Origin: an uncultured Alphaproteobacteria bacterium
GTDB lineage: Bacteria > Pseudomonadota > Alphaproteobacteria > Rs-D84
Reading direction: 5' to 3'
Length of the DNA stretch: 64,000 bases
Assembly: GCA_951801825.1 (NCBI GenBank)
Contig: CATOOF010000002.1
Span: 288,441 to 352,440, forward strand
Shown: positions 1-64,000 of the stretch, piece by piece
How the letters are laid out: each line of letters begins with the position of its first letter
Position numbering within the stretch: position 1 is the first letter of the stretch
Made by a program: the position numbers and the translations under genes
Notes under the pieces: generated by a model
The model's input: only the letters and a program-made list of their open reading frames with translations
Told to the model about the DNA's origin: nothing
Databases searched by the model: none

Positions 1-56
1 CCATCAGCAGTGGCATCCGTCGTATTACGATGTCGGTGGGCAATCTTGCCGAGTAA
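1..56 (+). CDS. C-terminal end of a CDS entering from the left (…ISSGIRRITMSVGNLAE*), product unknown
   Basis: Open frame from window start to TAA at 54-56, followed by a GC-rich hairpin at 80-111. Confidence 0.45.
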   Translation, partial: ISSGIRRITMSVGNLAE

Positions 57-79
57 GCTTTTTTCCACCATTCATATAT

Positions 80-111
80 GGCCGCGGCGCAGCAATGTGT
101 GTGCCGCGGCC
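80..111 (+). terminator. GC-rich hairpin, possible terminator of the upstream gene
   Basis: Perfect 9-bp inverted repeat GGCCGCGGC...GCCGCGGCC; weak T-tract downstream. Confidence 0.35.
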
Positions 112-324
112 TGATTGTTTGGGATGTTATTTTTCTTGCTTTTTATCGTAAAAACACTATCATATGCCATGCTGGAAAGAGAGAGCGGGCATTAAACGCC
201 CAAAATAAACCCATCGTGTCTTTAGTTGTAAAAAATTGCCACATGGGGCTGAAAGCTTGCACGCGCCACAGATTCACTACAAATAAAGAAATACTTTATT
301 CGCAATGAATTTGGTGGCGCGGCA

Positions 325-2208
325 ATGAAAATAAACTGTAAAAAAGGACCAAATATGGTAAAAGTTAAAGAAAAAAAAGATATGCCGGCGCCTATGCCGA
401 TGTTTAATCAGCCAGAGCCACAGGCAAAGGCACCAAAACATCAAAAGAAAGGCCCCCAGCCAAACAAACCGGCCAAGATTGCCCCAATGCCAAAGCATGA
501 AGGCGACAAAAACGATGAAAAAATGTATTTCATGGCACTGGGCGGACTGGAGCACATCGGCCAGAATATGTACGTCTATAAATACAAGGGCAAATATCTG
601 GTTGTTGATTGCGGCATGGGATTTTTAGAAGAAGAAATCGGTGCAGGCGATGTTCAGTACTGTGACACGGCATGGCTGGAAAAGCGTAAAAAAGATGTTG
701 TAGGATTTGTCATCACACATGGTCACGAAGACCATATTGGCGCACTGAAATTCATATGGCCCAAGTTCAGAAAGCCTATTTATTGCACACGATTCCCGGG
801 GGAAATAATTCGCCGCACTTTTGAAGGTATTGAAATGGATTTCAATCCGAAGAAAGACATCATGATATTTGATCATAATGGCGCGACACTGGATTTGGCG
901 CCGTTCGAAGTGGAAACATTCCATGTGTCCCACTCTGTACCAGAGGCACAGATGCTGATTGTAAAAACACCGGCGGGTAAAATTCTGCATACTGGCGACT
1001 GGACATTCAATGATGATAACCCGGTTGAAAATCCGACTGATTTTGCGCGCCTGCGTGAAATCGGTTCAGACCCCAAACTGTTGGCGTGCGCATGCGATTC
1101 AACATCTTCGTCACGCCAGGCAAAACAGACCACTGAAACAGAGGTTCGCGACACATTTGAACGCCTGATGAAGGAAGCGCCGGGCCGCGTAATTGTAACG
1201 GGATATTCCCGCAGTATCGCACGTCTGAAAATGTTCGCAGAGGCCGCACGCAACGCCGGCCGCGTCGCCGCAATCAAAGAGCGCAGCAATCCAAATCCTG
1301 TTCCGTATGTTGGTCTGCCGGAATTCCGCGAAATGGGTATTAAATTCGGATACCTGAAAAAAGACGAAGTTTATCTGCACAGCGAAATCAAAGACCTGCC
1401 GGCGGAAAAGCAGGCAATATTCCTGACCGGTTCCCAGGGCGAACAGTTCGCAATGCTGACGCGTCTGTGCCGCGGCCAGGTAAAGGAAATGAAACTGCAA
1501 CCGACAGATACTATTTTGTTCAGTGCAATAATTATTCCAGGACGCGAACAGGATGTATCATACCTGTATAACAAACTGGCGCGGATGGGTATCAAAACGC
1601 ATACCATATTTGATACAGACCATCTGCACGCCAGCGGGCATGCCGGCCGCCCGGAACTGGAGCGCTTTTACGACATGGTTCATCCCCAGGTCTCTATCCC
1701 TATGCATGGCGACTATATAAACGAAATGCTGAATGGCAAAATGGCAATGGAGCGCGGTGGTGCAAAATACATGATGGTCGTACACAACGGCGAAATGATT
1801 GCATTGGCAGATGGCAAAGAACCGTATGTTGCAGAAACTATTGAAACGGGTTTTGTCGTAATGGAAGGCGAAACCGAGCGTAACAAAAACGACCAGGTAT
1901 ATAAAAACCGTAAGAAAATCGCCGCCAACGGCGCAGTGTTCGTAACGCTACCGGTGGACAAGCGCGGATTTCTGAAAGGCGTTCCAGAGGTTTCCAGCGC
2001 CGGTATATTCGAATCTGACGACACCGGATTTATGAAACGCCAGATTCAGATTGAAATAACCAAGGCGATTGAAGCACTTAGCAAGGCGGAACGCAAAGAC
2101 CGCGATAATCTGATTCGTGCGGTACAAATCGCATCTAACAAGGTTGTGCGTGCGGCACTGGGGGCGGATAAAAAACCGCAATACAGTGTTCACTTCATTC
2201 AGAAATAA
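325..2208 (+). CDS. rnj: Ribonuclease J (metallo-beta-lactamase/beta-CASP)
   Basis: GGLEHIGQNMYVYKYKGKYLVVDCGMGF, ITHGHEDHIGAL, HTGDWTF, HASGHAGRPEL motifs; true start may be the internal Met at 355. Confidence 0.93.
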   Translation: MKINCKKGPNMVKVKEKKDMPAPMPMFNQPEPQAKAPKHQKKGPQPNKPAKIAPMPKHEGDKNDEKMYFMALGGLEHIGQNMYVYKYKGKYLVVDCGMGFLEEEIGAGDVQYCDTAWLEKRKKDVVGFVITHGHEDHIGALKFIWPKFRKPIYCTRFPGEIIRRTFEGIEMDFNPKKDIMIFDHNGATLDLAPFEVETFHVSHSVPEAQMLIVKTPAGKILHTGDWTFNDDNPVENPTDFARLREIGSDPKLLACACDSTSSSRQAKQTTETEVRDTFERLMKEAPGRVIVTGYSRSIARLKMFAEAARNAGRVAAIKERSNPNPVPYVGLPEFREMGIKFGYLKKDEVYLHSEIKDLPAEKQAIFLTGSQGEQFAMLTRLCRGQVKEMKLQPTDTILFSAIIIPGREQDVSYLYNKLARMGIKTHTIFDTDHLHASGHAGRPELERFYDMVHPQVSIPMHGDYINEMLNGKMAMERGGAKYMMVVHNGEMIALADGKEPYVAETIETGFVVMEGETERNKNDQVYKNRKKIAANGAVFVTLPVDKRGFLKGVPEVSSAGIFESDDTGFMKRQIQIEITKAIEALSKAERKDRDNLIRAVQIASNKVVRAALGADKKPQYSVHFIQK

Positions 2209-2324
2209 TACCGCATACACTGCAAATACATGCCCTGTAAATTTATTTGCAGGGCATTTTGATAAATCTTGTATTATTTTAATATGGAATTGTTTATTCC
2301 ATTATGTAATAATAGGATTATAAA

Positions 2325-2750
2325 TTGTATTGCATATTTGCGGGGGAGTTGTATATGCGTAAAAATATCATGATTATTACATTACCGGTGTTTATGCTGG
2401 CTGTTTCTGCGGCCAATGCCCAGTCCAGCGTGGCCAGCGCCGAATACGTCAATAGCATCGTAAATGCATTGGGGGTGCCGGAAATATCTGCCAAAATAGA
2501 CGAACATATATCCGACACGGAAAATCCGCATGCGGTTACGGCGGCCCATGTCGGTTTAGGAAATGTAAAAAATATTGATACGACAAACGCAGACAATATT
2601 GTCGCAGGCACGGTAAATATTGCGCGCCTGCCGGTGGGCGCATCTGCGGAAACAGTGGCATCCGGGTCAGACAGCCGGTTTGATTCACTGCCATCGGCGG
2701 AACCGTCGGGCCCCATACCAGAGGGACGCGTTTATGTATGGTTTAATTAA
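2325..2750 (+). CDS. Small secreted protein with a phage-tail-fibre-like NPHAVTAAHVGLGNV motif
   Basis: Signal peptide MRKNIMIITLPVFMLAVSAANA (start likely 2355) followed by ENPHAVTAAHVGLGNVKNIDTTNADNI. Confidence 0.65.
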   Translation: MYCIFAGELYMRKNIMIITLPVFMLAVSAANAQSSVASAEYVNSIVNALGVPEISAKIDEHISDTENPHAVTAAHVGLGNVKNIDTTNADNIVAGTVNIARLPVGASAETVASGSDSRFDSLPSAEPSGPIPEGRVYVWFN

Positions 2751-2776
2751 AAAAATCCCCCGGACGGGGGATTTTT
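2751..2776. terminator. Bidirectional rho-independent terminator
   Basis: aaaaatccccc-gga-cgggggattttt between convergent genes. Confidence 0.85.
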
Positions 2777-2791
2777 AATACCATAAACATT

Positions 2792-3136
2792 CTATGATTT
2801 TTTCCAGAATGCAAAACCGCGGCGTTCGGTGCGTTCCTCACGCGATTTACGGTTCTCGGTCGAGCGACGGTGTTCGGCACGACGCTCGTGAAAGCGGCGG
2901 GCAGATTCTTCGTCACGCTGAATAACATTTATTGTGGTAACAGACAATTTGCCGCCCCTGACCTCTTCTTCAAATTCCACAATGTCGTTTTCATTTAAAA
3001 ATCTGATGCCGGCATCTTTCAGGGCGCTGGAATGAACAAATACATCATCCGTGTTTCCTTCTGCATTCGGCGCATCGGGCGTAATAAATCCGAAACACTT
3101 TTTACCATTATACCATTTTACTTTACCTTGACGCAT
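2792..3136 (-). CDS. Cold-shock domain protein
   Basis: QGKVKWYNGKKCFGFITPD...DVFVHSSAL, classic CSD RNP motifs with a basic tail. Confidence 0.9.
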   Translation of the reverse strand: MRQGKVKWYNGKKCFGFITPDAPNAEGNTDDVFVHSSALKDAGIRFLNENDIVEFEEEVRGGKLSVTTINVIQRDEESARRFHERRAEHRRSTENRKSREERTERRGFAFWKKS

Positions 3137-3266
3137 AATCGTTGTCCTTATGTTATGCTTGTTACGACATATGCATTGCGCACACGTCTGATATAATCTT
3201 GTTCCATTTGGCGATGTAAAGCAAGAAAATAACGGGCAGATGCCCGTTGTTTGATTTCCTACGGAT

Positions 3267-4676
3267 TTATGCCGCTTTCTTGTAATAGCGTTGGACCTCG
3301 TTCATGACGAAATTAAACAGCTTGCCGGCCATGGTGTCAGACGGCACAACCCAGCCACGCTGCATATACGGCATCGCGGCGACCAGAACAAAACGCGCCA
3401 TGAAATGAAATATTTTTGATTCCTGGGCCTGGGTCAGTTTTGCCGGCGCAGTTGTTACATGAAACACCTCGTTCTCGAGCGCATTGTCAAGCTTGTCCAT
3501 AATTATATCGTATATCTTTTGCGGATAATGCAGAGTACAGTCTTTTGGAAAACCATCAAACATTGACGCGCCGTTATCCTGCAGATATAAAATATTCCAG
3601 CCTACCCGCTCAAACAAATCTTCAAGACAGTTACATACCATAAGGTTATATTCTTTGACGCCACCCTCCATAAAGTCAGCTAAAAGGCGCTCGATATTCT
3701 CGCTCTTTTTCCCGCTGGAACTGCGCGATACCTCGTATCCGCCGTGGGTCTTGCGTTCATACTCAAAAAATGTGCGCACCTGGCAGATGATTTCCATTGG
3801 GACAATCTCATCATCCGTACCGATGTTTATTATCAATTTGGCATCGCGGTAGTTGCGCGGATTATCCATGTCATAGAAACTGTCGCGAACAGACAATACA
3901 CGGTCCGGCATCATTTGATAAACGCGTTCAATAAATGTACGAGCCTGGGGTATTAAGTCAAACAGGCACTTTACACGCCACACATCCTGCAGCCGCATAC
4001 GCGGCCGGGTAACCTTATCCAGCTCGCGTACCAGTTCAACCGCAATATTTTCATGCCCGCGACCGATAATGGACAATACGGTCTCGGACGCGGCAGAAAT
4101 ATACCTTTCAGATAGTTTTGCCCGTACTTTGTCCGCCACCGCCTTTGCGGACGCCTCACGCTCGCGCGAGGCGATGACGCGGTATACCGTGTCACAAACC
4201 TCGTCTACATATCGCGAGTAATATTTCCCCGTAACCTTGTCCAAGGCGCGATCCACATTCTTTTGCGCACCGACAATAACTGTTACAATCGATGACACCG
4301 CCAAATCAATCTTGTGCCCGCGGCCACTGTTAAAAAACTGATTTCTCATCGGGTCGGCATCCAGTCGATGCTGGACCAGGTACGGGGTCAGCGGATTGAT
4401 ATCCGATATTTTTATCGACTCTTCGATAGCGCTGTCTGTTTCATAATCATAGCGCATCACAGGAGCCTTTGGCGCACCAAAACATTTACCCAGGAAATAA
4501 AACACCTCTCGGCACCATTTCATTCCATCGGAATATAAAACAGATAGATACTGGGCCGCATCATCATTTATGCGACCGGTGGCGCGTGCCCGCTCTATTG
4601 CGGCAAGATTACGCCGGTCCCGTTCCAGTACCTGGGCCAGGATGTCTGTATTTCCTTCAAATATAGGTTGCGTCAT
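3267..4676 (-). CDS. Hypothetical protein with a divergent RelA/SpoT-like nucleotidyltransferase domain
   Basis: RVKCLFD...DSFYDMDNPRNYRDAKLIINIG...VPMEIICQVRTFFEYERKTHGGYE resembles the synthetase-domain pattern ending in the EIQIRT...H.Y region. Confidence 0.55.
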   Translation of the reverse strand: MTQPIFEGNTDILAQVLERDRRNLAAIERARATGRINDDAAQYLSVLYSDGMKWCREVFYFLGKCFGAPKAPVMRYDYETDSAIEESIKISDINPLTPYLVQHRLDADPMRNQFFNSGRGHKIDLAVSSIVTVIVGAQKNVDRALDKVTGKYYSRYVDEVCDTVYRVIASREREASAKAVADKVRAKLSERYISAASETVLSIIGRGHENIAVELVRELDKVTRPRMRLQDVWRVKCLFDLIPQARTFIERVYQMMPDRVLSVRDSFYDMDNPRNYRDAKLIINIGTDDEIVPMEIICQVRTFFEYERKTHGGYEVSRSSSGKKSENIERLLADFMEGGVKEYNLMVCNCLEDLFERVGWNILYLQDNGASMFDGFPKDCTLHYPQKIYDIIMDKLDNALENEVFHVTTAPAKLTQAQESKIFHFMARFVLVAAMPYMQRGWVVPSDTMAGKLFNFVMNEVQRYYKKAA

Positions 4677-4699
4677 GCGGCGCTCCTTTTGGTTTGCCT

Positions 4700-6187
4700 T
4701 TATTTCATTATAGGAAACAGTATCACATCGCGCAGTGTCGGCGCATCTGCGACAATGGAAAGGAACCGGTCAATTCCCAGCCCCAGACCAGAAATCGGCG
4801 GCATGCCATGTTCCATCGCACGCAGAAAGTCTTCATCCAAATCAAATGCCTCGTCATCGCCGGCGGCCTTGTTTTTGGCCTGCTGTTCAAATGCGGCACG
4901 CTGCTGTAATGGGTCAACCAGCTCTGAATACGCTTTTATCAGTTCTGCCCCACAGACAATTAACTGAAAGATATCTATGCGACGGTTATCCGCATCATTC
5001 AAACGCGCCAGCGGTATCATGTATGCCGGATAATTATATACAATCGCAGGATTAATTATCTGGTCGCGAACCTTGCGCTTAAACACATAGTCTACAATCG
5101 CCGGAACGGATTTTAACGGTTCCAGTTCCTGGGCCGGGAACATCCCCGCCGCAACCAGGTTGGACTTTAACGTTTCCGCATCGTCAAATTCCAGAATATC
5201 CACGCCCAACAGCTCACTCATGCGGGCGGTATAATCAATTTTTTCGTATTTTGAAAAATCCAACCGGGTGCCCTGGTATTCTATCTGTAGTGTTCCGCGC
5301 AGTGACATTATGATTTTCTGAATCATTTCCCAAGAAAAATCTATGTTCTTGTTAAAATCCCAATATGCCGCATACCATTCCAGCATCGTAAATTCCTGGA
5401 GATGCATGGCATCCATGCCTTCGTTGCGGAAATTCTTGCCCAGTTCAAACACACGGTCAAACCCGGCAGCAATCGTCTGCTTTAAAAACAGCTCTGGTGC
5501 GATACGCAGATAAAAATCTGCATCCAGTGCGTTATGGTGCGTGACAAACGGACGCGCCGCCGCACCCGATGCAACAACCTGCATGATTGGTGTTTCAACC
5601 TCTATAAATCCATTATCATTTAAATAATCACGTATCAGGCGCAACATTTGAAAACGCATCTTCATTGTGCGACGCGTGTCTTCGTTGGAAATTATGTCCA
5701 AATAACGTTGGCGATAGCGCGTCTCCATATCGGTCAGGCCATGGAATTTTTCCGGCAATGGACGCAGGGCCTTTGACAGGATATCATAATGCGACACTTT
5801 TACAGTCAGCTCGCCCGCGGTCGTATGATACAGTTCGCCTGTAATGCCGATAAAATCGCCCAAGTCAACGTTGGCCTTCATAAACTTGTAATTCTCTTCA
5901 CCCAGTTCTTCGCGGGACATGGAAAATTGAATTTCGCCATCAATGTCATAAATACGGCCAAACATCAGTTTGCCCAACCAACGCAACGCCGTAACACGCC
6001 CCGCCAGTTTTACCGACGAACCGTCCGACATATCACGCGCCGCCGCAATTGTGGCACTGCGGTCAAATTTATCCTTCCAAACAACACCATCACGGGCGCG
6101 GATGTTTTCGGCCTTTTGTAAGCGCGCTTCCAATTCATTCGTTGACATTGTTTTTGTTTCTGACATATTTTTCCCTTTTGATGCCAC
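4700..6187 (-). CDS. lysS: Lysyl-tRNA synthetase, class II
   Basis: RQRYLDIISNEDTRR, FRNEGMDAMHLQEFTMLEWYAAY, GLGLGIDRF motifs. Confidence 0.95.
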   Translation of the reverse strand: MASKGKNMSETKTMSTNELEARLQKAENIRARDGVVWKDKFDRSATIAAARDMSDGSSVKLAGRVTALRWLGKLMFGRIYDIDGEIQFSMSREELGEENYKFMKANVDLGDFIGITGELYHTTAGELTVKVSHYDILSKALRPLPEKFHGLTDMETRYRQRYLDIISNEDTRRTMKMRFQMLRLIRDYLNDNGFIEVETPIMQVVASGAAARPFVTHHNALDADFYLRIAPELFLKQTIAAGFDRVFELGKNFRNEGMDAMHLQEFTMLEWYAAYWDFNKNIDFSWEMIQKIIMSLRGTLQIEYQGTRLDFSKYEKIDYTARMSELLGVDILEFDDAETLKSNLVAAGMFPAQELEPLKSVPAIVDYVFKRKVRDQIINPAIVYNYPAYMIPLARLNDADNRRIDIFQLIVCGAELIKAYSELVDPLQQRAAFEQQAKNKAAGDDEAFDLDEDFLRAMEHGMPPISGLGLGIDRFLSIVADAPTLRDVILFPIMK

Positions 6188-6389
6188 AGTTATTAAAAAA
6201 ACGGACGCCTGAAAGTGCGCCCGTCGCTAAAATCGATGGTCGCACCTTAATTTATTGATTTTTTTATATTAATCATTTGGTTTTTCCCTTGTTGCTGACC
6301 GAACTTTATTATGAATAAAAAATATAAAAAGTAAAGGGATATTTATAAACAAAAAGACAATTGACAAAAACATTTTTGGAATTACAGTA

Positions 6390-7466
6390 TTGCGTATGAA
6401 TAAAACCCAAATATCTGTTATTATACCGGTATACAACGGATCAGAGTATATTGCCAGTTGCCTGGACAGTATTATTTATCAAAACAATTCACATCAATTA
6501 GAAATAATTATCGTCGACGATGGCAGCGTCGACGATACGCACGATATCGTGCGTCGGTACCAGCTGAAATATCCCAATATATCATTACTGCGCCAGAAAA
6601 ACGCCGGCGTATCTGCCGCGCGGAATAATGGCATCAGGGCCGCGCATGGAAAATTTGTAACATTTATAGACGCAGACGATATGGTGGGTGCGGCACCGAA
6701 ATTTGCAAACCAGCTCTATAAAACATCTATCCGTAAGTTACATAAAAACGATGTCCGGATATTTCGATCACCTGTAATAAATTCAAAATCGAGGGTTATA
6801 TTGGGGCGGAACTATTTTACAGAAATGCTGAACATCGCCCACCAAACCAACTCAGATGTGGTATTGGGTGGTAAAATAACCCACAAACAAATGTTAACAA
6901 CCGAGTATTTTACCGCGCATTTGTACGACCGCCACATAACATATGACGCCACACCAACAGAAAAAGCCATCCTGCTGTACCAGGCAGACCTGCGCGAAAG
7001 CGCAAATGCAGCATTGTATCGCCGCAGTTTCCTGCGAAAAAATAAATTACGCTTTATTGATGGGATGAATTTGGATGAAGACATTCTGTTTTGCATGCTG
7101 GCCGTATTCAAGGCCAATCGCGTGTCCACCGCGCCCGATACAATATATGTCTATAATAGGCACTGCAACAGCCTGTCAAACTTTAACCACAGCGAAACAA
7201 CGCGCTCAAAATACTGCATAGCCAATATTCAGCGTTTCTCTCTGCTGTTAACCGAGCTTAGCCGGTCAACAAAATATGCCCAAAATTATAATTACTGGCT
7301 GAAGAAATTTTCTGAACTATCGAACGTATATCAGGAACGTGATGAAAACTATCCGCCGTCGACATGCATGGCGTGCCCATATGACAAATGCGACAGATGC
7401 TTTCAAAATGAAACTATCAAAATATTAATACAAAAAAATATCGAAAACTTTCTGCCTAAACGCTAA
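6390..7466 (+). CDS. Family 2 glycosyltransferase
   Basis: ISVIIPVYNGSEYIASCLDSI...VDDGSVDDT...ARNNGIRAAHGKFVTFIDADD. Confidence 0.92.
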   Translation: MRMNKTQISVIIPVYNGSEYIASCLDSIIYQNNSHQLEIIIVDDGSVDDTHDIVRRYQLKYPNISLLRQKNAGVSAARNNGIRAAHGKFVTFIDADDMVGAAPKFANQLYKTSIRKLHKNDVRIFRSPVINSKSRVILGRNYFTEMLNIAHQTNSDVVLGGKITHKQMLTTEYFTAHLYDRHITYDATPTEKAILLYQADLRESANAALYRRSFLRKNKLRFIDGMNLDEDILFCMLAVFKANRVSTAPDTIYVYNRHCNSLSNFNHSETTRSKYCIANIQRFSLLLTELSRSTKYAQNYNYWLKKFSELSNVYQERDENYPPSTCMACPYDKCDRCFQNETIKILIQKNIENFLPKR

Positions 7467-7529
7467 ATACATCAAATAAAAGCGGTGGGCCGGATTGTGA
7501 GCCATGCCAGCGGCTCGCTTTTCATAAAG

Positions 7530-7553
7530 AAAAACACCCGAAAGGGTGTTTCT
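7530..7553. terminator. Rho-independent terminator
   Basis: aaaaacacccgaaagggtgtttctt. Confidence 0.7.
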
Positions 7554-7560
7554 TAAACTC

Positions 7561-7637
7561 TGGTGCGAGCAAAGGGGCTCGAACCCTCGACCTCAACCTT
7601 GGCAAGGTTGCGCTCTAGCCAACTGAGCTACGCTCGC
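7561..7637 (-). tRNA. tRNA-Gly(GCC)
   Basis: Reverse strand GCGAGCG...CAACC TTGCCAA GGTTG...GAGGG TTCGAGC CCCTT TGCTCGC ACCA; full cloverleaf with encoded CCA. Confidence 0.95.
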
Positions 7638-7685
7638 ACTGCGGAAAGTATTTTTACATATATTTTTTTCTAATGCAAGTCTTTT

Positions 7686-7988
7686 TTATCTTATTTTACG
7701 ATTTTGTTCCAACGCAATTGAATCCAGCACAAATTGACGGCGCGCCAGTTCCAGTTGCTCTCTCTTTATCTTTATATCTTCTTCTTTTAGCTTGTTCGAA
7801 TTGGCCAGATGTCTGGTGATATCTGTCATACCCCCAACCATAAAACACATACATATCGCAACAACCCAACGACGACCACCCACGGATTTTATTCGTATTG
7901 GATCATCAACCCCACCATGGGCAAGTTCTACTTTTGCATTAACATCAATAGATCTGTTTTCTATTTTTACGCTTTTTGTACCGTACAT
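7686..7988 (-). CDS. Small single-TM hypothetical protein
   Basis: Hydrophobic segment WVVAICMCFMVGGMTDI followed by a charged coil; RBS upstream. Confidence 0.55.
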   Translation of the reverse strand: MYGTKSVKIENRSIDVNAKVELAHGGVDDPIRIKSVGGRRWVVAICMCFMVGGMTDITRHLANSNKLKEEDIKIKREQLELARRQFVLDSIALEQNRKIR

Positions 7989-8041
7989 CTGAACATCCTT
8001 TTAATTAATTATTAAATAACATATAAATAATAAATATCAAG

Positions 8042-8067
8042 AAAAAGCCGTCAAATGACGGCTTTTT
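8042..8067. terminator. Rho-independent terminator
   Basis: aaaaagccgtcaaatgacggcttttt. Confidence 0.8.
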
Positions 8068-8074
8068 AAGCTGT

Positions 8075-9106
8075 TTAGAACCATTTCCACGGCTGTAACA
8101 TTTTCACAAGATTCATCGCACCGCGACGGTCTACAAACGTATGGCCACAGCGCGGGCACACCTGGAACGGCGCAATCATCATCTTTACCTTTTTCTTTAC
8201 CATCAGCCAGATATACAGCCCCGCCAGCCATGCCGCCGCAACCAGCCCCCATGCAACATAGCCAAAATATTTGTCCACGGTATTGGTAATCGTGGTAATA
8301 ACGGTTACATCGGAACGCGCCAAGTCATTGTAAATCTTGGTTGCAACAGGCCAAGAAGACGGACGCCACGGATACACATGCTTTATACCATAGTTGGTCA
8401 GCAGAGTCGTACCCAAACCGCCGGAATTTTTATCCAGCTGGGTCTTTATCGCCTCATCTATCATCTTGTCAAATTCCACCTGAAGCAACGACGCCAGGTC
8501 GCTTTCCACCTTGTCCAGCTGAGCGTTTACCTTTGCCGCGACATCATCAACCTTTGCGATTGCCTGGTCGGCTTTGTTTACGCCCTCATCTATTTTATCG
8601 ACATTTTCATCAACCTTGTCCAGGGCACTGTCAATTCCGTCTGTTTTTATGCCGAATTTACCAGCAATTCCTGTCAGCTTTTTTACACCAGCTGTTGTTT
8701 CCTTGGTCTTGGCAACGTTTTCATGCGCCTTTGCCGTTTGCTCTTTGGCCTTGGCGGTGGTGTCCGTTACCTTGTCTACGGCGGCACCGGCCATTTTTAC
8801 CTTGTCAATGGCAAAAGCCACAGGCTTTTCCAAATTTATGGCGTCTTTTATCCCATCCAGCAGTTTTTCATATTGCTCAACAATATTTCGCTGTAAATCG
8901 AAAAACATGGAAACCACGATGGATTTCTTTATCGGCTGGGAATATGTATTCTTTACATGCAACGGCACCCATATCACCAGTGCCAGCCACACAACGGTTA
9001 TAACCGCAAAAATCTGTTTTACACGTGTTACATAGGAAGTCTTTTTTGCAACGGTTTTTGCGCCGCCGTGATCAATGACTTCCACCTCTTTCTTTTTACG
9101 CGCCAT
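8075..9106 (-). CDS. Membrane protein with two TM segments, long coiled coil and C-terminal CxxC zinc-ribbon-like end
   Basis: Repetitive Lys/Asp/Val heptads (DKVDENVDKIDEGVNKADQAIAKVDDVAAKV) and CPRCGHTFVDRR tail. Confidence 0.6.
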   Translation of the reverse strand: MARKKKEVEVIDHGGAKTVAKKTSYVTRVKQIFAVITVVWLALVIWVPLHVKNTYSQPIKKSIVVSMFFDLQRNIVEQYEKLLDGIKDAINLEKPVAFAIDKVKMAGAAVDKVTDTTAKAKEQTAKAHENVAKTKETTAGVKKLTGIAGKFGIKTDGIDSALDKVDENVDKIDEGVNKADQAIAKVDDVAAKVNAQLDKVESDLASLLQVEFDKMIDEAIKTQLDKNSGGLGTTLLTNYGIKHVYPWRPSSWPVATKIYNDLARSDVTVITTITNTVDKYFGYVAWGLVAAAWLAGLYIWLMVKKKVKMMIAPFQVCPRCGHTFVDRRGAMNLVKMLQPWKWF

Positions 9107-9133
9107 TGTTTTCTCCTTTTCCTGATATCGCCA

Positions 9134-11274
<2,141 letters not shown>

Positions 11275-11293
11275 TGCTATCTTTGTTTTGCTT

Positions 11294-12187
11294 TTACTTC
11301 TTAAACTCCAGCCCCTGGTCTGTATAATTTTCAGACTTGTTCTCCCAATCGGGTTCAACGCGCACGAACAGATGCAGACGCGCGGCAACATCCCACTGGT
11401 CCTGAATATCATGACGGGCGGCCGTGCCGATTTGCTTTAACTGGGCGCCACCGCGACCAATTACAATCTTTTTATGCGCATCATTTTGCACAACTATTTT
11501 CTGATAAATATCCAAAACACCATCCGGGTCGACATCAACACGCTCTGTCACAACGTTTATATGATACGGCAATTCCTGGTGTATGTATTTATACACCTTT
11601 TCACGCGTCAATTCCGCCAGATACAGTTCATCCGGGACATCTGGACGGGTTTCGGGCTCAAACAAATAAGGACTTTCCGGCATGACCGCCGCCAGAGAAT
11701 CCAACATTTGCATCACACCGTCATTTTTCAATGCAGAAATCATAAAGATTTCTTTGAATTGCGCCAGTGCGGACAACTCTGCCACAATGGGCAGCAAGTC
11801 TTGTTTTTTTACAGCGTCAACCTTGTTCAATGCGACAAAAAGGTTCGGACGGTCTTTTATTTTTTCCACTAATTCGCGAATTGTGTTGGTTACGCCTTTT
11901 TGCGCGTCAAGAATCAGCAAGATTGCATCCGCATCAGACGCCGCATCCATTGCGGCACCGACCATTGCACGGTCCAGACGTCGTGCCGGTTTGAACACGC
12001 CGGGCGTGTCCACAAATATCAACTGGCGGTCGCCCACCATTTTAACGGCACGCAGACGCGTACGCGTCGTTTGCACCTTATGCGATACAATGGATACCTT
12101 GCGCCCCATGATTTGGTTAAGCAGTGTGCTTTTGCCGGCATTTGTCGGCCCCATTATCGCGATAAATCCTGAATAAGTCTGTGTCAT
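11294..12187 (-). CDS. era: GTPase Era
   Basis: GPTNAGKSTLLNQIMGRKVSIVSHKVQTTR, DTPG, NKVD and KH domain IGRGGAQLKQIG. Confidence 0.95.
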   Translation of the reverse strand: MTQTYSGFIAIMGPTNAGKSTLLNQIMGRKVSIVSHKVQTTRTRLRAVKMVGDRQLIFVDTPGVFKPARRLDRAMVGAAMDAASDADAILLILDAQKGVTNTIRELVEKIKDRPNLFVALNKVDAVKKQDLLPIVAELSALAQFKEIFMISALKNDGVMQMLDSLAAVMPESPYLFEPETRPDVPDELYLAELTREKVYKYIHQELPYHINVVTERVDVDPDGVLDIYQKIVVQNDAHKKIVIGRGGAQLKQIGTAARHDIQDQWDVAARLHLFVRVEPDWENKSENYTDQGLEFKK

Positions 12188-12210
12188 GCCACAACAATAA
12201 CACATAAAAT

Positions 12211-12240
12211 AAAAAAATCCAGCGCATGGCCGGATTTTTT
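12211..12240. terminator. Rho-independent terminator
   Basis: aaaaaatcca-gcgcatggcc-ggatttttt. Confidence 0.6.
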
Positions 12241-12242
12241 TA

Positions 12243-12983
12243 TCACAAATCGTCAGTCTTAGTTTCGAGTTTTTTTGTCCATTTGTTATCCGGGAAATTT
12301 TTACGCAACATTTCCGTATAACCGGACGCCTGGGACGGAACGCCAATTGCCGTATAACATTCGGTCAGGCGAAACAACGCCTCTGGCGTCATGACGGTTT
12401 CCTGGGCATCAGCCACGACAGACTGCAGGCGCGAAATCGCCGCCGGCCAATTCTGACGCGCCATATCCTCGCGCGCGGCGTACATAACCTTGCCCGCGAT
12501 ATAGTTTTTCAAAATAATTATCTTGTTTTCTGCATTCTTGGCATAGGGGCTGCGCGGGAAACGCTGGACCAGCTGTTGGAACTGTTGCAGGGCATATGTT
12601 GACATTCCCGGTTCACGGCGAACATCGCTGACCTGGCGATAATAGCACATTCCGCGCAAGTATAGCACATATGGAACGTCCGGATGACCGGGATGAAATC
12701 GCATAAATCTGTCCGCCGCAAGAATGGCACCCGCAAAATCTTTATCCAGATACTGAGAGTATGCCGCCATTACCAGCGCATCGGCCGCATATGGACTGGA
12801 CGGATACTGCGTTTCCGCCTTTAAAAATTCGGCCGCCGCCTGCTCATAATGGTTTTTATTAAATTCAGCGTATGCATTTGCATAAATTTGCGCCAGTGGC
12901 TCTTCTGCTATAATTTCTGTCTTTTTACCGCCACACGCCGCCAATGACGCCGCAATAACAAACATACTTATTATTTTTCTCAT
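12243..12983 (-). CDS. bamD: Outer membrane assembly lipoprotein BamD
   Basis: Lipobox LAACGG; tetratricopeptide-like YPSSPYAADALVMAAYSQY...RFPRSPYAKNAENKI. Confidence 0.88.
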   Translation of the reverse strand: MRKIISMFVIAASLAACGGKKTEIIAEEPLAQIYANAYAEFNKNHYEQAAAEFLKAETQYPSSPYAADALVMAAYSQYLDKDFAGAILAADRFMRFHPGHPDVPYVLYLRGMCYYRQVSDVRREPGMSTYALQQFQQLVQRFPRSPYAKNAENKIIILKNYIAGKVMYAAREDMARQNWPAAISRLQSVVADAQETVMTPEALFRLTECYTAIGVPSQASGYTEMLRKNFPDNKWTKKLETKTDDL

Positions 12984-13015
12984 GGGCTTTATTCCTGTCT
13001 TGATTTTCTTTTACG

Positions 13016-14506
13016 ATGAGCAGTATAATCAAATCCATGAAACTAGGCAAACATATTTTCGGGGTTGGTGCCATGACCGGTATCAGCCGCATTTTTGGAT
13101 TTATCCGCGACATGCTGATTGCACGCGTTTTGGGTGCGGGGCGACTGTCGGACGTATTTTTGGCCGCATTCAAATTACCGAATCTGTTTCGCGACCTATT
13201 GGGCGAAGGTGCACTTAGCGCCATATTTATCCCAATGTATACGGATTCTAAAAAAGACGAAGGATTTGCCAAGAATGTGTTTTCCTGGCTGGCACTGGGG
13301 CTGCTGGGGATTGCAATCTTGTTCGAAATTTTTATGCCTCTGGTAATATGGGTGTTGGCACCGGGATTTGACGCCGACCCGGGAAAGATGCAACTGACGG
13401 TCACCATATCCCGGATTATGTTCATATATGTAATTTTTGTGTGTGCGGCGGCATTCCTGTCGGCGGTGCTGAATGCATTTTCACGCTTTTTGCTGGCCGC
13501 GTTTATGCCGGTATTGCTTAATATAATGCTGATATTTGCACTGTTGCTGTCCGCTTTTTATGCCCCGGGGACAATTCTTTACATAATGGCGGGGACCGTC
13601 GTGCTGTCGGGGGTAATTCAGGTCGCCGTATTATGGTCACGCATTCGTCGGCGGCATTTTGGACTGCGCCTGGTTATGCCGCGCTGGACCCCGGGTGTCA
13701 AAAGTATTTTTAAGCGCCTTAGCATCAGTATCATAGGCAGCGGGTTTTACCAGATAACAATTATTGTTGGAACCCTGGTCGCCAGTTTCCAAAGCGGGGC
13801 CGTATCATGGCTATACTATTCCGACCGTATTGTACAGTTGCCGTTTGCGATGATTGGACTGGCGGTGGGGACGGTACTGATGTCGTCGATATCAAACGCA
13901 CTGGCGGATAAAAACATGCGCAGCGTGTATATCCAGCAAAATTCATCCATGCGACGCAGTCTGATGCTGTTGATGCCATGCGTGGCGGGACTGTTCGTAC
14001 TGGCCCAGCCGATTATAAAACACCTGTTTGAATACGGGGCATGGACCGCCGCGTCAACAAACGCCGTGGCAATTGCCATAATGATTCAGGTTTTTGTTCT
14101 GCCCGCGATGCTGGTCAGCCAGATTTACAGTAAAACACTATATGCATCCCAGGATGTAAAGACACCGGTCAAGACCAGCATGATATCACTGGGGGCGGCC
14201 GCCGCAATTTATCTGGGCGCATTTTGGTTTATAGGATACCTGGCGATACCGGTCGGCGTCGTGGTCAGCGGATATCTTAAAAACTATTTATTGGGACGGG
14301 CATGCCGCAAACGCGGATTAGCCAAAATTTATGCCGGAACCATACGGGCCATTGGGGCATTTGCGATATTGTCCGCCATTATGGGTGTTGCACTATGGTT
14401 TATACCAATCAACAGTATATGGATGCTGTTTGCCGCAATCGCTGGATTTGCCGCAATCTATCTGCCGGCGGCATACGCACTCAATCGGATTATCCCGGTA
14501 AAATAA
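13016..14506 (+). CDS. murJ: Lipid II flippase MurJ
   Basis: GAMTGISRIFGFIRDMLIARVLGAG...AFKLPNLFRDLLGEGALSAIFIP; multi-TM. Confidence 0.95.
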   Translation: MSSIIKSMKLGKHIFGVGAMTGISRIFGFIRDMLIARVLGAGRLSDVFLAAFKLPNLFRDLLGEGALSAIFIPMYTDSKKDEGFAKNVFSWLALGLLGIAILFEIFMPLVIWVLAPGFDADPGKMQLTVTISRIMFIYVIFVCAAAFLSAVLNAFSRFLLAAFMPVLLNIMLIFALLLSAFYAPGTILYIMAGTVVLSGVIQVAVLWSRIRRRHFGLRLVMPRWTPGVKSIFKRLSISIIGSGFYQITIIVGTLVASFQSGAVSWLYYSDRIVQLPFAMIGLAVGTVLMSSISNALADKNMRSVYIQQNSSMRRSLMLLMPCVAGLFVLAQPIIKHLFEYGAWTAASTNAVAIAIMIQVFVLPAMLVSQIYSKTLYASQDVKTPVKTSMISLGAAAAIYLGAFWFIGYLAIPVGVVVSGYLKNYLLGRACRKRGLAKIYAGTIRAIGAFAILSAIMGVALWFIPINSIWMLFAAIAGFAAIYLPAAYALNRIIPVK

Positions 14507-14565
14507 AGTTGAAACGGAACTTTTTATATGATAAAATTTATATCAAGAATGTAAGGAGTTCTACC

Positions 14566-15441
14566 ATGAAAAAAATTGTATCCCTGGCAGTTATTGCAAC
14601 AGTTATGGCCGGATGCGTACGTACAAACGGTACGGACGGTGCGGCAACATACGGCTCTGACGGATTTGGCGAAGAAACGCTGGTAACAACCGACACCCAG
14701 TCGCTGAACAATGCATATCTGTTGGCGGCGGCACCCAAATATTATATTGGCAGTGCATATAAGGTTGAAGATATTCAGTATATCCCGGTCGAAGATTTTA
14801 ATTATAACCAGACCGGCATTGCGGGAATTATACCAGCCGAACTGAACGGCACAAAGACCAGCAATGGCGAAACATTTGATGTAAACCAGATGGTCGCAAC
14901 CAGCAAAACATTACCGTTGCCGACAATTGCACGCGTAACTAATCTGGACAACGGCCAGTCAGTTATTGTTCGCGTAAATAACCGCGGCCCGTTCGTTAAT
15001 ACCCGCATTATGGATTTGTCACCGGCGGCGGCACGTCAAATCGGCATGAACGGCCAGGCAAAGATTCAGGTTCAGGTTATCCCGGACCAGTCGTTACAGG
15101 TTAAAAATGCCACAATCGGCGCCAGCCAGCCGGCACCGGTTGTAACAGAAACGGTTACCGTTCAAACAACCACAACCCAGCCGGCACCGGTTGCATCCGG
15201 CGGCGATTACAGCGTACAGCTGGCCGCGCTGTATTCCGAAGACAGCGCAAACGCCATGGCGGCACGCATGCGCACATACGGAAATGCGGTTGTTGTAAAA
15301 GAAGGCGACCTGTACAAGGTTCGTATTGTGGATCTGAATGCATCCCAGGCACGCAGTGTTATTGACTCCCTGCGCAGTAACGAAGGCATGGCACCGGGAC
15401 TGCTGCAAAATGGCCGCTGGATTAATGCAGACAGTATTTAA
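14566..15441 (+). CDS. rlpA: RlpA-type septal ring lytic transglycosylase with SPOR domain
   Basis: Lipobox MAGCV; TSNGETFDVNQMVATSKTLPLPTIARVTNLDNGQSVIVRVNNRGPF; C-terminal SPOR YSVQLAALYSEDSANAMAARM. Confidence 0.9.
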   Translation: MKKIVSLAVIATVMAGCVRTNGTDGAATYGSDGFGEETLVTTDTQSLNNAYLLAAAPKYYIGSAYKVEDIQYIPVEDFNYNQTGIAGIIPAELNGTKTSNGETFDVNQMVATSKTLPLPTIARVTNLDNGQSVIVRVNNRGPFVNTRIMDLSPAAARQIGMNGQAKIQVQVIPDQSLQVKNATIGASQPAPVVTETVTVQTTTTQPAPVASGGDYSVQLAALYSEDSANAMAARMRTYGNAVVVKEGDLYKVRIVDLNASQARSVIDSLRSNEGMAPGLLQNGRWINADSI

Positions 15442-15458
15442 TAGAATACTTTACAAAT

Positions 15459-15485
15459 AAAAATCCCCCCAAACGGGGGATTTTT
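15459..15485. terminator. Rho-independent terminator
   Basis: aaaaatccccccaaacgggggattttt. Confidence 0.85.
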
Positions 15486-15490
15486 ATTAC

Positions 15491-16297
15491 CTAAACCGAC
15501 AGGGTAAAGTTTTTATTCCGGATTTTATCCATACGCTCTTTTATCTTGTTCAATACGCCACAGCGGCGCATCATTCTGAACGCCATTGTTTCAGGTGTTA
15601 TAGGCTGAAGCGGTGCACGGTCATAGGCATCGCGACGCTCGGTCCACAGACGCGACAGAAATGTATCCAGATAGGTATCAGACATCTTGTTTTTGTAGCA
15701 TGCCCTAAACAGCCGTTTATATTGCCGATATATTTTTCCCGCCTTGTTACGCAATCTGCGTATTTCTGTTGCATCAATTCGATTGGGCCGCCGTATCCAC
15801 ATATCACGCGCCAGCGAATATGCAGGCCCAACCTTGTATACGCCGGGGCTGTATTTGGGCGTATGAACATCAACGATACTGATATCAACCCCGCGACCGT
15901 ATATACTGATTTTGTGCTTGCGCATCCACGCAATCTGCAGCGCCTTGGTTATTGTATAAATATTCATCCCACTCATTGCAGACGACAGACGGGCGGTGTC
16001 CATAACTATACAGATGTCGATATCACTGGTGGCGTCATAGTAATAATTTGATGTTGAACCGTGCAGAAAAATATCCGCAATATCGTTGTCTTCAATCGGC
16101 AGGCCCGCAGATTGCATATATGCGATATAGTGCCACACAATCATTTGCAACGAGTTAGACGGCAATACACGCAGACGCATGTCTGCATCCCACAGATTTG
16201 CATCCAGACGCTTGTTATATACAAACGCCGGCGACAAAAAATTATTCTTCAGAAGAAGACGATGAAGACGAATCCTCATATTCATATCCTTTGCCAT
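15491..16297 (-). CDS. Putative nucleotidyltransferase
   Basis: LHGSTSNYYYDATSDIDICIVMD, GS-x(n)-DxD minimal NTase motif; start may be an internal Met (16285 or 16279). Confidence 0.65.
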   Translation of the reverse strand: MAKDMNMRIRLHRLLLKNNFLSPAFVYNKRLDANLWDADMRLRVLPSNSLQMIVWHYIAYMQSAGLPIEDNDIADIFLHGSTSNYYYDATSDIDICIVMDTARLSSAMSGMNIYTITKALQIAWMRKHKISIYGRGVDISIVDVHTPKYSPGVYKVGPAYSLARDMWIRRPNRIDATEIRRLRNKAGKIYRQYKRLFRACYKNKMSDTYLDTFLSRLWTERRDAYDRAPLQPITPETMAFRMMRRCGVLNKIKERMDKIRNKNFTLSV

Positions 16298-16793
16298 TTG
16301 GAATACTACATTCGGTAATGCATAGACCGTTAATCTTTACATAACCTGATTTACAGTTTCCCCACACCGACGGCCCCCAGCGCCCGTTTGTGCATGTTTT
16401 TGTGCAGTATTGCTTAGAATTACTGCAATCCTGGACCGCGCCATTAGGCGAACAGGCATCAGCATAATAACAGCCGCTAGCATTGCCCCATACCGTCTGG
16501 GTCTGTTCATGCGGCTGGCCATTATCTATGCCATAAATACACTGAATGTCATATACTTTTGACGAATCTGTTGTACATGTACACTGCACAAAATCCCCGT
16601 CAGTATATGTACCACTCTTTCCGCCGCACTCCATGCGCACAGCAGGCCCACAAAAGATCGTTCCCCCATACGCGCCGTCGTGATGCGTGCGCCCGCCAAA
16701 CAATGACATTATAAAATGCCCAAGCGGCGCAAAATACAATGTCAAAATACAGGCTGTTAACTTCAGCCAAAAACTTTTTATCTGTTTTGCCAT
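16242..16793 (-). CDS. Cys-rich secreted or anchored hypothetical protein, Ser/Glu tail
   Basis: N-terminal hydrophobic segment, many Cys, C-terminal EYEDSSSSSSSEE; 3' end overlaps the NTase start out of frame. Confidence 0.6.
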   Translation of the reverse strand: MAKQIKSFWLKLTACILTLYFAPLGHFIMSLFGGRTHHDGAYGGTIFCGPAVRMECGGKSGTYTDGDFVQCTCTTDSSKVYDIQCIYGIDNGQPHEQTQTVWGNASGCYYADACSPNGAVQDCSNSKQYCTKTCTNGRWGPSVWGNCKSGYVKINGLCITECSIPNGKGYEYEDSSSSSSSEE

Positions 16794-16807
16794 TACTGCC
16801 CCCTTTT

Positions 16808-17104
16808 TTATCGTGAATAATTACAATTTGATGTAAATTCAAACTGGCCGGTGGCGTCTTTATAGGTAACACCGGCCGGAACATAGCATGCGGTAATAGC
16901 CGACATACCGGCCGACGGCGTTGTTCCATACTGCGTGCCGCCATCGGCACGCATCAGCGACGGACATCTGGGACAGGAATAGTCTGTTGCATAATATCCA
17001 ACGTTACAGCTATATACCTTACACATCATGGCGGCATGCGCTGCATCGTATGCAAATACAGAAACAGCCCCGATACAAATACCCAGCAGTCTATTTTTAT
17101 TCAT
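16808..17104 (-). CDS. Cys-rich secreted protein, family with C-terminal CYxxxG...GxFxFxxxCxY signature
   Basis: Signal peptide MNKNRLLGICIGAVSVFAYDAAHA; ITACYVPAGVTYKDATGQFEFTSNCNYSR. Confidence 0.65.
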   Translation of the reverse strand: MNKNRLLGICIGAVSVFAYDAAHAAMMCKVYSCNVGYYATDYSCPRCPSLMRADGGTQYGTTPSAGMSAITACYVPAGVTYKDATGQFEFTSNCNYSR

Positions 17105-17472
17105 CCCCGTTCCTTTTTGATTCACGCATAAAAACCTACGATTTTTTTCGGCATAAAACAGCCTTGACAAGGCCCGATTTTGCAGGCTAAAGTTGTATAT
17201 AAATAAATCGTACGATTAAATTCGGCATATAAAAGTTGCTGTTTCCACGTGTATTTTCAATGTGTTATGAGTATTTTCCGCCCGATTAAATATCGCATTG
17301 GCGCCGCGCCCCGAACGGGGCGTTATTTTTACAATGATTTATGTTGCGCAGATTGCGGAAAACAGATAAAATATACGGGTATAACATATGCCTAAAAAAA
17401 TGGGACGATTTTCATAGCGCATGTTATTTTATTATAAATTCCCGTTTTCCGCATCTGTTTTCCCCTGTTTTT

Positions 17473-18078
17473 ATGCCTAATAAAATCGTCGGATTTTTTT
17501 CGGCACTGGGTGGATTTTCATCGGCATACGCCCTAGATGCAACATGTGCCTATTGCTATAAATGCATATCCTGGAGTGGTTCGAGCTGTCTAAAATGCGA
17601 ATATGACGAAGACTATTGCGGCATGGGTGATGGCGGAGTACAACAATGTCCGAAAAACTATATTTATAACAGTGCATTAAAAAAATGCGTATGTTCGTAC
17701 GGCTCTAATGCAGGCAAACCCATCATCATAAACACCCCGAACTGTACAAAGGGCCCGTGGGTGGGATTTGATACCAGTGATTCTGTATGCGCATGCGTGG
17801 ATGCAAACTGCCCTTCGGGACAACAGGCAACAACAACACCTGGTGTATGTAAAGATTGCGCAGATCCGAAAAAGTTATTAAAAATAGTATCCGACAACGG
17901 ACAGTGCAATGCAAAAAGCGATAAATCATTGGCAAGTGATACCGGTTCCTCCACTAGTTTATTAATTGAAGAATACACTGGTTGCTATGTTGATACGGAT
18001 TGCGTTGCAACAGACGAAACCGGAACATTTACGTTTAGTGACAAATGCCTGTATAAAAGTGGCGAAATAATGATATAA
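17473..18078 (+). CDS. Cys-rich secreted protein, same signature family
   Basis: Signal peptide MPNKIVGFFSALGGFSSAYA; EYTGCYVDTDCVATDETGTFTFSDKCLYKSG. Confidence 0.65.
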   Translation: MPNKIVGFFSALGGFSSAYALDATCAYCYKCISWSGSSCLKCEYDEDYCGMGDGGVQQCPKNYIYNSALKKCVCSYGSNAGKPIIINTPNCTKGPWVGFDTSDSVCACVDANCPSGQQATTTPGVCKDCADPKKLLKIVSDNGQCNAKSDKSLASDTGSSTSLLIEEYTGCYVDTDCVATDETGTFTFSDKCLYKSGEIMI

Positions 18079-18082
18079 TATA

Positions 18083-18430
18083 TTATATTTGTTTTGCGGC
18101 AGGCTTTTTCTTTGGCTTTGGCAGGGGCAGCACTCGCGCCAATTCGCGTGCCATATCCACACTTAAATCCGTGTTTTCAATATCCAAAACCCAATGCGGG
18201 CGCGCACCATTATAAGGAACGCCCGCATCCGGCAAGATGCCATGGGATGCAAAAATTGCCATTGTCTCTGGAATCTGTTTTACATACACCGTATCATCAC
18301 ACACCAGAAAAACAGGACGCCCCGCACAATAAAGCATATATTCGCCAAACATTTTACGATAACGAATATCATCACCCGCATTGGCCACTTGGTCTGCTAC
18401 AAACTCTATAAATTCTTTACTGGACGCCAT
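18083..18430 (-). CDS. TfoX N-terminal-domain family protein
   Basis: RYRKMFGEYMLYCAGRPVFLVCDDTVYVKQI; longer ORF call includes the tRNA-Arg gene and is trimmed here. Confidence 0.85.
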   Translation of the reverse strand: MASSKEFIEFVADQVANAGDDIRYRKMFGEYMLYCAGRPVFLVCDDTVYVKQIPETMAIFASHGILPDAGVPYNGARPHWVLDIENTDLSVDMARELARVLPLPKPKKKPAAKQI

Positions 18431-18479
18431 CTGACTGCCTTGTTTTGATATAAAAAATCCCCGAAAACGGGGAAATTTA

Positions 18480-18556
18480 TGGCGCGCCCAGGAGGATTCG
18501 AACCCCCAACCTTCTGATCCGTAGTCAGATGCTCTATCCAATTGAGCCATGGGCGC
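18480..18556 (-). tRNA. tRNA-Arg(ACG)
   Basis: GCGCCCA...TCTGA CTACGGA TCAGA...GGGGG TTCGAAT CCTCC TGGGCGC G CCA. Confidence 0.95.
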
Positions 18557-18608
18557 AACGTTGTAATATTTTATACCTATTTATTTAAATTGCAAGCAAA
18601 AAGATATA

Positions 18609-19190
18609 CTACTTTATCTTTTGATGCGAACCGTTATACATCAAATTAAAATGCTGGCGGCAGACCGACTTAAAATTAGTATCGCCAACAGAAATTTGAG
18701 CCCCGGCACGCACAACATTGCCCGCCGAATCAAACCGCAGATGATGTGTCGACAAGTGCATACAGCCGGGCATCTGGCACATAGATTCCATACGATGCAG
18801 TTTTGCACCAACCTCTATCAGGCGGCACGATGCCGGAAATATCTTTTCATTGCTGTCAACCATAAGACCGTAACACATAACTATCACAGGTGTTGTGTCG
18901 GCAATTCGAACCAGAATATCAACATCGGATGGCGAAAAGAACTGGATTTCATCAACCAGCACCATCTGCGTATTTGGACCGGGCACATAGGACTGCAAAT
19001 CCTTTAATACGATTGCATCGGCAGATATGCCTATTCGCGAATTGACTTTGTCAGCGCTGAAACGGTTATCAATTTGCGGTTTTATTATTTCTGTTTTTTT
19101 ACCCTGGGCATTCAGGTTGTACGCGTTTATTATCAACTGGGCGGATTTTGAGCTGCCCATTGTTCCATAGTGAAAATGCAATTTTGCCAT
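18609..19190 (-). CDS. tdk: Thymidine kinase
   Basis: FHYGTMGSSKSAQLI, VDEIQFFSPSDVD, Zn-binding region. Confidence 0.94.
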   Translation of the reverse strand: MAKLHFHYGTMGSSKSAQLIINAYNLNAQGKKTEIIKPQIDNRFSADKVNSRIGISADAIVLKDLQSYVPGPNTQMVLVDEIQFFSPSDVDILVRIADTTPVIVMCYGLMVDSNEKIFPASCRLIEVGAKLHRMESMCQMPGCMHLSTHHLRFDSAGNVVRAGAQISVGDTNFKSVCRQHFNLMYNGSHQKIK

Positions 19191-19209
19191 TTTAATTTTC
19201 CTTTAATAA

Positions 19210-20139
19210 CTACATTGACTCTAGACGCGCTATACGTTTAGCCACCGGCGGATGTGTTGCCAACATGTCGCCAACAAGCTCTCGCGGGGCGCGCGGATTT
19301 GCGATACACATGGCAGACATCGCCTTTACCTTGTCCAGGCATTCAACACGCGAATCTGTCGTAATTTTACGCAATGCAGACGCCAATGCCGCCGGATTGC
19401 GCGTAATTTGCGCCCCGGTGGCATCGGCCGCATATTCACGACTGCGCGATATCGCCATACGCAACAGCGGCGTTATCACAAAATTAAACACCATAAGCGC
19501 CAGCCAAACCATTACCAAAACCGCACCCGCAGATTTGTTATCATCACTGTTGCGGGCACCGCCACTGGCGATTAGACGAATTAAAATATCTGCGGCAAAA
19601 ACCGTAACGCCAACGCCTGTTATCAACAGCATATCCAATCGTATGTCACGATTGCCGATATGTGCCATTTCATGCGCGATTACCCCCTCTAGTTCCAATC
19701 GATCAAGGCGTTTGATTATTCCGCGCGTCAGCGCCACAGACGCATCTTTTGGACCGCGGCCGGTGGCAAATGCATTCATTGAATCATCGTCTATTATATA
19801 AACACGGGGCGTGGGCAATCCCGCCGCCAGTGCCACATTTTCAACACTGCGGAAAATTTGACGATTGGCGGGATCCGTGTCCTTTATTTCATGTGCACCG
19901 GCCACGCTTAATATCATTGAATCCCCAAATGCCCAGGATATCCCCATCCATACCAGGCATGCAATCACGGTCGGTATCGCAACACCGACCGCAACACGGG
20001 CCGCATCAGAGGCGGGTACAACAATCCACGAAAACAAAAACACCAGTGCAATAAATACTACCGGAAACAGCGCAACCAAAATGATTGTCTTTATATTATT
20101 ACTGCGAATATGGTCGTATACAGTCTTGACTTTCTTCAT
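19210..20139 (-). CDS. htpX: Protease HtpX (M48)
   Basis: EGVIAHEMAHIGNRDIR HExxH; SREYAADATGAQI; ATHPPVAKRI. Confidence 0.94.
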   Translation of the reverse strand: MKKVKTVYDHIRSNNIKTIILVALFPVVFIALVFLFSWIVVPASDAARVAVGVAIPTVIACLVWMGISWAFGDSMILSVAGAHEIKDTDPANRQIFRSVENVALAAGLPTPRVYIIDDDSMNAFATGRGPKDASVALTRGIIKRLDRLELEGVIAHEMAHIGNRDIRLDMLLITGVGVTVFAADILIRLIASGGARNSDDNKSAGAVLVMVWLALMVFNFVITPLLRMAISRSREYAADATGAQITRNPAALASALRKITTDSRVECLDKVKAMSAMCIANPRAPRELVGDMLATHPPVAKRIARLESM

Positions 20140-20204
20140 AGCAAATGGTTCCTGTTAAAATTAATGTCTGACGCCCGTATTATAAACAAAAAACGGGGCG
20201 AGTC

Positions 20205-21347
20205 ATGAAAAAAATTTATATATTTGCCATGCTTGTTTTCAACGTTGCCGCGCATGGGGCGACAACTCCGCTGGGGGATGCAATAGCAATGCATCAAACC
20301 GCCCCAAAATATCTTATCAGTGCCGCAGATGCATGGGACAGCGTCATCGGAACCCCGATGCGCGGCGGTGCAATCGCGACACGAATGTCAGCATTAAACA
20401 ATAATAATGAAAATGCACGGCTGTACGATGTGATGTCAATTCTGGCATACAATCATACCGCCATGACCATTTATCAAACACACCGCCATCTGGACGCGGC
20501 ATATGATATAATTGACGGGCCGCTGGTGGCACGGCGCGGCGGCAACTTTCAGAACTTTATCGTGAATGCACGCGGTATTGGCGCCACTGACAAATTTGAA
20601 CACGGGAAAAACGATGACTTTGAAATGCGCACCGGCGGCGCCGGGGCCAGCGCATATGCATATATTACAGATGGCTTTACATTTGGCGTAGGATATACAT
20701 ATGCCAAATCCAAAAGCCACGACATGCCACTGCGCGTGGATGCGGACAGCAATATAATAACACTGTTTTCAAAATATTTGAACGATGGCGGCTGGTACAT
20801 GAATACGGCGCTGGCCGCGGGCCAGACCCAGTGGGACATGGATAAAACCGTTGCGGGTGTTGCAAACAATACCGCATTTAACACAGATTTTTATTCCGGC
20901 CAGGTAAAAACCGGTGTGGCAATAAATCGTGGGCGTCTGTATTTAACACCGGAAATCGGCGTACGCTATACGCGAATGATATCGGAAAAGCACGTTGACG
21001 CCGCCGCCCAAGATTTTAAAAAATGGTGGCATAACACACTCGCGGCAGATGCCGGGGCACGTATTGGATTCAACTTTATAACAGGCGGCGCATTTATCCG
21101 CCCCAGCCTGCACGCCGGCGCAGGATACGATATCATAAATCACGGAACAGATCGCGTTTATACGCGCCTGATTACAGGCCAGACATATGATATGCCCGTA
21201 CACTCGCCCGAGCGCACAGAACTGCGGGCCGGCGGCGGGCTGATGATATATGGGGCTAAAATAGCCTTTGATGCGAATTACACCCTGCACTATCGCAACG
21301 ATTACACCGCCCATGATGTCAGGGCGTCATTAAAGGTTGCTTTTTAA
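20205..21347 (+). CDS. Autotransporter-like outer-membrane beta-barrel protein
   Basis: Signal peptide; beta-strand-rich C-terminus ending DYTAHDVRASLKVAF. Confidence 0.75.
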   Translation: MKKIYIFAMLVFNVAAHGATTPLGDAIAMHQTAPKYLISAADAWDSVIGTPMRGGAIATRMSALNNNNENARLYDVMSILAYNHTAMTIYQTHRHLDAAYDIIDGPLVARRGGNFQNFIVNARGIGATDKFEHGKNDDFEMRTGGAGASAYAYITDGFTFGVGYTYAKSKSHDMPLRVDADSNIITLFSKYLNDGGWYMNTALAAGQTQWDMDKTVAGVANNTAFNTDFYSGQVKTGVAINRGRLYLTPEIGVRYTRMISEKHVDAAAQDFKKWWHNTLAADAGARIGFNFITGGAFIRPSLHAGAGYDIINHGTDRVYTRLITGQTYDMPVHSPERTELRAGGGLMIYGAKIAFDANYTLHYRNDYTAHDVRASLKVAF

Positions 21348-21699
21348 ACCTTACCTTGAAACTGCCGTTGTTTATTGGCGCCCATGACAATATATATGGC
21401 GCCAGTATGCTTTCAGACGCCCAGGCGGGAAAACGCCGATGCAAAATACCGCTGGCACCGGTAATAATAACCGCATCACGGACCCCGGAACGGGCCAGCG
21501 ACATTATCGCATCCCAGGCCTGCTGTTCGGTATATTGGTGCAAATCCAGACGCACCTGACGCGCAACAGGCGCCGTCGGTGGCGGGACAAGCCGCCCCAG
21601 GCGTAAATTTGCACGAACTTCGCGGTTTACGGACTTAAAATCAGGCGCAAACACGCCAGATACCATTTTCTCTATATCACAATCGGTCAGGCGTTTCAT
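21319..21699 (-). CDS. Smr-domain protein
   Basis: VRLDLHQYTEQQAWDAIMSLARSGVRDAVIITG...LHRRFPAW. Confidence 0.8.
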   Translation of the reverse strand: MKRLTDCDIEKMVSGVFAPDFKSVNREVRANLRLGRLVPPPTAPVARQVRLDLHQYTEQQAWDAIMSLARSGVRDAVIITGASGILHRRFPAWASESILAPYILSWAPINNGSFKVRFKKQPLMTP

Positions 21700-22457
21700 T
21701 TCTTAAACACCAGCACGCGCACTATACCGGCCAAATCTTTTTCAGCGCGGACGAATCCCCATCCCGCATCTTTGAATATTTTGCAAACCCGGTCGGACAT
21801 ACCGTCGCCTATTTCTAAATATACACACCCATCGGGCCGCAACCAGTCACGCGCATTTTTTGCAATCACGCCATATTCGTAATAGCCGTTATCCGACGCA
21901 TACAATGCCAATGCAGGATCGTGCATTGCACCCGAATTAACACGCGAATCACCACGGGCGATATAAGGGGGATTTGACACGATTACATCAAATGGCGTAC
22001 CGGGAATATGCCTGGAATGATAGCTGCGCCGTAATACGGACGCACGGCCGGGGACATGACAGGCGATGTTACGGCGCGCGACACGGGCCGCGGCGCGCGA
22101 CAATTCAACGCCCACGCCGTTGGCGCCATAAATATTTTTTACCAGCGACACCAGCACGCATCCCGACCCTGTTCCCAAATCCAGTATTCGCATACCGTCC
22201 GCGGCATCAGCAATTACCGCCGAAACCAATGTTTCCGTATCAGGGCGCGGGTCCAGCGTATGACGATTTGTATAAAAAGACAGCCCGTAAAACCATTTCT
22301 GGTGTATAATTTTTGCAACCGGCATGCCCCGGCGCAACTGGCGCGCAATAAAAAACACACGCAGACGCGATAATTTCTTATTGTTTTGAGTTATAATTCG
22401 CGCGGCGCGTATTCCACCGGCCTGTTGCAGAATTGTGAAAGCTTGATTTATGTTCAT
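21696..22457 (-). CDS. prmC: Release factor glutamine methyltransferase
   Basis: DPRPDTETLV, ILDLGTGSGCVLVSL, VSNPPYI. Confidence 0.92.
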   Translation of the reverse strand: MNINQAFTILQQAGGIRAARIITQNNKKLSRLRVFFIARQLRRGMPVAKIIHQKWFYGLSFYTNRHTLDPRPDTETLVSAVIADAADGMRILDLGTGSGCVLVSLVKNIYGANGVGVELSRAAARVARRNIACHVPGRASVLRRSYHSRHIPGTPFDVIVSNPPYIARGDSRVNSGAMHDPALALYASDNGYYEYGVIAKNARDWLRPDGCVYLEIGDGMSDRVCKIFKDAGWGFVRAEKDLAGIVRVLVFKK

Positions 22458-22478
22458 AAAACAATTATAATCGGGCTT

Positions 22479-23738
22479 ATGAAAAAAGCAAAAGATATTA
22501 TGACAACTAAAAACCTGACGCGGCTTGTTGTTGGCATGGCCGTATTGATGACTCTGCTGGCGACATATGTGGTTGTAACAAACCGCCGCCCGGCACTAAT
22601 CAGCAACACATCTGGCAATGAATGCCGTTCTGTGGTTGTGGTAACATCTGGCGACACGCTGTCAAAGCTGCTGTCGGACCAGGGTTTAAGCCATAGTGAA
22701 ATAACGGCAATTGCAGAGGTACTGAAATCTGATGCGGGGATATCGACACTGCGTGCAGACAAGGATAAAATCGAATTCCAGCGCGAAAAAGATGATTCGC
22801 CTGTATCAAAAATTGTGGTTATACCGTCGCCATGGCGCCAGGTTGAACTGACCTGTGACCAAGACGGGGTCTGGAAATGCAATACCGTTGATATAGAGCG
22901 TGATGTTCGCGCCGTTTATCGTGCGGGCGAAATTCTGGACGGGGACAGTTTCTATCTGGCGGGAATGCGCGCCGGCATTCCGGCAGGCATACTGGCAGAC
23001 GTGTACGATTTGCTGGCGTTTGAAATGGACTTTGAGCGCGACATCCGTGCCGGGCAGAAGTTTTCCGTAATGTACGAAGAAAATTTTTCAGAGGGTAAAA
23101 AAATCGATAACGGCCGCGTTATCGCCATATCTTTCCAGGCACTGCGCGGGGATGTAAAAATGTACCGTTTCCGCAAGGCCGACGGCACCACGGGATATTA
23201 CGACGCAGAGGGCAACGGCGCGATAAAGTCTTTGAAGCGCACGCCGATTAACAATGCAAAAATTACCAGCAGCTTTTCCGGCCGCAGAAAGCACCCTGTA
23301 CTGGGGTACACCCGTGCGCATAAGGGCGTGGATTTTCGCGCCGCAACCGGCACCCCGATTCCGGCCGCCGGCGCCGGACGTGTCGTTGCACGCAGTTATA
23401 ACCGCGGGCATGGTAACTTTGTAAAAATTCGCCATAACGGCTCTTATGAGACACTGTATGCGCATATGTCTCGGTTTGCAAAAGGTGTCAACGTAGGCAC
23501 AACCGTACGCCAGGGGCAAATTATAGGATATGCAGGTTCGACCGGAATGTCGACGGGGCCGCATCTGCACTATGAAATAATAAAGAACGGCAAGCATGTA
23601 AACCCCATGACTGTTAAATTGCCGGCCATCAGCAATTTGGGCGCCGCAGACAAAACAAAGTTTGTGGAATATCGCAAGCTGGTTGACAAAGCCATAGAGC
23701 AACTAAAAGACAAGCCGAACCTGTTCATACAGTTGTAA
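22479..23738 (+). CDS. M23-family peptidoglycan endopeptidase
   Basis: TSSFSGRRKHPVLGYTRAHKGVDFRAATGTPI...GPHLHYEIIKNG. Confidence 0.92.
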   Translation: MKKAKDIMTTKNLTRLVVGMAVLMTLLATYVVVTNRRPALISNTSGNECRSVVVVTSGDTLSKLLSDQGLSHSEITAIAEVLKSDAGISTLRADKDKIEFQREKDDSPVSKIVVIPSPWRQVELTCDQDGVWKCNTVDIERDVRAVYRAGEILDGDSFYLAGMRAGIPAGILADVYDLLAFEMDFERDIRAGQKFSVMYEENFSEGKKIDNGRVIAISFQALRGDVKMYRFRKADGTTGYYDAEGNGAIKSLKRTPINNAKITSSFSGRRKHPVLGYTRAHKGVDFRAATGTPIPAAGAGRVVARSYNRGHGNFVKIRHNGSYETLYAHMSRFAKGVNVGTTVRQGQIIGYAGSTGMSTGPHLHYEIIKNGKHVNPMTVKLPAISNLGAADKTKFVEYRKLVDKAIEQLKDKPNLFIQL

Positions 23739-23748
23739 ACACCAATAC

Positions 23749-23780
23749 AAAAAGAGCGACCAAACGTCGCTCTTTTTTTT
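23749..23780. terminator. Rho-independent terminator
   Basis: aaaaagagcgac-caaac-gtcgctctttttttt. Confidence 0.85.
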
Positions 23781-23797
23781 ATTCCCCAGATGGTCGG

Positions 23798-24439
23798 TTA
23801 ACGAAAATACGGGTTTTCACGGCGCAAAATATCTATTGTGGAATCCGGGCCGTGGCCGTGCACAACATACGTATCATCCGGTAAATTCATATTATGCAAA
23901 CGCGATATTGAATCAAACAGTACGCGCCGGTCGCCACCGGGAAAGTCATAACGGCCATATCCGTCACGAAACAGTGTGTCGCCTGTAATTAAAATCTTTT
24001 CACGGGGAAAGTGAAAGCATAACCCGCCCGGCGTATGCCCAGGCGCGGCAATTACATCCATTGGAATTGCATCCAACAGCATATGCCGGCCGGTGTCGAT
24101 TGACACCGGATGTACACAATGCGTACAGATACGCGGGATACCGAAATAGTCCAACAATTCGCCACCCCATCCAATCAACTCATTGTCGGCCGTCGCCATA
24201 TACCACGGCACAGAATATTTTTCCGCCAATCCGGGCGCCGCGGATATATGATCCGGGTGACCATGCGTGGCATATATCGCACGCAGATTCAGGCCGCGCG
24301 CATCCAATACACGCCCCCAGTCATCCACACGACCCCACGGGTCAAAAATCGCCGCATCCCCGCCGCTCGACACCAATATTGAATTGGTGTTCGCGGGGGG
24401 CATGCGTAAAATTTCAAACTTATTTTGCTGATTTTGCAT
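23798..24439 (-). CDS. MBL-fold hydrolase (glyoxalase II-like)
   Basis: ATHGHPDHISA, APGHTPGGLCF, ITGDTLFRDGYGRYDFPGG. Confidence 0.88.
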   Translation of the reverse strand: MQNQQNKFEILRMPPANTNSILVSSGGDAAIFDPWGRVDDWGRVLDARGLNLRAIYATHGHPDHISAAPGLAEKYSVPWYMATADNELIGWGGELLDYFGIPRICTHCVHPVSIDTGRHMLLDAIPMDVIAAPGHTPGGLCFHFPREKILITGDTLFRDGYGRYDFPGGDRRVLFDSISRLHNMNLPDDTYVVHGHGPDSTIDILRRENPYFR

Positions 24440-26327
24440 TTTTAGATGCCCGGGGCGATTTTGTCGACTTCTTTTTAGAACCTTTGATTATGTCCTTTAT
24501 CTCGTCCCCGGTCAGGGTTTCACGGGCCAGTAACTCTTCGGCCAGGCGGCATACCGTATCGCGATTTTGGCGCAACAATTTCGTTGCATCCGCATATGCG
24601 GCATCCATCCATTTGCGAATTTCAGAATCAACGATTTCTGCGGTTTTTTCCGATGCATTTTCCAGCGGCGCACGTGAATTAAATGCCGCGGCCTGGTTTA
24701 TCGCAACCATACCTATTTTCGGCGACAACCCCGCCGTTGTTATGGAATAGCGTGCCAGACGCGTCGCAGAGGCAATGTCAGATTCCGCACCGGTTGTTAT
24801 TTTATCAGAACCAAAAAACACCTCTTCGGCGGCACGGCCGGCCAACGACATGGCCAGCGTGGCGCGAACCTCTGCGATGGTCATGGAAACCTTGTCATCT
24901 ATTGGCAGATGCTGAACCATGCCCAGGGCACGACCACGCGGGATAATTGTCGCCTTGTGTATGGGATCTATTACATCAGAATACACCTGTGAGACAAATG
25001 CATGACCGGCCTCATGATAAGCGGTCAGCTTTTTATCCTCTGGCCGCATTTTGCGAATCTTGCGCGGGCCCATCAGAATCTTGTCACGCGCCTCTTCCAC
25101 ATCGGCGCTGGTAATTTCTTTGCGGCCCTGGCGAACGGCATGCAGTGCGGCCTCATTCAATAAATTCTCTAAATCTGCGCCAGAAAATCCGGTGGTGCCA
25201 CGTGCAATATCTTGCAGGCTGACCGATGAATCAACCTTTACCTTTTTTGAATACAGGTCCAAAATTTCACGCCGACCGCTCATATCGGGTAAATCAATAT
25301 AAACCTGGCGATCAAAACGGCCCGGTCGCAACAACGCAGGGTCCAGCATGTCAACACGGTTTGTCGCACCGATTACGATAATGCCGGTATCGTTTGAAAA
25401 TCCGTCCATCTCTATCAACAGCTGGTTCAGGGTCTGTTCCCTATCCTGGTCGTTAAAAGAGTGCTGGCTGCGGCGCTGGCCGATGGCGTCTATTTCGTCA
25501 ATAAACAAAATACACGGCGCATTACGCTTTGCCATTTCAAAAATCTCTTTGATTTTGGCAACCCCCAGCCCGACAATTATACCTGAAAAATCACTGCCTG
25601 ATGCGGCAAAGAACGGAACGTTTGCCTCACCCGCGATGGCACGCGCCAAAAGAGTTTTTCCGGTACCAGGCTGGCCCGACAGTAATATTCCGCGCGGAAC
25701 ACGGGCACCGACCGCCTTGAACTTGTCCTTGTTCTTAAGAAAGTCAACTATCTCCATTAATTCCTGTTTTTCAGAATCAATGCCAGCGACATCCTTGAAT
25801 GTGGTCTTGCTGCCGGTGGCAATTTTTGTCGGATTCTGGCCCAGGATACTGCGCCCGACACCCGCCGCACCGCCACGCATGCCACGGAATAACCACCATA
25901 TAAACAACAGCCCCATCAAAATTGGAACCCATGTCCCCAGATAATCCAGCCATGTTTTGGATGTATCAATGGATATGGATGTCCCGTTTGATGCCAGCTT
26001 TTCCAGCAATTCCGGATCATATGCAATTGTTGCCTTGTAATTTGTGCCGTCGGCCAGGGTGCCGGTGGCATCACTGCCGCGTATTTTCATTGTTTTAATA
26101 TCAGGCGAACGACGCAGAACGTCCGAGAAAGACAACTCTATCGGGCGCGCCACACCCGAACCGCCCATTGGCATTGGCGCCCCGTTGCCCGCCATAAACG
26201 CACGCCCCACAACCGCAACAAAAAGAGCGATAAAAATAATCAAAAATATTGAAGAACCGTCCTTCTTTTTGTTGCCAAAAAGATCATTTTTCTTTTTCTG
26301 AATTTTATTATGAATGTTTGCTTTCAT
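24420..26327 (-). CDS. ftsH: ATP-dependent zinc metalloprotease FtsH
   Basis: Walker A GQPGTGKTLLARAIAGEA, SRH region, HEAGH. Confidence 0.96.
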   Translation of the reverse strand: MKANIHNKIQKKKNDLFGNKKKDGSSIFLIIFIALFVAVVGRAFMAGNGAPMPMGGSGVARPIELSFSDVLRRSPDIKTMKIRGSDATGTLADGTNYKATIAYDPELLEKLASNGTSISIDTSKTWLDYLGTWVPILMGLLFIWWLFRGMRGGAAGVGRSILGQNPTKIATGSKTTFKDVAGIDSEKQELMEIVDFLKNKDKFKAVGARVPRGILLSGQPGTGKTLLARAIAGEANVPFFAASGSDFSGIIVGLGVAKIKEIFEMAKRNAPCILFIDEIDAIGQRRSQHSFNDQDREQTLNQLLIEMDGFSNDTGIIVIGATNRVDMLDPALLRPGRFDRQVYIDLPDMSGRREILDLYSKKVKVDSSVSLQDIARGTTGFSGADLENLLNEAALHAVRQGRKEITSADVEEARDKILMGPRKIRKMRPEDKKLTAYHEAGHAFVSQVYSDVIDPIHKATIIPRGRALGMVQHLPIDDKVSMTIAEVRATLAMSLAGRAAEEVFFGSDKITTGAESDIASATRLARYSITTAGLSPKIGMVAINQAAAFNSRAPLENASEKTAEIVDSEIRKWMDAAYADATKLLRQNRDTVCRLAEELLARETLTGDEIKDIIKGSKKKSTKSPRASKNAKSAK

Positions 26328-27279
26328 GTTTTTTCCTAAAACTTGTACGCGCACCTTCGCGGGCGATTAAAATTCGATGCCCCAGGCGCCGGATAACACA
26401 CCGCCCCAGCGTGAATTTACAATCGGATTTTAATTTGTTTTCTGCCGCCTCTAATGATTTTAAACGTGGCTGATACTCTCCCCCGCCTATCTTCATTATC
26501 AGCGCTGCGATAAACTTTAGTCTAATATCCAGCTCCAGGTCAAATAGAAAAGAATCAGAAAAAATTGCACGGTCACCATCCATCACATCCGAAACCGCAG
26601 AATCTATATCAATCGCGACCGCATCACGGGCACGCCCCAAATTTCGCATCGCCAGCAAGATACGCGCATCAGATATCCCCAGAACGTCGCGCAGTACATG
26701 CCTGTTGCACCGCATCCGCACACGTGCATAACGCATGTCTTCGTTCATTTCGTCATGAAAATATTTAATGTTGCGGGTGTCACAGTATTGCGTCAACTCG
26801 TCCCGGGAAACATTAAGCAGGGGGCGCAAAATTTTTATCCCGTTACGCATCGTGACATCACGCATCCCCGCCAGGCCCGTAACCCCGCTGCCCCGTGCCA
26901 GATTTAGCAAAAATGTCTCTATCTGGTCATCGGCCTGGTGCGCAACCGCCAGATGTTCTATTCCATTGTCGCGACAAAAGTCCGTCATCAATTTATATCG
27001 CGCATGGCGGGCCGCCGCCTCTAGCCCGCTGGCGGGTTTCGGACCGCGCCAATGCAAAATATGACATTTTACCCCAAGACTATCAGACAAATCGCGAACA
27101 TATTGAGCCTCTGTCTCGGCGGCCGCACGCAGGCCGTGATTTACATGCAGAACAACAACATCCGCGCCAATCGCCACCATCCAGTGCAGCAAAGCCACCG
27201 AATCCACACCGCCACTGACCGCGACAGCCATTGGCACGTGATTAAAACGAGTCATAAAATCCTTAAAGTTTTGATTCAT
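26308..27279 (-). CDS. tilS: tRNA(Ile)-lysidine synthetase
   Basis: AVAVSGGVDSVALLHW PP-loop; AVAHQADDQIETFLLNLARGSG. Confidence 0.94.
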   Translation of the reverse strand: MNQNFKDFMTRFNHVPMAVAVSGGVDSVALLHWMVAIGADVVVLHVNHGLRAAAETEAQYVRDLSDSLGVKCHILHWRGPKPASGLEAAARHARYKLMTDFCRDNGIEHLAVAHQADDQIETFLLNLARGSGVTGLAGMRDVTMRNGIKILRPLLNVSRDELTQYCDTRNIKYFHDEMNEDMRYARVRMRCNRHVLRDVLGISDARILLAMRNLGRARDAVAIDIDSAVSDVMDGDRAIFSDSFLFDLELDIRLKFIAALIMKIGGGEYQPRLKSLEAAENKLKSDCKFTLGRCVIRRLGHRILIAREGARTSFRKKHESKHS

Positions 27280-27329
27280 AACAGACTTATTTTATGCTAT
27301 AATTCGCAAAAATAAAGGAAAAAGGACAA

Positions 27330-27884
27330 ATGGCAGGAAGGTTAAAATCCATTGCAGTATATTGCGGACATCAATACGGCAACAATCCCCGGTTTAAGGC
27401 CGATGCGGAAAAAATTGGCAAAATGTTGGCCCAAAATGGTATAAAAATGGTGTTTGGCGGCGGTAATGTCGGCCTGATGGGAACCGTCGCAACGGCGGCA
27501 CTGGAAAACGGCGGACATGTTACAGGCATAACCACGCATGACGTGGTCGCAAAACAAGAGCCAATGCACGAAGGAATTGACGCGTTTGAAATTGCAGGCG
27601 GCGTGAATGAACGAAAGCAGAAAATGTTCGACCTGTCTGATGGGTTTATTATTTTACCGGGCGGTACGGGAACCCTGAACGAGCTGACTGATATTATGAC
27701 AATGCAACAAATTGGCGAGACGAACAAGCCTCTGTTCTTTATGAACACCGCACATTTCTGGGCACCGTTTGCACGACTGCTGATTCATATGAAAGAAACA
27801 GGATTTTTCGTACGCCCCGAAGATTACAATATCCACGCGGCCACCACGCCAGAGGCACTGATGGAAAAAGTACTGAACTATTAA
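27330..27884 (+). CDS. LOG-family nucleoside 5'-monophosphate phosphoribohydrolase
   Basis: VFGGGNVGLMGTVA, ERKQKMFDLSDGFIILPGGTGTLNEL. Confidence 0.93.
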   Translation: MAGRLKSIAVYCGHQYGNNPRFKADAEKIGKMLAQNGIKMVFGGGNVGLMGTVATAALENGGHVTGITTHDVVAKQEPMHEGIDAFEIAGGVNERKQKMFDLSDGFIILPGGTGTLNELTDIMTMQQIGETNKPLFFMNTAHFWAPFARLLIHMKETGFFVRPEDYNIHAATTPEALMEKVLNY

Positions 27885-28096
27885 TATTCTAAAACTTTAT
27901 CGCGGGCGGTTTGCCCGCGAATTATTTTTATAGTGCTTTTCGGCACCCCCAGATGCTTTGCCAGCATCTTTATAACCGCCGCATTCGCATCGCCATCGGC
28001 CGGTGCGGCGGTAGTATATACGCGACAGGTCCCGTCCGCCTGAGGTTCCACGGCATTACGGCGGGCACGCGGAATAACACGAACGGTTAGCTGCAT
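27881..28096 (-). CDS. DUF167 (YggU-type) protein
   Basis: VRVIPRARRNAV...APADGDANAAVIKMLAKHLGVPKSTIKIIRG. Confidence 0.88.
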   Translation of the reverse strand: MQLTVRVIPRARRNAVEPQADGTCRVYTTAAPADGDANAAVIKMLAKHLGVPKSTIKIIRGQTARDKVLEY

Positions 28097-28467
28097 ATTT
28101 CCGACACTGCCTTAAATAATTCTTCGCGACGCGAACCAGAAACCAAATGCAAATGAAAATGAAATACCGACTGTTTAAAGAACGGTGCATCCGCCCCGGA
28201 ATTTGCGAATATGTTAAAGTTGTTTTCAATCCCCAGCTTTTTTGCGGTCTGTCTGAAACAATCCCAAAAACCGGCCTGCTGGGCAGCGGTGGCGTTCGCT
28301 GTAAAATCCAGAATATTTTCATACGGCCCCTTTGGTATTATTAGCACGTGCGTTTCAAACAAAGGGTTTATATCATTAAAGCTGAGCGCATATTCATTCT
28401 CAACAATTGCGTCGCATGGTATTTCACCGCGGGCAATTTTTGCAAATACATTATTCTGGTCATACAT
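28087..28467 (-). CDS. HIT-family hydrolase
   Basis: NVFAKIARGEIPCDAIVENEYALSFNDINP...QSVFHFHLHLVSG. Confidence 0.93.
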   Translation of the reverse strand: MYDQNNVFAKIARGEIPCDAIVENEYALSFNDINPLFETHVLIIPKGPYENILDFTANATAAQQAGFWDCFRQTAKKLGIENNFNIFANSGADAPFFKQSVFHFHLHLVSGSRREELFKAVSEICS

Positions 28468-28527
28468 AGTTTTATTCCCCTTGTCTGATTGGTTTCAGAA
28501 TAGTACACTGGGCCTGTAAAAGCAAGA

Positions 28528-28556
28528 CTTGAAATTGACAACGCGCTAACTATATA
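28528..28556 (+). promoter_or_regulatory. Candidate RpoH (sigma-32)-type promoter of groES-groEL
   Basis: CTTGAAATTGACAACGCGCTAACTATATAA, CTTGAA-type -35 and TATAT-type -10; no CIRCE repeat seen. Confidence 0.45.
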
Positions 28557-28579
28557 AAGCGTACAGCAAAGGAGATAAA

Positions 28580-28867
28580 ATGCTAAAACCATTAAACAAT
28601 TATGTTCTGCTGGAACGGATGGAGGAAGAAACCAAAACCGCCGGCGGCATTATTATTCCTGACAACGCAAAAGAAAAACCATCCCGCGGACGCGTTATCG
28701 CAGTCGGTGACGGCGAAATTTCACACGGCGTGCGCGTACCTATGACGGTAAAAACAGGTGACGTCGTTATGTTTGCAAAATGGGCATCCAGCGCAAACGA
28801 AGTAAAAATCGACGGCCGCGATTATGTAATTATAAAAGAAAGCGACATTCTGGGAATTTTGAAATAA
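28580..28867 (+). CDS. groES: Co-chaperonin GroES
   Basis: [33 protein letters not shown]. Confidence 0.97.
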
Positions 28868-28880
28868 GAAAGGAAAGACA

Positions 28881-30500
28881 ATGGCAAAAGAAATCGTATT
28901 TAATACGGATAAACTGGCGGCGGGGGTCGACAAACTGGCCAATGCTGTAAAAATTACAATGGGGCCAAAGGGACGCACGGTTGTTATTGAAAAATCATAC
29001 GGCGCCCCGGCAGCGACCAAGGACGGCGTTACCGTGGCCAAGGCGGTATCACTGGCCGACCCCCAGGAAAACATCGGCGCCCGCATGATTCAGGAAGTGG
29101 CAAAAAAAGCCGGTGACGATGCCGGCGACGGCACAACAACGGCGACCGTACTGGCACAAAAACTTATCCGTGAGGGCCGTCGCGTTATTGCCGCCGGAAT
29201 GAACCCGATGGATATAAAACGCGGCATCGATATCGCAACAGCGGCCGTCGTCGCAGATATTGACAAGCATGCACGTCCTGTTAAAAACAGCGCGGAAATA
29301 GCCCAGGTGGCGACCATATCTGCAAACTCTGACCGGGATATCGGCGAAAAAATCGCAGATGCGATGGAAAAAGTCGGAAAAGAAGGGGTTATCACTGTTG
29401 AAGAGGCAAAAGGACTGGACACAGAAATTGATGTTGTAGAAGGCATGCAGTTTGAGCAGGGATTTATGTCGCCCTATTTCGTTACAAACAGCGAAAAAAT
29501 GCTGGCCGAGCTGGAAGGCGCACAGATTTTGGTATCAGAAAAGAAAATAACGGGCCTGCAGGCATTACTGCCCATACTGGAACCGATTGCTCAGTCCGGC
29601 CGTCCACTGCTGATTATCGCAGAAGATGTTGAGTCTGAGGCACTGGCAACATTGGTATTAAACCGTCTGCGCGGCGGACTGAAGGTTTGCGCGGTTAAGG
29701 CACCAGGATTTGGCGACCGCCGCAAAGAAATGCTGAAAGACATCGCAATTGTAACAGGCGCAACCGTTATATCCGACGATATGGGAATGACATTTGACAA
29801 TATATCAATGGATGTGTTGGGAACAGCAAAAAAAGTCGTTGTATCCAAAGATTCAACACTGTTGGCGCACGGGGGCGGCGATAAAAAAGCCATCGCGGCG
29901 CGTGCCGATGAAATCCGCAATGCAATCAGCGCCACATCCAGCGATTATGACCGTGAAAAACTGGCGGAACGCTTAGCCAAACTGGTTGGCGGTGTTGCCG
30001 TCATCAAGGTCGGCGGCATGACAGAGGTTGAAGTTAAAGAAAAGAAAGACCGTGTTGACGATGCATTGGCGGCAACACGCGCCGCGGTCGAGGGCGGAAT
30101 TGTTGCCGGGGGCGGTGTTGCACTGGTACGCGCGGTTGCGGCACTGGATAAAATAAAGGGGGCAAACGCGGACCAAAACGTCGGAATTGATATAGTACGT
30201 CGTGCATTGGTTGCACCATGTGCACAAATCGCGGAAAACGCGGGAGTATCCGGCGAAATTGTCGTTGGCAAGGTATCCGAGGCCAAGGATTACAACACCG
30301 GATACAACGCCCAGACAGGCGAATATGTGGATATGATGAAGGCGGGTATTATCGATCCGGCAAAGGTTGTAAAAACAGCAATTGCGGCCGCGGCCAGCAC
30401 GGCGGGCGTAATGCTGACAACAGGGGCGGTAATGTCTGAAATCCCAGAAGAAAAACCGGCCGGCGGCGCAATGCCGGCGGGAATGCCCGGAATGATGTAA
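28881..30500 (+). CDS. groEL: Chaperonin GroEL
   Basis: Full-length, [14 protein letters not shown]-rich C-terminus. Confidence 0.98.
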
Positions 30501-30602
30501 GAAAAATCCCCCGTTATATTTGGAGATGGAAAAATGACACTTTTTCCGCGCGGAGGATATGTAAACTATACATGAAAACTTTCCTAATGCCAGATAATTT
30601 TA

Positions 30603-31355
30603 TCAGCGGCCGTATCCGGACACACAATCCCAATAACGCGCCATTCTATTGCCCAATACGGACGGGGCGATACGGGGAACGGAACAATGCATGTCTGTTT
30701 TATTACCCAAATAGTCGCCAACCGAATATCCAACCAGCTTAGAATCAACATCAAAATATGCAAACATAGGCCGATGTGCGACATTTACAACGTCTGCATC
30801 AAAATTCGGATTAATTTTACAACATTTATCCGCCAGGGCACGATGACATTTAAAAACCGGAACACATTCGCAATGAGGTGCGCGAATGTTGGACTTTTCA
30901 TGACGATTTGTTCCGCATTGCGACGAATATCCGTGGCTGCGGTAAAACGCCTCTGCCTTGACCAACGATACCAGTTCAACCCGATTTGCAAAAACAGATA
31001 TCGCGCGCTCGGCCTGTTGTAACAGACTGCGACCGACATGCATCTGCTGATAATTCTTTAATACATACAGTGACTGTATGGTCGCGCAGCGACCACGCGC
31101 GTCGCCTTGGATAAAACCTATCATTTCTGTACCGTCGTATGCACCGAATGCAAAATTCGTACCGCGAACCCACTTTTTCTTATCGCCGACCACCATTTCA
31201 CTGATTTCTGCGGCACCCATGCGGTAATTATAGTTTGTTAACATGGCCGAGGCACATATGTTTGCAAAATTAGTCCACACACCGGGTGCAGCCTGATTAA
31301 AAATTGGTATAATTGTTATATCTTGCATACTTAAAATATAATACATATTATTCAT
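30603..31355 (-). CDS. GNAT-family acetyltransferase
   Basis: ATIQSLYVLKNYQQMHVGRSLLQQAERA...AEAFYRSHGY. Confidence 0.75.
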   Translation of the reverse strand: MNNMYYILSMQDITIIPIFNQAAPGVWTNFANICASAMLTNYNYRMGAAEISEMVVGDKKKWVRGTNFAFGAYDGTEMIGFIQGDARGRCATIQSLYVLKNYQQMHVGRSLLQQAERAISVFANRVELVSLVKAEAFYRSHGYSSQCGTNRHEKSNIRAPHCECVPVFKCHRALADKCCKINPNFDADVVNVAHRPMFAYFDVDSKLVGYSVGDYLGNKTDMHCSVPRIAPSVLGNRMARYWDCVSGYGR

Positions 31356-31426
31356 TTGTCAATATTATAAAGATTTTTATTCTTGTGAAAAAGACAAAGT
31401 ATAATGTATAATACATTATCAAACAG

Positions 31427-32449
31427 ATGACTCAGAAAAAAGCCTCATTTTGCGCGTTATTTACAATTATCGGCCTGATTGCGCCAACAATGGCGACCGG
31501 GGGATTTCTGACCGCAGAAAAGTTTCCAGATACAATACACGACGTTTCCTTTGACGCCCAGATAGAAAACAAGGCGGCCGGGTATGCCCCATATGCCGAC
31601 GCCAGTCCATATATGCACATTCAGCTTCAGTCAATAAATGACGCACTGGCGGACGAGGTTCAACGTATAGAGCAGGAACATGAATTTTATTGTATGGGCG
31701 CCGGCGCAAACAAGCCAGAATGCATGCCATACGTTCCCGACGCGACGCAGGGTGTCACACCCCAGGTACAAAACAATACTTCAGAAAATACAGCCGGGGA
31801 CACAACCGCATCAACCGCCGGTAATGCCGCAAATGACACGACCGCCGCGCAGCCCCCCATTGCCACAACAGACGCATATTGTGCAAAAACCAGTCCCAAT
31901 ATTCCACGCGGCCAGACAATGCCACTGGGGGTGCCGGTATCATCTGATTTGGACATTTACAATAAAGCAAAGCGCGGACTGGTCTGTTCTGGGTTTGCCG
32001 TGGCACGCGGTGGCGGTCATACACACCAAGGAAACGACATTGGATGTAATAAAAAATATTTTGACACGCCTATATTTGCAACCGCGGAAGGAATTGTATC
32101 TATTGTAAAACCGGACCACGCACAGTCAACGGCGGGAAACTATGTTGTTATAAAGCATGCCGACGGGTTTGAATCATGGTATATGCATCTGAACAAGATA
32201 CTGGTAACCCAGGGCCAGCGCATCCAGGCCGGATGCCAAATAGGCACCATGGGATATACCGGCGGCAGTCTGGGCCTAAAAAAACAGGGCAAGAAATTTC
32301 GCATGAATATTGATATTACACACCTGCATTACGAATTACACAACACCAACAAGGCCCCTATAATGAACACCCCCAAGGGACCGATAAACTTAAAATATGG
32401 ACGCGACAAGGCATTTGACCCAATTGAAATGCTGAAATATAATCCATAA
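31427..32449 (+). CDS. M23-family peptidase (secreted)
   Basis: GGGHTHQGNDIGC...GNYVVIKHADGFESWYMHLNKILV...THLHYELH. Confidence 0.88.
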   Translation: MTQKKASFCALFTIIGLIAPTMATGGFLTAEKFPDTIHDVSFDAQIENKAAGYAPYADASPYMHIQLQSINDALADEVQRIEQEHEFYCMGAGANKPECMPYVPDATQGVTPQVQNNTSENTAGDTTASTAGNAANDTTAAQPPIATTDAYCAKTSPNIPRGQTMPLGVPVSSDLDIYNKAKRGLVCSGFAVARGGGHTHQGNDIGCNKKYFDTPIFATAEGIVSIVKPDHAQSTAGNYVVIKHADGFESWYMHLNKILVTQGQRIQAGCQIGTMGYTGGSLGLKKQGKKFRMNIDITHLHYELHNTNKAPIMNTPKGPINLKYGRDKAFDPIEMLKYNP

Positions 32450-32451
32450 AA

Positions 32452-32471
32452 AGGGCGCCTGGTGGCGCCCT
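32452..32471. terminator. Hairpin terminator
   Basis: agggcgcc-tggt-ggcgccct followed by T-rich tract. Confidence 0.6.
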
Positions 32472-32478
32472 GCTTTTA

Positions 32479-33564
32479 CTATTGTATTACAACAGGAATT
32501 ATCGTCTCGCGCATTACAGCATCAAGCGGATGCGACTGAAATGATACAGTTTCAAAGTCTATATCGTTCATGTTAATAGAGCGAATAGCACTGTTGTACA
32601 TCGTTCTGTAATAAATCATTTTACCGGCCATGTCTATAACAACAGTCCACTGGGTGGCTGCCGGCATATCAACCGGCGGTTTCGCATCCTTGAACTGTAC
32701 CGCCAGTGGTACATCAAAATTATTTAGGATATGGAATGCATGCATTGACGCATCATACCCTGTCGCCAGCGGCGTATGATATGACGACAAGAATGCCGCA
32801 CGCACAAACCGCGATGGCGGCGTGAAATCCCCGGGCAGTCCTAAAAATCCGCTGCCATGGCCAAATGCACGCAGAGTCAGCGCCCCCAATTTTGTCGGCC
32901 CCGCCGTTCCCGGCACCAGGTTTACATAATTGTTAAGATTTGCAACCTGCCAGGGATAACCGGGGGCATTTGTCAGAACACCTATTTCACTTTCGTAGAA
33001 ATGCGGCACACCATCTGTTATTTCCAATACAACCTGGCGGCCGGTGCGGTCTGTTATACGCCAATGAACCGTTGACGCATCCGGATATATATTTACTATT
33101 GTGACATCGCGTATGGCATCCATTACTTCTTCAACAGTGGCAAAGCGCGCCAACATCCATGATACCAGCTGCAAATCCCCAATTGTCTTTTCTGCATCGG
33201 CATTGTTAAATGTCTGATATTCACCGTATTCGGGGAAATAAAACAATGCCGCCGACAAACCGGCCTCATTTATACCGTCGACAAGGAACTCGCTCTGTTC
33301 CATACCCATACCAACATAACCGTACTTGGTCGTGAACTCAAGACCAGTATCCGGCCCAGCCGGCGTAATGGCGCGAACGGTATGATTGCGTGGCGCAACA
33401 ACATATATGTTATCCATTTTTGCACCAGACCAATCGATTGTACGGCCAACAATGGTGGAACCATCATTGGATTTCAGGGTGATACCCGTACAGGCATCCG
33501 CCCTGTTGGACTGAACTGCCGCCAGAACGGCAATCAGCGCTGGAAGTATTTTTTTCGTGGACAT
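32479..33564 (-). CDS. Exported choloylglycine hydrolase-family (Ntn) amidase
   Basis: Signal peptide ending ...SNRADA|CTGITLKSNDGSTIVGRTIDW with N-terminal nucleophile Cys. Confidence 0.88.
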   Translation of the reverse strand: MSTKKILPALIAVLAAVQSNRADACTGITLKSNDGSTIVGRTIDWSGAKMDNIYVVAPRNHTVRAITPAGPDTGLEFTTKYGYVGMGMEQSEFLVDGINEAGLSAALFYFPEYGEYQTFNNADAEKTIGDLQLVSWMLARFATVEEVMDAIRDVTIVNIYPDASTVHWRITDRTGRQVVLEITDGVPHFYESEIGVLTNAPGYPWQVANLNNYVNLVPGTAGPTKLGALTLRAFGHGSGFLGLPGDFTPPSRFVRAAFLSSYHTPLATGYDASMHAFHILNNFDVPLAVQFKDAKPPVDMPAATQWTVVIDMAGKMIYYRTMYNSAIRSINMNDIDFETVSFQSHPLDAVMRETIIPVVIQ

Positions 33565-33711
33565 ATGTCAATTATGGCGCCCCAACAAATTAAAGTGTAT
33601 AGGAACGGTCTCTGGGGGTTCAGATTACTGCGATACAAATGTGGCAGTTTACCTATAAAAAAACGCCGGTACATTAAAAACACAGGGTACCGTGCGGTAC
33701 CCTGTATAATA

Positions 33712-34113
33712 TTATTTATGCATTTGGGCAGCACGTGCCATTATTGCGGTTCGAGCCTGGGCATCTTTGACCGCGCGGCGGACAACCTGTCTGAATATTT
33801 TATTGTTCATATGCATAAAAGAACCGCTGTTGAAAGTATAACACGCACTTTTCTCTGTGGCGCCCGGCGCGACCATCTGTTCGGATTGCACTATAACGCC
33901 CATGCGGCGAGCGGCATCCATAAACTTTTCCTGGCCATTTGGTTTTAAGAACACGACCATATGTTCCACTTGTTCAGATGCACGACCCGCCGCTTGGTCC
34001 GGGTCGCGAAAGCGTTTCACATAACCATACTCGACCACAACTTCCGACACCTGGTCATAAATCGCCTGAATATCACTTAAGATTCCATCTTTTTCCATCC
34101 AATCTTTGTTCAT
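33712..34113 (-). CDS. Hypothetical protein
   Basis: Complete ORF, no recognised motif. Confidence 0.5.
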   Translation of the reverse strand: MNKDWMEKDGILSDIQAIYDQVSEVVVEYGYVKRFRDPDQAAGRASEQVEHMVVFLKPNGQEKFMDAARRMGVIVQSEQMVAPGATEKSACYTFNSGSFMHMNNKIFRQVVRRAVKDAQARTAIMARAAQMHK

Positions 34114-34296
34114 TGTTTACCCCTGTTTTTTGTTAATCACATATACATTAATCGCCATAATGTCCTTTGGATATATAATAGCATATATTTATCCCAAATT
34201 CATCAACACAATCCTAAAAGAAGGAAATATTCAATTTTTTTTATTTCTTTTATCTGTTTCGTATTATAACCAGCTTTAAACATTGGAAAACAAAAT

Positions 34297-34321
34297 AAAA
34301 ACCGCCCCGATGGGCGGTTTT
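34297..34321. terminator. Rho-independent terminator at the left edge of the accessory element
   Basis: aaaaccgccccgatgggcggtttt. Confidence 0.75.
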
Positions 34322-34486
34322 GTCTATCTTGGTTGACGATAGCAAACGAATTTCGAACTACGTATTACAAAGATATTATAGGTTTAGCCCCGATAATAAA
34401 AAATATAGGCAATATACCAGAAAACTTGTATTTGCCCCAAAACTGCCATAGCATGAGAATATAAGCTAAAAATAAGGTGTAATGAA

Positions 34487-35275
34487 ATGACAAAAAAGAG
34501 AAAACGTATTTTTGTAGAGTTGCGGCTAAATGCCACAAAAAAGGCTTTGGAATTGCTGAATAACTATCAACCACTGCCCAAAACGGGAAATTCTGTTTTG
34601 GAGAATTATTCCTTATTTGACGACAAAATATTCCCTCTTACCAACCTAGCGGTTGAACGATATAAAAAACTTGTAAAAATACGCAGTTCTAAACCAGATG
34701 TGTTGGCTGAACATTTAAACCAAAACCGGGACAAAAAGTTTGATATTCGTAAAATGAAAAACAATCCTGATGGCTCTTTAATATTTAAAGATAAGCCAGA
34801 AGGGAGAAAAAGAGCCACTATTAGAAGGTTAACGTATCGCGAATGGTGGACTATCGGCGCGGCTGGGGCACTTTATGATATGTTAAACAAATGCTCTGCC
34901 TTTCTAACTTGGTTGAATAACAACCCCGATGCCACGAGAAATCAAAGAGCCGAACACATAAACCAAATAAAAAACGCTTGGAATGACATGTATATAGAGT
35001 TTGAATCATGTTTGGCACAAATCATCAGACAGGAACGTGCCCAAAGCGGACACAGCACCGCAAAAAAGAGAGCGACTATACAAAAATGGGTTTTAGACAA
35101 AGCGCATGAAATTTGCAGCAAACAACAAGTACGCAGCAAACGTCAGTTAGCTGATATTATTTTGCTGGAATATTATGAACCCTCCAACTGGAATCCGCCG
35201 TTAAAAAAAGACGGTGAACGCGAGACAATATATCGTTGGCTTGCAAATGATACAACGCTTGTAATAAAAAATTGA
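34487..35275 (+). CDS. Hypothetical protein of the mobile element
   Basis: 262-aa ORF; C-terminal HTH-like region (VRSKRQLADIILLEYYEPSNW). Confidence 0.6.
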   Translation: MTKKRKRIFVELRLNATKKALELLNNYQPLPKTGNSVLENYSLFDDKIFPLTNLAVERYKKLVKIRSSKPDVLAEHLNQNRDKKFDIRKMKNNPDGSLIFKDKPEGRKRATIRRLTYREWWTIGAAGALYDMLNKCSAFLTWLNNNPDATRNQRAEHINQIKNAWNDMYIEFESCLAQIIRQERAQSGHSTAKKRATIQKWVLDKAHEICSKQQVRSKRQLADIILLEYYEPSNWNPPLKKDGERETIYRWLANDTTLVIKN

Positions 35276-35323
35276 TGCTAGCGAACTACATAAAATTATA
35301 AATTCCTGCGTTATGTTCTGTTT

Positions 35324-35476
35324 ATGGCAGAACAAACGCTGTTATCTTTAAAGATTAAAGGGCTGTACTCAGAACCGCTTTCCGATGTCGAAGCATCGGA
35401 AGCGGAGGGGCGGCTCGTTTCTTTTTTCAAGATATTAAGCGATGTTTATAAACAACAAAACGGAGTAAAAAAATGA
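35324..35476 (+). CDS. Small 50-aa ORF translationally coupled to the SpoVG-like gene
   Basis: MAEQTLLSLKIKGLYSEPLSDVEASEAEGRLVSFFKILSDVYKQQNGVKK*; ATGA overlap with next gene; read manually, below ORF-track cutoff. Confidence 0.5.
   Translation: MAEQTLLSLKIKGLYSEPLSDVEASEAEGRLVSFFKILSDVYKQQNGVKK
35375..35405 (+). repeat. Hairpin inside the small ORF
   Basis: CCGCTTTCCGATG-tcgaag-CATCGGAAGCGG inverted repeat with one bulged T. Confidence 0.6.
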
Positions 35477-35724
35477 CAATTTCAGAAGTAAAAATTCAGT
35501 TTGTGCGCCCAAATGACGGATTAATTGGATTTGCAAGCATTGTATTGAATAATTCGCTGTATCTTGGGTCAATTGGTGTTTATACCAAATTAAGCGGTGG
35601 CTATAGATTGACATTTCCAAAAAAGGAAGGTTTTGATGTATTTTATCCGATAAACCGCAAAACAAGTCATGCTATAGAACAGGCGATTTATGATAAATTA
35701 AAGAAAGTCCGGCAAACAATTTAA
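35473..35724 (+). CDS. SpoVG-like protein
   Basis: EVKIQFVRPNDGLIGFASIVLNNSLYLGSIGVYTKLSGGYRLTFPKK. Confidence 0.6.
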   Translation: MTISEVKIQFVRPNDGLIGFASIVLNNSLYLGSIGVYTKLSGGYRLTFPKKEGFDVFYPINRKTSHAIEQAIYDKLKKVRQTI

Positions 35725-35882
35725 CCGCTTTAAAGAACGTATCACAAGCACAACCGACTAAAGCCGCTTTTGCGACCCTGTCAAACACATATCTATAAAT
35801 CCAACCCGCGGGAGCAATTTTAATAAATTTTTCAACATCAACCCACGCCCCCACGCAGGAAGGGGTTCCGGAGATAGCAAAA

Positions 35883-36581
35883 ATGAAACAGCAGGATTAT
35901 GAACTTTGGGCAGAATATTCAGCCAGTATGGCCGTAATGCCTAACTCCTTCTTCGCACCAAGTGTGCTGAAGCAGAATCTAGAAAACGAGCGCGCCAAAC
36001 GCCGTGAATATACCCAAGAACAAGGGAAATTCTTTGTAAACGACCCGTTGAAGCCCTATGAACAAAATTTAGCTTTGATTGCAACCACAAACTGCAAATC
36101 GCGCCAAGGTTGGCAAAATGATGAAGCAGACGATATGCGCATATGTACAACCGGCATTATGCTTCATAAAAGCGCGGAAGAACTGCTGGAGCATTACAGA
36201 GATAAAATCCAAAGTATATACCGCACAGAAAGCCTATATGAACGCCAAATAGCGGATTGTAAACAAATGATTGTGAAACTGGGACAACAGATAGTAGACC
36301 TAGAGTCAACAAACCAACAACGGGCATTACAGAGTGCTAAAAACAAGTTAAAGCACTGGCAGGAACGGCTTACCGGCCTGCAGTGTGGTTTAGCCCATCA
36401 GCAAAATCGCGAAAAACGCATAGAACAAAAATGTATGAAATGGCTTGGGATAACCGAAAAAATCAAAATTGCAGAAACTGCGCTTGAAATTAAACACGAA
36501 AAAGCCAGTCTTGGCAACAAATACGGCTTTAACCCCAAGGCACAATCTCGCGAAACCGCGGAAATAATGTTTTTAGACTAA
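35883..36581 (+). CDS. Hypothetical coiled-coil protein
   Basis: 232-aa ORF with RBS-like sequence and long charged helices. Confidence 0.55.
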   Translation: MKQQDYELWAEYSASMAVMPNSFFAPSVLKQNLENERAKRREYTQEQGKFFVNDPLKPYEQNLALIATTNCKSRQGWQNDEADDMRICTTGIMLHKSAEELLEHYRDKIQSIYRTESLYERQIADCKQMIVKLGQQIVDLESTNQQRALQSAKNKLKHWQERLTGLQCGLAHQQNREKRIEQKCMKWLGITEKIKIAETALEIKHEKASLGNKYGFNPKAQSRETAEIMFLD

Positions 36582-36592
36582 AAGGCAAAACA

Positions 36593-36763
36593 ATGCGTGA
36601 TATTTTAATTAAATTACTAAATATGAATGATATGACTTTTGAGACCTTTAAACCCAAAAATCAAACCGAAGTCATTGCAGCTGCTCTGATTGATAAAATG
36701 CGCAATGGCGATATAAAAACAATTGAATACGTAGGAAAGATTGTTGAACAGCCCCAGTTGTAA
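36593..36763 (+). CDS. Small 56-aa hypothetical protein, phage-like
   Basis: MRDILIKLLNMNDMTFETFKPKNQTEVIAAALIDKMRNGDIKTIEYVGKIVEQPQL*; read manually. Confidence 0.45.
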   Translation: MRDILIKLLNMNDMTFETFKPKNQTEVIAAALIDKMRNGDIKTIEYVGKIVEQPQL

Positions 36764-36796
36764 ATATTCGGTTGGATTTTCTGCCCATTGGTGTTA
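36762..36796 (+). promoter_or_regulatory. Candidate sigma-70 promoter of the structured leader (coordinates approximate)
   Basis: TTGGAT-17 nt-TAATAT just before the leader. Confidence 0.45.
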
Positions 36797-36803
36797 ATAT
36801 AAA

Positions 36804-36985
36804 GGTGCATCGCAAAAGAGATGCCGAGGCGTAAAGAACCTCGCGATAGATGGTGCCGGATATGCACCACAAAAACATATCCCTGCTTCTGCGGGGGGCC
36901 GTTGGCTATACAACAGGGCATCGCCCAAAGGCCAACGGGGTCATTCTATCGTGATTTCTTTAACTCCCCGCGCCATCTTTTGCAC
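36804..36985 (+). ncRNA. Structured leader resembling phage C4 antisense RNA
   Basis: Nested hairpins CCGTTGGC/GCCAACGG (36899-36906/36931-36938), GGGC/GCCC, GCATC/GATGC, GGTGC/GCACC; distal complementarity AGATGGTGC (36848-36856) with GCGCCATCT (36970-36978) and CGATAGA (36844-36850) with TCTATCG (36945-36951). Confidence 0.6.
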
Positions 36986-37000
36986 AAAAAAGGTGGTTAT

Positions 37001-37765
37001 ATGAAAAAAGCAATAATTCCCATAATGATTCTTGGTGTCTGCGTGGCTAATGCCAGCGCATCGTCCGTGCCTTACCGCAATACTTATTATACTACAAGCG
37101 ATATGGTGCAAAGAGCCCTAAGAAGAACGCCACAAAAAGATGGAATCCCACGTCGCGCTTATAACTACATTCCCTCAAAAAGTCCCAACAGCGTAAAAAA
37201 AGATTACAAATGGTATATTGATTTTGGCCTTGGATTTGGATATGCCACCGCTGAATCTTCATTTGATGCTCAAGATTGGTGTAATCCTGCAGGATGTGTC
37301 AATGGCTATTGGGATACATTTCAATATCCCGGCAGTAATCAGAAAAGAAATATGGGTAAGGAAAACCCAGTTTTCGCTTCGCTTAAGTTCGCACGAAAAT
37401 ATGATAAATTTGCTTGGGGCGCATACGGGGATGCCGGAACACCCGCAAGTGCGCTGGGACTATTTGCAGAATTTGGTAATCAATGGCTTTTTGATTTGGG
37501 TATCGGTGCAGGACATAACTCTATTTTTGAGAAAACCACCGTAGATATACGCCTAGGTGTGGGATATGCATTTGAGATAACAGACCAGCTAGCCCTTGTT
37601 TCAACAGCCTTTTTTAATTATCAGATGGCCAGCAATGGCGAAGCAGAAGGCAAAGGCTATGACGACGAGAAAGGCACTGTTTGCTACAACTGCTGGACCC
37701 GCGGAACAGAGGTGCTCTCTTATTACAGCGGGGGCGTGAAAGCAGTTCTCAGGTATAGATTTTAA
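37001..37765 (+). CDS. Outer-membrane beta-barrel protein carried on the element
   Basis: Signal peptide MKKAIIPIMILGVCVANASAS; alternating beta pattern; C-terminal SYYSGGVKAVLRYRF; AGGTGG RBS. Confidence 0.75.
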   Translation: MKKAIIPIMILGVCVANASASSVPYRNTYYTTSDMVQRALRRTPQKDGIPRRAYNYIPSKSPNSVKKDYKWYIDFGLGFGYATAESSFDAQDWCNPAGCVNGYWDTFQYPGSNQKRNMGKENPVFASLKFARKYDKFAWGAYGDAGTPASALGLFAEFGNQWLFDLGIGAGHNSIFEKTTVDIRLGVGYAFEITDQLALVSTAFFNYQMASNGEAEGKGYDDEKGTVCYNCWTRGTEVLSYYSGGVKAVLRYRF

Positions 37766-37832
37766 CTAGGAACTATATCTGTCCATGCCTTTATATAAGA
37801 AGACTATTAAACTTTAACCAAAAGGAGAAAAA

Positions 37833-38045
37833 ATGAATGAATATCTAATACAAAGCGCATTGTCAAATATGCAACAGCAGGTAGAAATGTACAAAGCAAT
37901 GGGCATAATAAGCTTTGTTGCGACTGTGTTATCCTGTATATTCCTGTTTGTGATTATGGTATCAATATTAAAACGCAGATTTTACAAAGAAGAAGGCCTT
38001 GAACGCTATGGATATGGCAATTATGTGGCTGATGATGAAGATTAA
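37833..38045 (+). CDS. Small single-TM protein
   Basis: IISFVATVLSCIFLFVIMVSIL TM; AGGAG RBS. Confidence 0.55.
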   Translation: MNEYLIQSALSNMQQQVEMYKAMGIISFVATVLSCIFLFVIMVSILKRRFYKEEGLERYGYGNYVADDED

Positions 38046-38051
38046 AGACTA

Positions 38052-38078
38052 AAAGTGGGGTCAAGCCCCACTTTTTTA
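38052..38078 (+). terminator. Rho-independent terminator
   Basis: aaagtggggtcaagccccactttttt. Confidence 0.85.
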
Positions 38079-38160
38079 AGTTTTATTTGATATGTGATTA
38101 CAAAAAATATATCAAATACACTTGAAAAGTAAATTTACAGCACTAGTTTTGAATCAAACA

Positions 38161-38183
38161 GGGCTATAAAAAGCCCGTTTTTT
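38161..38183 (+). terminator. Second rho-independent terminator immediately upstream of the ATPase gene
   Basis: gggctataaaaagcccgtttttt. Confidence 0.7.
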
Positions 38184-38243
38184 ATGCTATAATTACTTGA
38201 AAGTAGGTTTTTAAGTGCTATTAATCATATAGATAACAGGGTT

Positions 38244-39578
38244 TTGACAATGAAAATTACATTAAAAAATGTCGGTGTTATTAAAGACGCGACCGTTGAT
38301 TTAACGGGGCTTTCTGTCATTGTTGGAAAGAATGGCGCGGGAAAAAGCACCGTCGGGAAAACTATTTATGCAATAGTCAAGGCTGTTAAAGAAAAAGACG
38401 CCATCGTCAAACAAAAGAAAAAAGAATACACTGATTGGGTCTGCAAAAACACTTATTTTACAATTCAAAATCTTATAGGTCGGAATACTAATGCTCGGCA
38501 ATTAAACGCGGATGCTACATTGCTAGAAAACAATTTCCAGTTAGGTGCATTTGAGACCGATTTAATACATTTAATTGATGAAAATGATATAGATAGTTGC
38601 AAAAGACTAATTCAGTCAAGAATTAACTTAATAGATAGCTTTTCTAATGCTGTGGATGTTAGTGCCAAAAACAAAATAAAAGAAGGTCTGACTTCTTTAA
38701 AAAATTCTTTTGTGCCGTCAAATATGCAAAATGATATTCATTTAGCATTGGTTTATATGTGTCATAACATATTTGGCGACCAAATTATTAACGTACAATC
38801 TCATATAAAGTCAAAAGTGGCATTTGGTAATTTACTTGAATACACTGTTTCTAACAATGCAGATGTTTTGCCTTTGGCAGAAAGATTAAAAATTGATTAC
38901 GTTGATGATAGCATTACAGAAAAAATTTTCCAAGACGCCACACTTATTGAAACGCCATTATTGTTGCAAATGGAAAAAATCCAAAATTTCAATAGTTTGC
39001 CAGACTATTGGACGGATTTAATGAAAAAGGTCGCATCAGATTCAATAAATAGCACTCTGCAAAATACATTTATCCAAGAAGCTATATCCGATATTACAGA
39101 CGCATTAGGGGGTAAATTAGAATATAATGCTAAAGAGAGACGGTTTGATTTTATAAAGAAAGAATTTTCTGAAGGAACAAATCTGTCCATTAATAATGCT
39201 GCATCTGGCGAAAAAGTCCTTGGCATCTTCCAAAAACTTGCAAAAAACGGAATGTTTAGCCCAAGTAAAATTACAATTTTGGATGAGCCAGAGAATCATC
39301 TACACCCACAATGGCTTATGACTTTAGCGGAAGTATTGGTAAAGCTTGTAAAATCCGGTTGCCCGATAATGATAGCTTCTCATAGTCCAGACTTTTTACA
39401 AGCTCTGCGTTTTTATTCAAAAAAACATAAACTGGGACAAGTAAGGTATTATTTAGCTGATGGAGAAACCGGTATTATTTCTGATAAAACAGGCAAGGAA
39501 TACGAAATTTTCGATAACTTGGCAAAACCGATAAACGAAATATTTGAATCTGTTGTAAACGATACATTAAAAGATTAA
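38244..39578 (+). CDS. OLD/AAA (ABC-type) ATPase, candidate defence ATPase
   Basis: Walker A VGKNGAGKSTVGKTI; signature NNAASGEKVLG; Walker B TILDEPENHLHPQW; ASHSPDFLQAL. Confidence 0.85.
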   Translation: MTMKITLKNVGVIKDATVDLTGLSVIVGKNGAGKSTVGKTIYAIVKAVKEKDAIVKQKKKEYTDWVCKNTYFTIQNLIGRNTNARQLNADATLLENNFQLGAFETDLIHLIDENDIDSCKRLIQSRINLIDSFSNAVDVSAKNKIKEGLTSLKNSFVPSNMQNDIHLALVYMCHNIFGDQIINVQSHIKSKVAFGNLLEYTVSNNADVLPLAERLKIDYVDDSITEKIFQDATLIETPLLLQMEKIQNFNSLPDYWTDLMKKVASDSINSTLQNTFIQEAISDITDALGGKLEYNAKERRFDFIKKEFSEGTNLSINNAASGEKVLGIFQKLAKNGMFSPSKITILDEPENHLHPQWLMTLAEVLVKLVKSGCPIMIASHSPDFLQALRFYSKKHKLGQVRYYLADGETGIISDKTGKEYEIFDNLAKPINEIFESVVNDTLKD

Positions 39579-39598
39579 ACATATTAGAGTTCCATATT

Positions 39599-40123
39599 AT
39601 GGCAGACTATTCCAGATTTAAGAAATCTTTTTGTGAATGTTGCGATACTAATAAGAAAGGCTTATGCCGTTTAGGGTGGCCTTGCCCAACAGATAAGAAT
39701 AAAAATTTTATTGATTGGGAAGAAGTAGTGGGTACAAAGCCCGCACCGCAACATGATTGGCCACACTGCGATTCTGTATATATTAATAGTGATAATATCG
39801 CTTATCTTATAGAATTCAAAAATGTAAAATGGTTTTATGATGACAAAACAAATAAAATTAAGCCATTACCAAATATACAAAAAGAACTTGTAGATAAATT
39901 TGATTGCTCTATAAAGCTTTTACAAGAGGACGGTAATAATATAGAAAGATTTCAGTTGAAATGCGCATGTGATTTTAATGGTATAATGAAATTAAACAAA
40001 TCTATAGATGAATTAAAACGACAGCTACGTAATAATTTCTTTATATATTTAGAACAAAATAATATTTATTATGAAGAATGCCGAAGTTTATATTACAGCA
40101 TTAAATTTGTAGAGTGTCCCTAA
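39599..40123 (+). CDS. Hypothetical partner protein, possible PD-(D/E)xK nuclease with Cys-rich N-terminus
   Basis: CECCDTNKKGLCRLGWPC; HCDSVYINSDNIAYLIEFKNVKWF (D-x(n)-ExK spacing); 20 bp downstream of the ATPase. Confidence 0.5.
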   Translation: MADYSRFKKSFCECCDTNKKGLCRLGWPCPTDKNKNFIDWEEVVGTKPAPQHDWPHCDSVYINSDNIAYLIEFKNVKWFYDDKTNKIKPLPNIQKELVDKFDCSIKLLQEDGNNIERFQLKCACDFNGIMKLNKSIDELKRQLRNNFFIYLEQNNIYYEECRSLYYSIKFVECP

Positions 40124-40207
40124 ATTTATAGTTGACATAACCTTTGGCTTAACATATCTGTCCTTGTGAGAAATCAACAATTAGTTCTCGCATTATTGCT
40201 TTCATGC

Positions 40208-40224
40208 ACTATACTAAATATAGT
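40208..40224. promoter_or_regulatory. Possible operator upstream of the recombinase
   Basis: Inverted repeat ACTATA-ctaaa-TATAGT 20 bp before the start codon. Confidence 0.35.
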
Positions 40225-40243
40225 AAAACCAAAAGATTGAGTA

Positions 40244-41749
40244 ATGAAAGCAGTAATACTTGCTCGCGTTTCGTCGCGGGAACAAGAAAATGGGATGTCC
40301 ATTGATGCCCAGCTGGAAAATTTGAACAAATATATCCAGCGCAATGGACTATCGCTGCTTAAAACCTTTCAAATTACCGAAAGCTCAACAAAAGGCGACC
40401 GCAAAAAGTTCGTTGAAATGCTGAGTTTCGTCAAGGCCCAGCGCGAGAAAATCGCCATTGTTGCCGACTGTATTGACCGTATTCAGCGTAGTTTCAAGGA
40501 ATCCGTTGAACTGGATGAATTACGCAAGGCGGATAAAGTGGAACTGCATTTTATACGTGAAAACCTGCGTCTGCATCGTGATTCTAAGTCCAACGAGATT
40601 GCCATGTGGGATTTGGGTGTATTTGCCGCCAAAACCTATGTTGGCAATCTGCGTGATAATGTAAAGCGAAGCATTGACTATAACACTAAACACGGTATCT
40701 GGCAAAGTCAGTCTCCACTGGGTTATTTGAACCGGCGCGATGACAATAACAAGCCGATTATTATCGTTGACCCGGAACGCGCTCCGGGGATTAAGCGCCT
40801 GTTCGAAGAATACGCGTCCGGGCTGCGTACGATTGGCGAACTGGTTAAAAATGCCGCCGAATGGGGACTGACGAATAAAGCCACCGGAAAGCCCATTACC
40901 AAGGCCGCGGTATTTAATATCTTAAACAATCCCTTTTATTATGGGATGATGAGCGTCAAGGGTGCGCTTTATCCCCACATTTATCAGCCTTTGATTGATA
41001 AAACGCTGTTTGACAAGTGTCAGGCGATTATGAACAACAAAAATCGTACTCGGTTTAAGTATGCGGAAAAGCCTTATGTGTTTCGCGGACTGATAAAATG
41101 TGCCAATTGTGGTTGTGCGATTACCAGCGACACAAAGACAAAGCCCAGCGGAAAAACCTATACATACCTATCTTGTTCACATTTTAAGGGGAATTGCACA
41201 CAACCGGCGGTAAATGAAAATGTATTATTACAACAGATTCAGGACGAGGTATTAAAAAAGCTATCCTTTCCGCGCGATATTATGCAGGAGGTGGCAAAGT
41301 GCCTGACAAATATATCACAAGCGGAAAATGCCTATGCGCTGGCAGAGATAGACAATCTGCGTAAAAAGCAAGATGCACTAAAGACCAAAAGAAGCCGTCT
41401 GTTGGACTTCTTACTGGCGGGCAATATTACACAGGAAGAATATGCCGATAAAAAAAATGATATAGAGAAAGAACTGTATGATGTGGGTGTGCGTTTGGCA
41501 GCACATTCCAAGGCAGATGGTGCATTTATAACGACAGTGGAATCCCTGTTGACCGTGGCATCGCACGCGGCGGAATTATTCCAGAGTTCGAAAGTAGAAC
41601 AAAAACGTCAGATTATTAACTTGCTACTTTCGAACTGCGAATTGAAAGATAAAAAGTTAGTATATTCAATAAGAAAACCGTTCAATATCCTGATGGATTT
41701 GAACGGTCGTAAAGCTTGGTTGGGGCAGCTGGATTCGAACCAACACTGA
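40244..41749 (+). CDS. Large serine recombinase (resolvase, recombinase, zinc-ribbon and coiled-coil domains)
   Basis: VILARVSSREQENGMSIDAQLENL; KAAVFNILNNPFYYG; FRGLIKCANCGCAIT...LSCSHFKGNC. Confidence 0.95.
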   Translation: MKAVILARVSSREQENGMSIDAQLENLNKYIQRNGLSLLKTFQITESSTKGDRKKFVEMLSFVKAQREKIAIVADCIDRIQRSFKESVELDELRKADKVELHFIRENLRLHRDSKSNEIAMWDLGVFAAKTYVGNLRDNVKRSIDYNTKHGIWQSQSPLGYLNRRDDNNKPIIIVDPERAPGIKRLFEEYASGLRTIGELVKNAAEWGLTNKATGKPITKAAVFNILNNPFYYGMMSVKGALYPHIYQPLIDKTLFDKCQAIMNNKNRTRFKYAEKPYVFRGLIKCANCGCAITSDTKTKPSGKTYTYLSCSHFKGNCTQPAVNENVLLQQIQDEVLKKLSFPRDIMQEVAKCLTNISQAENAYALAEIDNLRKKQDALKTKRSRLLDFLLAGNITQEEYADKKNDIEKELYDVGVRLAAHSKADGAFITTVESLLTVASHAAELFQSSKVEQKRQIINLLLSNCELKDKKLVYSIRKPFNILMDLNGRKAWLGQLDSNQH

Positions 41750-41790
41750 CGGAGTCAGAGTCCGGAGTTCTACCGTTAAACTATGCCCCA
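41717..41790 (-). tRNA. tRNA-Gln(CTG)
   Basis: TGGGGCA...CCGGA CTCTGAC TCCGT...GTTGG TTCGAAT CCAGC TGCCCCA ACCA. Confidence 0.93.
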
Positions 41791-41859
41791 AGCGTCGCTG
41801 ATTATATATCACTATTATTCTATTTGCAAGAAATTATTTTCTATGAAATCATATTCATT

Positions 41860-42360
41860 ATGAAGTACTATTCTTTTTATAATTCCCCAATTGGTCAAAT
41901 TATGATGGCCAGCGACGGGAATTTTTTAACCGGCCTGTGGATTGAAAATCAAAAGTATTATGCCGCCGGAATCGCACCAAATGCCCAAAAATTACACAAA
42001 TTGGATATATTTCAATATGCGGAACACTGGATGCGCGATTATTTCAATGGCATGGCACCAGATGCCGCCAATGTTCCAATTGAACCCAATGGTACGAACT
42101 TTCAAAAAAATGTGTGGAAAATACTGTGTGATATACCATACGGAAACACCGCAACATATGGCGAAATCGCCAAAAAAATCGGTATACTAACGGGGAACAC
42201 CACATGCCCGCGCGCGGTGGGCGCCGCAATTGGTCACAACCCTATTTCCATAATTATCCCATGCCATCGCGTAATAGGCGCAAACAAAAAACTGACCGGG
42301 TATGCAGGTGGCCTGGAAATAAAATCACATTTATTACAATTAGAGAAAGTTCTGGTTTAA
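41860..42360 (+). CDS. ogt: Methylated-DNA--protein-cysteine methyltransferase
   Basis: IPYGNTATYGEIAKKIG...AVGAAIGHNPISIIIPCHRVIG. Confidence 0.95.
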   Translation: MKYYSFYNSPIGQIMMASDGNFLTGLWIENQKYYAAGIAPNAQKLHKLDIFQYAEHWMRDYFNGMAPDAANVPIEPNGTNFQKNVWKILCDIPYGNTATYGEIAKKIGILTGNTTCPRAVGAAIGHNPISIIIPCHRVIGANKKLTGYAGGLEIKSHLLQLEKVLV

Positions 42361-42462
42361 TCCGTTACTAAACACTGGACAAAATATTTTTCTGACAATT
42401 TTTATTGACAAATATTATTTTTTGGCTATCATGCTGTATATAATTCATAAAAAGGGGCAGAT

Positions 42463-43224
42463 ATGTTCAAAGAATTGAAGTTAAAAATTGCGGCACGTCG
42501 CGTTCAGCAAAAGACTGTACGTAAAAACAGCAGCCGTCGGCGCACCCAATCCCGCAAAGCATCGGGAACATGGTCTACGGTTTGGAAAATTATTAAATGG
42601 CCGTTTACAGCTGTTTTGAATGTTGCACGCCGCGTATGGGCATGGATTCGCAGCATTGACTTAATTGGCCTGGTAAACCTGACACTGTTGGTTGCGATTA
42701 TTGTATTATTCACAATGTTAATAATTGACATTGTCGGATGCGGCAAAAAATCTGTTGTTGTTATTGCAGATGCACCGGCGGTGGCCGTTGTTCCGGAAAA
42801 GCCCCAGATTACCGTAACGCGTGATGCGGCACCGGCATCTGTAAAGACACAGCCCACACTGCCGTTAAAGCGCAATATCACAACCCGTAAATTTGAAAGT
42901 CACACTATTACTGTGGCCAAGACCGAGTGCACATCCAAAAACGCACCGAAGGTTTTAAATGGCGATGTAATTATTGACCGACGCGGCGCCACCCCTATTC
43001 TGACAGATGGCGTACGCATCAATGGCAGTCTGTATCTGCAAAACATGCGCAAATATATTCTGCCGTGCGGCACTGTTGTTCGCGGCAACTTGTTCCTGCG
43101 CGACGTTGAAATGCTTGAATTCTGCGGCGATTTTACCGTAACAGGGAACATTTACGTCAGCCCGCGTTCATCTTTTGGGCCAATACCAAGCACAGCACGT
43201 CTGGGCGGACAGGTTATCCTGTAA
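42463..43224 (+). CDS. Membrane-anchored protein with basic N-terminus and beta-helix-like C-terminal repeats
   Basis: TM VNLTLLVAIIVLFTMLIIDIV; NGDVIIDRRG...VRINGSLYLQN...VRGNLFLRD...VTGNIYV. Confidence 0.6.
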   Translation: MFKELKLKIAARRVQQKTVRKNSSRRRTQSRKASGTWSTVWKIIKWPFTAVLNVARRVWAWIRSIDLIGLVNLTLLVAIIVLFTMLIIDIVGCGKKSVVVIADAPAVAVVPEKPQITVTRDAAPASVKTQPTLPLKRNITTRKFESHTITVAKTECTSKNAPKVLNGDVIIDRRGATPILTDGVRINGSLYLQNMRKYILPCGTVVRGNLFLRDVEMLEFCGDFTVTGNIYVSPRSSFGPIPSTARLGGQVIL

Positions 43225-43331
43225 TATATATCATCCCCACAACCGGATCTGGTTTTCAGGTCCGGTTTTTGCTTGCACGGCAAATAATATTTTGTCTATA
43301 ATACCCATATCCAAACGAAGGGAAAAAAGAA

Positions 43332-43559
43332 ATGAAAACATTTGAGAAAATTTTAAATGTACTGGCCAAGAACATCGGCTATACCGTTGTACTGGTTGCG
43401 GCAATTATATTGTTTGCAATATTTTCCGGCGGCCTGTTGCGCGGTTTGATAACGGCTGGTTCCGCACTGATTGGTTATGCATGCATAGAGACGTTGTATA
43501 AACAATTTAAATCTGAAAGTACGCCAAAGGCGCCAAAAAGAATAACCAAGAAAAAATAA
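43332..43559 (+). CDS. Small membrane protein
   Basis: Two hydrophobic helices; RBS. Confidence 0.55.
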   Translation: MKTFEKILNVLAKNIGYTVVLVAAIILFAIFSGGLLRGLITAGSALIGYACIETLYKQFKSESTPKAPKRITKKK

Positions 43560-43567
43560 ACAAATAC

Positions 43568-43592
43568 AATCCCGCGATTGCGGGATTTTTTT
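43568..43592. terminator. Rho-independent terminator
   Basis: aatcccgcgattgcgggatttttt. Confidence 0.8.
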
Positions 43593-43606
43593 ATCAGTTT
43601 AATTCC

Positions 43607-43939
43607 TTATTGTGCCGGCGCGTCCACAGACGGTGCAACGGCGGCGTTATCCGCACTTTCCTGAATTAAAATTTCCTGGCGCAAGTCACTTTTACGAGAC
43701 GCCATGTCCGATTTGGATGCAACCAACGCCAATGCGGCACACAACACAAAAAATATTGTCGCCAACCATGCCGTTATCTTGGTTAAAAAATTTCCAGCCG
43801 CCGCACCCGTCAACGCACCGCCAAACATTGACGCCGCAGAAGAGCCGGACATGCCACTGCCCTCAGACTTTTGCAACAGGATGATTCCGGTCATAAAAAT
43901 AGCAACGATAATTAAGCAAACCAGTAAAATTGTAAACAT
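43607..43939 (-). CDS. secG: Preprotein translocase subunit SecG
   Basis: ILLQKSEGSGMSGSSAASMFGG...FLTKITAWLATIFF. Confidence 0.9.
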   Translation of the reverse strand: MFTILLVCLIIVAIFMTGIILLQKSEGSGMSGSSAASMFGGALTGAAAGNFLTKITAWLATIFFVLCAALALVASKSDMASRKSDLRQEILIQESADNAAVAPSVDAPAQ

Positions 43940-43981
43940 AACTTTTCCTTTGATTATGGGACGATTTTATCGTGCCCCCCT

Positions 43982-44614
43982 TTAAATTGCAAGAATTTTC
44001 AACAATGCCGCCGCCGCCGCTGTACTGGCCTCTTTTTTTGAGGCACCGGTTGCGGTGGCGCTATGCCCCATTGCAGTTACACGAACTGAAAACACGGGAT
44101 TATGAGATGCCCCCACAGGTTCCGTATACTCGTACCGAGGCAGGCCGCCGCTGGTATTTTGCTGTACCAGTTCCTGGAGTGCGCTTTTCGCATCCTTGGG
44201 CGCGGTAACGTCACGGGCGGCTATATCGCGCCACAAATCCAAAATCACATCACGGGCGGCATCAAATCCGGCCTCTATGAATATAGCCCCAAGAACAGCC
44301 TCCATCGCGTTGGCCCAGACATGCCGAACACGGCCGGCCGTCATATGACCATGGCGAACACGCCTGTCTATACCTATCTCCGTTGCGACATCGGCCAACG
44401 TTTCCGTCGATACCAGCATCGCATGACGACGCGCCAATTCGCCTTCTGCCTCAGACGGGAACATTTCATACAACATTGCCGCCACGGTCAGCCCCAAAAC
44501 ACGATCGCCCACGAATTCAAGACGCTCGTTATTACAGGTGACATCAACCCCACGCTGGGTCAGGGCCTGTTCCAACAGTTTTGGATTTTTAAATTTATAA
44601 TTCAGCTTTTTCAC
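43982..44614 (-). CDS. rnc: Ribonuclease III
   Basis: NERLEFVGDRVLGL; C-terminal dsRBD. Confidence 0.95.
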   Translation of the reverse strand: MKKLNYKFKNPKLLEQALTQRGVDVTCNNERLEFVGDRVLGLTVAAMLYEMFPSEAEGELARRHAMLVSTETLADVATEIGIDRRVRHGHMTAGRVRHVWANAMEAVLGAIFIEAGFDAARDVILDLWRDIAARDVTAPKDAKSALQELVQQNTSGGLPRYEYTEPVGASHNPVFSVRVTAMGHSATATGASKKEASTAAAAALLKILAI

Positions 44615-44616
44615 AA

Positions 44617-45492
44617 TTAGTTAATCCCCATTCCAAACCGGCCCCAGCGCATCTTGCTGCCCCAGTTCCACAGGAACAGCATCGGCGAGTAATAGTTGTG
44701 TGAATACCACACAAACCACACCTTGCCCAGGACATAATCACGGGATACAAATCCGATGTCGGCGCGGCTGTCACCGCTGTTGTCACGGTTGTCGCCCATA
44801 AAGAACAAATGCCCGTCCGGTACAGTATACAGCGGCGTATTGTCAAACATTGCATCATCAGAGTATTCTATTATGCTGTGCGAGACACCATTTGGCAGGG
44901 TTTCCGTGTACTCTGTAACCCTGGCCACGCCACAGGCGCCGGGATATGTTCTGCAGACTCTGTCAGATTTATATTCAATGGTATAATTAAACGGCGCCGG
45001 CGCATTGTCAATCCATATACGATTGCCTTTTATCGCCATGTCCCCCTCATAATAGCCAACACTGCGCAGCGATTTCGGCAAAACAGCCACAACATACGGA
45101 CGCGGATTTTCACGCGGGACAATTTCACCATTTATATACAGACGCCCCTCTTTCATCTGAACCGTGTCACCTGGCAGGCCAATCAGACGCTTTACATAAT
45201 CCTGGGATTCGTTTATCGGATTGCGAAACACAATGACGTCACCCATTTTAGGTTCCGTGGCAAAAATGCGCCCATTCCACATTTTCCAAGAACCAAACGG
45301 GAATGAATAACGCGAATATCCATACGACCACTTTTCAACAAATATATGGTCGCCAATATGCAGCGTGGGAATCATCGAACCAGACGGAATGTTAAACGGT
45401 TCCAGCAATAAACTTCTGAATACAATTGCAATCAGCGCACCATAGAACAGCGTATTAAACCATTCGCGCGCAACATTCTTATTTTTTGGCAT
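44617..45492 (-). CDS. lepB: Signal peptidase I
   Basis: FNIPSGSMIPTLHIGDHIFVEKW; YVKRLIGLPGD; FFMGDNRDNSGDSR. Confidence 0.96.
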   Translation of the reverse strand: MPKNKNVAREWFNTLFYGALIAIVFRSLLLEPFNIPSGSMIPTLHIGDHIFVEKWSYGYSRYSFPFGSWKMWNGRIFATEPKMGDVIVFRNPINESQDYVKRLIGLPGDTVQMKEGRLYINGEIVPRENPRPYVVAVLPKSLRSVGYYEGDMAIKGNRIWIDNAPAPFNYTIEYKSDRVCRTYPGACGVARVTEYTETLPNGVSHSIIEYSDDAMFDNTPLYTVPDGHLFFMGDNRDNSGDSRADIGFVSRDYVLGKVWFVWYSHNYYSPMLFLWNWGSKMRWGRFGMGIN

Positions 45493-45564
45493 AACTTTTC
45501 CGTCCTTTTGTTTGCGGGTATTTTAGAACTTGAATTAAAAATGCGCAAGCTATAATATGCAAAT

Positions 45565-47088
45565 ATGATTTCTTTAAATTCCATTATATTCAATGGCATG
45601 GACATTACACCAATTGATGTCCAGGTTCAATTATCATCAGGATTGTCAAAACCTGAGTTTAAAATTATCGGACTGGCCGACCGTGCCGTCAAGGAATCAG
45701 CCGAACGCGTACGAAACGCGCTGGCGGCGCTGAACCTGGGGCTGCCGCCGAAAAAGCTGACGGTGAACCTGTCACCGGCGGACGTGGAAAAAACAGGTGC
45801 TCATTTTGACCTGCCGATACTGTGCGCGATAATGTGTGCAATTGGTGTCCTGTCCGAAGAAAAGCTGGCGCGATATATTATCATGGGCGAAGTAGGATTA
45901 AATGGTGCGATTGGAAAAACAGACGGATGTCTGCCGGCCGGCGTATGGGCCGCAAAACACGACATGGGGCTGATTTGTCCCGCATCATGTGGGCCAGAGG
46001 CGGCACTTAGCGCGAATGCAAACATACTGGCACCGGAACATGTGCTGGATTTGGTAAACCATTTCAAAGGGATGGCTGTATTACAGCCGCCGGTAACGAC
46101 ACTGGAAACCGCCCCACAGACCAATGCTAAAATTGATCTGTGCGATGTTCACGGCCAGGCGGCGGCAAAACGCGCCCTGGAAATAGCGGCCGCGGGCGGG
46201 CATGCAATGCTGATGATTGGACCGCCGGGGTCTGGGAAAACCATGCTGGCGGCACGTCTGGCAACAATCATGCCGGAAATGACCGCGGCAGAGATTTTAG
46301 AAACATCAACAATTTATTCCATCGCCGGACAATTAAACGGGCGCGGATTGGTACAAAACCGGCCGTTCCGTAGTGTACATCACACCGCCAGTGCGGTCGC
46401 ACTGGCCGGGGGTGGTGGCGACGCGCGACCAGGGGAAATATCACTGGCGCATAACGGGGTTCTGTTCTTGGACGAATTGCCGGAATTTAACCGGACCACT
46501 CTTGAAATTCTGCGCCAGCCAATGGAATCCGGGCAAATCATGATTTCACGCGCACGACGCAACGCGACATATCCGGCACGATTCCAATTAATCGCGGCAA
46601 TGAATCCGTGTCCGTGCGGTCATTTGGGCAACGCAGCAATGGCATGCAGTCGTGCGCCGCGCTGTGCAGAGGCATATCAAAACAAAATATCCGGGCCATT
46701 GTTGGATAGAATTGATTTGCATGTGGACGTTGATGCCGTAAATCCATGGGAAATGCATAATTCAGCCAACGAATCCACCGGCGAAACCAGCGAAACAGTT
46801 CGTGCGCGCGTTGTCGCCGCACGTACGCGCCAGATTGCACGCCAGGGAAAAATCAACGCATATCTGGATGGCCCTGAATTGGATGCGGCGGTACACATGT
46901 CGCCCGATGCGACGGAATTTTTAAATACCGCGGCGGAAAAAATGGGCATGTCGGCCCGCGGATACAACCGCATAAAGCGAATTGCACGAACAATTGCGGA
47001 CCTGCGCGGGGCATCAGATGTTGACATTTCCGACCTGGCCGAGGCACTGTCGTACAGACAAATTGGGCGCGGAAAATTTGCCGCCTAA
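45565..47088 (+). CDS. YifB/ComM-family Mg-chelatase-like AAA ATPase
   Basis: GLADRAVKESAERVRNAL; GPPGSGKTMLAARL; FLDELPEF. Confidence 0.95.
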   Translation: MISLNSIIFNGMDITPIDVQVQLSSGLSKPEFKIIGLADRAVKESAERVRNALAALNLGLPPKKLTVNLSPADVEKTGAHFDLPILCAIMCAIGVLSEEKLARYIIMGEVGLNGAIGKTDGCLPAGVWAAKHDMGLICPASCGPEAALSANANILAPEHVLDLVNHFKGMAVLQPPVTTLETAPQTNAKIDLCDVHGQAAAKRALEIAAAGGHAMLMIGPPGSGKTMLAARLATIMPEMTAAEILETSTIYSIAGQLNGRGLVQNRPFRSVHHTASAVALAGGGGDARPGEISLAHNGVLFLDELPEFNRTTLEILRQPMESGQIMISRARRNATYPARFQLIAAMNPCPCGHLGNAAMACSRAPRCAEAYQNKISGPLLDRIDLHVDVDAVNPWEMHNSANESTGETSETVRARVVAARTRQIARQGKINAYLDGPELDAAVHMSPDATEFLNTAAEKMGMSARGYNRIKRIARTIADLRGASDVDISDLAEALSYRQIGRGKFAA

Positions 47089-47114
47089 AAAAACATATAA
47101 AAACACCAGAAATC

Positions 47115-47137
47115 CGGCCTGAACAAGGCCTTTTTTT
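47115..47137 (+). terminator. Rho-independent terminator
   Basis: ggcct-gaaca-aggccttttttt. Confidence 0.7.
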
Positions 47138-47148
47138 ATGTACAAAAA

Positions 47149-47245
47149 AAACGGAGGTTTGGATTATACACCTATTCGGGTACAAAATATCACTATTTCC
47201 GCCACAGTGTCAATTAGATTTTATGCCGATTTTAAACCTCCGTTT
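47149..47245. repeat. 12-bp perfect inverted repeats flanking 73 bp
   Basis: AAACGGAGGTTT (47149-47160) and AAACCTCCGTTT (47234-47245). Confidence 0.85.
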
Positions 47246-47269
47246 GGATACAGCATAAGGAGAAAAAAT

Positions 47270-48217
47270 ATGAATAGATTCTTTATACGACTAATCGGAG
47301 GAGCAATTGCATGCACCTGTGGTCTAATAAATGCGGCCAAGGCCATAAATTGTAATATTGGCGAAACATTCAGCGGAACCACATCCTATTATGCGAAACA
47401 AACATGTCCGGCCACAACCGGATACAGGGCATACAGCATGGATAAAAACTTTCCGGGCGTGAGCGACACCGGCAACGAGTATGCCGCGTATACAAATCAA
47501 ACCCTGTCATCTACGTCCGTGCCCAGAATTATCGGCCTGTCCAATGTATGCGAAACCAAAACAAATGCCTTACTCGCCGGGGGTACATTCTTTGTGCCAT
47601 GCAGCGAAAACCGCACACCATTTGTAACCATAACCGACACAGACAGCCAAGGCAACGAACGCAAATTAGTACGTCAAACATGTTCTAATCTTGACGCCTC
47701 TAGCGGATTATATTTGGGCGCGTGTATTCTGGACGGCAGCGGCCAGGTAATAACACTATTTGACGACTTTTTTAAGACCTATGGCGGGTGCCTGTGCCCG
47801 GAAGGCCAGACATGCTCTAATGAATCCGGGGATTCTGGCGATTCCGGGAATACGGGATCGGCCGGATCTGCGGATGGCTGCAAATTCTATTACTATAACA
47901 CGGGTATTGGCGAAACCAGCGCTTATGTATTTGTCGGATGCAGACCGGGATATTATCTAAATCGCGAAATAGAAAGTGGCGAAACATTTGTCTCAAAAAA
48001 CGCAATAGACAAATTATGCTCGCCATGTTCGGGCATGAAATATAATGTCAGCAACGGAACCGTTTCTACATACAAGCCAACCGACGGCGAAACGGGGGCA
48101 AACGGGATTTGGTGGAAATCTGACGGCATGGGTATTAACTCTTGCTATGCCAATGGCAATGTCAACGATGGGGCCGGAACATTCTCGTTCGAAACAAACT
48201 GTACATATGGCGGATAA
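47270..48217 (+). CDS. Cys-rich secreted protein, signature family
   Basis: Signal peptide MNRFFIRLIGGAIACTCGLINAAKA; INSCYANGNVNDGAGTFSFETNCTYGG. Confidence 0.7.
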   Translation: MNRFFIRLIGGAIACTCGLINAAKAINCNIGETFSGTTSYYAKQTCPATTGYRAYSMDKNFPGVSDTGNEYAAYTNQTLSSTSVPRIIGLSNVCETKTNALLAGGTFFVPCSENRTPFVTITDTDSQGNERKLVRQTCSNLDASSGLYLGACILDGSGQVITLFDDFFKTYGGCLCPEGQTCSNESGDSGDSGNTGSAGSADGCKFYYYNTGIGETSAYVFVGCRPGYYLNREIESGETFVSKNAIDKLCSPCSGMKYNVSNGTVSTYKPTDGETGANGIWWKSDGMGINSCYANGNVNDGAGTFSFETNCTYGG

Positions 48218-48231
48218 TCCGGATTAGACAG

Positions 48232-49341
48232 ATGAATCGCACACATCAAATTATAAACGTAATTGAATTAGACTGTCGAGACATACGATTCCAAAGTGGC
48301 ATTGCACGCTATTTTGACACGCTGGCCGCGAACATGCCCGAATACGTTCAGACATTCAAGGTTATCTTTTATCATTCGCCAACAATCCCAAACGTATCAA
48401 TCAATGTGACTGACACAGAGTTACAGGTATTCCATCCCGCCGGATTTCCAATGCATACACTGTTTGACGCCGCATTGGCGTTTATAGGGCACAGGCTGGA
48501 CGCGATGGAAAACCTGATTGTAAAATCAAACTGTTTGGGAATGGAGGCGTTTGCATATCTGTTACGCAATCGATTTTACTGTAAAACAATTGGTGTTTTG
48601 CATTGTCTGCCACACCTGTCGTTCAGCAATGAAAAAGGAACGTTTCCTGCCTTAAATCCGCTGGCCAAGATGGATTCTATTATTCTGGTATGCCAGACCG
48701 CCACACAATGGCTGGATAGAGTTCACAACAAGCGCCCGCACAACATTATATACAACGGCATACGCAGGCCCAAAATTAAATCGCGAAAGAAGCCCGACGA
48801 TGTATTTAAATTCATATGGACAAACGGATGGGCGGCACATAAAGGCCTGGGGCGGATAATTCCGGCCATACGCCAGGTTGCGAAAGACCATAAAATTCAA
48901 ATACTTGTTTTGGGTGGCGGCCAGCCTGACGAAAAAACCGCGAGAGAAATATCCGACCTGCCAATAGTAAACGTCGGCCTGCTGAACGATTCAGACAAAA
49001 TCGCACAATATTACGAACAGGCGGATTGTGCATTGTTTGCATCATATTCAGAAGCCTGCTCTTTTGCAGGGATAGAAGCGATGTCTTATAACTTGCCCAT
49101 AATTTCATCCGATGCGGCCGGTCTGGTCGAAATGTTTGGCAGTGCGGCGCTGTATGCAAAAACGGACAAAGAACGCAATCTTAATGTATCCCAATATGCC
49201 GACAATATGAATACAGTAATCGAAAATGCCCGGGTGCGCTCTAAGCTGGCCGTGGTGGCATATGCCAGATATTTAGAACGATACACCGCACAAAAGATGG
49301 CAAAAAACACACTGAATCTGTATAAAAAACTATTAGATTAA
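48232..49341 (+). CDS. Family 1/4-type glycosyltransferase
   Basis: FIWTNGWAAHKGLGRIIPAI; SYSEACSFAGIEAMSYNLPIISSDAAGLVE. Confidence 0.88.
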   Translation: MNRTHQIINVIELDCRDIRFQSGIARYFDTLAANMPEYVQTFKVIFYHSPTIPNVSINVTDTELQVFHPAGFPMHTLFDAALAFIGHRLDAMENLIVKSNCLGMEAFAYLLRNRFYCKTIGVLHCLPHLSFSNEKGTFPALNPLAKMDSIILVCQTATQWLDRVHNKRPHNIIYNGIRRPKIKSRKKPDDVFKFIWTNGWAAHKGLGRIIPAIRQVAKDHKIQILVLGGGQPDEKTAREISDLPIVNVGLLNDSDKIAQYYEQADCALFASYSEACSFAGIEAMSYNLPIISSDAAGLVEMFGSAALYAKTDKERNLNVSQYADNMNTVIENARVRSKLAVVAYARYLERYTAQKMAKNTLNLYKKLLD

Positions 49342-49365
49342 AAATCCGCCATTGGGCGGATTTTT
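49340..49365. terminator. Rho-independent terminator
   Basis: aaaaatccgccattgggcggattttt. Confidence 0.85.
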
Positions 49366-49368
49366 AAT

Positions 49369-50355
49369 CTAGAACTCGAACCGCAGGCCCAGCATTATGT
49401 TTGCATATATCATGCTTTCCGCACTGAACCAGTCGCGGGTGCGGGAATCATCCTTGTTCGTAAGCGCCCACTTTATCTTTGGAATATATGCAACGCGGGC
49501 CCCGAAATCCAAGAACATTGTTTCATTTATACCATAAGAAATACCAACCGATGCCAAACCGGCAATATTTGAAGAGTTAATCTTGGAACGATAAAACTGA
49601 ACCACGCCGTAGTCATCCGCCTCTCCAAAATTCTGCAGGTCAACCGACGTCGACAAATCCCCATACAAATCGGACAGATTCAGCGTTGTTTTACTGTCGG
49701 CGTATCCGATACCGAAGCCAACATACGGAATAACCTTTCTCACAGGCTTTTGCAGGCCGTCAAAAAAGTCATAAAAAGCCATTGCACTGATAATATCGGT
49801 GGAAACTTTTGACTGTGCGCTACCACTTTGGGCGATAATTACAACATCCGATACATCGCCGCCTGTTAATGGTAAATCGCCGTCAAACAGTGGCGACTGA
49901 TTATATTCCATTTCTGTAATGTGGTCCCAGCCAACCTCTACACGCCATTGTGGGCGATTAGGTATGGTCCACCCCAGCGATGCACCGGCGGCAAATGCAA
50001 ATTCTGAAAAATCACTGGCCGGTTTTACATCTGCCAAATCGCCCATACCCGCATACAGGAAACCGTCACAGCCGCCCCCTTTTACACAGGCATCATAATA
50101 CGCGGCCGATATTACCATCCCGTCGCCCGGGTTTACGTAATATTCGGTCGTCAACGAACCAACATCGTTCTTGATAGAGCCAAATCCAAACGATGCCCCA
50201 CCACGCACAGACATTACAAACCGCGACCCGTCATCCGAATAATAGCCGTCACCCAGATATGTACCGGCATATTCCCAATTAGCCGCCGCAGGCGCCGCCG
50301 ACAGGCATGATAAAAACGACAAGATACAAAATATTCTTTTTCTCATGTTCAACAT
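49369..50355 (-). CDS. Outer-membrane beta-barrel protein
   Basis: Signal peptide RKRIFCILSFLSCLSAAPAAA; strand-rich; C-terminal IMLGLRFEF. Confidence 0.8.
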   Translation of the reverse strand: MLNMRKRIFCILSFLSCLSAAPAAANWEYAGTYLGDGYYSDDGSRFVMSVRGGASFGFGSIKNDVGSLTTEYYVNPGDGMVISAAYYDACVKGGGCDGFLYAGMGDLADVKPASDFSEFAFAAGASLGWTIPNRPQWRVEVGWDHITEMEYNQSPLFDGDLPLTGGDVSDVVIIAQSGSAQSKVSTDIISAMAFYDFFDGLQKPVRKVIPYVGFGIGYADSKTTLNLSDLYGDLSTSVDLQNFGEADDYGVVQFYRSKINSSNIAGLASVGISYGINETMFLDFGARVAYIPKIKWALTNKDDSRTRDWFSAESMIYANIMLGLRFEF

Positions 50356-50373
50356 TATATCATAAATAGTATC

Positions 50374-50402
50374 TGGACACCAAACTGTTTTTATCATATA
50401 AT
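50374..50402 (+). promoter_or_regulatory. Strong sigma-70-like promoter
   Basis: TGGACA (50374-50379), 17-bp spacer, TATAAT (50397-50402). Confidence 0.7.
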
Positions 50403-50406
50403 TTGC

Positions 50407-50643
50407 ATGAATCAACAGGGATGTTGGCTCAGGGACGTCAGAAATCCTTTACTTAACCCGTGCACGTGCGCGGCATCCGACAAAAATGTCGGCGCAACAA
50501 TAATGCGCCGTATGTTTTTCCCGACTGATACCCGGTCGGGGGTCCGGCGATTATATAACAGCGCATATGCGTAAAAATCGCCGGGGTCATTGTTAAGTAT
50601 GATTTTCTGAAATCCCCGACCGCCAAACCTTTGGCGGTTTTTT
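50407..50643 (+). ncRNA. Candidate structured ncRNA or leader of about 235 nt with its own promoter and terminator
   Basis: Closing stem TACTTAAC/GTTAAGTA (50450-50457/50592-50599) extended by CAGAAATC/GATTTTCTG; internal hairpins CCGACA/TGTCGG, CCCGAC/GTCGGG, CCGGCGATT/AATCGCCGG; terminator at 50620. Confidence 0.55.
50620..50643 (+). terminator. Rho-independent terminator upstream of a Cys-rich gene
   Basis: CCGCCAAA-cc-TTTGGCGG-TTTTTT. Confidence 0.85.
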
Positions 50644-50675
50644 GATAAACAAAATTTTCAAAAAGGGGCAAATCT

Positions 50676-51461
50676 ATGAAAATCAAACATTTTATTATCG
50701 CGGCATCAACCATAATGCCGATGGGCGCCATGGCCGGACCATGCGATGAAATATTCGGCAGCCACAACTGTCTTGCATGGGCCGAAGAATCTATCATTAA
50801 TCTGCAAGAATGCTCCTGTGGGCATTGCCCCAGCGGAACAGTTCCGCGCGGCTCTGGTTTTGAAACACATAAAACTGGCACGTACAACAATGTCAGATAT
50901 ACACTGCATTCAGGATGCGCGGTCGAATGCAGCTGTGCCAACAACCCAAACCCCGAAAGACGCGGCGGCACATGCGAGGCTCAAGAAACAAACATGACCG
51001 CACCAGACTATTCAACATGCACCGCAACCCCAACAGGCGCCAAGCTGTGCAATACAACAACAAACAAATGCAACGACACGTCCGTTACAATCGCAGGCCA
51101 GATATACTGTAAGCTGAACGGACAGACATGCTCGCTGCCATTTGCCGCCAGTGCAATGTTGGCATCACCATACTGCAGCAATGGGGCCGCCGCACCCCAA
51201 GGCGGGGTAAGCTGCCTGGTGGTTGAGTGCAAGCAAAACGCCATCCCAGGCGCATCACGCAGTAATTGCATGTGCAACACAGGATACTATATGAACACAT
51301 CAAGCTTTACCTGTGAAAAATGTCCAAACCCAATGCCCCCGGCAACAACAAGCACACCGGGCGCGACCGATATAACACAATGCTATATACCCGCAGGAGC
51401 CACGCTGACCGAGACCGCCGGAACATATAAATATATTGAAAACTGTTCATACACCGAATAA
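50676..51461 (+). CDS. Cys-rich secreted protein, signature family
   Basis: Signal peptide MKIKHFIIAASTIMPMGAMA; GYYMNTSSFTCEKCPNPMPP...ITQCYIPAGATLTETAGTYKYIENCSYTE. Confidence 0.75.
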   Translation: MKIKHFIIAASTIMPMGAMAGPCDEIFGSHNCLAWAEESIINLQECSCGHCPSGTVPRGSGFETHKTGTYNNVRYTLHSGCAVECSCANNPNPERRGGTCEAQETNMTAPDYSTCTATPTGAKLCNTTTNKCNDTSVTIAGQIYCKLNGQTCSLPFAASAMLASPYCSNGAAAPQGGVSCLVVECKQNAIPGASRSNCMCNTGYYMNTSSFTCEKCPNPMPPATTSTPGATDITQCYIPAGATLTETAGTYKYIENCSYTE

Positions 51462-51488
51462 AAAAACGGGGCGTCTGCCCCGTTTTTT
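51460..51488. terminator. Rho-independent terminator
   Basis: aaaaaacggggcgtctgccccgtttttt. Confidence 0.85.
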
Positions 51489-53310
51489 ATTCCTGTATAA
51501 ATCCACCAGACTGCATTTTCCACAAACGCGCATATGCACCGTCACGCCGGACCAGTGCCCGATGAGAACCCTGCTCTATTATCTTGCCGTGGCGCATTAC
51601 AACAATACGGTCCATGTTGCGCAACGTCGACAAGCGGTGCGCAATCGCGATTGTCGTACGGTTCTGGGCCAGTTCTTCGAACGATTTTTGAATTGCAACC
51701 TCGGTCTCGGAATCCAGGGCGGATGTTGCCTCATCCAATATTAAAATAGGCGCATCTTTTAAGAACGCACGTGCGATTGCGATACGCTGGCGCTGGCCGC
51801 CAGAGAGTTTCATTCCACGGTCGCCAACCAGCGTGTCATAGCCATTTTCCGCCCCTGTAATGAACTTGTCTGCGGCCGCACGGCGCGCCGCGGCGCGAAT
51901 TTGCGGCAATGTCGCGCTTTCGCGGCCATATCCAATATTTTCACCAATCGTGCGATTAAACATTGTCGGTTCCTGGGGGATAAAGGCAATATTTTTACGT
52001 AACGAATCCTGGGATACGGTTCGAATATCCTGGCCGTCTACCAATATATGGCCGCGTGTCGGGTCGTAAAAACGCATCAGCAGATTTACCAGGGTTGTCT
52101 TGCCCGCGCCAGATGCCCCGACCAGGCCAACACTTTCGCCCGGCTTTATCGTCAGGTTAAAATCACGCAGAATCCAGCGCCGCCCCGGACCATAGCGAAA
52201 CCAGACGTTTTTAAATTCTATCTTGCCACGCGTCACGACCAACGGTGCGGCATTTTCAACATCTGTAACCTCGACCGGCACGACCAGTTCATCATATGCC
52301 TTGGACGCGGCACCGATTTTATCGATAATAGTTGGCAAAACGTCTATCAGCTGGCTTATTGTGCCCATAACGCTGAAATATACGCCTGTGGTAATGACAA
52401 CATCCGCAAGAGACATATGGCCGTGCATATACAGCCACGCACACAGCCCCAATGTCACCCCGAACAGAACATCCCACATCACACCCGGAATCGCCCAGAA
52501 TACACGCTGCAGATATGAATTATGCAAGCGCGCCTGAACATACTTTTCACGCGACGGCGCCAGATGCCTTTCTTCGGCCGCACCACGCGCAAACAACTTG
52601 ACGACGGAAAAGTTTGATATACTGTCGACCAGTTTGCCAGACAATGAACTGCCCGCGGTTGAGTGCCCCTTGGACGCGGCCTTCATCGGTTTGTACATTT
52701 TCCATGCATACAGAATTCGCAACACTATCACACCAATAAACATATATGCAACATAACGGTTTACCTGTAACAGCAGTGCGCCATTCAAAATAATTGTTAA
52801 TGCACGTAAAAAGCTGGCAACTATGTCCAATAGGCCCGAAAAACCATCCGAGACATAATTCATCTGGTTCTTTATCTGGCCGCCCATACGCCCGTTCCAA
52901 AACGACATGGATTGGCCGTGGATATATGATGTCAATGTTTCAGACATCCGTCTATCCGCTTTTGGAGTCAAGTTATGCATCGCCCACTGTCGAAGAATGG
53001 CCCCCAGCGTAATAGTAACATTTATCGCCGTAACCAGAATAATTGTCGGCATCGCATACGTCAAGAAATTCATACCGGCGGGGACAGCCGCCTCAAACAT
53101 ACCCACAACCCAGCCCTGCATCTGTGGCTGCAAAACGCGGTCGGCCGTTGTAATGATAGCAGCAACCACCCATGCCCCCAGCAACCACCAATGGCCACTT
53201 AATCCATACTTTAAATAAAAACGCCATAAAGATTTTGGTAATACCGCCCGTGCCATCATGCTTCCTTTTTTTGCCCAGCTATCTTTAATATAAAACAAAT
53301 TATCATTCAA
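51487..53310 (-). CDS. ABC exporter (fused permease/ATPase)
   Basis: GLVGASGAGKTTLVNLLMRFYDPTRG; LSGGQRQRIAIARAFLKDAPILILDEATSALDSETE. Confidence 0.93.
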   Translation of the reverse strand: MNDNLFYIKDSWAKKGSMMARAVLPKSLWRFYLKYGLSGHWWLLGAWVVAAIITTADRVLQPQMQGWVVGMFEAAVPAGMNFLTYAMPTIILVTAINVTITLGAILRQWAMHNLTPKADRRMSETLTSYIHGQSMSFWNGRMGGQIKNQMNYVSDGFSGLLDIVASFLRALTIILNGALLLQVNRYVAYMFIGVIVLRILYAWKMYKPMKAASKGHSTAGSSLSGKLVDSISNFSVVKLFARGAAEERHLAPSREKYVQARLHNSYLQRVFWAIPGVMWDVLFGVTLGLCAWLYMHGHMSLADVVITTGVYFSVMGTISQLIDVLPTIIDKIGAASKAYDELVVPVEVTDVENAAPLVVTRGKIEFKNVWFRYGPGRRWILRDFNLTIKPGESVGLVGASGAGKTTLVNLLMRFYDPTRGHILVDGQDIRTVSQDSLRKNIAFIPQEPTMFNRTIGENIGYGRESATLPQIRAAARRAAADKFITGAENGYDTLVGDRGMKLSGGQRQRIAIARAFLKDAPILILDEATSALDSETEVAIQKSFEELAQNRTTIAIAHRLSTLRNMDRIVVMRHGKIIEQGSHRALVRRDGAYARLWKMQSGGFIQE

Positions 53311-55069
53311 CTATTTCATGAAAAATTTCCGCAGGTATCGTCCCGCCCGTGATTTTTGACGACATAGGTGTAAAGTTATCATTGCCAACCCATACACCTA
53401 TTACCAAATCCGCCGTGGCGCCAACGAACCATGCATCACGGTTTTCGTTGCTGGTTCCGGTCTTGCCACCTAAAACGCCCGGCGCATTCGCACGGCGACC
53501 AGTGCCGGTTGATATCACATCATAAAGCATCTGTGTCATGAATTCGACAGTTTGCGCCCCGATAACCGCAATCGCGTCCGAAGGATTACGCTCATACAAT
53601 ATATTGCCCGCCGGGTCTGTTATTTTTGTAATCGAATAAGGACGGACGGACTGGCCGTCGTTCCAGATAACCGCATAAATGGTTGTCAAATCCAGTAACG
53701 ACATTTCGGATGCACCCAACACTGTTGAGTATTCACGCCGCAGGCGTGTTCCAACCCCCAGACGCCCCGCCATGTCCAAAACAGAATCTATGCCGTATTC
53801 TTCTGTCAGTTTCAGCGGAACCGAGTTCACACTTTTTGAAAACGCAACCGACAGCGGAATGTCGCCATAATATCGCTCGTTATAATTTTTGGGGTTATAG
53901 TCGCCAATGGCAAATGGAGAATCATTAACATAACTGTCCGGCGTCATACCGCGTTCCAGCGCAACCATATAAACCACAGGCTTAAACGTGCTGCCGGGCT
54001 GGCGCAGCGCCAGTGTGCGGTTATACTGGCTGGCCTGGTAATCTGCACCACCAGACATCGCACGAATGGCCCCATCACGGGACATCGCAACAACAGCACC
54101 CTGATATTCGCCAACATGTGACGGCAAAATCGCGGCAATACGTTCCTGGAGCCCCATATCCAATGTTGTATACACATATAAATCTGAATTAAATCCCCCC
54201 AGGCGCGACCTTGTTTCATCCAAAACAAAATCCGTCCAATAACGATACAGGTTGGTGTCAGGCGCCGGCGCGGCCGGGGCCAATTCGGCGGCCGCCGCAC
54301 GCGCCTGGTTCAGCGTAACATATCCCTGGCGGACCATTTCCTGTAGAATAACGCGCGCACGTGCAATATTTTTTTCAGGATTCTTTAACGGACTGTATGT
54401 TGTCGGCGCCTTTAACATTGCGGCAATTTGCGCCGCCTGGGCCAATGACATTTCACGGGCCGATGTTTGAAACATGACACGGGCCGCCGCATCAATGCCG
54501 CGCATGCCACCAACCAGCGAAACACGGTTCATATACAGGTCTAATATCTGATTCTTGTCAAACCTGTTTTCCAGCCAATAAGACAATATAAGCTCTTGAA
54601 CCTTTCGCGAGAGCTTTTTTTCACGCGATAAAAATACGTTTTTTGCAGTCTGCTGGGTTATTGATGATCCACCCGCCGCAACACGCCCGCGAACCAGATT
54701 AGACACGGCCGCCCGAATTATTCCGCGCGCGTCAATGGGTCCATGCTGAAAAAAACGCTTGTCCTCTATTGCGACAATCGCCTGCCATACATGCGGCGGA
54801 ACAGACTCGGTTGACACGGGCATCCCCATAATGCGGCCCGCACTGCGTATTTCGTTGCCATCGCGATCCAGAAATATTATTGCGGCCGGCCGTGTTTCAT
54901 GCAAAATATCATCCAACGACGGCATCTGCAGAAATATAACCGAAACATATCCTGCAACCACAACACAGCCAATTACTACCAAATTAACAAGCCACATCAA
55001 CATACGCACCCGAAACGACGGGCGCTTTTTTTCTTCCTGGGGATTGCAGTCTGGCCTGGCACGTGGCAA
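53303..55069 (-). CDS. Bifunctional penicillin-binding protein (PBP1A/1C-like)
   Basis: VAIEDKRFFQHGPID...GGSSITQQTAKNVFLSREKKLSRKVQE; RQPGSTFKP; GGKTGTSNENRDAWFVG. Confidence 0.94.
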   Translation of the reverse strand: MPRARPDCNPQEEKKRPSFRVRMLMWLVNLVVIGCVVVAGYVSVIFLQMPSLDDILHETRPAAIIFLDRDGNEIRSAGRIMGMPVSTESVPPHVWQAIVAIEDKRFFQHGPIDARGIIRAAVSNLVRGRVAAGGSSITQQTAKNVFLSREKKLSRKVQELILSYWLENRFDKNQILDLYMNRVSLVGGMRGIDAAARVMFQTSAREMSLAQAAQIAAMLKAPTTYSPLKNPEKNIARARVILQEMVRQGYVTLNQARAAAAELAPAAPAPDTNLYRYWTDFVLDETRSRLGGFNSDLYVYTTLDMGLQERIAAILPSHVGEYQGAVVAMSRDGAIRAMSGGADYQASQYNRTLALRQPGSTFKPVVYMVALERGMTPDSYVNDSPFAIGDYNPKNYNERYYGDIPLSVAFSKSVNSVPLKLTEEYGIDSVLDMAGRLGVGTRLRREYSTVLGASEMSLLDLTTIYAVIWNDGQSVRPYSITKITDPAGNILYERNPSDAIAVIGAQTVEFMTQMLYDVISTGTGRRANAPGVLGGKTGTSNENRDAWFVGATADLVIGVWVGNDNFTPMSSKITGGTIPAEIFHEIVE

Positions 55070-55169
55070 ATCTTTCTCCTTTTGATAGAATTATATACAA
55101 AAAGATTTTACCGCGCCAGATTAATTACACATAAAAAGAAAGCCGCCAAAAATGGCGACTTGCAACCCG

Positions 55170-55430
55170 TCATGCGGCGGCGGCCCGACGTGTGCCCTCG
55201 CCAGGGGCCGGCATAAACTTCAGGAAATCTTCCAACGATGTTCCCGTAGACTCCAGTATCTTGGCCAGACTGTGCGTGGACGGCCAACGCGGCTTTCCAT
55301 AGCATGTCCATCTTTTGCTTTTATTAAACGTGGTGGCGTCCAGGCCGCTTTTCTTTGCCAGACCTGAACAAGACAAATTTAAACTATGTGCGAAACGGTC
55401 TATTGCGCACCACAAGTCTAAATGGTTCAT
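55170..55430 (-). CDS. Small HTH (XRE/phage-repressor-like) protein
   Basis: LSCSGLAKKSGLDATTFNKSKR...RWPSTHSLAKILESTGTSLEDFLKF. Confidence 0.75.
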   Translation of the reverse strand: MNHLDLWCAIDRFAHSLNLSCSGLAKKSGLDATTFNKSKRWTCYGKPRWPSTHSLAKILESTGTSLEDFLKFMPAPGEGTRRAAAA

Positions 55431-55687
55431 GTTCCCCTCTCCCTTTTTGTCTTCTCTTTACACTGGTTTTCTAGGACTTTAGTCCACTGATAGTTGAATT
55501 TTTTCATAAATTCTAGTGTTTTTCAACCAGAAAGTTTTCCTATTTGAGGGGATTTATACTAACATTTCTAATTAATGTGTTATATTATTACTTAATTTAT
55601 GCCAAAATACAACAATAAAAACCGGAACATATAAAGCTTGCATTTTTTCTTAAGTTATAGAACTCTATTTTATGCGGAGGGATATTT

Positions 55688-56338
55688 ATGAAAAAAATTA
55701 TCACTATCTTATTTCTTAGCATGCCGCTGGGCGGGTTGATGGCCAACGAATATGGCGAATATGAGCAATACGACATAATAACAGATACAGATTGCCCTAT
55801 ATGTGAATGCAATGATACGGGCCGTCGCGACAATTATGCCGGTGTGCGTGTGTATAAAAATGAACATGCCGCATACTCTTATAATCTATCAAACGGGCAC
55901 AAGGATAAATATAAAAAAGACAACTTTGGTTTCGGAACCACCGTGGGGAACAATCTGACAGACTGGTTGCGCGTGGAATATGAAACACTGTATATGGGCG
56001 CCCAGTATAGCAAGAATGACAAGGATTTTGAATATGACATATGGGCAAACATGCTAAATGCGTATTTGTTGCGTGAATTTGAGGGTGCCGTGGCCCCGTA
56101 TGTCGGAATGGGGCTGGGGCTGACTGGAATATGGGGCGAAATTGACGGCGATTTGGACAATGCGTTCGACTTATCGTATCAGGCAATGGTTGGCGTACTG
56201 TTCCATTTAAACCGGCGTATTGATTTAGATATCGGATTTAAATATGTAAATTTTGGCAAGGTTGAACATACGCGCGGCGTATCAAAAGTAGACGCCACCC
56301 AGTTTTACATAGGCGGCGCATACAAGTTCGGTCTGTAA
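55688..56338 (+). CDS. Outer-membrane beta-barrel protein
   Basis: Signal peptide; AVAPYVGMGLGLTGIWG; C-terminal QFYIGGAYKFGL. Confidence 0.8.
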   Translation: MKKIITILFLSMPLGGLMANEYGEYEQYDIITDTDCPICECNDTGRRDNYAGVRVYKNEHAAYSYNLSNGHKDKYKKDNFGFGTTVGNNLTDWLRVEYETLYMGAQYSKNDKDFEYDIWANMLNAYLLREFEGAVAPYVGMGLGLTGIWGEIDGDLDNAFDLSYQAMVGVLFHLNRRIDLDIGFKYVNFGKVEHTRGVSKVDATQFYIGGAYKFGL

Positions 56339-56518
56339 ATTCCACATTTTACAGCCCCAGCCGACGGATGTACTGGCCCCCCCATAACAGGGGTAAGCAT
56401 AGCTATACAAAAGCAATTTCCACATCAAATCCAATTTTACTATTTACAATTATGGCATAATACGTTACACATATATGCAAGAATAAAACCCATCACATTT
56501 ATGTAACAGCGCAATAAT

Positions 56519-58357
56519 ATGACAACAACACTAGAGCATTTAAATAAGACAATTACAAAGGCGCACAATTATTTGTATGCAAATGAAGGCTTAAGTAATG
56601 CGGAGGCTTTGGAAGAGTTACTTAAACTGATGTATTGCAAAATTCTCATAGAGCAAGACAGCAAAGCAAATTCTATTAATTCTGATGAAGAAATATACAA
56701 TATAGTAAATGAAGTATATTTTAAGCTGGCATCGAGGTTTTCTGATATTTTTGAGCAATCTTTCAAAATAGGGAAAGAAACAATCATTTACATAATGCAA
56801 ATGTTTCTTGACATAAACTTTTCGAGATTAAAATCAGATACCAAAGGCCACATTTTACAAAAAGTTCTGGACCGATCCTACAGAGAGCGAAATGGTCAAT
56901 TTTTTACCCCCGTACCTGTTGTTGATTTTATAGTAAAAATGATTGAGCCCAAAAGCCATGAAAAAGGCTGTGATCCGGCCTGTGGAACCGGCGGATTTAT
57001 GTTTGGCGCACTTAATCACATTATGGCAAACGAAAATGTAAGCTCTCTGGATAACTTATATTTTTATGAAATAAGCGACAAGATAGCTCGTTTTATAAAA
57101 ATGAGAACCCTGTTTGAGTTTGGAAATTGCAAAACCCATATAAAAAACATGGATTCCCTGTCTAATGATTTAGATTACAAATTTGATTATATTTTAAGCA
57201 ATCCGCCATTTGGCTCACAAGGAAAAATCAAAAATTCTAAACTGTTATCAAATTATGAACTGGGGCGGGACAAGAAAACGGATCAACTCTTTGCAAACCA
57301 GACGCCTGATATATTATTTGTAGAAAAAATTATAAAATCCCTAAAATACGGGGGCAGAACTGCGATTATTTTACCAGACGGGGATTTTGAAAACCCATCT
57401 ACTTCATATTTAAGAGAATACATACTATCCAATACAAAGATCGATGCAATTGTTTCATTGCCCAGCGGAACGTTTATCCCATATGGCACTGGGGTCAAGG
57501 CCAGTGTAATATTTTTAACCAGACTAAAAAAAGATGAACTACGCAGGCTGCAAAACGAAAACTATCAAATATTTTTCTCCAAAATAAATAAACTCGGGTA
57601 CACTTTTTCTAAACACTCCAAAGAAGAATTCAATAATGATGGAACCATAGCCCAAGATTACGAAGATGTTGTGAGCGCATACAAGAACAGAACATATAAT
57701 GAAATTTCTTTTGTGGTGCCAATAAATAAAATATTGGAGAAAAATACTTTTTCCTATTCGTTTTATTGCCCTAGCTACAATCATTCTATACATAAAATCA
57801 CAAAAGCAAAATATGTACGTCTGAAAGACGTTGTTATATTAAAAGATAAGAGAGAACGAATAATAGCAGACAAAGAATATTCTTATATTGAAATTGCAGA
57901 CGTAAATGCATCTTCAAATGAAATCTTTAATTCAGAAATAATGTACGGAGAGGCCCTGCCATCCAGAGCAAGCTATATCGTAAAAACCGGGGATATTATA
58001 ATCGCTATTGCAGGAAACGCCATCGGCTCAAAAAAACACTCAAAGGCTATGGTCTCCGAAGAATATAATGACTGTATTTGCACAAACGGATTCGCCGTAA
58101 TGAAACCGAATGGCATTTCTCCTTATTATCTTTTATATTTTTTTAATAACGATGATTTTTTAAATCAGGTACAAAAATATAAATACGGATCTGCTATCCC
58201 AACTATTTCAAAAGAAGATTTACTGAATATAGTTATTCCATTATATGACGAAACAAAAATGCAAGAAATAGAAAACGCCATGCAAAAAGCATGCGAGTAT
58301 AGAAGAATGGCAAAGATGCTAACATCTTTTGACTATTATTCTTCATCCCCGTCGTGA
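56519..58357 (+). CDS. N6-adenine DNA methylase fused to a type I-like specificity (TRD) domain
   Basis: Motif I CDPACGTGGFMFGAL, motif IV NPPFGSQGK; C-terminal S-like region RLKDVVILKDKRERI...GDIIIAIAG...AIPTISKEDLLNIVIPLYDETKMQEIENAM. Confidence 0.88.
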   Translation: MTTTLEHLNKTITKAHNYLYANEGLSNAEALEELLKLMYCKILIEQDSKANSINSDEEIYNIVNEVYFKLASRFSDIFEQSFKIGKETIIYIMQMFLDINFSRLKSDTKGHILQKVLDRSYRERNGQFFTPVPVVDFIVKMIEPKSHEKGCDPACGTGGFMFGALNHIMANENVSSLDNLYFYEISDKIARFIKMRTLFEFGNCKTHIKNMDSLSNDLDYKFDYILSNPPFGSQGKIKNSKLLSNYELGRDKKTDQLFANQTPDILFVEKIIKSLKYGGRTAIILPDGDFENPSTSYLREYILSNTKIDAIVSLPSGTFIPYGTGVKASVIFLTRLKKDELRRLQNENYQIFFSKINKLGYTFSKHSKEEFNNDGTIAQDYEDVVSAYKNRTYNEISFVVPINKILEKNTFSYSFYCPSYNHSIHKITKAKYVRLKDVVILKDKRERIIADKEYSYIEIADVNASSNEIFNSEIMYGEALPSRASYIVKTGDIIIAIAGNAIGSKKHSKAMVSEEYNDCICTNGFAVMKPNGISPYYLLYFFNNDDFLNQVQKYKYGSAIPTISKEDLLNIVIPLYDETKMQEIENAMQKACEYRRMAKMLTSFDYYSSSPS

Positions 58358-59289
58358 CCCCTATCGTCCAGCTGTGTTTCATCAAATGGGACCACCCTTG
58401 GTTGTGAATTATCCAAAAGCTCTCCAATAGATTCATACCAAGGCTTTCGTATGCACAGCATATCCTTTTTGCCTGGTATAATAATGTCTATCAAATAGTT
58501 TTGGTATAAATGATTTGGCGATGTTGGAGAATGAGGCAACTGATTAGAATCAGCAAATACAATTTTATGTCTGCCAAGTCTTTGGAACAAATCAACCGCC
58601 AGTATTGAAAAATCCGATTTTAATGGCGCCGCCTGTTTTATTTTTGTCACAGAATCTGTTCGGATTGAAGGTTTATGGGTCTCCAGCTTTAAATAGGCCG
58701 CATCCCGTCGTCTGAAAGCAGACTCGGAAAAAAGTTCATCGCAAATCCCATTAAAATACTCTTTTACATCTTCTTCTGATGCAAAAAAACCGTTCAGATT
58801 AACACTTGAGGAACCGGGGAATTCCATATTCCATTGAAATTCCGGAAATTGTTTACCCGGATTTTTGGTCTCCCAGGCTTGCTTCGCCTTGTTATATCTG
58901 GCCAATCCTTTGTTATAGACTTTCATGGGGTCATTTTTTAAACTACAACATATAAAACTTATAATATTTTTACGATTAATTTCAGTTTTTTTATTTGCAC
59001 CCCTGAATTCCGAATTTGTTTTAACACCTTTGGACTCCACCACAAAACAGTCTTTACTGCCAGGCTTACGTATAAGAAAATCACCTTTGTAATTATCTAT
59101 TTTATTATCAAAACCACCAGCCGGCTTTTCCTTTATACGGTAGACTTCATAGCCTTCTGCTTTCAGGGTTTCCTTTAATATTTGTTCTGAAATGGCCCCC
59201 TGTAAATATCCGGTTGCCCCAGGATTATGTACAAGGACATCAACAAGATAATCTTCATCTACGCCAAATATGTCTTTTATATTTTTCAT
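58336..59289 (-). CDS. Putative restriction endonuclease (PD-(D/E)xK-like)
   Basis: YKGDFLIRKPGSKDCFVVESKGVKT (D-x(n)-ExK) and N-terminal helix with conserved Glu (GAISEQILKETL); convergent with the methylase. Confidence 0.65.
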   Translation of the reverse strand: MKNIKDIFGVDEDYLVDVLVHNPGATGYLQGAISEQILKETLKAEGYEVYRIKEKPAGGFDNKIDNYKGDFLIRKPGSKDCFVVESKGVKTNSEFRGANKKTEINRKNIISFICCSLKNDPMKVYNKGLARYNKAKQAWETKNPGKQFPEFQWNMEFPGSSSVNLNGFFASEEDVKEYFNGICDELFSESAFRRRDAAYLKLETHKPSIRTDSVTKIKQAAPLKSDFSILAVDLFQRLGRHKIVFADSNQLPHSPTSPNHLYQNYLIDIIIPGKKDMLCIRKPWYESIGELLDNSQPRVVPFDETQLDDRGHDGDEE

Positions 59290-59350
59290 GTTTTACTCAT
59301 ATTAACTTATTGATATCAGTCTATAAGTATAAACAAAATAAATCAACAAT

Positions 59351-59380
59351 AAAAAAACCGCCCCGGCGGGGGCGGTTTTT
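59351..59380. terminator. Rho-independent terminator
   Basis: aaaaaaaccgccccggcgggggcggttttt. Confidence 0.75.
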
Positions 59381-59386
59381 AATTCT

Positions 59387-59462
59387 TGGCTCGGGCAGCT
59401 GGACTCGAACCAGCGACATACGGATTAACAGTCCGTTGTTCTACCGACTGAACTATGCCCGA
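59387..59462 (-). tRNA. tRNA-Asn(GTT)
   Basis: TCGGGCA...ACGGA CTGTTAA TCCGT...GCTGG TTCGAGT CCAGC TGCCCGA G CCA. Confidence 0.95.
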
Positions 59463-59582
59463 ATTGCCCGCATATCTTATAACCTTTTTTCCTGTATTTC
59501 AAGTCTTTTTTTCAACTATTGCAATTTATTATATTTAATGCTATATTTTTTACCGTCCAATATGATGAAAAAGGATTTAAAT

Positions 59583-60392
59583 ATGTTACTGAAAGGGAAA
59601 AAGATTCTGATTACAGGCGTTGCTAACGACTGGTCTATGGCATGGGCAATTGCAAAACGGGCTCATGAAGAAGGGGCCGAAATCGCAATGCCGTATGCAA
59701 TGCCTAATCTGGAAAAGCGCGTCAGACCGCTGGCAGAATCCATTAATGCTAAGTTCGTACAGGAATGCAATGTACAAAACGACGAACAAATGGATGCACT
59801 GTTCGCAGCAATCGAAAAAGAATGGGGACATCTGGACGGTGTTCTGCATGCAATCGCATTTTCTGACAAAAACGAACTGAGTGGACGATATGCCGATACA
59901 ACACGTGCAAACTTCAAAAACACAATGGATATTTCGGTATATTCACTGGTTGATTTGACACGCCGCGCGGCACCGTTGATGCATGACGGCGGCAGTGTTG
60001 TTGCCCTGACCTATTTCGGCGGCGAAAAGTCCGTGCCGAATTATAACGTAATGGGTGTTGCAAAATCCGCCCTGGACAGCAGTGTTCGCTATTTGGCGTC
60101 GGATTTGGGACGTGACGGCATTCGCGTAAACGCAATCAGCGCAGGCCCGATTATGACATTGGCATCAAGTGGCGTTGGTGGGTTTAAGGCAATGTTGCGC
60201 CTGAATGCGGAACAGACACCTCTGCGCCGCAATATGACCCTGGACGACGTGTCGGGTGCGGCGGTATATCTGTTTAGCAACCTGTCATCGGCGGTTACCG
60301 GCGAAGTACATCACGTTGACTGTGGATATTCCACAACAGGTATGATGCCCAATGAGCTGAAAGACATCTTGTTGAAAGGTCTGGACGACTAA
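59583..60392 (+). CDS. fabI: Enoyl-[acyl-carrier-protein] reductase (NADH)
   Basis: LKGKKILITGVANDWSMAWAIAKRAHEEGAE; YNVMGVAKSALDSSVRYLA; AKGA-type catalytic region. Confidence 0.96.
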   Translation: MLLKGKKILITGVANDWSMAWAIAKRAHEEGAEIAMPYAMPNLEKRVRPLAESINAKFVQECNVQNDEQMDALFAAIEKEWGHLDGVLHAIAFSDKNELSGRYADTTRANFKNTMDISVYSLVDLTRRAAPLMHDGGSVVALTYFGGEKSVPNYNVMGVAKSALDSSVRYLASDLGRDGIRVNAISAGPIMTLASSGVGGFKAMLRLNAEQTPLRRNMTLDDVSGAAVYLFSNLSSAVTGEVHHVDCGYSTTGMMPNELKDILLKGLDD

Positions 60393-60416
60393 GTCTTTTA
60401 TATATAATCGTACCGA

Positions 60417-60446
60417 AAAAGTCCCGCCAAATGGCGGGACTTTTTG
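60417..60446. terminator. Rho-independent terminator
   Basis: aaaaagtcccgccaaatggcgggactttttg. Confidence 0.85.
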
Positions 60447-60511
60447 ATTGACACAACATATATTTATGCAAATATTTAAATTATTCATTAACATTATCTG
60501 GAGACTATTAA

Positions 60512-61080
60512 ATGATATCATCTACCGCACAAATTGTGTTCAAAAATATGGAGCGCAGCTCAAAATTACAGCCTAAATTAAAAGAAGTGGGCGGCATTGA
60601 TATTGACTGGACTGTCTATTCCCTCTGTACCAACGTGCCCAGCAAAGCGTCCACGGACGATATAATATACAGCCTTGAAACACAGCAAGAAGTATCTGTA
60701 CTGTTCAAGGACGTTATGACACATAATCTGACGCGCCTGCTGTATACGGAAAAGGTCCCCTCTTCTTATTGGAACAAATATACATTTTATTCCCAGCGTG
60801 CACTGGGCCCCGTACGGATATGGGACAATACAATGTATGAGTGTATAATTATTCAAATATGCGACGGTGCAAAAATAGCCGTAACAAACCATTATTACCT
60901 TAATGCTAATATGCCTGCCGAGGAAATATATCATTGTGCAAAAAAAATTATCAAAGACATCAATCAGATAAAATTCGCAGAAGAAGAGAATGCCGCAAAA
61001 CAGTTGAACAAACAGCAGTTTGATGCGAAAAAGGCAAGAATAGACAATACAATTAATTTGCTGAAAACAAAACAGCGTTA

Positions 61081-61081
<1 letters not shown>
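60512..61081 (+). CDS. Hypothetical protein
   Basis: Complete ORF followed by terminator; no recognised motif. Confidence 0.6.
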
Positions 61082-63530
<2,449 letters not shown>

Positions 63531-63531
<1 letters not shown>

Positions 63532-64000
63532 CAGGAATCTAAAAGAGAGAATATCACAGCATTGGCCAGCATCAATCCAAACGCCCCGGTTACGGTTACA
63601 ATAGAACCGAATGTGCGATTTGCCAACACATCTGGGGCGGCGGGCTCGGTCGAAAAGACTACTTCAAAATCATCCAGCCCCGCATCACGTGCCAGGCGAC
63701 GCATACGCGCCGCCAGCGGACAAACCGATGTTTTTGACAGCTTTGATACGCGCACGCGGCTAATATCTGTTTTGCGGGCGGCCCCCATGCTGGCAATAAA
63801 AGGAATATCGTTATCCTGGGCCCAGCGGGCCAGCGCTATCTTTGATGGCGTGGAATCAATTGCATCTATTATATAATCCGGGCGGCAATCTAATTTAGTA
63901 TCCGCATCAAAAAACAGCCGCATGGCATCAACGCGAATTTCTGGGTTTATATCATTAATACGTTCGGCCGCGACATCAACCTTTGCCCGGCCGACGGTTG
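63531..64000 (-). CDS. tcdA: ThiF/TcdA-family tRNA threonylcarbamoyladenosine dehydratase, 5' end outside window
   Basis: VGRAKVDVAAERINDINPEIRVDAM...DYIIDAIDSTPSKIALARWAQDNDIPFIASMGAARKTDISRV; frame stays open to the window edge. Confidence 0.85.

Follow-up and report, generated by a model that had tools for sequence, protein, structure and literature searches.

Leader and genomic setting

The window, a stretch of 64,000 nucleotides from contig CATOOF010000002.1 of an uncultured Alphaproteobacteria bacterium, contains a gene for a 254-aa protein of the outer-membrane beta-barrel type (OMP), whose product has no Pfam or PHROG match. A structured leader (36762-37005) stands directly before the ribosome-binding site (RBS) and ATG of this gene, as had been stated in an earlier note on this DNA (Table 1). 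The minimum free energy of the leader is -79.3 kcal/mol, compared with -58.3 kcal/mol for dinucleotide shuffles (z -5.2), and the nested hairpins given in the note, CCGTTGGC/GCCAACGG around GGGC/GCCC (36899-36938), are present as written. The note had also pointed out two complementarities, one of CGATAGA with TCTATCG (termed b1 and b' here) and one of AGATGGTGC (36848-36856) with GCGCCATCT, and had missed a third (a1/a'), between TAAAGAA in the loop of the CGAGG/CCTCG hairpin and TTCTTTA. A 7-bp match alone is within chance, as 31 of 100 mononucleotide-shuffled leaders contain a long-range match of at least 7 bp; the case for the window leader therefore rests on its relatives.

Regarding the promoter, a consensus scan of the window leader returned no sigma-70 promoter, including the proposed TTGGAT-17-TAATAT. 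The TAATAT of that proposal is nevertheless overlapped by TATAAA, which occupies the family -10 position: in class A copies (defined below), the TATAAT-like box recurs about 24 nt before a1, and this spacing leads to TATAAA in the window. Transcription would thus start at about 36809-36811. Reading the leader as coding sequence was considered, since no stop codon interrupts the frame between 36821 and the end of the gene, and was rejected because the signal peptide begins at 37001 and the changes in the helices are compensatory. An integron attC site was considered as well, since sRNA-Xcc1 (see below) lies in cassettes; the RYYYAAC/GTTRRRY signature is absent by eye.

The window copy lies within a low-GC stretch that also holds a large serine recombinase. 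The recombinase is sporadic among relatives, and one of them (G004) has, before a 74% identical recombinase, a class B copy together with another signal-peptide gene, so that the combination of the RNA and exported cargo beside this recombinase recurs. The recombinase and its patchy distribution are consistent with the earlier assignment to a mobile element, but there is no sign of a duplicated attachment site: no duplication of at least 12 nt was found at the tRNA-Gln, and a repeat scan of the element gave nothing convincing. The recombinase ORF reads into the tRNA-Gln (40244-41790), and several relatives have short matches to its C-terminal part only. The same element carries an AAA_15/AAA_21 (OLD/AbiEii-like) ATPase and a 174-aa protein without a known family (38244-40123), a candidate defence system. 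Elsewhere in the window, a large Cys-rich exported protein (47138-48217) has a C-terminal pattern like that of the genes behind the RNA; no module was detected before it.

Table 1. Features of the leader and of the associated genes in the window (all on the + strand)
Feature	Position	Basis or remark
Probable -10 box TATAAA	36798..36803	TATAAT-like box (at most one mismatch) before a1 in 84/91 copies
H1 hairpin GCATC/GATGC	36807..36824	equivalents in related class A copies, by eye
H2 hairpin CGAGG/CCTCG, a1 in loop	36825..36843	comparison of copies
a1 segment TAAAGAA, complementary to a'	36832..36838	own versus swapped test
b1 segment CGATAGA, complementary to b'	36844..36850	own versus swapped test
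H4 GGTGC/GCACC; loop GGATAT can pair with downstream ATATCC (H-type pseudoknot)	36852..36882	
H6 hairpin CCCTGC/GCGGGG, rival of P1 for the same G-run	36881..36896	
C4-like module	36889..36976	model R1, 91.3 bits
P1	36890-36898/36964-36972	module stem
P2	36899-36906/36931-36938	module stem
P2b	36916-36918/36924-36926	module stem
P3	36939-36944/36951-36956	module stem
b' segment TCTATCG, P3 loop	36945..36951	
a' segment TTCTTTA	36956..36962	
GCCA after closing stem, as in RNase P substrates	36972..36975	RCCA count across copies
Class A output hairpin GCCATCTTTT/AAAAGGTGGT, which buries the OMP gene's Shine-Dalgarno	36972..36997	fold -11.8 kcal/mol
OMP gene, signal peptide, product ends ...LRYRF	37001..37765	sequence
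Large serine recombinase, ORF end inside tRNA-Gln	40244..41749	Pfam Resolvase, Recombinase, Zn_ribbon_recom
Second module copy, class B, with its own a1 (TCAGAAA), b1 (TACTTAAC) and terminator	50534..50624	R1, 81.9 bits
Cys-rich signal-peptide protein behind the second copy	50676..51461	

A family of structured RNAs

When the leader DNA was searched against the organism's own genome (897 kb in 4 contigs), four copies were found, and relatives contained many more. A covariance model of the 3' module, R1, was built from 21 copies; it detects at least 11 copies in the own genome, two of them in the window, and 48 in one relative of about 1 Mb, the highest number per genome. The R1 module is present in 167 of 191 genomes of the order and in 16 of 23 genera. 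Over 90 distinct sequences, 97.8% of the alignment cells of the P1-P3 structure are paired and 23 of 26 pairs have changes on both sides. The covariation score is 0.486, compared with 0.184 after shuffling, and all shuffled and slid controls score far lower; these values come from an alignment fitted to the R1 model, and a MAFFT alignment gives the same picture. Judged from these searches and alignments, the leader is one copy of a large structured-RNA family of C4-like build that occurs throughout an order of small-genome uncultured Alphaproteobacteria. The family is absent from Rfam 15 and from the open-access literature searched.

The copies can be categorized into two classes. In class A (the window copy, L002, L006-L010 and L026), the 5' half is compact, and the last element is a hairpin that covers the Shine-Dalgarno of the gene behind it. 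In class B, to which most copies belong, including the second one in the window, the 5' half is longer, and GACCGCCA...TGGCGGTT followed by a T-run forms an intrinsic terminator at the 3' end. A stem of at least four Watson-Crick pairs forms around a1 in 69% of copies (30% with swapped partners), and a competing hairpin partner of at least 5 bp stands just upstream of the P1 5' strand, as H6 does, in 48% (7% with shuffled upstream sequence). Across class A copies, the H4 loop and its ATATCC partner track each other, as judged by eye. At G000:C2:62612-62681 (L123:2612-2681), the module occurs as degenerate tandem repeats with no obvious gene behind them.

Products with a signal peptide were predicted behind 58 of 91 copies, compared with 179 of 877 long ORFs of the own genome, by a simple heuristic that undercounts, several of its misses being obvious signal peptides. 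Named families behind the copies are few (Chlamydia-type PMP repeats, the YadA anchor and the OMP beta-barrel); the others include an EcoRI methylase, DUF4268, glycosyltransferases and HTH proteins. No antirepressor is among the families listed for 66 downstream proteins of alphaproteobacterial copies. An EcoRI-type methylase and DUF4268 proteins (at L091:468-1454, L006 and L008) stand directly behind RNA copies, so use of the switch proposed below would not be limited to surface proteins. Some copies are followed by a gene without an exported product, or by no gene at all.

Self-complementarity private to each locus

The longest Watson-Crick match of b' and of a' was determined in fixed upstream and downstream zones, with partners swapped between copies as the control. 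A match of at least 7 bp between b' and its own upstream b1 is found in 91% of class A copies (3% swapped) and 86% of class B copies (15% swapped), and the CGATAGA/TCTATCG pairing of the earlier note is conserved accordingly. Within a single genome, 86-100% of copies have a b' that matches their own b1, whereas only about 0-3% of cross pairs match, and the long-range b1/b' helix differs in sequence in nearly every copy. Because b' matches its own b1 and rarely that of another copy, the address is private to the locus. The a'/a1 match at 7 bp occurs in about 50% of copies versus 21-24% of swapped pairs, a control inflated by the partly shared motif in a'. The AGATGGTGC/GCGCCATCT pairing, though present in the window, finds no support among relatives: in 11 class A copies, with G-U allowed, it was found in 64% versus 48% swapped.

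At sRNA-Xcc1 (RF02221) and C4 loci, the same segments can also pair with a downstream a2/b2, and the downstream zone of these control loci gave matches for b' in 50% (8% swapped) and a' in 64% (9% swapped) at sRNA-Xcc1 loci, and for b' in 100% (8% swapped) at C4 loci. For 89 alphaproteobacterial copies, b' matches within 0-75 nt downstream in 4% versus 8% swapped, that is, without an a2/b2. A genome-wide short-word search for a2b2 in trans returned as many matches as controls.

Alternative folds and the output of the leader

Nearest-neighbour folding was applied to 70 leaders, which were selected for a clear a1 and b1, with energies that ignore pseudoknots. In the predicted folds, both a1:a' and b1:b' form in all 70 and P1 in none (mean -95.0 kcal/mol); when a1b1 is masked, P1 forms in 24 (mean -83.1 kcal/mol). 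One class B leader, when folded with a1b1 masked, retains the terminator alongside a shortened P1, and the direction of the switch is therefore not fixed by energetics.

A hairpin lies directly 3' of the module in 89 of 91 copies, with a T-rich tail in 73, and begins inside the P1 3' strand in 78 of the 89; the 5' arm of the terminator reaches into P1 in most copies. The distance from the module end to the start codon has a median of 46 nt, which leaves little room for another promoter, and the gene would most simply be expressed by read-through of the same transcript. RCCA follows the closing stem in 41 of 91 copies (45%, against a background of 3%), a signature that is partly confounded with the terminator and is compatible with RNase P processing at the module base.

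A proposed self-addressed switch and its alternatives

Considering these features together, we propose, with a probability of roughly 0.6, that a self-addressed RNA module of the C4 type has been reused in this leader to attenuate a surface gene, and that it acts as a locus-specific feedback switch that is off by default. The transcript would start just upstream of a1/b1, and in the nascent RNA a1b1 would pair with b'a', so that P1 could not close. With P1 open, the terminator of most copies, or the Shine-Dalgarno hairpin of the window copy, would keep the gene off. Occupation of a1b1, most simply by a module processed from a transcript made earlier at that locus, would allow P1-P3 to close, upon which RNase P could cut at the base and the downstream outcome would change. 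The architecture behind this proposal (the module, its private self-complementarity, the output hairpins, the exported cargo and the missing downstream target) is well supported by the comparison of copies; default-off attenuation, release by RNase P and feedback of the released module on a1b1 are what we infer from it. The a1/a' complementarity, weaker than b1/b' and partly a shared motif, argues against the attenuator, as do the copies that lack an exported gene. The idea of the earlier note that a phage-immunity-type RNA has been coupled to a surface protein thus finds support in its core, with hundreds of loci and a C4 organisation, although the Rfam C4 model does not match the RNA.

More tentatively, a domesticated phage immunity RNA, multiplied to dozens of mutually orthogonal switches per genome, may set which surface proteins (adhesins, autotransporters, OMPs and Cys-rich proteins) are displayed. 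This would amount to RNA-based surface variation without DNA rearrangement, possibly heritable or stochastic.

It is unlikely that the modules are trans-acting sRNAs, for example a chromosomal immunity against phages with matching a2b2, whose position before surface genes is incidental. Their own promoter and terminator would yield a free RNA of roughly 240 nt, the b' sequences are diverse, and the same role has been proposed for the many C4-like RNAs of Acinetobacter baumannii in passages of PMC5320573. Against it stand the strong link to exported-protein genes, which begin at a fixed short distance of about 45 nt after the module, and the co-variation of b' with b1 of the same leader; two copies also had no match by DNA similarity in 50,697 phage records, among which phages of these hosts are little sampled. 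An ordinary attenuator or riboswitch for a small molecule or protein, with a likeness to C4 due to convergence, would account for two exclusive folds and a terminator or Shine-Dalgarno hairpin in one leader. This explanation appears distinctly improbable, as the conserved part is common, stem by stem and reciprocally via R1 and RF02221, to sRNA-Xcc1, and as the sequences of the long-range helices are free to vary, which would not be expected of a ligand pocket. Classical C4 action, the repression by pairing at the RBS that the earlier note invoked, in which b' and a' of the processed RNA bind a2/b2 at the ribosome site of the downstream gene, retains hardly any probability and, on the sequence comparison, is already refuted for the alphaproteobacterial family as a whole: the module and a1b1 layout are the same and a2/b2 is present at sRNA-Xcc1 and C4 loci, but in the alphaproteobacterial copies none is visible out to 380 nt.

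If the preferred reading of a self-addressed switch is correct, a phage superinfection-immunity device would have been reused genome-wide before surface genes, and the private addresses would provide a natural set of orthogonal RNA switches. The family adds to the C4 group a widespread RNA that Rfam does not hold.

Relation to known RNAs

The Rfam C4 model (RF01695), the check suggested in the earlier note, has no match in the window leader at the gathering cut-off or at a permissive E-value (E<=10), and none in the own genome; R1 in turn matches no genuine C4 locus tested. The sole Rfam match of the window leader, in a permissive search, is to sRNA-Xcc1 (29.3 bits, gathering cut-off 53), and other copies in the genus reach up to 39.7 bits, also below the cut-off. 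R1 matches eight RF02221 loci at the exact Rfam positions (E 2e-9 to 2.5e-3, best 51 bits).

RF02221 is present in 52 of 299 sampled Pseudomonadota genomes. At its loci, a hairpin just upstream of the 87-nt Rfam model bears in its loop an a1 complementary to a' before the 3' closing strand; b1 follows the a1 hairpin and is complementary to the P3 loop (b'), and a2...b2 immediately precedes the ribosome site of the following gene. The elements are ordered in this way at genuine C4 loci, too. The full a1b1/b'a'/a2b2 layout is seen among loci L034-L053 (e.g., L034, L037, L040, L041 and L052), often with an antirepressor or SymE gene behind; proteins behind sRNA-Xcc1 and C4 loci include Bro-N, P22_AR_N, AntA, KilA-N and SymE. 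sRNA-Xcc1 has been reported in Xanthomonas integron cassettes upstream of symE (PMC12444791), and the literature passages on it considered here do not describe the upstream a1/b1 and a2/b2 layout. Regarded in the literature as a trans-acting virulence sRNA, it resembles, in this layout, a mature RNA of the C4 type more than a virulence sRNA that stands by itself, and we suggest that it represents the mature portion of an antirepressor or toxin leader of the C4 type. The window family shares with it the P1-P2-P3 module, the upstream a1 hairpin and b1. It lacks both the a2/b2 that sRNA-Xcc1 loci carry at the ribosome site and the antirepressor or SymE genes that often follow them.

The C4 RNA of P1/P7 is described, in passages of PMC5320573, as having three stems with an RNase P cut at the P1 base, b' occluding the ribosome site and a' giving specificity. 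Like this RNA and the P4 CI RNA, the window family has the a1-b1...[P1 P2 P3 with b', a'] layout, that is, a module of three stems in which a loop contains b' and a' precedes the closing strand, and upstream a1/b1 complementary to a'/b', together with an RNase P-like closing stem. Unlike them, it has no model match in either direction, no a2/b2 at the ribosome site and no phage antirepressor operon, and most of its copies end in an intrinsic terminator. The chromosomal 'Group 1' sRNAs of A. baumannii, C4-like RNAs in multiple copies with varied a' regions, resemble the family in their number per genome; in contrast to it, they match Rfam C4, and the passages describing them mention no link to surface genes (PMC5320573).

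IsrK of the Salmonella prophage Gifsy-1 provides a precedent: it is a leader RNA with a terminator, read-through of which gives the mRNA, and its short form acts in trans on that mRNA. Its authors regard it as a structural homologue of the P4 SeqA RNA, with alternative folds governing the downstream gene (PMC4825925). Unlike the window family, IsrK is a single prophage locus controlling an antirepressor/antiterminator, and the likeness is one of description. The window family, sRNA-Xcc1 and C4 share one layout, the first two being recognisably related in both sequence and structure, and sRNA-Xcc1 is the nearer relative of the window family.
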